From positions 1-33,634 of the IMG/VR virus record IMGVR_UViG_3300043444_000298: 33,634 nucleotides of DNA. One strand, 5' to 3'. Under the pieces are notes generated by a model. That model did no database searches. It was not told where the DNA came from and saw only the letters and a list, made by a program, of their open reading frames with translations. This DNA comes from a virus. Shown here one piece after another: positions 1 to 33,634 of the stretch. Within the stretch, counting starts at the first letter, position 1. Each line of letters starts with the position of its first letter. The position numbers were made by a program, and so were the translations under genes.

Positions 1-1038
1 CAGACGGCCAGCAGGGACAGTGCGGTCAGCAAGAATCGTGACCGGGCCCTTGGAGCCGTGTACCTTGATGCCCGTGAAACCAACGGAGCCGTACTTGGTC
101 TGGCTTGCGTTGGTCGTCACTTCTTGGAAGTAGACCTTGGAGCCCAGTGCATTGCGCAGGTCTTCAAAGTCCTCAAAGCACATGAACCCGTAGTCTGGGC
201 TGCCACCTTCGGCCTCAACCAAGGTCACAGCACGGCTGAGTGCCTGTTCAATGGGAAGGGTCGAGAGGTCATCGGACACACCACCAAGGCGCGTAGGGTT
301 GGCAGAGCGCACAACACCGAAGAACGTCGCAGCAAGGGCCGATGCGCGGCTGTCATAGGGCAGCCATGCCTGCATACCAGACATGCACAGGCCACGGTCA
401 CCGGACCTGAATAGATAGTCATTGTCGGCAAAGCCAGAGATGGCTGCAGCAGAGGCCAGTTCAATGGTGCCAGCACCGGAGTCAACCGCAGCAACCGTTG
501 TGGAGCCCGTGCGCAGCGACCCACCGGACTTGGCCGATGCGGCGATGACTGTCATTCCCACTTCAAAGTTACGGGCGTCCTCAGGAGAGGAGAACGTCAC
601 TGTGTTGGTTGAGATGCTCGCACGCTGGCCGATAGCACCCGTGCCGTCGCGGGTGAGGTCCACGGCAATGGCCTGGGACACACCGCTGATGGCATTGTCC
701 ATTTCCTCGGATAGGGCACGCAGGAATGCACCCTTGTCGTTGGATGATGCAAGGATCGTCTCGTTGTCCACAAAGCCAAAGCCATACTTTTTGACGCGAG
801 TTAGTAAGAATGCCTTGTATTCGGAGTTGGACGACTGCGCCTGTGCCGTTGCAAAGGTGGCCGAGATGTTCTGGGGATTGCCATACATCAAGGTTTCTTT
901 GGAACTGTCACCGTAAAAGCCTTCGTCCTTGGGCATAAGAGCCAGGATGGGCTTATCCGAGTAGATCAGCTTTTCGATCTTGTCCGGTGGATACAGGGTC
1001 TTCAGTGCTGGTGCAAAACTGGTGAGGTCAAGTCCCAT
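1..1038 (-). CDS. Major capsid protein (C-terminus cut by window edge)
   Basis: An open frame runs from an ATG at 1038 to the left edge without a stop: 346 codons are visible and the C-terminus is missing. It starts MGLDLTSFAPALKTLYPPDK and is rich in A, G, S and T, with segments such as VKKYGFGFVDNETILAS and GLCMSGMQAWLPYDSRA that are typical of HK97-fold phage capsid proteins. Inferred role: the main shell protein of the head. It lies just after portal and scaffold in transcription order, the usual place for a capsid gene. A GGAG sits 10 nt before the ATG, inside a possible hairpin. I cannot exclude another abundant head protein, but position and composition favour the capsid. Confidence 0.82.
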   Translation of the reverse strand, partial: MGLDLTSFAPALKTLYPPDKIEKLIYSDKPILALMPKDEGFYGDSSKETLMYGNPQNISATFATAQAQSSNSEYKAFLLTRVKKYGFGFVDNETILASSNDKGAFLRALSEEMDNAISGVSQAIAVDLTRDGTGAIGQRASISTNTVTFSSPEDARNFEVGMTVIAASAKSGGSLRTGSTTVAAVDSGAGTIELASAAAISGFADNDYLFRSGDRGLCMSGMQAWLPYDSRASALAATFFGVVRSANPTRLGGVSDDLSTLPIEQALSRAVTLVEAEGGSPDYGFMCFEDFEDLRNALGSKVYFQEVTTNASQTKYGSVGFTGIKVHGSKGPVTILADRTVPAGRL

Positions 1039-1043
1039 TGTGG

Positions 1044-1073
1044 GTGGTCTCCATTGTTATAAGGAGACGCCAC
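1044..1073 (-). promoter_or_regulatory. Hairpin over the capsid gene ribosome-binding site
   Basis: In the minus-strand transcript, GUGGCGUCUCC (from 1073) can pair with GGAGACCAC (ending at 1044) across a 10-nt AU-rich loop, with a CG bulge. The GGAG in the 3' arm is the likely Shine-Dalgarno site of the capsid gene. No U-run follows, so it is not an intrinsic terminator. A role in translation control or mRNA stability is inference. Confidence 0.4.
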
Positions 1074-1079
1074 ATCTGG

Positions 1080-1904
1080 TTATCTGAGCGAGGGCATCTT
1101 ACTAAGCGCCAATTCCCAAATCTGCGCATCAGTCAAATTGCCCGTGTGTTCAGCCCGTGGCGTCTCGGTCCTAAATTTACTATCATTCAGACCAAATGGA
1201 CGCGCTGGCTCTGTCCGCTGTGGCTCTGGCTCACCAAGACCAAGCAGCTTCTTCACCCGTGGGTTTGCGCTGATGGTCTTAAAGCTTTCTGCAAGTCGTG
1301 ACTCGATGTGTGCAAGAGCCTCATCATCTGAGAGGATCTCACCTGTGGCGTTGTAGTGCTCGCTCATGTACGCCAACACATCATCATAATTGCCGAATGT
1401 GCTGACAAGATCATACCCTGAGCCTTCGCGTGACGCAAGGGACTTGAGGGCCTCAAGCTTGGCCTCTTTGACACGCATGATCTCCTTCATCTGACCTTGC
1501 GCCTGATCTTCACTCAGCTTGGCCTTGAGTGATTCAATCTCCTGCTTGAGTGTTGACACCGTCTTTTTGGTCTCATCCTCCGGGGTCATGCCCGCATAGA
1601 TGTCTGTCAACTTGTCGTAGTTGAGGCCGAACCGCTCAAGTAGCTTCAGGGGCTCCCTGTCGGCCAGTTGACGCAGCTCATCGACTGAGCCCACCTGACC
1701 TAGTTTCTCTTTGATCTCCTGTTCCTTTTGCATGAGCATACGTTCACGACTTGTGAGGCCGTGAAACTTGGAGGTCAGGGCCTCCTCTTTCTTGCGCAGC
1801 TGTTCCTTGAGTTGTGTGATCTCATCCTGTGGTGTGACCTGTGCTGCGGCCTCTGTCGCACCTTGTGTAGCCTGTTGTGTAGCGGCTGCGTCTAGAAAAC
1901 CCAT
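1080..1904 (-). CDS. Scaffolding-like protein
   Basis: This 274-aa, highly charged and probably largely helical protein has coiled-coil-like stretches at about residues 28-70 (QLKEQLRKKEEALTSKF) and 115-160 (TLKQEIESLKAKLSEDQ). The N-terminus is low-complexity A/Q/T, and the C-terminus holds a basic patch (NPRVKKLLGLG) followed by a disordered P/E/R segment. Helical, coiled-coil proteins with a basic C-terminus between portal and capsid are usually scaffolds that guide shell assembly and then leave. The identification rests on position and composition, not on a recognised family. AAGGAG lies just upstream of the ATG. Confidence 0.65.
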   Translation of the reverse strand: MGFLDAAATQQATQGATEAAAQVTPQDEITQLKEQLRKKEEALTSKFHGLTSRERMLMQKEQEIKEKLGQVGSVDELRQLADREPLKLLERFGLNYDKLTDIYAGMTPEDETKKTVSTLKQEIESLKAKLSEDQAQGQMKEIMRVKEAKLEALKSLASREGSGYDLVSTFGNYDDVLAYMSEHYNATGEILSDDEALAHIESRLAESFKTISANPRVKKLLGLGEPEPQRTEPARPFGLNDSKFRTETPRAEHTGNLTDAQIWELALSKMPSLR

Positions 1905-1948
1905 AACCTTGCTCCTTTGTGTTGGTCGCTTGCTCGCATGTTGTCATA

Positions 1949-3826
1949 TCAGAACATCGGCTGTTCTAACATCGCTGTCTCTGGCAGTGTCTGCATTGGC
2001 TGTTGCACCATCTCATCAGGTGTCTGGGCAGGGGCAGCAGGAGGCGCACTCTGCTGTGCCATTTTGATGAACCTGTCGTTATCATCCATGTATCTCCGAA
2101 GTAGTTCCATCCGGGCATCGTCCAGGCCGTTCAGTTTGCCCTGGTCGTAGTACATCCTGGCCACCTGGAAGTTCCTTGCGTGGTCTTCGTAGGGGTCCGG
2201 GGAAATGTACTCCCCGGTGTCTAGGATGGTCTCGACCACCTTGCGTGAGAAACGACCCCCTGCAAGGCGCCTGCTGATGAGTGCGGAGGTGTCGGGGAAG
2301 TCGAGTAGTTCAAGTGTGTCCGCAGGATCGATGATACCGGCCTGGGCGAGCTCCTGGGCAAACTCAAGTTGACCCTCTGGCTTTTGCGGGAACATGGACA
2401 CGTTGTGGGGCTGTATGATGTACTCATCCGTCAGCATCTCGATGTCCTTCAGGTCAAAGGACTCAAGGCCATACTCCCTATCGTAACTCATCACCTTGCG
2501 CTGTGCTGCCCGGTATTCGGGGATGTGCTTGGCAAGCTCATTAACCCGCCGCACCTCACGCACCAGGGCACGGGCGATGTCCACATGGGCGTTCTGCCTG
2601 TTCTGGCCTGCTGTCTGGAAACGCTCAGACTCGATGTCTGAAAACTCACGCAGGGCCTTGCCGCTGTTCAGTCCCGCAGGCTTGACCGATGCCGATGCCA
2701 ATTCACTGATGCCCACCTCACGGAAGGCTTTCTGATAGATGTCCTCAATGTCACGGAACAGCTGATCGGCGTATGGCGGTCTAGTCTCCTGCTGGGGCAT
2801 TGTGCCCGAATACTCGACAATGGCGTTGGGGTCGTTGGTCAACTGGTCCTTGTTGACCAGGGACGACTTCTCAACATAGGTGCGGGGGTTGGCACCGCGC
2901 TTGAGGCAGTCCTGCCTGTAGGCCAGCAGCCCGTCTAGTTCTGCCTGATGCCCTGCGAGCATCTCAGCGATGCCGATGCCGTAGTAGCCAATTGGGGTCC
3001 ACTGGTAGTCTTGTTTGATGATGGGAAACTCGAAGTCTGTGAAGTCCTCCTCCTCAAGGATGGCATTTTCAATAGCAAGGACATGACGCCCACCCGTGCC
3101 ATCATCCTGGGGCAGGTGCCATGCCTCAACAACGAGCACCCTACGAGTCAGTGAATCGTAACTAGACATCAGGCCCGTGCGATTGACCTGCAGCAGTTCA
3201 ATGCGGTCCTTGAGCGCAGGATATGCCTTGATGAGCGATTCAACCGGCACAGCCTTGATGCGGCGCATGGTCTTGGGCTCGCCGTCCTCGGAGTCTTCAA
3301 AGTCAACGACCACTTCAGACGGGTGGATGCGCTGCACGCACATCTCCACCTTGCCATTGCGGATCTTATGGCCCACCTGCACAAAGCCAGACCCTGCCCA
3401 ATAGCTGTCCAGGGTCTGCTTCATATTCTGTTCATGGACCCGTGCCGACATGAACAGCCCATACAACATGCGCTCACCGCGCTGGGCGTTGCGCTGTTCC
3501 TGCCAGGAGCCCCCGGAGGTCAGGAGCCTTACACGCTCCTTGCGCTTGCAGATCTTGCTGTGGAGGGTGTTCACAGCCGACTGGACGACGTTATAACGCA
3601 GCTTGCCCTCTACTATGCGCTGCACGTCTGAAATGAGCCTGAGCCTCGAAACGAGGTCATAGGTGCTAATCTGGACGTTGTCCCGGCCAGTGTACAGTTG
3701 GTTGTACCGCTGCAGGGCTGTGAGCCGTGGGCTGTCCTTTTGCGTGATGGCCTTGACTTCATCGTACAGACAACGGGCGCAGTCATCGCCCTTCAGTTCC
3801 CACCATGCATCGTTGGTCAACGCCAT
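1949..3826 (-). CDS. Portal protein
   Basis: This 625-aa protein has the size and style of podovirus-type portal (head-to-tail connector) proteins. Features include an N-terminal SPRLTALQRYNQLYTGRDN, a central WTPIGYYGIGIAEMLAGHQ with the following helix ELDGLLAYRQDCLKRGANPR, and a late helical part with SGKALREFSDIESERFQ. The C-terminus is a flexible Q/P/A/M tail. It should form the ring at the unique vertex through which DNA enters and leaves. It overlaps the end of the large terminase by 10 bp and has a clear AGGAG upstream, so it is probably translated together with the terminase. The partner genes on both sides support the call. Confidence 0.88.
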   Translation of the reverse strand: MALTNDAWWELKGDDCARCLYDEVKAITQKDSPRLTALQRYNQLYTGRDNVQISTYDLVSRLRLISDVQRIVEGKLRYNVVQSAVNTLHSKICKRKERVRLLTSGGSWQEQRNAQRGERMLYGLFMSARVHEQNMKQTLDSYWAGSGFVQVGHKIRNGKVEMCVQRIHPSEVVVDFEDSEDGEPKTMRRIKAVPVESLIKAYPALKDRIELLQVNRTGLMSSYDSLTRRVLVVEAWHLPQDDGTGGRHVLAIENAILEEEDFTDFEFPIIKQDYQWTPIGYYGIGIAEMLAGHQAELDGLLAYRQDCLKRGANPRTYVEKSSLVNKDQLTNDPNAIVEYSGTMPQQETRPPYADQLFRDIEDIYQKAFREVGISELASASVKPAGLNSGKALREFSDIESERFQTAGQNRQNAHVDIARALVREVRRVNELAKHIPEYRAAQRKVMSYDREYGLESFDLKDIEMLTDEYIIQPHNVSMFPQKPEGQLEFAQELAQAGIIDPADTLELLDFPDTSALISRRLAGGRFSRKVVETILDTGEYISPDPYEDHARNFQVARMYYDQGKLNGLDDARMELLRRYMDDNDRFIKMAQQSAPPAAPAQTPDEMVQQPMQTLPETAMLEQPMF

Positions 3827-5211
3827 GTTGATTTGCTCCTGTTCTTCAGGACCCGCTCCCTGTCGGCTATCAATTGCCGCTCTTGTTCATCGTAGTATTC
3901 GATTGTACCACGTTTAGGGGCCTGCATGGGTGGTTGCTCGCGGTAGTAGTAGGACTTGCGCCAAGCATACAACACCGCATCGGCACAGTCATTGGGCTGC
4001 CCAGGGTTTTCGACCTGCTTGCCGTCTGCCCAGGTCAGGGATTGCCACTCCTCGATAACGGGGCTGTCCTCAGTCACTTGTATCCTGGATGCCTGCATCT
4101 CTGAGTTGAATAGGTCGATGTAGAGGCGCTTCTCACGTTTCTGTGCGGCCTCACAGTTGATACCGTACCGGGCACGAAACTCCTCAGCAATGGATTTGCC
4201 CAGGCCCCCTTCGTCGATGACCACAGAGGTCACGTTGTGGGCCTTGATGAGCTCCTGGGCGCGCCTTGCGATGTCCGACATGAGCACCTTGCCGTGCTTC
4301 TCAACGTGGGTCACAAAGGCTGTGGGGCTGTCCTGTTCATGGGCCACGACGGCCAGGGCTGTCTTGTCCTCAAAGCCTAGGTCAATACCAAGGACGGTCT
4401 GTGCAAAGTGCGTGGGCAGGCTGCGTGCTACGTTGCGCAGTGGGTTGAACAGATAGACCATCTCATCGGAGGACTTGGCCCACTGGCCATAGTACTCGCG
4501 TAGCAGGACCGGGTTGTCATCGGTCCAGCCCCGGCGGCGCTTGAGGTCATCGACCCATGCACGGGCGTCCTTGAGATGTGGGTTATCAAATAGGGTCCAA
4601 TGGAACGACTGCCATTGCTCAGGGTTGTGGTTGGCGCGGTAGAAGTATGATGAGAAGTCCCAACTTGGCGTCCCAATAATCCACAGGTCACCGTTTTCAT
4701 CTAGCGTTGCAGGCTCAAGTATTTCCTCGATCAGTGTGTCGATATGCCCCCTGAACGACGCGCACTCATCCAGGATGACGGTGCGGTAGCTGTGGCCCCG
4801 CAATGTCTCAGCGACGTCCTCCTGGTTGGCACCTGCAAGCCAGACCTCGGAGCCGTTTTGCAATTTGATGATGAGTTCCGTCTCGGATGAGTCGTATCCC
4901 ACGGACAGTTCATCGCACATGCGTTTGAGGCGTGTCCACAACAGGCGCTTGGCCGATTTACGGGTCAGCGCGATGTAGAGGCAGATGCCGTTGGGTCCTG
5001 ACAGCGCAGACTCGATCAGTTTGACTGCTGCCAACTCTGTTTTGCCAGCACGGCGACTGCACCGGATGACCTTGCGTTTGGCTGGATGTTCTGCTGCTGT
5101 GCGTTGTGTTCTGAAGCAATGGTCATAGATGGATCTTAGTCGTGCCTCATATTCAAGCAATGTCAGCAGTTCGGTGTCAGGTTGCATGGTCGATGCGATG
5201 TTGGAGCGCAT
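3817..5211 (-). CDS. terL: Terminase large subunit
   Basis: The DNA-packaging motor and headful or site-specific nuclease. From the ATG at 5211 (464 aa), residues 51-58 give the Walker A-like CSRRAGKT, residues 145-150 the Walker B VILDEC, and IIGTPSWDFSS the coupling region. The nuclease domain opens with LGIDLGFEDKTA (about residue 274), an RNase H-like first acidic strand; VVIDEGGLGKS and NDCADAVLYAW follow. The start is uncertain: TTG 5256, ATG 5211 (GGTGAG 10 nt upstream) and ATG 5187 are in frame. 5187 would overlap the Mom gene by only 11 bp, like other junctions here; 5211 has the better ribosome site. The gene overlaps portal by 10 bp. Confidence 0.92.
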   Translation of the reverse strand: MRSNIASTMQPDTELLTLLEYEARLRSIYDHCFRTQRTAAEHPAKRKVIRCSRRAGKTELAAVKLIESALSGPNGICLYIALTRKSAKRLLWTRLKRMCDELSVGYDSSETELIIKLQNGSEVWLAGANQEDVAETLRGHSYRTVILDECASFRGHIDTLIEEILEPATLDENGDLWIIGTPSWDFSSYFYRANHNPEQWQSFHWTLFDNPHLKDARAWVDDLKRRRGWTDDNPVLLREYYGQWAKSSDEMVYLFNPLRNVARSLPTHFAQTVLGIDLGFEDKTALAVVAHEQDSPTAFVTHVEKHGKVLMSDIARRAQELIKAHNVTSVVIDEGGLGKSIAEEFRARYGINCEAAQKREKRLYIDLFNSEMQASRIQVTEDSPVIEEWQSLTWADGKQVENPGQPNDCADAVLYAWRKSYYYREQPPMQAPKRGTIEYYDEQERQLIADRERVLKNRSKSTWR

Positions 5212-5863
5212 CGGTCGGAATCTCACCGCCCTCTGCTGGTTGGTCACCAGCTGCAACGATACTTTGCTTGATGCGCTTAGGGTATGGCTTTGACAACGAC
5301 AATACTTTGCGTTTCATATCGTCGTCAAGGGGCATGAGATAGCGATACTTTGTAGATCCTTTTACTATTGTCACTCTAGGATCTCGCTCCATTCCCTTAT
5401 ATGAGTTACGAAAAGATCGTCCTTGCCATCTTTTGCCTAAGAAAATGTATTCATCTGACGCTTGTGAACATCCAGAAAAAATCCAATTCCCTCCTTGATA
5501 AACTCCGCCGTGATGGCCTTGTTGAGGGTCAGCAAAGCTAACAATCAATCGTAATCCAGGGTTTGACTTTCTAAGAAACTTTATTGCGATGCTTACAATT
5601 CTTGTGACTGTTGATTGATGCTTTGATAGGGCAATCCGAACGAGTTCACAACCTTGCTCCATTTTTAGACCATATCTTTTAACCAAAGATGATGTCGCCC
5701 CAACCCCAAAGATCACTACACCAATAAACTTATCATTTTCCCATACTCCAATCTTCACGAGTTTGCTTTTTGGGATGCACTTTGAATAGTGCCAATTTTC
5801 ACAAGCATACTTTGCTGCGTCGTGCGTCGCCCAATCTATCCTTAAAACAGGTTTAGAACTCAT
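5177..5863 (-). CDS. mom: Mom-like DNA modification protein
   Basis: This 228-aa protein closely resembles phage Mu Mom, a GNAT-fold enzyme that converts adenine in phage DNA to a carbamoylmethyl derivative, shielding it from host restriction. Family-like segments, in order: RIDWATHDAAKYACENWHYS (8-27), KLVKIGVWENDKFIGVVIF (34-52), GCELVRIALS (71-80), NPGLRLIVSFADPQQGHHGG (101-120) and VYQGGNWIFSG (121-131), then KPYPKRIKQ near the C-terminus. The frame is open upstream to 6055, but that part overlaps the ParB-like gene; ATG 5863 gives an 11-bp overlap and begins where family similarity begins. It is visibly more AT-rich than its neighbours, suggesting acquisition. It lies between the two terminase genes, so modification may be expressed late, with packaging. 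Confidence 0.88.
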   Translation of the reverse strand: MSSKPVLRIDWATHDAAKYACENWHYSKCIPKSKLVKIGVWENDKFIGVVIFGVGATSSLVKRYGLKMEQGCELVRIALSKHQSTVTRIVSIAIKFLRKSNPGLRLIVSFADPQQGHHGGVYQGGNWIFSGCSQASDEYIFLGKRWQGRSFRNSYKGMERDPRVTIVKGSTKYRYLMPLDDDMKRKVLSLSKPYPKRIKQSIVAAGDQPAEGGEIPTDALQHRIDHAT

Positions 5864-6344
5864 GGCCGCAGCTCGGACATGTGACTTTTTTCTTCTCGTC
5901 AAGTTGCCCTTGGTCGTCTTCTGTCCCTGGTTCAAAATCAGGAGATCCGATACTGAGTCCAAGTTGACCATATTCCGACACGTTGAATCCAATGATGCTG
6001 ATGTCAAAGTCCGCCTTGAGTAGGTCTTCAATCTCTTGGCGCAGGATTCCGTCATCCCATCCAGCGTTCATCGCAAGTTTGTTGTCTGCGATGACGTAGG
6101 CACGGGCTTGGTCCGGTGTCAAATGATCCAGATTGACACAGGGCACCTTGTCCCTACCAAGGCGCTTAGCTGCCTCCACACGGCAATGCCCTGCCAGAAT
6201 GGTGTTCTTGTGCAGCAGGACGGGGTTAGTGAACCCAAACTCCTCGATGGACCGCATGACCTGCTTGATCTGGTCTTCGGAGTGTGTGCGGCTGTTTTTG
6301 GCGTATGGGATGAGGTCCTTGATCTTGCGCTCTGCTACGGTCAT
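5853..6344 (-). CDS. ParB/Srx-like domain protein with C-terminal CxxC
   Basis: This 163-aa protein has a ParB N-terminal-type fold: VAERKIKDLIPYAKNSRTHS (3-22), a helix, then TILAGHCRVEAAKRLG (48-63), which carries the GxxR motif, and ARAYVIADNKLA. It lacks a partner ParA and the ParB DNA-binding helix-turn-helix domain, so plasmid partition is unlikely. Phages often carry such domains alone or fused to DNA methyltransferases, where their role is poorly known (nuclease, NTPase or DNA-targeting). The last residues, TCPSCGHEF, form half of a zinc ribbon. Its ATG overlaps the small terminase stop (TGATG) and its end overlaps the mom start, so the three genes are probably co-translated. Confidence 0.8.
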   Translation of the reverse strand: MTVAERKIKDLIPYAKNSRTHSEDQIKQVMRSIEEFGFTNPVLLHKNTILAGHCRVEAAKRLGRDKVPCVNLDHLTPDQARAYVIADNKLAMNAGWDDGILRQEIEDLLKADFDISIIGFNVSEYGQLGLSIGSPDFEPGTEDDQGQLDEKKKVTCPSCGHEF

Positions 6345-6865
6345 CAGTTCACCTGGACAAGTTGTTGCTGCAGCTGTTCGATACGTTCTTTACGCTCCCT
6401 GGCCGTCATCTGGTCAGGCGGTTTGACCGTGTGCGTGTGCGTATGGATAACCTCCTGGTCATCACGCCATTTGATGATGCTCTTGGTTAGACGGTCGAAT
6501 AAAGCGCAGTTGAAATTGCGATTTTCAAGGTTTTTGATGCCCGTGTGCTCATAGAACAGGTGTCGCTTCATGTCGGCAATCTTGGCCGCATCACGAAACT
6601 CTGGAATGCTGTCCTGCCAGTGTCTGAACGTGGCGTAGGAGATGTTGACCTGGGCACAAAATGCGCGGGCAGAATATCCGCTGGATGCCATACGGATCAA
6701 CGTCTCCGGGAAGTCGTGACTGTACTTGGTGAGGGCAACAGACTCCTCATCCTCGCCATTCATCGACGCAAGGCGCAGGCTCTTCTGCGTGGGCTGCGGG
6801 TACTTGTTCGGTCCTCCTGCGTCGTCTTCGAACAACAGGTCCGTAGGCTTTGGTGGCTTGGGCAT
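6344..6865 (-). CDS. terS: Terminase small subunit-like DNA-binding protein
   Basis: This 173-aa protein has a central helix-turn-helix-like segment, SGYSARAFCAQVNISYATFR (about residues 62-81), followed by HWQDSIPEFRDAAKIADMKR and a helical region with KNLENRNFNCALFDRL. This arrangement matches small terminase subunits, which recognise the packaging site and load DNA onto the large subunit. The C-terminus is a Q-rich helix (RIEQLQQQL). ATG 6865 has GGAG 10 nt upstream; an in-frame TTG at 6886 is less likely. From 6865 the gene overlaps the previous gene by 119 bp, which is unusual. An in-frame ATG at 6763 would cut the overlap to 17 bp but lose the KYPQPTQKSLRLA segment. Confidence 0.7.
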   Translation of the reverse strand: MPKPPKPTDLLFEDDAGGPNKYPQPTQKSLRLASMNGEDEESVALTKYSHDFPETLIRMASSGYSARAFCAQVNISYATFRHWQDSIPEFRDAAKIADMKRHLFYEHTGIKNLENRNFNCALFDRLTKSIIKWRDDQEVIHTHTHTVKPPDQMTARERKERIEQLQQQLVQVN

Positions 6866-7097
6866 CGTCTTCTGGCTCCGTGACAATGTACGGTATATTA
6901 GCGAATGGTATCACAAACACGCTGCCAATGTCTGCATCGTGTGGGCGCAGTGACACACCGATGCCGGGCAGCAGGGTCATATCGAAGTTGTCGGACAGGA
7001 ATGTCTTGGCAAGTCTTGAGAACGTACCAGCGGGTCGCTTACCGTCCTTGGTCTCAAGTTGGATGTTCTCATAGGTGCATAATTTCTTAATCCGCAT
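6747..7097 (-). CDS. Unknown phage protein, 116 aa
   Basis: I do not recognise this family. The first ~80 residues read like a compact folded domain: RIKKLCTYENIQLETKDGKR, FSRLAKTFLSDNFDMTLLPG, then VFVIPFANIPYIVTEPEDDA with a hydrophobic beta-like pair. The last ~35 residues, which overlap the small terminase gene, are low-complexity and include six consecutive arginines. That composition suggests the tail is a by-product of the overlapped frame rather than a conserved part. It begins with ATG 7097, 11 bp inside the end of the GNAT-like gene. Its place just before the terminase genes suggests a packaging or head-related accessory role, but nothing in the sequence proves that. Confidence 0.6.
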   Translation of the reverse strand: MRIKKLCTYENIQLETKDGKRPAGTFSRLAKTFLSDNFDMTLLPGIGVSLRPHDADIGSVFVIPFANIPYIVTEPEDDAQATKAYGPVVRRRRRRTEQVPAAHAEEPAPCVDEWRG

Positions 7098-7533
7098 CGG
7101 CGAGTAGGTCCTCTAATAGGAATGGGTTGAACTGGGCATCGAAGGACAGGGCAAGGCCCTGGCTGGCACGGGACCGCCAAGGGTACAGGATGCGGTTGCC
7201 TTGGGGCACGGCGTCCTCGATAAGCTTGCGGCAGAATCCGAAGCTTCGGTATCCCGACTTCACATACACCCACCATACGATGCTGTGGGTGGGCAAATTG
7301 GTGTAGGCGACCCATCCAAAAAGGGGTTCGTCGTGCTCAGCGTCACACGCAATACTGATGCGGGCATACTGCAGCATCCTGTCGAACCGTGCACGCATGC
7401 CGGGCTTGGTGATGTTCTGGTCCATGCCTGTGTATTCGGGGGCTGAGGCTGCACCCTTGTAGAAACTGTCACGGCAAAAAGGATAGTCGCTGTCCTTGAA
7501 AGGACGGATGCGCATGTCAATTTGTTGTGTCAT
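7087..7533 (-). CDS. GNAT-like N-acetyltransferase
   Basis: This 148-aa protein begins MTQQIDMRIRPFKDSDYPFC, a typical GNAT opening. It continues to LFGWVAYTNLPTHSIVWWVY and VKSGYRSFGFCRKLIEDAV, which fit the central strand and acetyl-CoA-binding helix (motif A region), although the classical QxxGxG/A is degenerate (YRSFGFCR). Such proteins are common in podoviruses beside terminase genes, where their substrate is unknown. It is the first gene of the minus-strand packaging operon and starts at ATG 7533, next to a divergent intergenic region with a palindrome. It might acetylate a host or phage protein; the degenerate motif leaves open a non-catalytic role. Confidence 0.6.
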   Translation of the reverse strand: MTQQIDMRIRPFKDSDYPFCRDSFYKGAASAPEYTGMDQNITKPGMRARFDRMLQYARISIACDAEHDEPLFGWVAYTNLPTHSIVWWVYVKSGYRSFGFCRKLIEDAVPQGNRILYPWRSRASQGLALSFDAQFNPFLLEDLLADAD

Positions 7534-7561
7534 CGCGCTCGCTCAGTTTGTGTTGTCGACA

Positions 7562-7577
7562 TGATACTATAGAATCA
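7562..7577. promoter_or_regulatory. Palindrome at divergent promoter region
   Basis: TGATACTATAGAATCA is symmetric except for one base pair in each arm (14 of 16 positions). It lies in the 81-bp gap between divergently transcribed genes (minus from 7533, plus from 7615). It contains a -10-like TATAGT on the minus strand (7571-7566) and TACTAT preceded by TGA on the plus strand (7565-7570). No good -35 box is visible for either, so extended -10 promoters or an activator or repressor site are possible. Confidence 0.35.
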
Positions 7578-7614
7578 CTGCAAATCAAAATAGCAGGCGT
7601 TGGGGGATGTGGTC

Positions 7615-7767
7615 ATGGAAGGTCGCTGGCTCAGCCGCGCTGTGGGATGGACCAAGGCGCTCATCCCTGTTGTCATCAAATACGTGCCCCAACTCGCCGG
7701 GTGGGGCTCAGTTCTGTACGTCGCCCATGACATGGTGTTGTGGGCTTTGCAACATTGGGGGCTGTGA
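7615..7767 (+). CDS. Small hydrophobic protein, 50 aa
   Basis: This short open frame begins with ATG 7615, after a GGGGGATG-type ribosome site, and ends in TGA overlapping the next ATG (TGATG). The product starts MEGRWLSRAVGWTKALIPVV and continues with a second hydrophobic stretch (AGWGSVLYVAHDMVLWALQH). It has six tryptophans and few charges, so one or two short membrane or amphipathic helices are likely. It could be a holin-type or membrane-associated protein because the lysis genes are near, but no family was recognised. The coupling to the next gene and the good ribosome site support that it is expressed. Confidence 0.55.
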   Translation: MEGRWLSRAVGWTKALIPVVIKYVPQLAGWGSVLYVAHDMVLWALQHWGL

Positions 7768-8087
7768 TGTCAGTTGGTATTAAGGAAACAAAAGAAGTAG
7801 TAGCAGCAGGTCTTGCCATTATCGCTGGGCTGCGCTCAGCACTAGCCGACGGTGATGTGGACATCTGGGACCTCAAGGAGGTGCCCAAGCTTATCGGGCC
7901 CCTGAAGGTTGCTGTTGCTGACATTGGTCAGCTGCCCAAGGAGTTGGCTAACCTCGACTCCGATGAACTGGGCGAGTTGTACGCGATGGTCAAGGACGTG
8001 GTGCTTGACGCCACACCCGATGAATACGAGTTTTTTGTCGTGCTCGCACTCGACATCGTCAAGGGGCTGCTGAAGAAATCGGCCTAG
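7767..8087 (+). CDS. Unknown helical acidic protein, 106 aa
   Basis: The protein begins MSVGIKETKEVVAAGLAIIA and is mostly predicted helix, with repeated acidic/hydrophobic patterns (SALADGDVDIWDLKEVPKLI, LANLDSDELGELYAMVKDVV). Small proteins with the same KETKEV...L.DGk...D opening are found in many phages, often near lysis or structural genes, with no known function. The ATG at 7767 shares one base with the stop of the 50-aa gene; a GTG-type start at 7740 is possible but would overlap that gene by 28 bp. A strong terminator follows the stop, so the two genes form a short operon. Confidence 0.7.
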   Translation: MSVGIKETKEVVAAGLAIIAGLRSALADGDVDIWDLKEVPKLIGPLKVAVADIGQLPKELANLDSDELGELYAMVKDVVLDATPDEYEFFVVLALDIVKGLLKKSA

Positions 8088-8118
8088 TTTGACTGGCATA
8101 CATGTAGGCACTAATAGG

Positions 8119-8148
8119 AAAGGGCACCTATGCAGGGTGCCCTTTTTT
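8119..8148 (+). terminator. Intrinsic terminator
   Basis: AGGGCACC (8121-8128) and GGTGCCCT (8136-8143) form a perfect 8-bp GC-rich stem with a 7-nt loop, which A-U pairs extend, followed by TTTTTT. It closes the plus-strand operon 7615-8087 and ends only 13 bp before the rha start codon. Confidence 0.85.
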
Positions 8149-8161
8149 CATGGAGTGCATG

Positions 8162-8761
8162 ATGGATATCATTATCAGTCAAAGTTGTACAGTATCGTCA
8201 AAGCAGGTTGCTGAGAAGTTTGGCAAAACACACGCACACGTTTTGAGGGATATTAGAAACCTGACAAGCGATCTTCCCGCTGAATTTATCAAGTGCAATT
8301 TTGGATTCAACAAAATCAAAGAGTTATATGCGCAATCAGAAACCACTGAATATGTGGATCTGTCTCGCGACGCATTCATGCTGCTGGCAATGGGGTTCAC
8401 AGGGAAAAAAGCCCTTGCCTGGAAGGTGCGATTTATTGAGGCATTCAACGCGATGGAATCATCCCTCCGCAGCACTGCCATACAGTATGAACCATACAAA
8501 CCGAAGCTACTAGACAAACCCAAGACCGCTCGAATCACTGAGAGTGTGCAAAAGATTGACACGCTGTTCGGCGAGACAATCTTCAAAAGGACTATGACCA
8601 GGGTCAGTGAGGAGATGCTGACACCAGTCGAGCGACTTCAGGCGAAGCGGTTCAATCTCATACTGCAGGCCGAAGGTGTCATGCGAAAGGTCAAGAAACT
8701 TGAGGCTGAGATCGACTACCTGCAGCAGCCGCCGTCACTGCGTCTAATCAAGCCGTCCTGA
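8162..8761 (+). CDS. rha: Rha-family phage regulatory protein
   Basis: This 199-aa protein has the pRha domain at about residues 10-100: TVSSKQVAEKFGKTHAHVLR, DIRNLTSDLPAEFIKCNF, then EYVDLSRDAFMLLAMGFTGK and KVRFIEAFNAMES. Rha proteins of lambdoid and P22-like phages affect growth in hosts lacking integration host factor; the molecular function is unclear and DNA binding is assumed. The C-terminal half is charged and helical, ending in LRLIKPS. Of three nearby in-frame ATGs (8150, 8159, 8162), 8162 has GGAG at the best distance (6 nt). It sits directly after a terminator, with no obvious promoter. It is somewhat AT-rich in the first half. It converges on the next gene with a 14-bp overlap. 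Confidence 0.85.
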   Translation: MDIIISQSCTVSSKQVAEKFGKTHAHVLRDIRNLTSDLPAEFIKCNFGFNKIKELYAQSETTEYVDLSRDAFMLLAMGFTGKKALAWKVRFIEAFNAMESSLRSTAIQYEPYKPKLLDKPKTARITESVQKIDTLFGETIFKRTMTRVSEEMLTPVERLQAKRFNLILQAEGVMRKVKKLEAEIDYLQQPPSLRLIKPS

Positions 8762-8993
8762 TCTTAGCTTCAATGGCCCCCAGGATCTCGTCTAGGTAGT
8801 CCTTGACCTGCTTGCTCGTGAGGAACATCTCACGATGCAGGTCCTGCCTCAGCAGTAGCCTCACCGTCTTCGTGTCGATGGCATTGTCGGGGGCCTTGAA
8901 GCCGACGTACCAAAAGCCATCCCTGTTGAACACCAGACGATGATGCAGGATGCGCCTCAGGATGTAAGCCTTGATGCTAGGGGCTGTCTTCAC
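8748..8993 (-). CDS. Unknown small protein, 81 aa
   Basis: The proposed start is the GTG at 8993, whose GTGA overlaps the stop of the upstream membrane-protein gene; a GTG at 9023 is also in frame but would overlap by 34 bp. The product begins MKTAPSIKAYILRRILHHRL, then FNRDGFWYVGFKAPDNAIDT and KTVRLLLRQDLHREMFLTSK, with an acidic helical end. No family is recognised. The basic N-terminal half and mixed alpha/beta pattern resemble small nucleic-acid-binding phage proteins, but this is weak. Its coupling to the membrane gene places it in the lysis region. Confidence 0.55.
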   Translation of the reverse strand: MKTAPSIKAYILRRILHHRLVFNRDGFWYVGFKAPDNAIDTKTVRLLLRQDLHREMFLTSKQVKDYLDEILGAIEAKIRTA

Positions 8994-9235
8994 TTCTTGC
9001 GGGTCTCGCGCAACAATGGGCACCCGTCCTCAAGGGCCGTGATGCGCACGTCGTGATGGACGAAACGCTCCTCATGCTTGATGAGGGTATAGGTCATATC
9101 CTTGATGCTGCGGCTTATCTCGCGCATGTAGTAGACAACGAGACCTCCAAACCCGCTCATGGCCAGCAGGAGCACAGGTGCCAAAATCTTGGTTGCCTGC
9201 CATAGCACGATCAGCTCTTTCAGTTCCTCTGCCAT
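8990..9235 (-). CDS. Small membrane protein with a C-terminal coiled coil
   Basis: This 81-aa protein has one strong membrane segment (about residues 15-36, KILAPVLLLAMSGFGGLVVY) followed by a helical cytoplasmic or periplasmic part (RSIKDMTYTLIKHEERFVHH, DVRITALEDG). The 'EeR...HDvRitaLE' pattern resembles XhlA-like and other phage lysis-associated proteins, with the order of membrane segment and coil reversed. It has an AGGAGGG ribosome site 8 nt before the ATG. Downstream of the endolysin in transcription order, it could be a holin, a spanin part or an unrelated membrane protein. Confidence 0.6.
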   Translation of the reverse strand: MAEELKELIVLWQATKILAPVLLLAMSGFGGLVVYYMREISRSIKDMTYTLIKHEERFVHHDVRITALEDGCPLLRETRKK

Positions 9236-9298
9236 GGCCAGACCCTCCTATTGGGTATCTTACCACAGCGTAAAGATTTCTGTGAGGCAGTTACTTGA

Positions 9299-9676
9299 CT
9301 ACCGCACCTCGATAGGTCTGGTCAGGTCTCCCACCTTGAGGACCCTGCTACCGGGTCTGTTGAGGACCACACTGAGCACCATACACCCGCTGCGGTTGTC
9401 GTGGGCCATGGTGCCGAGAAAGTATGCATCTATGTAGAGGCGGGTGTTAGCTTGGTAGGGCTGGCAGTATTCGACGGTGAAGGGAATGCCCACGATGGCT
9501 GTCTCAGGGGCTGACAGGATGGGCTTGGGCGGTGGTGTGGGTGCAGGTGTGGATGTGGGCACAGATGGGGTTGGCGAGGCGGTGGGTGCAGGCTGTGGTG
9601 CATTGGCCATAGGGACACCAAGGAACACAGCAACAGCTGTCACAAGGCCCGCAAGGGCTGCCCAGAAGTATTTCAT
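9299..9676 (-). CDS. Exported proline-rich protein with a beta domain
   Basis: This 125-aa protein starts with a signal peptide: positive MK, a hydrophobic core (FWAALAGLVTAVAVFLGV) and a likely signal peptidase I site after PMANA. Next comes a ~27-residue Pro/Thr/Ser linker (residues 27-53), then a ~70-residue domain with alternating strands and two cysteines (VEYCQPYQ and RSGCMVL) that may form a disulfide; it resembles an Ig-like or cell-surface adhesion module. No lipobox is present, so it is not a typical outer-membrane spanin. Its ATG shares a base with the endolysin stop (TAATG), so it is co-translated with the endolysin. Roles in envelope disruption or superinfection exclusion are inference. 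Confidence 0.6.
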   Translation of the reverse strand: MKYFWAALAGLVTAVAVFLGVPMANAPQPAPTASPTPSVPTSTPAPTPPPKPILSAPETAIVGIPFTVEYCQPYQANTRLYIDAYFLGTMAHDNRSGCMVLSVVLNRPGSRVLKVGDLTRPIEVR

Positions 9677-10815
9677 TAGAGCCCCCAGTCCACATCCAGA
9701 AACTTGACGGTGCCGATAACTTTCAAAAGCTCGGTGAGGATGCCTTGAGTAAATACCACGCAGCCCGCTGACCCAGGTCCCGCGTCATCGCGGTGGATGC
9801 CAAAAGCCCCACGGTCATCCGAGAATGTGGCATCTAAATCAAGCCACACCGGGCCCAGGCCGGGCCCCCACGAGGCATTCCAGTTATCCTTGCCCGCTTT
9901 CCACTGTGGCGCGCCAATGCGGTACCGACCTTGTGGCAGCGGCTCGCGATTCCCCGGCACCGACCTGGGGTCCTGGGGCCTCCTGAAGTTCTGCACGTCA
10001 CCCTGACCCGACACACACGGGAAACTCTTGTTGCCGACCTTGAACAGTAACTGAAACAAATTCCCAGGCAGTCTCGTTGTGGTCTTGATAAGCTTTGCTG
10101 TGTCCGATGGTGTGGGCTGCGGCTGCGGTGCTGTGGCCTCAGGTGTCCAGTTCTCTGTTGTTACCACTGCTGTACCGGCATCCACATAGCGTTGCAGCAG
10201 CGCAATCAACTCTGCCTTGGTGGTCCATGTGTGCTCGGCTGTCTGCAGGGGGCCTGCCATGCCGCGCAAAACATTAGACCTGTCTCGGCGTGTTAGTGCT
10301 ATCCATGTTACCTTGGGCTGCATCGGTGTCTTGTCCTTGTTCCACAGTTCAATCTCTGCCTTGCGACGACGATCAAGTCCTGCGAGCACCTTGCCATTGC
10401 CACCTTTGTTGTACAGGGGCAGATGCCGGATGAACCCGTCCAGGTCGCCTTGTCTTAGCCTCTGCGCTTGTTTTGTGTTGATGCCAGTATTGTAAAACAG
10501 ACTGACAGCCACATTGAATTGGTTTTGGGTCAGGGATTTGGTCATCTTGTTGACAGCCGCTTCAATGACGGCAATTTCTGCCTGTAGTTCAGACTCCGCT
10601 TCACTGCGCGTTAGCGTGTCTGACAACATCACGGACTGTCGTCCATACTTTGCTAAGCCGTAGGTTCTGTATTTTGTAGTTCCGTAACCGATTGTTATTG
10701 GCAGTCCAGAAGCAGATCCTGGGTCCCTATAGGCCCGACAACTACCATCAGGCAATTCCACAGCGTAGCCTTCGAAGTGCTGGATCAGCTTTAACCCATC
10801 CTCCGATAGCTTCAT
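9676..10815 (-). CDS. Two-domain endolysin: GH24 muramidase plus L,D-transpeptidase-like domain
   Basis: This 379-aa protein has an N-terminal T4/P22-type lysozyme domain (residues 1-160). LKLIQHFEG holds the likely catalytic Glu15, SCRAYRDPG the Asp31, and PITIGYG the Thr41 region; these would cut the glycan. LFYNTGINTKQ and LDRRRKAEIELW are also lysozyme-like. A Q/P/T linker (about 229-245) leads to a C-terminal domain with AFGIHRDDAGPGSAGCVVF; His341 and Cys352 are spaced like an YkuD/Tlde1-type L,D-transpeptidase or peptidase site, although the spacing is shorter than the classical one. There is no signal peptide, so export would need a holin. The ATG at 10815 follows GGGAGG. GTG 10827 is a weaker option. 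Confidence 0.88.
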   Translation of the reverse strand: MKLSEDGLKLIQHFEGYAVELPDGSCRAYRDPGSASGLPITIGYGTTKYRTYGLAKYGRQSVMLSDTLTRSEAESELQAEIAVIEAAVNKMTKSLTQNQFNVAVSLFYNTGINTKQAQRLRQGDLDGFIRHLPLYNKGGNGKVLAGLDRRRKAEIELWNKDKTPMQPKVTWIALTRRDRSNVLRGMAGPLQTAEHTWTTKAELIALLQRYVDAGTAVVTTENWTPEATAPQPQPTPSDTAKLIKTTTRLPGNLFQLLFKVGNKSFPCVSGQGDVQNFRRPQDPRSVPGNREPLPQGRYRIGAPQWKAGKDNWNASWGPGLGPVWLDLDATFSDDRGAFGIHRDDAGPGSAGCVVFTQGILTELLKVIGTVKFLDVDWGL

Positions 10816-10833
10816 AAGACCTCCCACTGGTTG

Positions 10834-10862
10834 TTGTCTATTATCTCATGAGACGGTATAAA
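10834..10862 (+). promoter_or_regulatory. Candidate sigma70 promoter for the endonuclease gene
   Basis: TTGTCT (10834-10839, 4 of 6) and TATAAA (10857-10862, 5 of 6) are 17 bp apart. Start of transcription would fall near 10869, upstream of the endonuclease GTG at 10928 and at the hairpin-forming leader. Confidence 0.4.
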
Positions 10863-10911
10863 AGGTCCAGCCGCTTCTTCTTCGATCGAAGCCTAGCGGT
10901 AGTCATACCGT
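10853..10911 (+). repeat. Nested inverted repeats in the endonuclease leader
   Basis: Three nearly concentric inverted repeats are present: ACGGTAT (10853-10859) with ATACCGT (10905-10911); CCGCT (10871-10875) with AGCGG (10895-10899); and the palindrome CTTCGATCGAAG (10880-10891). They could be protein-binding sites or form an RNA hairpin. There is no T-run, so termination is unlikely. Confidence 0.45.
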
Positions 10912-10927
10912 TGGGGAGGATGAAGCG

Positions 10928-11551
10928 GTGCCTGTCATTAAAAGCTGCCAAGCTTGCGGGAAAGAGTATAAATCTGACCCCGAACGTTCAAAAGTAAGAA
11001 AATATTGCAGCAGGAATTGTGCATCTAGGGTCAACCATACAACTCACAAAAAATCTAAGTCGAAAATATATGCGGTGTGGCAGACTATGCACGCAAGGTG
11101 CGAAAACCCAAATAACAAGTCATTTACAAACTATGGTGCCAGGGGAATAAAAGTCTGCGAACGTTGGGGGGTCTTTGAAAATTTTTACAACGATATGGGC
11201 GACCCACCGTTTTTAGGAGCTCAGATTGATCGGATAAACAACCATAAAGATTACGAACCAGAAAATTGCAGGTGGTCAGATAAATTTGTTCAGATGAACA
11301 ACACAAGAATAGCTATTCGGATCGTCTTCCAAGGAGAGGAAATGGGGTATCGCCAAGCATGTAGGCTGTCAGGATTAAATCCTGGTTCCGTATGGAGCAG
11401 AGCCAAAAGACTAGGTATAACAGTACAGCAATCTTTCGATTTTTCACTCATCTATAGACCTGACCCATCAAATCCGAACAATGGGGTCAAAAAAGCATTC
11501 GAGCAGTTAAAACAGAAACATAAACCTAGCTTGACCGATGTGTCTACCTAA
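10928..11551 (+). CDS. HNH-like (mobile-type) endonuclease
   Basis: This 207-aa protein starts with a zinc-binding segment (CQACGKEYKSDPERSKVRKY, CSRNCASR), followed by IYAVWQTMHARCENPNNKSF, NYGARGIKVCERW, QIDRINNHKDYEPENCRWSD and NNTRIA. The pattern (R/W-C-N--YGGRGI-V---W---DR-NN-G-YEP-NCRW) is common in phage proteins related to homing-type or HNH endonucleases. The start is GTG 10928 with GGGGAGGA 7 nt upstream; an ATG at 10920 is out of frame. Base composition is clearly AT-richer than its neighbours and it interrupts two minus-strand blocks, so it looks like a recently mobile gene. It overlaps the exonuclease gene end by 4 bp. Confidence 0.75.
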   Translation: MPVIKSCQACGKEYKSDPERSKVRKYCSRNCASRVNHTTHKKSKSKIYAVWQTMHARCENPNNKSFTNYGARGIKVCERWGVFENFYNDMGDPPFLGAQIDRINNHKDYEPENCRWSDKFVQMNNTRIAIRIVFQGEEMGYRQACRLSGLNPGSVWSRAKRLGITVQQSFDFSLIYRPDPSNPNNGVKKAFEQLKQKHKPSLTDVST

Positions 11552-12309
11552 CCGAATGGCCCACGTTTCACACCGTTCCTGCGGTCGATATACGTATCAA
11601 GGGCCTTGTTACGGGCCAGCAGGCCGAGTTGTATGGTAGCAGGAGGGACCTCCTGATACTCGACCCTGTATGGTGCTACCGACTCGATCCAGACAATCCC
11701 ATGGGCTGTGGCTGCGGGGGCCATGGACCCATAGTGGGCCAGTTGGCAATGATAGTTGCTGGCGTACAGAACATCGTTGCGCTTTGACCAGTCGCTGATC
11801 GTTTTCAAGTCGATGAGTGTTGTCATCAACTCATCATGATGCAACCAGTCCAGTTTGCCTTTTGTGTTGATACCGTGGTACACACCCCACACCTCCACCT
11901 CCGTGGTCGCTGTTGTGACGTTCCCCAACGCCATCTCAGCGGCCATGGTTTGGAAGTTGGCCTTGATGTGCTCCAATGCCCATCCGTGCTCATGCCGGAT
12001 GACAATGCCGCCCTGGTGCTCGGCCTGGGCCTCTGCCTCTGCCTTGATGGCCTTCCCCTCTTTGAGTGCGAAAGACTTGACGTAGGGCATCACAACGTCC
12101 TTTGCGTGGTGCCATGGCTCAAGTAGGGCCCGGTGTACCAGGGTCCCAAACTCAGCCGCTGGGGACGGGTCCCGCTGCATCCACTCAGGCAGAGTGCCAG
12201 CCTCGATAAGCTTGCGCTCAAAGTGCCATCGCTCGAAGTCTGCGACCATGGCCCTGATGTCGGAGCCGCCAAGGGCAAGTGAGGCGCGGTAGGCATCAGG
12301 CTGCGTCAT
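11548..12309 (-). CDS. RecE-like (PD-(D/E)XK) exonuclease
   Basis: This 253-aa protein fits the phage recombination exonucleases related to the C-terminal part of RecE. FGTLVHRALLEP (54-65) has the early His59; TEVEV (136-140) holds Glu137; KGKLDWLHHDE (150-160) has Asp154; TLIDLKTISDW (164-174) gives Asp167 and Lys169; and CQLAHYG has the trailing Gln. It should degrade one strand of double-stranded DNA 5'-3' to make overhangs for single-strand annealing. It is the last gene of a cassette with DUF669 and Sak4-like genes, overlapping the preceding helix-turn-helix gene by 14 bp. An ATG at 12309 is the start. Confidence 0.85.
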   Translation of the reverse strand: MTQPDAYRASLALGGSDIRAMVADFERWHFERKLIEAGTLPEWMQRDPSPAAEFGTLVHRALLEPWHHAKDVVMPYVKSFALKEGKAIKAEAEAQAEHQGGIVIRHEHGWALEHIKANFQTMAAEMALGNVTTATTEVEVWGVYHGINTKGKLDWLHHDELMTTLIDLKTISDWSKRNDVLYASNYHCQLAHYGSMAPAATAHGIVWIESVAPYRVEYQEVPPATIQLGLLARNKALDTYIDRRNGVKRGPFG

Positions 12310-12520
12310 CGTGTTTATTTCCTAGATCACGTTTTTCCCCAACAGCACGGCGCAGGGTCTTAGGATGATATGGCAGGATGACACGGAAGTCCTTGGGGAC
12401 CTCCCATGCACGACCGATGCGGACGGCACCCGTGACCCGGCCCTCGATCAGCCAACGGCAGAATGTACCGTGGCACACACCACAACGCGCTGCGGCCTGG
12501 GCAGCTGTCAGGAATCTCAT
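12296..12520 (-). CDS. Excisionase/AlpA-like helix-turn-helix protein
   Basis: This 74-aa protein has the pattern of a winged HTH_17 or excisionase-type domain: FLTAAQAAARCGVCHGTFCR, WLIEGRVTGAVRIGRAWEVP. This first helix pair followed by a wing is typical of AlpA/MerR-like DNA-binding proteins. It may regulate the recombination operon. Its ATGA overlaps the stop of the DUF669 gene, and its end overlaps the exonuclease by 14 bp, so it is translated within the cassette. No integrase is nearby, so a role in excision is not supported. Confidence 0.7.
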   Translation of the reverse strand: MRFLTAAQAAARCGVCHGTFCRWLIEGRVTGAVRIGRAWEVPKDFRVILPYHPKTLRRAVGEKRDLGNKHDDAA

Positions 12521-12999
12521 TTAAAACCCTTTCGTTGTGGCGATGGGATGGACACCTTGGCCACCTTGGCCTTGGGGGACTTGATGCTCTTGACGTTGTT
12601 ATACACCTTGCCCTGCCATTCACGCTGAGTGACTGTGGCGATGGCCTCAAGGCCGATGGCCTTGGCCTGCAGGATGTCTGAGTCAATCTCATCGTCTGGA
12701 CCTAGGTCAACACCGGCGAGGGACAGAATCTTGCCAATCTTGCGCAGGCCAACAGTCACAGCACCCTCTGATACCGATCGCGCATGGACGTATGCACTGT
12801 CGAACAGGATGCGGCCATGGTGCGGGGATGTGGCGTTGTCTACCGTCCAGCGCATTGCGAACCTGTCGCCCTTGTCGTCACTCTCCGGGTCGCAGTCCGT
12901 GAGAACTACGGGGTACTCACCTTCGGGCAGGGGCTCATACTTCTTGTCGTTGTCGTCTGGCTTAAAGTCGATGTTGTTGCCGGAAATCTTGAAACCCAT
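12517..12999 (-). CDS. DUF669-family protein (putative ssDNA-binding)
   Basis: This 160-aa protein matches the DUF669 phage family: EPLPEGEYPVVLTDCDPESD (22-41), RFAMRWTVDNATSPHHGRIL, FDSAYVHARS, then AVTVGLRKIGKILSLAGVDL and QREWQGKVYNNVKSIKSP. DUF669 proteins are usually found in phage recombination cassettes and are suspected to bind single-stranded DNA. The basic, lysine-rich C-terminus (KAKVAKVSIPSPQRKGFK) supports nucleic-acid contact. It has AAGGAGCAAG upstream and sits between the Sak4-like gene and the helix-turn-helix gene. Confidence 0.8.
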   Translation of the reverse strand: MGFKISGNNIDFKPDDNDKKYEPLPEGEYPVVLTDCDPESDDKGDRFAMRWTVDNATSPHHGRILFDSAYVHARSVSEGAVTVGLRKIGKILSLAGVDLGPDDEIDSDILQAKAIGLEAIATVTQREWQGKVYNNVKSIKSPKAKVAKVSIPSPQRKGFK

Positions 13000-13040
13000 T
13001 GTGCTTGCTCCTTGTGTGCGGGTTGGTTGCAGATTGTATG

Positions 13041-13727
13041 TTAGACCTTGAGTGATGTCCAGAAGTCGGCTGCTGGATTTGCAACCTCATCGGGGATGGG
13101 CCACCTAGATTTTGCCACATATTGTGGCTTGTCTGTTGTCAGCAGCACTCGCGTGCCGTTGCCAATGGCCTTGTCGTCCTTGACCAGGACCTTTTGCTTC
13201 AGCAGGAACACCCCGTCCACCTGGGAGATGACCTGCGGGTGCAAATCTTTGTCGCAGTCCAGTTCAAACCTGTCATAGGTCTGCTGCGAGACGGGGTCCG
13301 TCACCTCACGCACCTTGGCGTGGGCGATGACTAGGACGTTCTTGCCCGCCTCTCTGAAGTTTCTGCCGATGTCGGTGATGAGCTTAGTAAACTCCTGCCG
13401 CCACATCTTTTTGGACCTGCCAAAGTCTAGGGCCTCAATAGTGGTCCAGCCTTTCTCGGCGCACATCTGGGCTGTATGGACCCGCTCCAGTGCTGTGAGG
13501 CTGTCGATGACCAGTGTTGAGAACTCTGCCTCTATGAGGTGATTTAGAGCTCCTGACAGCGTTGTGTCGTCTAGGGTGATGCGAGACACGTCAAGCAGGT
13601 CCGTGCCCCGCTCAAGGTCTAGGAACACTGGGTCTGGGCATTGTGCTGCCAAGGTGGTCTTGCCCACACCGGGGGCACCATACAGAATCGCGTACCAAGG
13701 GGACTGTCTGCGGCCTTTGATAATCAT
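13041..13727 (-). CDS. Sak4-like AAA ATPase (RecA-type single-strand annealing)
   Basis: This 228-aa protein has Walker A GAPGVGKT (17-24), Walker B TLVIDSLTALERVH (71-84) and NVLVIAHAKVREV as a sensor segment. The whole pattern, including FLDLERGTDLLDVSRI and LKQKVLVKDDKAIGNG, matches phage AAA_24/Sak4-type ATPases, RecA-fold proteins that promote annealing or strand exchange of ssDNA. Together with the RecE-like nuclease and DUF669 protein it forms a recombination set. Its ATG (13727) is inside the upstream gene's end (ATGA overlap). The replicative role is inference from family and context. Confidence 0.82.
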   Translation of the reverse strand: MIIKGRRQSPWYAILYGAPGVGKTTLAAQCPDPVFLDLERGTDLLDVSRITLDDTTLSGALNHLIEAEFSTLVIDSLTALERVHTAQMCAEKGWTTIEALDFGRSKKMWRQEFTKLITDIGRNFREAGKNVLVIAHAKVREVTDPVSQQTYDRFELDCDKDLHPQVISQVDGVFLLKQKVLVKDDKAIGNGTRVLLTTDKPQYVAKSRWPIPDEVANPAADFWTSLKV

Positions 13728-14143
13728 CGTGTCTCCATCTGTTTAAGAATGTGCAGTACGTCGTCCGCCGTGCCCGTGACCTGGGCCTTGCCGATGTGCA
13801 GGGTGACGGTGCGGGCGGGTCTTGTGGGCAGTGACACAGCCTTAGACTTAGACTTAGCAGCTTTAGCATGACGCCTTGCAATCCTGGCATCAGCCCTTGC
13901 AGCCTTGGCCTTGTTTTTTGCGTCAATTAAGTCGATTTTAGCAAACTGCTTGGCTATCTGAGATGCACTACGCCCCGTGTGGCGCATGATGACCTTGATG
14001 GCCTCATCCTTGCCCCTGGTTTGCCCTAGGACATTAGACAGGTTTCTTGTGATCCTCCATAATTCATTGGGTGGCTTGCCGTTGCGCTTCAATTGCTGCT
14101 GCCAGCGCAGCATCACTTCTTCTTCTCTCGCGTCCGTGTTCAT
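13724..14143 (-). CDS. Basic helical protein, 139 aa
   Basis: No family is recognised. The N-terminal ~70 residues are helical: NELWRITRNLSNVLGQTRGK and DEAIKVIMRHTGRSASQIAK (a helix-turn-helix-like end), and then comes an Ala/Lys/Arg-rich stretch (AKNKAKAARADARIARRHAK). The C-terminus, TLHIGKAQVTGTADDVLHIL, looks like a small beta/helix unit. The charge suggests nucleic-acid binding. It is the first gene of the recombination operon, with a near-perfect GGAGGTGAT ribosome site and a likely promoter at 14163-14191. Confidence 0.65.
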   Translation of the reverse strand: MNTDAREEEVMLRWQQQLKRNGKPPNELWRITRNLSNVLGQTRGKDEAIKVIMRHTGRSASQIAKQFAKIDLIDAKNKAKAARADARIARRHAKAAKSKSKAVSLPTRPARTVTLHIGKAQVTGTADDVLHILKQMETR

Positions 14144-14162
14144 TTAATCACCTCCGCTGTCT

Positions 14163-14191
14163 CACATATTGCGAGTGCGGGGGGATGTCAA
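14163..14191 (-). promoter_or_regulatory. Candidate promoter of the recombination operon
   Basis: On the minus strand, TTGACA (14191-14186, perfect) is followed after 17 bp by TATGTG (14168-14163, 3 of 6). Transcription would start near 14156, giving a leader of about 13 nt before the ATG at 14143. Confidence 0.45.
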
Positions 14192-14380
14192 ATTTTGCCA
14201 GTCCGATTTGTTGACCGCGCCGCTGAAGTGTGGCAGTATTGGAATACCCCAGACGACCGACCGATAGCCGACCGACGGTGCCCGATTCCCAATCTCACAA
14301 ATTAGTGCATCACTGTGTCGCGACTCTCTCACCCATTGTTACTGGCGCCGTTGCCGCTGTCAGGCCCCTAGACTGTGCCC

Positions 14381-14509
14381 CCCCAGACTCCCTTCCCTCC
14401 TGCACTCCCTCCAGTGCCCGGAGGTCTAATGGCTGTGCTATAAATTGATGCAACATAGCGTGACCCTCCGGGTACCGTTGGGCTGGTCTGGAGGGAGGGA
14501 AGTCTGGGG
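14381..14509. repeat. Long inverted repeat, 20-nt imperfect arms
   Basis: CCCCAGACTCCCTTCCCTCC (14381-14400) is nearly the reverse complement of GGAGGGAGGGAAGTCTGGGG (14490-14509); the two arms differ in only two positions. They are 89 bp apart and are strictly pyrimidine/purine biased except for a few bases. Confidence 0.6.
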
Positions 14510-14510
14510 T

Positions 14511-14561
14511 GTGTGTACCTTCTGTGTACGTTTTTTGGCAAAAAACACACATGGTACACAC
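14511..14561. repeat. Nested hairpin with GTGTGTACC arms
   Basis: GTGTGTACC (14511-14519) pairs with GGTACACAC (14553-14561); inside it TGTGT (14523-14527) pairs with ACACA (14547-14551), and GTTTTTT (14530-14536) pairs with AAAAAAC (14540-14546) around a GGC loop. About 21 base pairs in 51 nt with two small bulges make a strong potential cruciform. Confidence 0.65.
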
Positions 14562-14878
14562 CAAGGTACACACCTTTATAACAATGATAACATATACTTA
14601 AGTACCTACTGTGTACCTGTGTACCTTTATATTCTCAAACTTTATATACAAACCTCTTATGTTTGTTTTTTCCAAAAGTGTTGGACAAAAAAATGAAAAA
14701 AGGTACACGGACAAAAATGCTCATTAATGAGTCATTTGGAGACTTTTTATGTGTCCTGGATACAATGCTTTTTTGGGGCTATTTGGGCAAGTCGTTGTTT
14801 GTATACTGTTTTTTAATTTTAGGGATGAGTCAGAGCTACTTGGAATCGGTGTGCATACCTCGATCAAAAAGGTACACA
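14511..14878. repeat. GGTACACA/TGTGTACC repeats (iteron-like)
   Basis: Eight-mers GGTACACA or their complement TGTGTACC lie at 14512-14519, 14553-14560, 14565-14572, 14610-14617, 14618-14625 and 14871-14878. Near-copies lie at 14523-14530 (TGTGTACG) and 14702-14709 (GGTACACG). Both orientations occur, two are adjacent, and two are within the hairpin arms. The last one lies inside a coding frame. Direct repeats of this kind are typical of initiator binding sites. Confidence 0.55.
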
Positions 14879-15141
14879 CCTCAATCCAATCGACGGTCCC
14901 AGGTGCATTTGTGCATTATTTTGTGGCAGATTCTGTGGATGAAAATCTGACCGATGCGGTTTTCCTCGATGCCCCCATCAAAGGGCACCCCATGATGGAT
15001 CTGGCACGGCACTTGGCAAAGGAGTATGCCCAACAATCGGGCATTCCCGACAACGGCACCCCCTCCCTCAAGGACCAAAAACGGAACCGCAAGCTTGCGC
15101 TCAAGGCGCTTGCCGAGATGGGCCTCAAGGCTAGTCGTTAG
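14749..15141 (+). CDS. Unknown protein, 130 aa, between origin and helicase
   Basis: GGAG lies 7 nt before ATG 14749. The first 30 residues are hydrophobic (NAFLGLFGQVVVCILFFNFR) and AT-rich, then the frame becomes GC-rich and clearly coding. It has a tandem motif VHTSIKKVHTSI and a helical C-terminus (HPMMDLARHLAKEYAQQSGI, then DQKRNRKLALKALAEMGLKA). No family was recognised. The basic C-terminal helix suggests DNA binding. A GTG at 14851 is an alternative start that removes the hydrophobic part. It converges on the helicase gene with an 11-bp overlap. Another open frame (14663-14950) overlaps the first part. Confidence 0.6.
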   Translation: MCPGYNAFLGLFGQVVVCILFFNFRDESELLGIGVHTSIKKVHTSIQSTVPGAFVHYFVADSVDENLTDAVFLDAPIKGHPMMDLARHLAKEYAQQSGIPDNGTPSLKDQKRNRKLALKALAEMGLKASR

Positions 15142-16531
15142 TCGTTGACCACAGTGCGGTGCCCCATTTAGGGGAGTCCGTCTTGATGGCCACGTTGCGG
15201 ACCCCTTTGACAGGGTTTGCGGCCTCTCTGATGCGCCCCCTGCCCTTTATATCAATAGCCTTGTCAGCGTCGCACACAGATGGCTGGAGGATGTGCAGCC
15301 GGTCCTTGATATCGGAGACCCCAATAGCATCGCCCTTGAGCATCCTTTTAATGGTCGAGTTGGGCACAAAGCACCCAGCCCGGTATTCCATGTTCTCAAG
15401 GATCCACCCGTCAGCGTCCAGGTGATAGTTGCTGATACACTCCTCTAGTTCCTGTTCATCCATCTTTAAGATGGTCTGCCCTGCTGCGAAGTATTCCAGC
15501 ACAGCGGCGTCAACAATGTGGGGCCACCACATGTCCAGTTCATCGAATATTTCAACCTCGGTCCTCTTTATGCCGTCCTTGCGCGGGGTGGAGCACACCA
15601 GCCGCAGCCTGTCTCTACTGCTGTCCTGACCGTCAATGATGGGCATCTGGTTGCTGGTCATCCAAAAGAATGTATGGTTCCTGAACGTGCGGATGCTTTT
15701 GTATGGTGACCTGCCCGTTAGGAACCGATTGCCGGTGATGGCCTTCATCTCCTCAGTGAGAAACCTGCCCTTGCCTACTTCCTCGGCAATGACCATGCGT
15801 TTGCCTTCAAGCATGGCAATCGTGTAGTCCTCTGTCAGCTTTTTGGGCTTGATGTTAGGCAGAGCACACGGGCCTAGTTTGTGTGCGAGAAAGTTGCACA
15901 GCGTTGTCTTGCCTTCGCCGCCGCTACCATACCAGTATAGAATCTCACGTCTGGGTTCCGAGTCCCATAGCAAGGCCCCGATGGCTGACAGGAGACGGCG
16001 GAACATCGTAGAATCCTGCCCGTCAAAGTCTGCCATGTTGACGCGCAACGAGGTCATAAATGGCCCCAGCGTGTCCCAATTCCGTGGTCCCGTGATGCGC
16101 TTCTCATCGGGGGTGATGCCACACCTGACAAGGGGAATGCGCCTGAAGCAATACCCGCCGTCGTCGATGAACCCGATGGGCCTGATCTCGCCGTCAATGA
16201 CCCTGTCACAGCCCTCTACCTTGAGGAACCCATCGACCAGGAACATGCAGTCCTTGGCTTGCTCGTTGGTCATGCTAATCTTGGGCAGCATCTGCATCTC
16301 GGCCAGTTCGGCTGATGCCACGGCTATCTGAAATATTAGGTCCTCACGCTCAAGGATGGACAGCTGCCCTAGGTCTTCCTTACGGTAGTATGCCAGCCCA
16401 TCGGCGCTTTTGACGGCTACAAAGTTGGGGCTGTCGCGGTCAGTCTCGATGGCTGTCCCGTGCAGCATCCATTCCCTGAGTTGTATTTTGTGTTCTGCTT
16501 TTTTTGCTTGCGTATCAATCTTAGGTGCCAT
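15131..16531 (-). CDS. SF3 (D5/P4-type) replicative helicase
   Basis: This 466-aa protein has the SF3 helicase motifs: Walker A YGSGGEGKTTL (201-211), Walker B MVIAEEVGKG (246-255), motif C TFFWMTSNQMP (287-297) and a basic arginine-finger region SSRDRLRLV (304-312). It should form a ring that unwinds DNA at the replication origin. No primase domain (Prim-pol or zinc-binding) is present, unlike P4-alpha. The N-terminal ~160 residues are of D5_N-like character. It lies beside the candidate origin. The ATG at 16531 is the start, with GGAG 12 nt upstream. A hairpin lies in the leader between this gene and the next one upstream. Confidence 0.9.
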   Translation of the reverse strand: MAPKIDTQAKKAEHKIQLREWMLHGTAIETDRDSPNFVAVKSADGLAYYRKEDLGQLSILEREDLIFQIAVASAELAEMQMLPKISMTNEQAKDCMFLVDGFLKVEGCDRVIDGEIRPIGFIDDGGYCFRRIPLVRCGITPDEKRITGPRNWDTLGPFMTSLRVNMADFDGQDSTMFRRLLSAIGALLWDSEPRREILYWYGSGGEGKTTLCNFLAHKLGPCALPNIKPKKLTEDYTIAMLEGKRMVIAEEVGKGRFLTEEMKAITGNRFLTGRSPYKSIRTFRNHTFFWMTSNQMPIIDGQDSSRDRLRLVCSTPRKDGIKRTEVEIFDELDMWWPHIVDAAVLEYFAAGQTILKMDEQELEECISNYHLDADGWILENMEYRAGCFVPNSTIKRMLKGDAIGVSDIKDRLHILQPSVCDADKAIDIKGRGRIREAANPVKGVRNVAIKTDSPKWGTALWSTTND

Positions 16532-16572
16532 AGTATGTTGCTACTCCAATGGTGATGCCGTCATCAGTGGTC

Positions 16573-16603
16573 AAGCTCCTTAATCCTGCCGGGTTGGGAG
16601 CTT
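16573..16603 (-). repeat. Inverted repeat upstream of the helicase
   Basis: AAGCTCC (16573-16579) and GGAGCTT (16597-16603) are a perfect 7-bp inverted repeat with a 17-nt loop in the 89-bp gap between the 135-aa gene and the helicase. No T-run follows in the minus direction, so a regulatory hairpin is more likely than a terminator. Confidence 0.35.
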
Positions 16604-16620
16604 TTACTTTACTACGATCT

Positions 16621-17028
16621 CTATTCTGCACAAATGTAATGTTGATTATCTTTGAGCAAAACATCATAGCCTGGGTTGTCTTTTGTCTCAAAACACAGGG
16701 CTCTAAGATACTCCATTAGCATATCAATCTCTGCTGTTGTTAGATAATGCTCTGGCAGCTTTTGCGTTAATGTCGATTCATCGTTGTTGTTCTCTGCGTC
16801 ATATATATCAGCCTGAAACTCAATTGAGGCGCAGAAAGTATTGATGATAGCCGATCTCACCGTCTTAGGTCTGACAACATACCGAAACGGGCCGTCACAC
16901 TTAAGCGCCCATGGTGTTGGATTGTATTTTGGGTCATATTTTAGTTTTGACCCCAGGCGCTGCAGAGTCTCCCTAAAAGCATCAGTTTTGTTGGGTTTAA
17001 ATTGTTGAGTGTTTTTGTCTTCTGTCAT
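16621..17028 (-). CDS. Unknown acidic protein, 135 aa
   Basis: No family was recognised. It begins MTEDKNTQQFKPNKTDAFRE, has a central stretch with KCDGPFRYVVRPKTVRSAII and ends with LTTAEIDMLMEYLRALCFET and NPGYDVLLKDNQHYICAE. It is acidic, with a helix-rich C-terminal half. It is more AT-rich than the neighbouring helicase. The start is uncertain: ATG 17028 (AAGGG upstream) or ATG 17073, which adds 15 residues. It lies upstream of the helicase on the same strand, and might be a replication-accessory protein. Confidence 0.55.
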   Translation of the reverse strand: MTEDKNTQQFKPNKTDAFRETLQRLGSKLKYDPKYNPTPWALKCDGPFRYVVRPKTVRSAIINTFCASIEFQADIYDAENNNDESTLTQKLPEHYLTTAEIDMLMEYLRALCFETKDNPGYDVLLKDNQHYICAE

Positions 17029-17156
17029 ACAATACCCTTTATCATCGTTGCTATCTTTCAATGTGCTCCCCATCTGCACCACGCTGGTGGGGATTATTTT
17101 TTACCACCAATCGCAAACTGACATCAACCAACCCGCTCCGGCTGTCACAACTGAAA

Positions 17157-17209
17157 TTCATTTGCAGTTCATTTGTATTTCACTTGCCATGCAATTGCAC
17201 GTCATTTGC
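17157..17209 (+). repeat. Five direct repeats, exact 11-bp period
   Basis: Nine-mers TTCATTTGC, TTCATTTGT, TTCACTTGC, TGCAATTGC and GTCATTTGC start at 17157, 17168, 17179, 17190 and 17201. Every step is exactly 11 bp, so copies sit on one face of the helix. C3, A4, T6, T7 and G8 are invariant. A weaker sixth copy (CGCATCCGT) starts at 17212. They end in the -35 box of the promoter below. Confidence 0.75.
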
Positions 17210-17233
17210 CACGCATCCGTGCAGTGATATACT
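17206..17233 (+). promoter_or_regulatory. Promoter of the accessory island; likely leaderless
   Basis: TTGCCA (17206-17211, 5 of 6) and TATACT (17228-17233, 5 of 6) are 16 bp apart, and TGA precedes the -10 box (extended -10). Transcription should start at about 17240, which is the A of the VRR-NUC ATG (17240). No Shine-Dalgarno sequence is present, so translation may start on a leaderless mRNA. Confidence 0.6.
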
Positions 17234-17239
17234 TACTGC

Positions 17240-17716
17240 ATGACCAAACCAAAACGTGACATCTATGATGGCGCTGTGCCTGCTAGCGACTACTACACGT
17301 CTAACGTAACACAGCCCAAACTCAAACTGAGTCACTTCACCAAGTCACAGGCACACTACAATGTGCAAGTACCGAAGGCCGACATCAGGCAGGTAAGGGA
17401 ACAGGTCATCCAGTCCGAGATCATCGAACTGCTGCGGGACAGCGGCGCATGGGTCCACAAGGCCAAGGCGGTCAACCTTGTCGGTGACGGCATCCTCGCC
17501 CCCACGCAGCAGGGTGTGCCCGACATCCTGGCCTGCTACCGTGGCAGGTTCGTTGCTATCGAGGTCAAGGCGGCGTCCAAAAGGGCCAAGGTCTCCGGGG
17601 AGCAGGCCGCACAGATTGCAATGATAATCGAGTGCGAGGGCGTGGCCGCCGTGTGCTGGTCAACCGCACAAGTTGAAGCAATACTGCAGTCTATTGACAA
17701 CTCCATCGACGGCTAG
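17240..17716 (+). CDS. VRR-NUC nuclease (PD-(D/E)XK type)
   Basis: This 158-aa protein has the VRR-NUC pattern: QVIQSEIIELLRDSGAWVHK with Glu60 in the first helix, GVPDILACYRGRFVAIEVKA (92-111) with Asp95, Glu108 and Lys110, then VSGEQAAQIAMIIECEG with the trailing Gln. Family members include Fan1-type and standalone phage nucleases that cut structured DNA such as junctions or flaps. In a phage it could resolve recombination intermediates, cut host DNA or process packaging substrates. It is the first gene of the plus-strand island and is driven by the promoter and repeats directly upstream. Confidence 0.85.
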   Translation: MTKPKRDIYDGAVPASDYYTSNVTQPKLKLSHFTKSQAHYNVQVPKADIRQVREQVIQSEIIELLRDSGAWVHKAKAVNLVGDGILAPTQQGVPDILACYRGRFVAIEVKAASKRAKVSGEQAAQIAMIIECEGVAAVCWSTAQVEAILQSIDNSIDG

Positions 17717-17729
17717 TACGTTGCGATGT

Positions 17730-17828
17730 ATGAACACTGAACCCGACTATAAGCATATGTTCACTATGGTCCTCCTGCTTGCCTTGCTGCTGGCATTTTG
17801 GGGCACAGTCCTGTGGTTCATTCTATGA
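17730..17828 (+). CDS. Possible 32-aa single-span membrane peptide
   Basis: A short frame encodes MNTEPDYKHMFTM followed by a hydrophobic helix (VLLLALLLAFWGTVLWFIL) to the stop. The size and the one strong membrane segment resemble small phage toxins or holin-like peptides. There is no clear ribosome site, so it may not be translated. It lies between the VRR-NUC gene and the next gene of the island. Confidence 0.4.
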   Translation: MNTEPDYKHMFTMVLLLALLLAFWGTVLWFIL

Positions 17829-17841
17829 AGTACTTCATCCT

Positions 17842-18102
17842 ATGAAATACGAAAAAGAAGTATTCGATCACATGATGAGCTGTATGAAGCTATGGCAGAT
17901 CCACGTCTCAAGCGATGGGCGCTTCTGGGCAGGCCCCAGGACAGCCGACGGCCGCGTCACCGAGAACCACGTCCGGTCCATGCTGCGCCAGGAGCTGATC
18001 ATCGCCTTCAGGCTCAGCGAGGCTGCCCGCAAGAAATACATCAACTCCCTGCTGGCCTTTGCCATCGATAAAGCCGGACGACTGGAGAGAGGTGAGGCAT
18101 GA
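17842..18102 (+). CDS. Unknown protein, 86 aa
   Basis: The proposed start is ATG 17842; the frame is open from 17779, but the upstream part overlaps the membrane peptide and reads as out-of-frame sequence. The product begins MKYEKEVFDHMMSCMKLWQI, then DGRFWAGPRTADGRVTENHV, RSMLRQELIIAFRLSEAARK. It is helix-rich and roughly neutral. No family was recognised. Its ATGA overlap with the next gene shows that it is part of a translationally coupled set. Confidence 0.6.
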   Translation: MKYEKEVFDHMMSCMKLWQIHVSSDGRFWAGPRTADGRVTENHVRSMLRQELIIAFRLSEAARKKYINSLLAFAIDKAGRLERGEA

Positions 18103-18305
18103 CAGTCTACTGCCCCCAATGCAGCCATCCCTTGCAGCCTAGTGGCCGCTGCGAGCGTTGCGGGTGCCGTGACGCCCCGCATAGCGGCACCTGGGGCCGG
18201 TACTATGCCGACGTCGAACGATTCAACAGCAAGTCCAGGATGCCTTGGCTGGCCCTGGCTGCGTGTGTTGCGGTCATTGTGATGCTTTGGATATTAACAA
18301 CATAA
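18099..18305 (+). CDS. Zinc-ribbon protein with a membrane segment, 68 aa
   Basis: CPQCSHPLQPSGRCERCGC near the N-terminus has two CxxC pairs that fit a zinc ribbon, and the last ~20 residues (PWLALAACVAVIVMLWILTT) form a membrane segment. Zinc-ribbon plus one membrane helix is a common design for small phage and bacterial membrane-associated proteins. A good GAGAGGTGAG site precedes its ATG, which overlaps the previous gene by 4 bp (ATGA). The function is unknown. Confidence 0.65.
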   Translation: MTVYCPQCSHPLQPSGRCERCGCRDAPHSGTWGRYYADVERFNSKSRMPWLALAACVAVIVMLWILTT

Positions 18306-18315
18306 AGGAGAGAAT

Positions 18316-18956
<641 letters not shown>

Positions 18957-18960
<4 letters not shown>

Positions 18961-19235
18961 AGTTTGAGGACATCCTGCCTAAGATTCGGAAGGGGCGGAA
19001 GGCTAGGCGAGCAGTATGGCTTAGCGCTTTATTTCATAAAGACAGTTCTTTAGGGTTAAAGCAGAGCGATATTTTGTCAGACGACTGGGAGCTGGTGCCG
19101 GAGCCTAGGAAACACAAGGTCACCGTCTGCCTTTGGAGTGACGGTGTCGCACGGTTTCATGGAGATGTGTTCACGTTGAATCCCGGTGACCATATTGTTG
19201 AGGTCAAGGAGATTGAATGGGAAATGCCTGAATGA
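18957..19235 (+). CDS. Tad2/DUF2829-like candidate anti-defence protein
   Basis: The start is GTG 18957 (GGGGAGG upstream, GTGA overlap). The 92-aa product begins MKFEDILPKIRKGRKARRAV and has SDILSDDWELVPEP at the end of the first half. This combination of 'F-ILp-l--Gk-arR--W' and 'DiL-DDWEvv' is typical of DUF2829, the Thoeris anti-defence Tad2-like family, which sequesters immune nucleotide signals. The middle is shorter than in well-known members. The second half (TVCLWSDGVARFHGDVFTLN, VKEIEWEMPE) looks like an added beta unit. The anti-defence role is inference from family resemblance and needs testing. Confidence 0.55.
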
Positions 19236-19653
19236 ACCGACTTTCTATGCCCACCTGCGCGAGTTCATCCGGTGCATTGAAATAGAATACGGCACCATAT
19301 CAGGCACCGAGATCCGAATGACGCTGCCGTATAAGATGTTCAACTATGCTTGGCGAGATATTGCTGATCTTGGTCTTAGGGTCTGCATTGACGGTACGCC
19401 AATAAAGAGTGTCTCATGCCATATTAGCGGATACGAGTGCATCATAGACCGAGGAGAAGGACCAGAGCCCGTCCGTGTTGCCGACTACTTGGTGCAAGGC
19501 GGCACCGCCGACGGCGCACCTGCGTCGGTATGGTTTAAGGCAACCCACCCAATCGGCCAGCAACTGGAGGGGGCTGTGATGGTGCCGGGGAGCGAGAGGA
19601 TATCCAATGACCGAAAAGAAATATCGCCTAGCAGTAGCAGTATCCCACCTTGA
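19213..19653 (+). CDS. Unknown protein, start uncertain, ~146 aa
   Basis: The frame is well conserved in style: FYAHLREFIRCIEIEYGTIS, MTLPYKMFNYAWRDIADLGL, then RVCIDGTPIKSVSCHISGYE. It has no ATG near its start. TTG 19213, GTG 19186 and ATG 19318 are all in frame; TTG is chosen because the GAGG upstream fits best and the coding pattern begins there. An ATG at 19232, coupled to the previous stop (ATGA), opens a different frame that ends after 17 codons. No family was recognised. Its end overlaps the next gene by 47 bp. Confidence 0.5.
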   Translation: MNGKCLNEPTFYAHLREFIRCIEIEYGTISGTEIRMTLPYKMFNYAWRDIADLGLRVCIDGTPIKSVSCHISGYECIIDRGEGPEPVRVADYLVQGGTADGAPASVWFKATHPIGQQLEGAVMVPGSERISNDRKEISPSSSSIPP

Positions 19654-19909
19654 CGGGGATTCCCTTGAGTTTGCAAATAGCATAGTCCGGGTGCTTGATC
19701 GCTTTGATGCGGGGTTTGAAACGCTCAGTAACCGCAACATCGCCTATAGAGTCGAGAAAATTGACAACACCAATGACGCCATGATCGTTGCCACCTTGAC
19801 AGTGCCGGATGCTTCAAGGGTGCGCCGGTACAACCTGGGTGAGGACTTCACCGAAGACCCCGAAGGGTTTTGGGTGAGGTGGGTCGATGTGAAGGATCTT
19901 ATTTCCTAG
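19607..19909 (+). CDS. Unknown protein, 100 aa
   Basis: It begins MTEKKYRLAVAVSHLDGDSL, then NSIVRVLDRFDAGFETLSNR and NNTNDA-like acidic segments, and ends with EDPEGFWVRWVDVKDLIS. Alternating beta-like and helical parts suggest a small folded protein. AGAGGATATCCA lies upstream of the ATG. No family was recognised. It is the last gene of the plus-strand island and converges with the next minus-strand gene, overlapping its end by 11 bp. Confidence 0.6.
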   Translation: MTEKKYRLAVAVSHLDGDSLEFANSIVRVLDRFDAGFETLSNRNIAYRVEKIDNTNDAMIVATLTVPDASRVRRYNLGEDFTEDPEGFWVRWVDVKDLIS

Positions 19910-20069
19910 CCCTCTTGTTCGCATACCGCACCAGCGCCATAAGCACCTCAGGATCTTCAACAGCCAGATCCGCAATGATCCGCAGGATCTCCCGGACGTC
20001 ACCGATCTTGACGTTCGACTTGCCACCCTCTGCCTCAACGATCAGCTTGGTCAGTTGTTTGATGTTCAT
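19899..20069 (-). CDS. Small helical protein, 56 aa
   Basis: The start is ATG 20069, overlapping the stop of the upstream gene (ATGA); an in-frame start at 20153 is inside that gene and less likely. The product, MNIKQLTKLIVEAEGGKSNV, VKIGDVREILRIIADLAVED, reads as two helices. It resembles short phage proteins that follow structural genes, with no known function. It converges on the last gene of the plus-strand island. Confidence 0.55.
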   Translation of the reverse strand: MNIKQLTKLIVEAEGGKSNVKIGDVREILRIIADLAVEDPEVLMALVRYANKRARK

Positions 20070-20848
20070 GATGCGCTCTTTTTGACCAGGACGTACTTCC
20101 AAATAGTGCCCACAAAGGTGTTGTTGTTGGTCGTGCTCGACACGATGAACCATACATCTGTCTTGGGCTCTACAACGATGGGCTCATCGATTAGATTGCG
20201 GTCGATAAACGATGTGCCCTGCGTGTCGATACTGTACGACACGATCTCCTGCAGCAGGCCCGTAGGACCGCGCTTGCGCAGTTGTATGGTACATGACCCC
20301 GCAGCACCCTGCGCGACGTTGACAAAGAGGTCCAGAATGAAGGCCTTGTCATAGTCCGCAGGGACGGTGAACACACCCGTCTGGCTGATGCCCTTGTCGG
20401 CTGGAATAGCCGACACAGTGGTGCCACCAATGCTGATAGTGATGGCCCCTGCGTTGACCTGTCCTGTGCCCGCTGTGGCCACCTCAAGCTTGTTGACACG
20501 CAGCAGCTGGGCAGCAAGATTGACCGGCGTGGTGCCGTTCATCGTCACGGTCTCGACGACTTCAAGATAGTTGGCGTCCAGGCCCGTCACTGTGACCGTG
20601 CGTGCCCCTGTGCCAGCTGCGGCATCATTGGCCGATGCTGAGACGATGGTCGTGGCAGCTGCTGCTGCGGGGAATGTGAACACGCCCCCTTGGGACCATA
20701 CAAACTCCGGCACTGTGGCCGTGTCCACATCGGGGTTAGCCGAGAACAGCGTCATCTTTTGCAGGTCATAGTCGTTATCTAGGGCCGTCCTCCATAGCTT
20801 CGACGTCGTTGGATTCAGATAGTCCAGGTACTGCCTTGGTCTTGTCAT
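20066..20848 (-). CDS. Putative virion structural protein, 260 aa
   Basis: After a polar N-terminus (MTRPRQYLDYLNPTTSKLWR), the protein is rich in A, T, V, G and S with long beta-type stretches (VETVTMNGTTPVNLAAQLLR, SISIGGT-like ITISIGGTTVSAIP, YDKAFILDLFVNVAQGAAGS, TDVWFIVSSTTNNNTFVGTI). This is typical of virion decoration, tail-tip or fibre-associated proteins in podoviruses. It is downstream of the fibre genes in the same transcript. An AAGGAG site precedes the ATG. It could be a fibre chaperone or a baseplate-like unit; no family was certain. Confidence 0.6.
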   Translation of the reverse strand: MTRPRQYLDYLNPTTSKLWRTALDNDYDLQKMTLFSANPDVDTATVPEFVWSQGGVFTFPAAAAATTIVSASANDAAAGTGARTVTVTGLDANYLEVVETVTMNGTTPVNLAAQLLRVNKLEVATAGTGQVNAGAITISIGGTTVSAIPADKGISQTGVFTVPADYDKAFILDLFVNVAQGAAGSCTIQLRKRGPTGLLQEIVSYSIDTQGTSFIDRNLIDEPIVVEPKTDVWFIVSSTTNNNTFVGTIWKYVLVKKSAS

Positions 20849-20963
20849 TCAACACTCCTTGGAGCACCTGCACAGCCTGCTGCAGGGCTTGATGGTCGGC
20901 AAGATTGCCCATGTACTTTGCTGCACATTGTCCGAGCAGATTGAGTGCGTCCTGTGGCGTCAT
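20775..20963 (-). CDS. Small phage protein, 62 aa
   Basis: Starting at ATG 20963 (GGGAG at 8 nt), the protein begins MTPQDALNLLGQCAAKYMGN and has DHQALQQAVQVLQGVLNDKT. Small helical proteins with this 'DHqalqqAvqvL' pattern occur in many tailed-phage structural clusters with no known role. Its C-terminal 24 codons overlap, in another frame, the first codons of the 260-aa gene (74 bp). The frame is open up to 21062, but the strong promoter lies at 20992-21020, upstream of the chosen start. Confidence 0.6.
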   Translation of the reverse strand: MTPQDALNLLGQCAAKYMGNLADHQALQQAVQVLQGVLNDKTKAVPGLSESNDVEAMEDGPR

Positions 20964-20991
20964 CGTAGCGTCTCCCATAGTTGAGGCGCAC

Positions 20992-21020
20992 ATTATATCC
21001 AGTGTGTTTCGCCCTGTCCA
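20992..21020 (-). promoter_or_regulatory. Strong sigma70-like promoter
   Basis: On the minus strand, TGGACA (21020-21015, 5 of 6) and TATAAT (20997-20992, 6 of 6) are exactly 17 bp apart. Transcription would start near 20985 and reach the 62-, 260- and 56-aa genes. It is the best-matching host-type promoter in the window. Confidence 0.75.
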
Positions 21021-21031
21021 TGGGGTGTCCT

Positions 21032-22132
21032 TTATGCGATGCGGACTGCGGTTAGACGACAACGGTAACGGGGGGTGCCGGCGGAGTATTCAGCCCTGAC
21101 TTTGAGATAATGGGTGGTAGTAGTTGTGGGTCTGAATATTACCTGAGGCAGGCAAGCACTTGTGTTACTTGTTGCTGTTGGCGGCAAACAAGCAACAAGA
21201 GTGTCACCAAAAGTTAGGCCAGCACCGCTATTTCCTGATGTCGTGTTGATGCCTAAAAGGATGCTTTGAGTTGTCGATCCGTTTAGTTCTCCGTCGATAT
21301 AAGCGGAAAGCAACCATACTCCTGATGTCAAAGATACCGACGCCCCATCTCCGTAGGTGGCTGTTGTCGGAAATGTAGTTATCGAGGTTTGTTTTCCCTC
21401 GACAACCTCCCCCACATGCCCCGCACTGATGGCCGAGCCGTTGGTCCTCCCCACGATCGCCTGCCCAGCGTAGTCGCTTGAGCCGATCTTGGAGGGGAGC
21501 CCTAGCGTCAACGCCCCAGCAGCAGTACTGGCAATGGCAGCCGCATTATTGGCCAGGATGTTAAAGCCCTGATTGCTCGTAGCACCAAAGGACAGAGTGC
21601 TGCCCACCGACTGCCCACCGACAACGAGGGCATTGGCCGATGTTGCGCTTGCGGTGTGGGAGGTCCAGCCGGAGATGGGGATCGAAATGAAGATAGATAT
21701 GTTGTCGCCAGTGTTAAAGGAGAATGGCGCGGTGTTTGATACAATAGATGCCGCGCCTATCGCTAAGAATATTGATTTATTGGATCCTCCATCCATGGAG
21801 ACCACGCCGCCGTAACCTGCACTTACTCCACTGTCAAGTCCAGTCCAGTATCCTATTGCCAGCCCTACGTCCGTTACATTAGGCAGACTTGAGTCATCAA
21901 CAGTTAATCCAAGTCCATTAAGATATTGGGATTGGGTTGCAGAAAATGATCCGGCAGATGGAGAGGTGGTAAATGCAATATCTATAGCGCATTCAATGTT
22001 AGTTCCGTTTCGTCTCCACCTGCCTGTATATGTGGCGTTATTAAAACTCCCTGTGGGAGTGTAACTTGTCCAACCACTCGCAGCCGGCACACTCACAGTC
22101 AGCGGGGCTAGGCGGGATGATAGTGTGGCCAT
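21032..22132 (-). CDS. Tail fibre / receptor-binding protein, 366 aa
   Basis: The protein is rich in S, T, G, A and N, with beta-type repeats. The N-terminal part has TSYTPTGSFNNATYTGRWRR and YLNGLGLTVDDSSLPNVTDV; the centre TIGGQSVGSTLSFGATSNQG-like strands; the C-terminus FRPTTTTTHYLKVRAEYSAG, TPRYRCRLTAVRIA, similar to C1q/TNF-like or fibre-knob ends. It follows another fibre gene and precedes a strong promoter. The N-terminal half (about 21690-22020) is AT-richer than the rest. Role: probable receptor binding at the tip. Confidence 0.7.
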   Translation of the reverse strand: MATLSSRLAPLTVSVPAASGWTSYTPTGSFNNATYTGRWRRNGTNIECAIDIAFTTSPSAGSFSATQSQYLNGLGLTVDDSSLPNVTDVGLAIGYWTGLDSGVSAGYGGVVSMDGGSNKSIFLAIGAASIVSNTAPFSFNTGDNISIFISIPISGWTSHTASATSANALVVGGQSVGSTLSFGATSNQGFNILANNAAAIASTAAGALTLGLPSKIGSSDYAGQAIVGRTNGSAISAGHVGEVVEGKQTSITTFPTTATYGDGASVSLTSGVWLLSAYIDGELNGSTTQSILLGINTTSGNSGAGLTFGDTLVACLPPTATSNTSACLPQVIFRPTTTTTHYLKVRAEYSAGTPRYRCRLTAVRIA

Positions 22133-22143
22133 TAGGGTTCTCC

Positions 22144-24012
22144 TTAAACGTCATAGTACGGAATCTTGCGATCCGTACCGTTTACGTTGATTGTGATATA
22201 TCCACGCGCCTGTGCTGGTAGCGTTGATGTTGCTCCGCTTGTTGCGGTTGTGGACGTCGCTGTGTTGAGTCGGTGGGTTGGCGTTGTGGACGCAGCCCCC
22301 AACGTCCAGGCCCCGGCATTAGTGCATCTAATCACTTCCTGTAGTGTTGCTGTCGATCCAGCCGAATGTGAGACGCTTGTCGTGGTTGATAAAGAAAATG
22401 CCGAGTTACCTGTCGCAGTTGCGCCCGATACTGTCAGGACAGATCCTGCTGTGTTGGCGGTCGAATGTTTCCAAGTCCCGCCCTCGAAGTACATCCCGTT
22501 ACTTAGTAACGCCCCAGTGATGCCTCCATTGGTCATCATCAAGTTAGCAGTCTGGGATCCTATGTAAGGATAACTTACGGTCTGCGTGAATGAACTACCG
22601 GCAGCGGTCATGTAAAGACTGCCGGATGTATCAACCGTCAGCTTCGTCGTCCCATTCGTCTCAATATTGACGCCAAAGTTGTCATTGGTCCCGATCGTCA
22701 TCGCAGCACCCAAGGTGTTCCCACCCTGGACTATGGCCTGATTGCTGCTACCTGGAGCCGATGACTGCACGACCCAGCGAGAGTTGACGCTGTCCCAAGT
22801 CAGGATGACCCAGGAGCCCGACACGTCCATCACAAGGGTCTCGTTCACAGCGTAGCCGTCGATGGCCTGACCCGTTGCGGGTGCGATCGTCAAGTTGTTG
22901 GTAGCGAAGGTTTCCCTGGCATCCAGAAAGCCAATAGACGCCTTGGCTGTGCCGCTAGGCAGTGTGATCGTAAAGCCTGCAGAGGTCGTGTTGCAGAGGT
23001 ACAGCGTGCCCGCGACTGCGGGGCTCAGCGCCGTGCTGCGCTCGACGGGGTCGAGACCGCCGCCAATGGCGACCTCCAGGCCCGCAGAGTTGAGCCTGAA
23101 CAGTCTGTCGTCCGACTTGCTGTAAATGCGTAGCGTGCCAGCAGAGGGGCTTGCAGGCGTCGATGCATGGGGTGCGTCGTAGTACGAGCTGATGATGGGG
23201 TTGGTCAGGGTCGGGGTTGTTAGTGTCTTGTCGGTCAGCGTCTGTGAACCTGATGACAGTACAAAATCGGCTGACGCCCCCACGTTGGGAATGGTGTAGG
23301 TGCGGTTGCCACCGGATGCCAGGGCTGTGATCTCGGTGTGGTTGCCAGCAGGGTTAAGATAGATGTTGCCGTTGGCACGCAGCACCGATGAGAACGTGCT
23401 GGCCCCACCGAATGTGTTGGTGCCGTTGAATGTTTTGTTGCCTGTGAAGGTCTGTGTGCCCTCAAGGGCAGCAAAGGTGGGGTCCGTGCTGAGGTCGGGG
23501 AACAGCCATGTGCGGGCACTGGCCTGTGTCCCAGGTGACAACACGATGCGGTTAGGTGAAGCCCCCAGGAACAGCGGTGTGGTGGCATCAAAGCGTACCG
23601 TCTGCGAGAATATAGTGCCCGTGCCGCTGAACGTCTGGTTAGCTGCCTCAAGCAGGCTGAACGTACCCGTGGCACTGACTGCCGCAATGTTGGGCATACT
23701 GTAGGTCAGGTTGCTTGCAGGATTGTTGGGCACATTGACTGTGATCTTGTTGGGCCCAGCACCGAAGGACATCTGGTTGGACGTGGCGGTCAACGCTACG
23801 GATGGTGTGCTGACCTCGCTCGTAAAGGTCTTGGACCCGCCAATGGACTGATTGCCTGAGGTCAGGACCAGCGTTGACGACACAATGCCGGAGTCCTTAA
23901 CTGTGGACCCATCGGTACCGTCCCACAGGACCACAGCGTTGTTGGTCGTTGTGACTGGGCCTGAGATGCCGCCACCGCCGCCACCGTCTACAGGGTATTT
24001 TGCAAAGGCCAT
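22144..24012 (-). CDS. Tail fibre, 622 aa
   Basis: After a Gly-rich start (AKYPVDGGGGGGISGPVTTT), the protein has repeats such as GNQSIGGSKTFTSEVSTPSV, EGTQTFTGNKTFNGTNTFGG and GSQTLTDKTLTTPTLTNPII, which are typical of trimeric phage fibre shafts. It ends in ARGYITINVNGTDRKIPYYD, a common fibre end. The start is ATG 24012 (TAATG overlap with the upstream gene); an ATG at 24042 is possible. It probably makes the fibre shaft, with the 366-aa protein as the partner or tip. Confidence 0.8.
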   Translation of the reverse strand: MAFAKYPVDGGGGGGISGPVTTTNNAVVLWDGTDGSTVKDSGIVSSTLVLTSGNQSIGGSKTFTSEVSTPSVALTATSNQMSFGAGPNKITVNVPNNPASNLTYSMPNIAAVSATGTFSLLEAANQTFSGTGTIFSQTVRFDATTPLFLGASPNRIVLSPGTQASARTWLFPDLSTDPTFAALEGTQTFTGNKTFNGTNTFGGASTFSSVLRANGNIYLNPAGNHTEITALASGGNRTYTIPNVGASADFVLSSGSQTLTDKTLTTPTLTNPIISSYYDAPHASTPASPSAGTLRIYSKSDDRLFRLNSAGLEVAIGGGLDPVERSTALSPAVAGTLYLCNTTSAGFTITLPSGTAKASIGFLDARETFATNNLTIAPATGQAIDGYAVNETLVMDVSGSWVILTWDSVNSRWVVQSSAPGSSNQAIVQGGNTLGAAMTIGTNDNFGVNIETNGTTKLTVDTSGSLYMTAAGSSFTQTVSYPYIGSQTANLMMTNGGITGALLSNGMYFEGGTWKHSTANTAGSVLTVSGATATGNSAFSLSTTTSVSHSAGSTATLQEVIRCTNAGAWTLGAASTTPTHRLNTATSTTATSGATSTLPAQARGYITINVNGTDRKIPYYDV

Positions 24013-24365
24013 TAGTTTGCGTCTCCCTTGCCGAAGAACCATGCACTGGCTGAGCCTGTGCCAGCAGACCCAACATACTTGAGCCGCACATACCTGTTGG
24101 GCAGGTCATCCAGGTTGGCGATGTGGGCACCGGATGCCCCTGTGACGTTCAGCGTGGCCGACAGGCTGATCTCGGTCTCATCGGACTTGGTGGCCTCGTT
24201 GGACACAAAGACTTGGACCTCACCAGACAAACTGGACCCGTTGGACCATACAAAGGAAAAGCTTCCAGCCTGCAGCTGTGAACAGTCGATCCATTCTGTT
24301 GCCTTGGTCGTGTTGTCCAGGGCCTCACCGCTCCACAGTTGTATCTTGATGACCTGTAGTCCCAT
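24012..24365 (-). CDS. Small structural protein, 117 aa
   Basis: The start is ATG 24365 (TGATG overlap with the large gene). The product has beta-rich stretches such as MGLQVIKIQLWSGEALDNTT, GSFSFVWSNGSSLSGEVQVF, DETEISLSATLNVTGASGAH and VRLKYVGSAGTGSASAWFFG. The pattern is like a small jelly-roll protein attached to virions, possibly a fibre connector or decoration protein. Exact family not recognised. It is coupled to both neighbours by 1-base overlaps. Confidence 0.55.
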   Translation of the reverse strand: MGLQVIKIQLWSGEALDNTTKATEWIDCSQLQAGSFSFVWSNGSSLSGEVQVFVSNEATKSDETEISLSATLNVTGASGAHIANLDDLPNRYVRLKYVGSAGTGSASAWFFGKGDAN

Positions 24366-27300
24366 CACACCCTCTGTTCACGACTGGCAGAGTTGAGTGC
24401 TGCCATGTTACCGTTATTTTGTGGCTGCTGTGCTTGCTGTGGTTGCTTCAAAGCTGCCATCCTTGCAAGATAGTCTGGCTGCATGGCTTTCACAGATGGG
24501 ACACCGAACAGTATACCAAGTTGGATGCGCGCTTGAAAGGATGCCTTCTCAGGTCGCATCAGCTGGCCCGTGACCTGCGTCAACAGGTCGTCATACATCT
24601 TTGGGTAGACGGCCTTGATGGCCTCCACAGTGCGGTGGTTGATGTTTCCATCGGACATCTGCCTGAGGATCACCTTGGGCTTCATCACAGCCTGCACATA
24701 GTCGCCGTAGTGCGACATCTCAACAGGGCTGGGCACAAAGTCGTCCGGGTACACACCGGGGTTGTAGGGGTCCTTAGGTATCTTGCTTTCAAGGAACGAC
24801 AGGCCCCTGGTTACAGTGGTCTGCGTCTCGATGAGGAGCCTAGGGCTTGCCACAGCGTCCTCGCCAAGGTTGTCCATGACCCGCAGCATCAGACTCTCTG
24901 GGTCCTGCTGCATGGCTGTGAGTTTCTTGCGGTGTGCCTTAAAGGCCGTTTCGTCGTCCTGTGGCCTCTCGGTGGGCTCCATGCGCAGCTTCTCACGGAT
25001 GATAGTCTGACGCACAGCAGGCACTGCCTTGCCAATGACGCCCTCCACACCCCCTATCTTTTTGTCGAATCGCACAAACTTCTCCGAGGCATTCTTGGCC
25101 ATGCGGTCAAAGCCATCGGCTGCGGTCTCAATACCAGACAAAAACTTGAGTGCAGTCTTGGGATTCTGTAGTGCGCCGCCAATCATCATTGCAGGCACAG
25201 CAAAGGCAGGACCGCCGACAAGTGACCCAAGACCGAGGCCCTGTGCCATGCCCATCAGACTGCGCCCTGTGGAGATTTCAAGGCTCTGCATCAGCTTGGC
25301 AGCCACCTTCATCTCGATGGTGCCCTCGATCTGTTTCTCGATGTCGTCAATCTTGGCAAGTGCAGATTGCTTAGTTTCCATGACGGACTTATTGAAGTCG
25401 TCCACAGCTACGCGCTGTGCCTTCATGTTGGCAATCTGGTCATCAAGATACTTGGCAGCACGTTCCTTGCCTGCCTGCTGCGCTTGGTTGACAAGGCGCT
25501 TGCTGTTCTGATCGGCAAGCTTTTCGAGCCTTGCAATCTCATCATCCAATCCCTTGATGCTCAGGGGCTCAAGTTGTTCTGCGGCCTCACGCACCCCTGC
25601 CTTGAAGTCGTCCAGTGCTAGCTGTTTCTTGAAGTTTGCCGAATTGCCTGCAGACCTGATGAACAGATCCTGGGCGCGGTCGTTGGGGATACGCTCCCAT
25701 TTGCCTTGCCTGTTCTTGCGGCTGATGAAAAACAGGTCATTGAAGTTGTCCACGCTGCGCCTGATGGTGGTCAGGATGTCTGCACGTTTTGCGACCGCTG
25801 CGCCAAACTCGCCGAATAGTTTCTCGTTAGTGGATGCGCGCCTCAGTTCACCCCATACATTCTTCAGCTTCTCTGCTGCCCTGGCATCAGCAGAACTGAG
25901 AAACTGCGGGTTGCGGTCAAAGACCTTGCCTTGCTCTGCGATCTGATTCTTGACGGCCACGATGGCATCATTGACATCGGTGATGGTCCTAGACTCATCA
26001 AAGATGCGTTTACTTAATTCTGCACGTGCGTCATCTAGCACCATGATGGCACCAGGGTCATAGACGTTGCCGCCAAACTTCTGATTGCCTTCGCGCATCT
26101 CTGCGGTCACGTCATCAAGCTTGGCAATGAGCCTGCGGGCTTCTGCGTCAACGGCGTCAAACTTCTTGAGCCGTGCGCCTTTCTCGGCCTTCTCAAGCTT
26201 AGTGCCCTTCAGTGCTGGCCGGTACAGGATGCCTTCGATGCCCAGGTCATCTGCTAGTTCTGCCTCATCTGACCAGTCCTCATCGAACCGCTTGAATATG
26301 GCCTTGTCTACTTTGCCAATCTCAGCATCAAGCACGCCACGCTGCACCTTGGCCGTCTGGCTGGCAGCCCTCTCCAGTTCATCGGCCACCTCGATGCCAG
26401 CAGTAACTGAGTCAGAAAACTCCTTGGTCAACTGCTGCGGGTTGTTCATGTACTTGACCAAGGTGCGTCTGCCCTCGGCATTGTTGCGGGCAAATATTTC
26501 CTTGGTCCGTGGGTCGATCTCGATGCCCTTCAATGAGGCATCAAAGTCGCCCCTGGATATGGCAGACAGGTTGCCATACTTTTCTGTGACCCATCCGGTG
26601 AAGTCCTTAATGGTCTTGGGCACAAACTCAGTCTTGCCCGCTGCAGTCAGTGCAGACGTTGTAGCGGCCTTGGTGCCCTCCAATAGACCGCGCCCAGCCA
26701 CCGACAGGCCGCCGCCGAATAGTGCGCCCAGGCCCACGTTGGCCACGGCCTTTTGCGCTGTCAGTTCGGGGTCTGCCAGGGCCATCTCGGAGACGGTCTG
26801 ACCGGCACCGATAGCTGCGCCCTCTACTGTGCCGCCAACGAGTGCGCGCCCCATTTTCTGCACTGCGGTGAGTTGTTGGGCCCCACGGCCTATCACGCTA
26901 GCAGCCTTGGCACCTGCTGCTGTGGCTGCTGCCACGGGTGCTATCGGTGCTGCAAGCCCGGCAACGCCCCCCGCAATCTCACCAGCGATGGACGCTGTGG
27001 GGCTGACATCGCGCACCTCACGGGCAAACTCGGCCGTCTCCTGGCCCAGGCCAGCCCTGATGGCCACATCGGACAGGCCCAGCGTTGCGCCACGCAGCGC
27101 ACCAAGGCCCGCCGCTGTGACGGGCATATCGGCCGCTTCTTTACGGATAGCTTGGATCTCGGCCTGCGCAGCCTCACGGTCCTCTGCAGATGTACGGTAC
27201 CGTACACCCATCTGCAGGGCCTTAGGCATCTCCTCAGAGTCCAGATCCCCAACGGTACCATCGGGCAGTGTGACAGGGATACGTATACCTGGGCGCAGTT

Positions 27301-27385
27301 CATAGTTCCCTGAGGTCAGGGCGTCGTTGACCAAGTTGTCAGCGACATCGACTATGACCTGTCTGCGCTTGTCTAGTAACCTCAT
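24365..27385 (-). CDS. Large internal virion / ejection-type protein, 1006 aa
   Basis: This is the largest gene in the window. The N-terminal half contains Gly/Ala-rich hydrophobic helices (about residues 90-170, e.g. GEIAGGVAGLAAPIAPVAAA; and GLGALFGGGLSVAGRGLL). The middle and late parts are long charged helices, with a third hydrophobic segment (LGLGSLVGGPAFAVPAMMIG). It ends in Q/N-rich low complexity. Such mixtures of membrane-prone and coiled-coil segments characterise podoviral internal (ejection) proteins like T7 gp15/gp16, which form a channel through the cell envelope. No transglycosylase motif was seen. Its size and place beside the 533- and 458-aa proteins support this role. Confidence 0.65.
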   Translation of the reverse strand: MRLLDKRRQVIVDVADNLVNDALTSGNYELRPGIRIPVTLPDGTVGDLDSEEMPKALQMGVRYRTSAEDREAAQAEIQAIRKEAADMPVTAAGLGALRGATLGLSDVAIRAGLGQETAEFAREVRDVSPTASIAGEIAGGVAGLAAPIAPVAAATAAGAKAASVIGRGAQQLTAVQKMGRALVGGTVEGAAIGAGQTVSEMALADPELTAQKAVANVGLGALFGGGLSVAGRGLLEGTKAATTSALTAAGKTEFVPKTIKDFTGWVTEKYGNLSAISRGDFDASLKGIEIDPRTKEIFARNNAEGRRTLVKYMNNPQQLTKEFSDSVTAGIEVADELERAASQTAKVQRGVLDAEIGKVDKAIFKRFDEDWSDEAELADDLGIEGILYRPALKGTKLEKAEKGARLKKFDAVDAEARRLIAKLDDVTAEMREGNQKFGGNVYDPGAIMVLDDARAELSKRIFDESRTITDVNDAIVAVKNQIAEQGKVFDRNPQFLSSADARAAEKLKNVWGELRRASTNEKLFGEFGAAVAKRADILTTIRRSVDNFNDLFFISRKNRQGKWERIPNDRAQDLFIRSAGNSANFKKQLALDDFKAGVREAAEQLEPLSIKGLDDEIARLEKLADQNSKRLVNQAQQAGKERAAKYLDDQIANMKAQRVAVDDFNKSVMETKQSALAKIDDIEKQIEGTIEMKVAAKLMQSLEISTGRSLMGMAQGLGLGSLVGGPAFAVPAMMIGGALQNPKTALKFLSGIETAADGFDRMAKNASEKFVRFDKKIGGVEGVIGKAVPAVRQTIIREKLRMEPTERPQDDETAFKAHRKKLTAMQQDPESLMLRVMDNLGEDAVASPRLLIETQTTVTRGLSFLESKIPKDPYNPGVYPDDFVPSPVEMSHYGDYVQAVMKPKVILRQMSDGNINHRTVEAIKAVYPKMYDDLLTQVTGQLMRPEKASFQARIQLGILFGVPSVKAMQPDYLARMAALKQPQQAQQPQNNGNMAALNSASREQRV

Positions 27386-27391
27386 CGGTTG

Positions 27392-28993
27392 TTACCTTCC
27401 AGGCATGACGTTAGCAATGCCTGTCTTTTGCTTGGGCTCCTGGCCCCGTGGGGTGAAGCTTGACAGCTGTGATGTGTTGTCTGCGCCCAACGGTTGCTGA
27501 CTGATGACAAGGTTTGCAGGCACACCGAATGCTGTGGCCCTCTCAGTGAACCGCTGGTCAAGCTTCTGTTTGCCTACCATGGCCGCATTGCGCAGTTCTC
27601 TGGCTGCCTCGACAAGGTTGGCCGTCTGTTCTGGCGTCATCTTACCTGAAATGGCTTTCTCAGCCTGTTGCTTGAATCTGTCCACAACGGACCCGGCCTG
27701 CATGGTCAGGTTGACCTCAGCCTCACGCACGACGCTGTTTTCGTCAAGGACACGGTTGAATGTGGTGATGAGGCCCTGCGCTGCGTTGGGGTTGGTCTGT
27801 GCAAGCTTGGCTAGGTTTTCCATTTTCTTGTATGCTTGGTCAATCTTGTTGTATGACTTGATGCCTTCGTTACCTTCGTATGCCGATGACAATTCAGACA
27901 CAGCCTTGATCTGGGCATCAGTCAACGGTGCCTTTTGGACGTTCTTCGATGCAAGGTCAAACAGCTTGCCCATGGCCTCGGCCTTGGATACTTCCAACTG
28001 ACCGATAAGGATGTCGCCCTTGGCCCTGGCCTCCTGTGTGCCATACCGGTCTGCTATGAGTTTGATCTTGTTCTGTGCCGCTTCGATGGCCAAAGTCTTC
28101 TGTGCCAACTGCGCATCGACCTTGTCTTTGAACAGGTCTTTGACATCGGACAGCCCTTGACGGGCCAGTGCTACCTGATTCTGCTTGTTGGTGATTTCTT
28201 CTTTCTGTGCGGTGATGTCATCGTCGATCGCGCCCTGGATGATCTTCAGTGCGGCATTTTCTGAGCCCTTGGTCAGGCCCCGTCCTAGTTCACCGAAGGC
28301 AATGGCAATACCTGCCATGATGCGCTTGCCTGTGCTGCCACCAAAGAATCTGTCAGGGTCAATCTTAGCCTGTGCATAGTTACTGCGCAGTGTTTCAAGA
28401 TTGCCTTGGGCCTCAGCTATGCGCGTGTCACGCTCCTGCATGTCACGCATGACCTGATAGTTGATCTGGTCCTGTGTGCGCATCAGGTCGATGGTTTCTT
28501 TTTCCACCTCCTGCTGCATTTTGGTCTGGGCATTCAGTTGTTTCTGGATGCCAGACTGTTGCATCCCAATGCCCTGTCTGATGTCATCGGCAATCTCAAG
28601 ACCCATCTTGTTGAGGCCGGCACTAGTTTGCGACTGCACCTGTGTATCCACACTTCCAACGGGCCCTGTGGAAACCTGCTGTGCAGGCTCCATGTTCAAC
28701 TGCGTGGGACTGGTGGCACTGTAGGCCGCAGGTTGCTCCCACAGGGGCAGGTTGGCCTGCGCCGGTATTGTATTGACCATAGGGGCCTGTGCAGCAGACA
28801 CTGGGGTCATTGTGGGCTGCGCGGGTGGTAACACTATGCCCTGCGGCCCTTGGCCCTGCGTCAACACCTGTGACGGTGTGGATGCGATGAGATTTTGGAA
28901 TTGCGCGGCCTTGTCCTGGGATAGCCCCGACTTGGCAATGCGCCCGCCTGTGTCCGTGAGAAAGAACCTGTCGTCCTGGCCTACGATGGGCAT
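27392..28993 (-). CDS. Internal virion-like protein, 533 aa
   Basis: The start is ATG 28993 (TGATG overlap); a GTG at 28996 is equal in frame. The N-terminus is a short beta-like VGQDDRFFLTDTGGRIAKSG; then a long P/Q/A/T-rich region (residues 45-120), followed by helices and coiled coils (MGKL, KQLNAQTKMQQEVEKETIDL, KQNQVALARQGLSDVKDLFK). A Gly-rich hydrophobic patch (RIMAGIAIAFGELGRGLTKG) may contact membranes. It resembles podoviral internal proteins, and sits between two other candidate ejection proteins. No enzymatic motif is visible. Confidence 0.6.
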   Translation of the reverse strand: MPIVGQDDRFFLTDTGGRIAKSGLSQDKAAQFQNLIASTPSQVLTQGQGPQGIVLPPAQPTMTPVSAAQAPMVNTIPAQANLPLWEQPAAYSATSPTQLNMEPAQQVSTGPVGSVDTQVQSQTSAGLNKMGLEIADDIRQGIGMQQSGIQKQLNAQTKMQQEVEKETIDLMRTQDQINYQVMRDMQERDTRIAEAQGNLETLRSNYAQAKIDPDRFFGGSTGKRIMAGIAIAFGELGRGLTKGSENAALKIIQGAIDDDITAQKEEITNKQNQVALARQGLSDVKDLFKDKVDAQLAQKTLAIEAAQNKIKLIADRYGTQEARAKGDILIGQLEVSKAEAMGKLFDLASKNVQKAPLTDAQIKAVSELSSAYEGNEGIKSYNKIDQAYKKMENLAKLAQTNPNAAQGLITTFNRVLDENSVVREAEVNLTMQAGSVVDRFKQQAEKAISGKMTPEQTANLVEAARELRNAAMVGKQKLDQRFTERATAFGVPANLVISQQPLGADNTSQLSSFTPRGQEPKQKTGIANVMPGR

Positions 28994-30369
28994 CACTTGC
29001 CCTCCAGTTTGGCAAGCCTCTGGTTGATATTGGCAAGGCCAGATAGTGCGAGTAGGAACCCACGGGCACTGTCTACCATCATACCCTGTGGCGTGTGGAC
29101 GACTGCAGTGCGCCCCATTTTGGTCTTGGCAAGGTCTTGAGCCATAGGCCCGTACTGTGTGCCCTTGGCTGTGCCGGGCTCAGTGGGGTCCTTGTAACGG
29201 TAGCTGTTGTCGGTCAGTGCCGCCAGGAATGACTCTGTCTCGTTGTTGGGCTTGATGTCGGTCTTGCTGCGCTTGTCGGACCTTGTGAGACCAGCCCCAA
29301 TGCCAGCGCCTGCGGCGCTCAGCACGGACCCAAACATCCCGGTCTTGCCTTGGGTGATGGCCTGCTGCCTGCCCGTCTCGCCTGTGTACAGTGTGCCTAG
29401 TCCTCCAAGTTGTCCTGCAAGTAAATTGGACCCAATGTTGGCGTAGGCCAGTTGACCTTGCTGTTGCAATGTTGCTGCGTCCAAGCCCATCTGGCTAGTG
29501 AACATATCGGCCTGCAAGGCTCGCTCCTGGTTGCTCAGTGCCGTCTGCAGGTCAATCTGTGCCTGTGACTTAGCAATGTCGGCATTCAGCCCAGCAAACT
29601 GCCCTGCACCGGACTGGTAGGCATTGATAGCATCCTGTATTGCCTGCTTGCGTGCTACGTCCTGCTGCAGGTTAATCTGGCCTGCCTGGATGGCTGCCTG
29701 CCTTGCCATCTCCTCCTGTGACAGTGCCCCTTGGGCGAATGCTTGCTGTGCTGCCTGCATCTCCTGGGCCCTGAGCATGGCAGCCTGATTGACAGCGGCC
29801 TGCTGCATCTCAGCGCCTTGCATCTGTGCGCCGCGCATAGCGGCCGCATTAAAGCCCCTGGCTCCGGCTGCTGCCATCTGTGCCTTGATGGCTTGGTCTA
29901 CTCCGGTCTGCATCTGTGCCTGTGCCGCTGAGGGGCCCTGGCCCATGGCTGCAGCACGCAACAGGTCAAGACTCTGGGCAGTGTTGGCACCACCTTGCTG
30001 TGCGGCCTGGAGAAAGGCCAGTGTGCGCGGGTCAACCTGGCCTGCTGCGTCGATGTTGCCCTGTGCCTGTTGGTTGGCCTGCCTAAAGTCGCCCATGCCC
30101 TGCACTGGTCCGATGTTAGTGGCGCGTAGCCTTTGCGCTGTTACTGCCTGCGGGTTGTAACGTTCAACTTGCTTGCTGAACATCTCACCAGACCTTGCAC
30201 CCATCTGCTGTGTTACGTTGCGCATAGGGGCCTCATCGGCCTTGCCTACACGGGTGGGGTCAATGCTCGACAGGTTGCCAGTCCTGGCCTTGTTGCCAAT
30301 GGCCAAAGGAACAAACCCAATGGGATTGATGGCAGCTGCGACGTTCAGACCCTTTTGCAACAAACTCAT
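28993..30369 (-). CDS. Internal virion-like protein with a C-terminal S74 chaperone domain
   Basis: This 458-aa protein is mostly Ala/Gln/Met-rich helix (residues ~50-340: AINPIGFVPLAIGN, QAQGNIDAAGQVDPRTLAFL, AMRGAQMQGAEMQQAAVNQA). The last 95 residues (364-458) are a peptidase S74 / intramolecular chaperone domain: SDKRSKTDIKPNNETESFLA (start with the catalytic Ser-Asp), then YRYKDPTEPGTAKGTQYGPM, AQDL, and GLANINQRLAKLEGK at the end. S74 domains help trimers fold and then cut themselves off at the Ser; they usually sit on tail spikes. Here the domain is on a helical internal-type protein. The ATG overlaps the nozzle stop (ATGA). Confidence 0.75.
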   Translation of the reverse strand: MSLLQKGLNVAAAINPIGFVPLAIGNKARTGNLSSIDPTRVGKADEAPMRNVTQQMGARSGEMFSKQVERYNPQAVTAQRLRATNIGPVQGMGDFRQANQQAQGNIDAAGQVDPRTLAFLQAAQQGGANTAQSLDLLRAAAMGQGPSAAQAQMQTGVDQAIKAQMAAAGARGFNAAAMRGAQMQGAEMQQAAVNQAAMLRAQEMQAAQQAFAQGALSQEEMARQAAIQAGQINLQQDVARKQAIQDAINAYQSGAGQFAGLNADIAKSQAQIDLQTALSNQERALQADMFTSQMGLDAATLQQQGQLAYANIGSNLLAGQLGGLGTLYTGETGRQQAITQGKTGMFGSVLSAAGAGIGAGLTRSDKRSKTDIKPNNETESFLAALTDNSYRYKDPTEPGTAKGTQYGPMAQDLAKTKMGRTAVVHTPQGMMVDSARGFLLALSGLANINQRLAKLEGK

Positions 30370-33353
30370 ACTGCCCTCCCTGTCGCTGCCCTACGTCCTA
30401 CGCCACCGATGGTCCCAATCTCAGCCGATAGTCCCGACACGGTCAGACCCTCATTGTTGGCTGTGTGGCTCAGCTGCATCTGTATAGTCTCGCACTTTTG
30501 CACACTGGGACGTATCTCGATCTGCATTCTGTCACCCGATACTGTAGCAGATTGTGCGATGGTCTGCGTGTCTGTGGCCGTATTATTCCCGTCAAAGAAA
30601 TTGGACACGGTGATGTTGCCGGATGCCGCTGCGGGAGGACGCCCACGCACCAGTGCTCGGTACATGCGCTGGTATCCTTGGATGCCTGACAGCTGCATCT
30701 GCCCCAATTTGATGCGCTGTTCATAGTTGCTGCCATTGTCCTGCCAAGTGCCAGCGGTCAGCTTCAGGATGCGCGTTGTGGTCATCAGATACAGGGCACC
30801 GTCGTGGTAGTCGATGTCTACAGGGTTAGTGACTGTCCACCTGTGCCATGTGCCTGTGGACATGTAGTAGACCCACAGGTCCGTTGTGCTGAGAAAAAAG
30901 ACCCTGTTGAGCACCGGGTCATAGGTGGACCCGATAATAGTGCCCTCAGTCTTGTAGAGGGGCTGGCCGATGAACTGCACCGACATGCCCCGGTCGAGGA
31001 TGTGGATGCCCTCCTGAGACTGAAAGAACACCCCCTGGGGCGTCTCAACAATGGACCGGGAGTTGATACAACCAACACCATTAGACACCGGCTGCGCCTG
31101 CGAAAACGCTCCTACAAGGTTTTCTGTGGGTCCGTCTCCCACGATGACGTACACGCCAAACTGTTTGAACATGATCAGCTTGTCGTCGATGCCTGCGATG
31201 CTTGTCAATTCACCGTAGTTACGGGGCAGCTGCACCTTGAGGAGGTCCGAGAACTGCGGGAAAAAGCCCTCACGCACTTCTTTGGAGAACCACACCGTAT
31301 CGGTTGATCCATACTCAAAGGTCCACAGTCTGTTCTTTACAAAGGCCAGGGCCTGTGTGTACGGGGGCGCGATGTTCTCCACCGTCCCGCCTGTTGTGTA
31401 CAATAGTTTGTTGGTCACCAGTGTGGCATCAGATGTGTTGTCAGTTATCGTTATGGGGCTCGTTGGTGTGCTCACGGACAGGTCATATGTGCCCACAGCG
31501 GTGCGGTAGAATATGGTACCAGACGCAGCAGTACGGTACACGGCTAGTCTGAACTGCGGGTAGCTGATCCAGCCTGGAATGCGGTGGACAATGGTATATT
31601 GACTGTTGCCCGCAGCTGCATGCGTGACTGATGTGCTTTGAGATGGGGCACTCTCGATCAGATTGCCTGCATCGTCGATAAACTCATACACAAGGCAGTA
31701 TTGATATGTACCATTGGCGACGTTACCTGCGCCTGCGTTAGTGAAGCTAACGATGGGGTCCGGGTACAGGAAAAAGCCCGCCTCACGCAGCCCAGCACCG
31801 GAGATGTTGTAGACGTTACCTGCTGCGGCAAATATGCGATCGGCAATCTTGAGGGACTTGGACCCACGGTAGTATGTGTCAGCCTCGATGGTCAGGGCCC
31901 GCAGCACATAGATAGATGATGCTGAGGTGGACAACGTCGATGAGTCGCTGCGGGTCTGCAGGGGGATGAAGGCTTTGGTGCTGTCCAGTATGTTCAGATT
32001 GACCATGGGGCAGGCATTGCTGCGGCTGGAGTTGGCCGATGTATGGTACGGGTATGCGGCACCATACGCGATGGGCCCATGGAATCCAGGGGACTTTACA
32101 AGGTCCGATGGGTTGCCGAACTGCACCAGTGCGTAGCTGTTTTGCAGTTGGTACGTGTCCTCGGACTGGTGCGAGATCATCACAATAGGGTTCTGGCCCG
32201 ATGCCACCTGTGTGGCCTTGCTCAGTAGTCCTGCCCGGTCGATGTTGCGGCCAATACTGTTGAGTGATGAGCCCGATGCCTCATAAAAACGGATCTTGCG
32301 CTCCCATGTGTCCGTGCGTGTGGCATTGCCAGACTCTGCTGCAACAAGGACTTGGGAAGGTGAACTGGTGGCCGCCACGGTGATGGCCCAGAATGTGTCT
32401 CCACCACCCCCTTGGTCTGCTGTCTGTTGCAGCACCAGGGATGAGTTGTAGCGGAGCATGGAGACCTTGTTGCCAGCAGACCGCAGTAGGCCCAGGCACA
32501 CATCCTTGGCTGTGGCCGTCTGGATGCGCTGTGTGACGCACACACGCACGACGTTGGTAGCCGAGGTGGTCACAGTGCCGAGGGACGCGCCTGTGGACGT
32601 GCTGCGGCGCGATACAACGATGTTGCCACCGGACTCATAAGCCAGGATAAACTCACCCGACTCACCGTCGCAGGCGTCCCAATTGGCCGCTGTGGACACG
32701 GCCTGTATGAGGCTGTTGGCCGACACCCCTGAGGTGGTGAACGTGACCATATTGATGCCGAGTGTGGAGGTCGAGTAGAACAGCACCCGGTCGGCAAGGC
32801 ACTTGATGGCAATGATGCCATTCAACGCCACGTCAAAGCCCGAAAACTCGACGTAGGGGGACGTCAAGAAAGGGATGACGTTCAGCTGTTTGTCAAACTT
32901 GTAGACCCTGGCCGTGGTGTTGCTCGCCACAAAGGCTAGCAGGATCTCGCCCGTGGTGGCGTTGGTGTAGCTGTCATAACTGCCAATGGACCCAAGGTTG
33001 TATCCAAGCAGGTCAACAAGTTTGGCGCTCAGGTTGCCCATCACAGGCTTGATCTGGCCGATGTTGGCGGTGTCTTGGATGACAACACTGCCACCTGCAC
33101 TGACCTGCGGCATGGACACATAGTTGTTACTGTAGATGACCCCTTGGGCACCGTTGCCCTCGACCATTACCAAGGGCGTGCGTGTCAAGGTAACATTGGA
33201 TGCAAACCCCGGGCGCTTGGTTATCTCACCGGATTCAAGTATTTCAGTGTTGACGCCGTCTGCCAGTTGGTCCGGGTCTAACAGCAAGTCGGGCCTAGAC
33301 TTGTCGATGCCCTTGGTCAAAGGGAAGGCTACGGTTTGTTTCTGTAGCGGCAT
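30366..33353 (-). CDS. Tail nozzle-like protein, 995 aa (T7 gp12-like)
   Basis: Beta-rich across nearly the full length, with many propeller-like strands: KQLNVIPFLTSPYVEFSGFD, RVLFYSTSTLGINMVTFTTS, GELTSIAGIDDKLIMFKQFG, VYVIVGDGPTENLVGAFSQA, and SIVETPQGVFFQSQEGIHIL. It has the typical start of nozzle proteins, PLTKGIDKSRPDLLLDPDQL and GVNTEILESGEITKRPGF. These proteins build the tail tube end and gate DNA release. The C-terminal part (IKLGQMQLSGIQGYQRMYRA) is also of family character. It is coupled to the next gene by ATGA. A further, partial gene lies upstream in the transcript. Confidence 0.82.
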   Translation of the reverse strand: MPLQKQTVAFPLTKGIDKSRPDLLLDPDQLADGVNTEILESGEITKRPGFASNVTLTRTPLVMVEGNGAQGVIYSNNYVSMPQVSAGGSVVIQDTANIGQIKPVMGNLSAKLVDLLGYNLGSIGSYDSYTNATTGEILLAFVASNTTARVYKFDKQLNVIPFLTSPYVEFSGFDVALNGIIAIKCLADRVLFYSTSTLGINMVTFTTSGVSANSLIQAVSTAANWDACDGESGEFILAYESGGNIVVSRRSTSTGASLGTVTTSATNVVRVCVTQRIQTATAKDVCLGLLRSAGNKVSMLRYNSSLVLQQTADQGGGGDTFWAITVAATSSPSQVLVAAESGNATRTDTWERKIRFYEASGSSLNSIGRNIDRAGLLSKATQVASGQNPIVMISHQSEDTYQLQNSYALVQFGNPSDLVKSPGFHGPIAYGAAYPYHTSANSSRSNACPMVNLNILDSTKAFIPLQTRSDSSTLSTSASSIYVLRALTIEADTYYRGSKSLKIADRIFAAAGNVYNISGAGLREAGFFLYPDPIVSFTNAGAGNVANGTYQYCLVYEFIDDAGNLIESAPSQSTSVTHAAAGNSQYTIVHRIPGWISYPQFRLAVYRTAASGTIFYRTAVGTYDLSVSTPTSPITITDNTSDATLVTNKLLYTTGGTVENIAPPYTQALAFVKNRLWTFEYGSTDTVWFSKEVREGFFPQFSDLLKVQLPRNYGELTSIAGIDDKLIMFKQFGVYVIVGDGPTENLVGAFSQAQPVSNGVGCINSRSIVETPQGVFFQSQEGIHILDRGMSVQFIGQPLYKTEGTIIGSTYDPVLNRVFFLSTTDLWVYYMSTGTWHRWTVTNPVDIDYHDGALYLMTTTRILKLTAGTWQDNGSNYEQRIKLGQMQLSGIQGYQRMYRALVRGRPPAAASGNITVSNFFDGNNTATDTQTIAQSATVSGDRMQIEIRPSVQKCETIQMQLSHTANNEGLTVSGLSAEIGTIGGVGRRAATGRAV

Positions 33354-33364
33354 AATCCCCTCGA

Positions 33365-33634
33365 TCAGAAGAACATCAGTGTGACGGTCTGTGTGCCCGA
33401 TGCAGTTCTCAGCATAGCATATCTGCGGGCATCGGGGTTAGTCGCAGCATTGTCTTCGTACACGTCAACCGATGCCGTTTTTTTGACCACAACGACACCC
33501 CGGTAGATGTAGCCAAGGTTGTGTGCAACAGGGTTTGCTGTGGTGGTCAGTGTGGCCGTCACTAGTCGCGCTGGTGTCGTGGGCAGGTCGTTGACCTGTT
33601 GGATGGAGAAAGCAATGGCCCTAGCAAGGTCATT
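33365..33634 (-). CDS. Unknown structural protein (N-terminus cut by window edge)
   Basis: The frame is open from the right edge to a stop at 33365: 89 codons are visible and the start is outside. The visible part begins NDLARAIAFSIQQVNDLPTT, then NPVAHNLGYIYRGVVVVKKT, ASVDVYEDNAATNPDARRYA and MLRTASGTQTVTLMFF. Short beta-rich proteins with this 'HNLG..prG..vv' pattern are common beside nozzle or tail genes in podoviruses. Its stop is 11 bp before the nozzle ATG. The exact role is unknown. Confidence 0.65.
   Translation of the reverse strand, partial: NDLARAIAFSIQQVNDLPTTPARLVTATLTTTANPVAHNLGYIYRGVVVVKKTASVDVYEDNAATNPDARRYAMLRTASGTQTVTLMFF

Follow-up and report, generated by a model that had tools for sequence, protein, structure and literature searches.

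A putative replication origin at the 3′ end of a phage SF3 helicase gene, with a conserved promoter and hairpin beside it

Repeats, hairpins and AT-rich DNA crowded into a few hundred bases of a phage genome raise the question of whether they mark a replication origin and, if they do, whether all of them belong to the same working unit. The question is posed here by a region of the IMG/VR virus record IMGVR_UViG_3300043444_000298 (G000, also G0), the whole of which, 33634 bases, is the window of this analysis. A first-pass annotation, made from the sequence alone, had proposed a candidate origin at 14381-14878, in which an inverted repeat, a nested hairpin, a recurring 8-mer and an AT-rich tract were listed together next to an SF3 helicase gene. 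We compared this region with related phages and with distant loci that encode SF3 proteins.

Genomic setting and relatives

The record encodes a terminase, a portal protein, a lysozyme and tail-like proteins (the portal and tail calls rest on position and on comparison with relatives), together with a recombination set made up of Sak4, a DUF669-like single-strand-binding protein and an exonuclease. On one side of the region is a recombination operon that runs leftward from 14143; on the other is the SF3 helicase gene, with its 3′ end the nearer one. The first gene of the operon (13724-14143, minus strand) encodes 139 aa and has no family match, and the Sak4-like ssDNA annealing ATPase lies at 13041-13727 on the same strand (PHROG 124, E 2e-38). 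Elsewhere, 5177-6055 is a DNA-modification gene that adjoins a ParB_N-like ORF (5853-6344) and encodes a Mom-family protein (PF25680, E 7e-42), and 18933-19235 has a match to a Tad2-like Thoeris anti-defence domain that is under Pfam's cut-off (E 1.4e-4). A 346-aa leftward frame at 1-1038, just past a 274-aa gene at 1080-1904, extends out of the record on the left; by its position it is probably the major capsid gene, cut at the record end.

Scans of IMG/VR recovered two true relatives, and the phage group found comprises three members only: the window; G001 (IMGVR_UViG_3300002835_000507), whose Sak4 is 80% identical to that of the window; and G002 (IMGVR_UViG_3300048670_000723), with a portal 68% and a Sak4 about 56-57% identical. 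Scans with promoter-block and hairpin patterns recovered one or both of these phages, and three further matches in the same scans (L023, L024 and L040) were judged from their sequence to be chance. The iteron-pattern scan returned one contig, in which a Sak4 search had no match, and the scan of IMG/VR with the helicase protein returned no relative. Another contig, L006, was not counted as independent because its portal match figures are the same as those of G002. Genome scans gave no match, and neither did comparison of the region with phage, plasmid and E. coli DNA. Sak4 pieces at both contig ends of G001 (L003/L004) overlap, with residues 42-184 in both, which suggests that this genome is terminally redundant and complete.

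A pattern match in the window places a putative leftward promoter of the recombination operon at 14163-14191 (minus strand; -35 TTGACA at 14191-14186, 17 bp, -10 TATGTG). The pattern search found a counterpart in G002 (TTGACC, 17 bp, TATACG), and the same pattern found none in G001. By eye, the C-terminal end of the 139-aa protein resembles a small G002 protein in the same position (VTLHIGKAQVTG.. / VTLTINGLTLRG..).

Iterons around an AT-rich spacer

Exact copies of the 8-mer GGTACACA, or TGTGTACC on the opposite strand, start at 14512 (-), 14553 (+), 14565 (+), 14610 (-), 14618 (-) and 14871 (+), which places six of the eight sites of the whole window within 367 bp. The count of eight compares with 1.03 ± 0.97 expected (0 of 100 shuffles reach it), and an 8-mer repeated six times was produced by none of 2000 dinucleotide shuffles of the region itself. 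The first-pass annotation had counted these six sites between 14512 and 14878 and two near-copies (14523-14530 and 14702-14709), a count that we reproduce; its concern that the word might be equally common elsewhere is answered by just two sites outside the region (11877 and 24748), both within coding genes. Strong 8-mer clustering recurs just once in the record, at 18551-18800, in low-complexity repeats coding for Gly, Tyr and His (CGGGCACG, six copies).

Most of the iterons form pairs. At 14512-14530 on the minus strand, TGTGTACC is joined by the near-copy TGTGTACG (14523-14530), 11 bp apart. The left core pair, two GGTACACA sites 12 bp apart (14553-14572, plus strand), and the right core pair, two TGTGTACC sites 8 bp apart and inverted relative to it (14610-14625, minus strand), enclose a 37-bp AT-rich spacer (14573-14609), the putative melting site. 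This spacer falls within the AT-richest part of the record (14551-14731): its 12 AT-richest 100-bp windows all start between 14551 and 14721, in agreement with the AT-rich tract noticed earlier. Beyond the right pair, reading directly from the sequence gives one near-iteron, GGTACACG (14702-14709, plus strand), and an isolated GGTACACA at 14871-14878 (plus strand) lies outside the core. Cumulative GC skew, which had been put forward as a way to map the start of replication, has its minimum at 6195 and its maximum at 23968, with no sharp reversal at the region.

Both relatives share the layout of the window, in which an iteron pair, an AT-rich spacer and an inverted pair stand at the 3′ end of the SF3 helicase gene, and the iteron sequence is different in each of the three phages. 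GGTACACA has no copy in G001 and a single copy, elsewhere, in G002. At the syntenic place G001 carries seven copies of ATCACCAA, arranged as a plus-strand pair, a 63-bp AT-rich spacer, a minus-strand pair and three further copies, and G002 carries two copies of ACGGCACG, an AT-rich spacer, and an inverted CGTGCCGT with near-copies; in both phages the helicase gene ends right beside the repeats. The left core pair of the window agrees with these pairs in position and orientation, and the right core pair has counterparts in both. The G002 repeat is the weakest of the three, with three exact 8-mer copies (equalled in 2 of 2000 shuffles), and this 8-mer does not rank first among the repeats of the 9.5-kb piece. 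The iterons and the AT-rich spacer at 14512-14625 are, in sequence terms, a well-supported candidate for the origin core.

The adjacent helicase and distant SF3 loci

The SF3 helicase gene (15131-16531, minus strand; PF19263, E 5e-14; PHROG 1156, E 1e-22) encodes a 466-aa putative initiator, and its 3′ end faces the candidate origin. The earlier observation that such a gene lies nearby is correct, with the stop codon at 15131 about 250 bp from the end of the region and 500 bp from the core; that the candidate origin is at the 3′ end of the gene, not the 5′ end, had been missed. Family matches are restricted to the SF3 part of the protein, at about residues 166-320, as are PDB profile matches to 7ola and 6k9c; the N-terminal 165 residues match nothing, and a search of the 466 aa for a primase domain had no match. 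No polymerase or primase was recognised among the window proteins scanned against Pfam (all but a few ORFs), so an SF3-only initiator that works with host factors is reasonable. An AlphaFold model of the helicase built from three sequences reached a pLDDT of 40, too poor to reveal a DNA-binding domain such as a winged helix.

We then considered five distant phages and satellites, picked solely by SF3 protein match to the window's helicase and each represented by a 7.4-kb locus. In 5/5 of these loci the 8-mer cluster with the most copies follows immediately on the 3′ end of the SF3 gene: CGGGTGCC ten times in GMA4, AAGGTGGA five times in PSA, ACGGGAGG five times in A2, where the cluster is inside the annotated rep_origin, GGCACAGA seven times in Syra333, and GTGTATAA five times in Javan402. 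Bordetella phage BPP-1 likewise has its top repeat window (CGAGGCAA, four copies; L047 1426-1950) 3′ of the primase gene, whereas the pRN1 paper reports no origin iterons for BIP-1 (PMC4234260). Because two relatives share the layout with different iterons, and because all five distant loci have their repeats in the same place, the origin reading is strongly supported, and 14512-14625 is very probably the core of a phage replication origin served by the adjacent SF3 helicase.

Could the repeats instead be operators, at which a repressor or activator bound to GGTACACA controls promoters in the stretch that separates the recombination operon from the helicase gene, with replication starting elsewhere? 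Divergent promoter-like sequences are present at 14163-14191 and 14211-14239, a small HTH_17 protein (12296-12520) is kept in all three phages, and paired iterons close to a promoter might serve as operators too. However, the sites lie at least 270 bp from these promoters, around the AT-rich spacer rather than around a recognised promoter, and repeat clusters occupy the corresponding place at five distant SF3 loci. The divergence of the proteins points the same way: the HTH proteins of the window and G001 share 58% identity, yet the iterons of the two phages are unrelated, and their helicases are only 28% identical, compared with 61-81% for Sak4, exonuclease and resolvase. Since the iterons differ and the helicase has diverged strongly, the helicase fits as their cognate binder better than the HTH protein does. 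We therefore regard operators as a very unlikely explanation of the repeats, and we infer that the helicase binds the iterons.

A conserved promoter and hairpin upstream

The origin proposed by the first-pass annotation stands on these comparisons with relatives and distant loci, but its list of elements does not hold as one unit, since two modules are mixed in it: the iterons and spacer at 14512-14625 form the core, the hairpin (14375-14518) belongs to a promoter-hairpin block at 14211-14518 that is conserved separately, and the site at 14871 is outside the core.

This block opens with a conserved sigma70-like rightward promoter, P_R (TTGACC, 17 bp, CAGTAT; 14211-14239, plus strand), which had escaped the first reading. 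The pattern TTGAC[AC]-N17-CA[AG][CT]AT has one match each in the window, in G001 (sequence L004) and in G002 (sequence L018), at the syntenic place. The conserved start of the putative transcript (14227-14284, plus strand, non-coding; GTGTGGCAGTAT..ATACCCCAGA..GACCGACC..) is 86.7% identical to G002 over 60 bp (blastn), compared with about 56-57% for the neighbouring Sak4. Farther on is a long rod-like imperfect hairpin (14375-14518, plus strand), the arms of which are the 20-nt inverted repeat recorded earlier (14381-14400 and 14490-14509, 90% complementary, with 89 nt between them). The 51-nt nested hairpin was also correctly described (14511-14561, 17-nt arms at 88%). What had not been seen is that the long hairpin, folded as 14371-14520, is the most stable of the 2234 150-nt windows folded (-80.9 kcal/mol, plus strand). 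A hairpin at the syntenic place likewise ranks first in 9.5 kb of G002 and in 10.5 kb of G001, and its sequence in G001 is unrelated to that in the window. The consensus fold of the rod from G0 and G002 (alifold) has a z of -3.45 on the plus strand and -2.47 on the minus strand; that of the whole block (14240-14516) is no better than shuffled columns (z -1.09).

No ORF, small ones included, is common to the block in the three phages; ARAGORN found no tRNA in the window, either in or near the hairpin or elsewhere, and Rfam gave only matches far under gathering scores, mostly to microRNA families. A conserved promoter that leads into a hairpin, with no conserved ORF, suggests either a structured non-coding RNA (a primer or regulator) or a DNA stem-loop like that of pRN1. 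A third explanation would make P_R the promoter of a small rightward gene, with the hairpin as its leader or attenuator. There is a rightward ORF after P_R, at 14749-15141 (at most 130 aa, converging on the helicase gene, no family match), whose base composition at the three codon positions (0.59/0.37/0.55) looks weakly coding-like. In G001 and G002, however, the promoter and hairpin are present and the ORF is absent: the iterons there continue into the end of the helicase gene, and no rightward gene comes before it. Small ORFs common to the block are absent as well; we consider this explanation improbable.

If the hairpin acts as DNA, it would be an initiator assembly or priming site of the pRN1 kind, where a stem-loop of roughly 100 nt downstream of the SF3 gene is required for replication and is conserved in structure, not in sequence (PMC4234260). 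Such a role, which concerns the hairpin only and can coexist with an iteron origin, fits the finding that each of the three phages has its most stable fold at this syntenic position and that the G001 sequence there is unrelated. On the other hand, pRN1 is reported to lack iterons, the conserved promoter points into the hairpin, and the plus strand is the more stable in the three phages (about -80/-74, -77/-73 and -65/-63 kcal/mol, plus versus minus), a weak sign of RNA. A role as DNA is conceivable, and we hold it tentatively.

With a similar degree of reserve we consider a dual origin, in which the SF3/iteron core is combined with a structured non-coding RNA from P_R that serves as a replication primer or copy switch. 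The putative RNA could extend across the hairpin in the direction of the AT-rich melting site. Its start repeats the 5′ arm of the hairpin (CCCCAGA in G0 and G002, ACCGTTC in G001), which would give the 3′ arm two possible pairing partners and allow a two-state pairing; the 7-base repeat may also be chance. That a non-coding RNA is a working part of the origin is a possibility to which we would give clearly less than even weight.

Comparison with known origins and a proposed mechanism

The layout shared with distant SF3 loci argues that the core would work in the same way as the PICI, P4 and phage A2 origins. PICI origins (SaPI, EfCIV583, EcCICFT073) lie immediately 3′ of the initiator gene rep and have an AT-rich region flanked by two iteron sets (PMC6092414), an arrangement that the window shares. 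The element described here is, however, no satellite but a phage that encodes its own terminase, portal and tail-like proteins, and it differs in its 8-bp iterons, its added promoter-hairpin block and an initiator in which no primase domain was found. The rep_origin of Lactobacillus phage A2 (AJ251789, 32208-32717) is directly 3′ of an SF3 primase gene, and its five ACGGGAGG copies, which occur in both orientations, surround a stretch of 84% AT; unlike the window, it has a different iteron and no long hairpin, the best regional fold ranking 137/582 in the locus. In satellite phage P4 the SF3 helicase initiator, the alpha protein, binds origin repeats (PMC4234260), but alpha carries a Toprim-type primase domain, to which the 466-aa protein has no counterpart by domain match.

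For the upstream block the closest likenesses lie elsewhere. In pRN1 and Bordetella phage BIP-1 a long stem-loop, kept in structure but not in sequence, lies downstream of the SF3 replication gene (PMC4234260), although pRN1 is described as iteron-free and the window has iterons and an AT-rich spacer between hairpin and helicase gene. Mycobacteriophages Alma and LadyBird (PMC7157519) and ColE1, with its RNA II, tie a non-coding transcript of a few hundred bases to the origin. The RNA-based prophage origins of mycobacteriophages are described without a Rep protein (PMC7157519), whereas the window has an SF3 initiator and iterons; as regards a ColE1-like RNA-primed origin, the promoter pattern and the fold are conserved, and a structured transcript that would run from the promoter into the origin is putative.

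We propose that the helicase, or one of its domains, binds each iteron pair, and that hexamers would assemble facing each other on the two inverted pairs. The AT-rich spacer would then melt and forks leave in one or both directions, with primase and polymerase supplied by the host. The block at 14211-14518 would be an accessory part of the origin, most likely giving a structured non-coding transcript towards the melting site, as primer or regulator, a role as DNA being about equally plausible.

The origin core is of a known kind, and the conserved promoter and hairpin are its added, less usual part. The compared loci, full-size phages among them, indicate that an origin 3′ of the SF3 gene occurs more widely, which offers a simple origin test: in phages with an SF3 helicase, the most repeated short word should be sought directly 3′ of the helicase gene. 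If the upstream block makes an RNA that acts in initiation, protein-led and RNA-led initiation would be joined in one origin.

Follow-up and report, generated by a model that had tools for sequence, protein, structure and literature searches.

A phased repeat array overlaps the promoter of a nuclease operon

Five short direct repeats upstream of a nuclease operon in the virus recorded as IMGVR_UViG_3300043444_000298 raise the question of whether they form an operator and, if so, for which protein, or whether they are better explained in some other way. In the window, by which we mean the entire IMG/VR record of 33,634 nucleotides, the array lies among the following features.

16621..17028, − strand: orphan protein of 135 aa whose gene opens the leftward operon; no counterpart in either relative sharing the promoter
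17068..17103, + strand: hairpin CCCCA...TGGGG with a T run behind it; all three genomes have such a hairpin, but its stem sequence differs
17098..17127, − strand: predicted leftward promoter, −35 TTGATG (17127-17122) and −10 TAAAAA (17103-17098), assigned by eye
17146..17156, + strand: possible degenerate sixth unit CACAACTGAAA (core CAACTG), in phase but marginal
17157..17211, + strand: array of five 11-bp direct repeats with the in-phase core CANTTG
17206..17211, + strand: rightward promoter, −35 hexamer (TTGCCA), within the last repeat
17228..17233, + strand: rightward promoter, −10 hexamer (TATACT), separated by one base from a preceding TG and by 6 nt from the ATG
17240..17716, + strand: PD-(D/E)XK (Hjc/VRR-NUC-like) nuclease of 158 aa, first gene of the rightward operon

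The array units TTCATTTGCAG, TTCATTTGTAT, TTCACTTGCCA, TGCAATTGCAC, and GTCATTTGCCA start, in that order, at positions 17157, 17168, 17179, 17190, and 17201. TRF assigns them a period of 11 with 5.0 copies, 30 of 44 positions match at lag 11, and among 300 shuffled versions of the window that preserve dinucleotides, not one reached the significance of the array at lags 7 through 18, so that the five repeats of exact 11-bp period reported in the preliminary description are borne out. Across four related phage genomes (~139 kb in total), this is the sole place with at least four in-phase 6-mer copies at 10 or 11 bp, and no second copy of the array was found at another promoter of the phage. The array is thus real, single in the genome, and exactly phased. 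The unit at 17146 beats 97.8% of genome windows, with 2.2% scoring equally well, while the next unit downstream (17212) does not score above background; a search of Rfam returned only sub-threshold chance matches to miRNAs. Relative to the rightward start, the array spans −83 to −29, and its final unit includes TTGCCA, in agreement with the earlier statement that the last copy covers the −35 box. Columns C3, A4, T6, T7, and G8 are invariant, as had also been described for five of nine bases. However, when the ten observed substitutions are scattered randomly over the array, at least five invariant columns remain in 25% of trials (P 0.25), and the invariant columns, being within the range of chance, lend no support to a conserved core.

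The promoter is shared with relatives, and the nuclease mRNA is most likely leaderless

A megablast search of the central 10 kb of the window against the phage collection gave no match; three relatives were instead found via the nuclease and the terminase. G001 (37.0 kb) shares 61% identity in the nuclease and 81% in Sak4, whose gene runs across both ends of that genome; G002 (33.8 kb) has the same gene order, with 71% identity in the terminase and 39% in the nuclease; and G007 (34.6 kb) shares 66% in the terminase and 35% in Sak4. Searches with the orphan or the helicase protein yielded no relatives, and none turned up when, with the host in view, genome contigs were scanned for TerL and Sak4.

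The rightward promoter scores 10 of 12 (5/6 at the −35 and 5/6 at the extended −10), and a σ70-type promoter is found at the orthologous nuclease gene in all three phages compared (the present one, G001, and G002), with −10 hexamers TATACT, TACAAT, and TAAATT, five of six matches at the −35, a spacer of 16 to 17 nt, and the −10 always exactly 6 nt before the ATG. Among the 35 to 37 genes scanned per genome, this arrangement occurs only at the nuclease gene, apart from one false match within a gene of G002. No Shine-Dalgarno sequence precedes the nuclease ATG (17240), and the protein alignment between the window and G001 starts at the Met of this codon. Together, the conserved position of the −10, the missing Shine-Dalgarno sequence, and the alignment from Met point to the ATG as the most likely transcription start, and we infer that the nuclease mRNA is most likely leaderless. 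A start of the leaderless type (17228-17242) is kept at this one gene in three phages.

As to the gene itself, what had been called a VRR-NUC nuclease operon does begin with a PD-(D/E)XK-type nuclease, but it is the Pfam family Hjc that passes its cut-off, while VRR_NUC stays just under; the PHROG match is to "endonuclease" (E 1e-17). The gap that follows the nuclease gene contains, at 17817-17850, a near-perfect 17-bp tandem duplication, TTCATCCTATGAAATAC. On the divergent side, the replication genes make up the leftward operon, and a leftward TAAAA(A/T) identified by eye occupies the same position in the window and in both relatives, followed by a hairpin of differing sequence, which in the window (17068..17103) looks like either a terminator for rightward transcription or a leader hairpin of the leftward mRNA.

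The array is lineage-specific

Although the promoter is shared, the array is not: it is absent from the orthologous promoter of both G001 and G002, and neither genome contains at least four phased copies anywhere. G002 does carry 10-bp ATAAC repeats at 21231, but in three copies only and immediately ahead of a small gene. Lack of conservation in relatives, which the preliminary description had named as a result that would refute its reading, is thus what the two relatives with the promoter show; but with nuclease identities of ~61% and 39% these relatives are distant, and the absence marks the array as lineage-specific rather than its function as nonexistent.

The same comparison feeds the strongest rival of a regulatory reading, namely that the array is a decaying tandem duplication of the −35 segment TTTGCCA, produced by slippage, whose copies have drifted and which has no dedicated binder. 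In G001, a T run is followed by a dozen bases (ACCACAG) and then by the same TTTGCCA at the −35, in a single copy, and G002 has no such repeat; in view of the single G001 segment, the array could have arisen through tandem duplication of the equivalent of that segment. Every unit of the array holds a −35-like TTGCNN or TTGTAT, and the spread of substitutions over the columns fits drift (P 0.25). Arrays of this geometry are, moreover, nothing unusual. When viral contigs were scanned for exact matches to three copies of TCAYTTG at 11 bp, 27 stretches emerged, compared with 32 for the reversed pattern used as a control; the non-redundant arrays numbered 19 for each, with similar spacer-identity spectra. 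We accordingly rejected the TCAYTTG core as a widespread phage element, and viral contigs commonly contain 11-bp tandem arrays of one sequence or another. Against neutral growth stands the observation that neighboring units differ at about one-third of positions and yet not one indel breaks the 11-bp phase over five copies. Furthermore, one would expect such an array to disappear from a compact phage genome, and this one ends exactly on the −35. We therefore consider neutral duplication unlikely, while taking it more seriously than the other rivals discussed below.

The array may be the operator of an early promoter

Phased direct repeats over the −35 of a near-consensus promoter are best explained by a repressor that binds cooperatively and head to tail, and since this promoter would need no activator, repression is favored over activation. 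We therefore tentatively read the array as a lineage-specific operator of the rightward early promoter, occupied by a polymerizing repressor, with a probability of roughly 45%. Directly observed are a phased array that overlaps the −35 and a promoter that is present in three phages, whereas binding of a protein, its polymerization, and repression are what we infer. According to this model, a small DNA-binding protein would place one monomer on each 11-bp unit, head to tail, with every monomer facing the same side of the helix; binding would become strong only with three or more neighboring units and would bend the DNA; and the bound protein would cover the −35 box, switching transcription of the nuclease operon off or timing it. 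The suggestion that the array is the operator of an unknown phage-encoded regulator thus remains the best reading of a phased, single array over the −35 of a conserved promoter, even though the array has no counterpart in relatives.

A sequence effect without any specific protein would be an alternative: the array has short A/T tracts at 11-bp intervals, and phased ATTT tracts might confer curvature that acts like an UP element. The predicted curvature of the array, calculated with wedge values, however, reaches only the 91st to 95th percentile of the window, and we regard this explanation as highly improbable.

If the array is an operator, control of the early promoter would turn over fast between related phages: promoter, leaderless start, and divergent layout would have been kept, while a phased array was gained in one lineage.

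A small Xis-like protein is the leading candidate binder

We then considered which protein might occupy the array. The phage encodes one protein predicted to have the Xis/Apl/BldC fold.

12296..12520, − strand: 74-aa excisionase/BldC-like winged-helix protein (HTH_17), candidate array binder

Its structural model (pLDDT ~90 over residues 1-50) best matches the λ Xis-DNA filament (Z 6.8, rmsd 1.3, 49 residues), and the further matches listed are HK022 Xis, Pukovnik Xis, RdfS, and BldC. With Foldseek E values from 0.03 to about 1 and VIA-align Z scores of 4.5 to 6.8, these matches indicate a shared small fold and are not proof of function; by its own sequence, the protein falls under the curated cut-offs of HTH_17 and TIGR01764. 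Binding sites for proteins of the Xis/Apl/BldC type comprise at least three direct repeats about one helix turn apart, and the array offers five at exactly 11 bp. On the other hand, orthologues with a similar recognition helix occur in G001 (57%) and G002 (34%), both of which lack the array, and this counts against the 74-aa protein. On balance, it is the most likely binder by its modeled fold, claiming about half of the probability that we assign to the operator as a whole. Should the assignment hold, the 74-aa protein and the 55-bp array would be a small testable pair in a phage with no apparent use for excision.

The alternative candidates are a host regulator, discussed below, and the 135-aa orphan encoded divergently from the array. 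The orphan, a weak candidate, matched no family and gave only chance matches to phage and designed-protein sequences, and its AF2 model is uninformative (pLDDT 36). It is tempting to speculate that the array and the orphan, both missing in relatives, form a new regulator-operator pair, brought in together with an exchanged replication module, and that this pair switches the leaderless early promoter via a filament of one turn per monomer, built from an undescribed DNA-binding fold; we regard this as a long shot.

Comparison with known direct-repeat systems

A close parallel is Apl of coliphage 186, whose binding sites, five repeats at att and a further seven in the pR-pL region, have a spacing of 10 to 11 bp; it binds cooperatively, needs at least three repeats, bends the DNA, and represses early promoters (PMC7498355). 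Both systems place a series of direct repeats one helix turn apart over an early phage promoter, and the present phage likewise encodes a small Xis-like winged-helix protein. However, its promoters are divergent whereas those of 186 face each other, the recognition core differs, orthologues of the 74-aa protein occur in relatives without the array, and, unlike in the Apl system, no integrase was recognized among the ORFs scanned. BldC and RdfS (HTH_17, MerR-like) polymerize cooperatively on direct repeats one helix turn apart (PMC5859096, PMC11963761), and the resemblance here lies in the fold of the candidate binder and in the known spacing of monomers by one DNA turn. Moreover, the BldC site at smeA contains CATTTGCAC, which is close to CATTTGCAG of the array. 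BldC repeats are nevertheless 9 bp in length, compared with 11 in the array, and the BldC consensus AATTxxxxC, at 17 of 25 matches, is equaled by 30% of random arrays.

This last figure comes from a comparison of the Pho, stbDR, parC, and BldC consensuses, taken in part from the papers cited, with simulated random arrays. The fit of the B. subtilis PhoP consensus lay within the range of random arrays, and the stbDR and parC sequences fitted no better than chance. With none of these known 11-bp consensuses outperforming random arrays, the earlier remark that the consensus is not a recognized one stands.

The Pho comparison bears on the possibility that the array is an operator of a host response regulator of the OmpR/PhoB type, in which case the nuclease operon would follow host physiology, e.g., phosphate starvation. 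PhoB/PhoP proteins bind head to tail on Pho boxes, whose direct repeat units, 11 nt each, lie near promoters (PMC4415409), operators of four core and two weaker units are known (PMC7866108), and host PhoB drives cyanophage genes (PMC10976474). Yet the cores CTGTCAT and GTTCACC each reach 20 of 35 matches, a score equaled by 43% and 33% of random arrays, respectively, and over the E. coli, S. coelicolor, and cyanobacterial cores this share is 32 to 43%. Unlike Pho promoters, the present one already has a good −35. Control by such a regulator is thus improbable.

A more probable replication origin lies beside the helicase gene

Finally, five direct repeats could serve an initiator as the iterons of a replication origin, or a ParR/StbA-like protein as a partition or centromere site. 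The parC site of R1 and stbDR of R388 both consist of five direct repeats (PMC4949242, PMC3098194); stbDR, with 9-bp repeats set 2 bp apart, even shares the 11-bp period and surrounds a promoter, and the cumulative GC skew of the window has its minimum near 17.5 kb. However, the stbDR repeat TTGCATCAT is unmatched beyond chance, as is parC, no ParM/ParR or StbA was recognized among the neighbors scanned, which include small uncharacterized proteins, and the window contains a better origin candidate at 14381-14881.

14381..14509: 129-nt long imperfect hairpin
14511..14881: cluster of inverted GTGTACC copies, a probable replication origin
15131..16531: helicase (DUF5906)

The stretch folded around the hairpin (14340-14510) has an RNA minimum free energy of −89.8 kcal/mol (z −6.9), and the corresponding position of G002 also holds a hairpin (z −4.0), as does, more weakly, that of G001 (z −1.9); the hairpin matches no Rfam family. 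Upstream of it, the DNA of noncoding positions 14228-14285 is strongly conserved with G002. The adjoining 14511-14881 holds 7 of the 12 GTGTACC copies of the window, on both strands, next to the helicase gene and within 365 bp. The syntenic position is taken in G001 by inverted ATCACCAAAATCACCAA repeats and in G002 by a short inverted pair, ACGGCACGG, while neither has anything at the place of the array. These features make 14511-14881 a probable replication origin with lineage-specific iterons, so that the iteron/initiator reading of the array is not supported; we consider it, together with the partition variant, very improbable.

Between the phages, identity in the helicase is as low as 28%, compared with 81/56% for Sak4 and 61/39% for the nuclease. 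Taken together with the differing repeats at the same place, this low identity suggests that helicase and origin repeats were possibly exchanged together as an initiator-origin module.

Further features of the window

A Mom-like DNA modification protein is encoded at 5177-6055 (PHROG E 9e-54) and a ParB_N-domain protein ahead of it at 5853-6344; the relatives examined have neither. Positions 18651-18804 consist of 26 copies of a 6-bp ACGGGT-like unit with a higher-order period of 18 bp, open in several frames, and a similar hexamer array of TCTGGG is found in G004 (L055:1990-2086).
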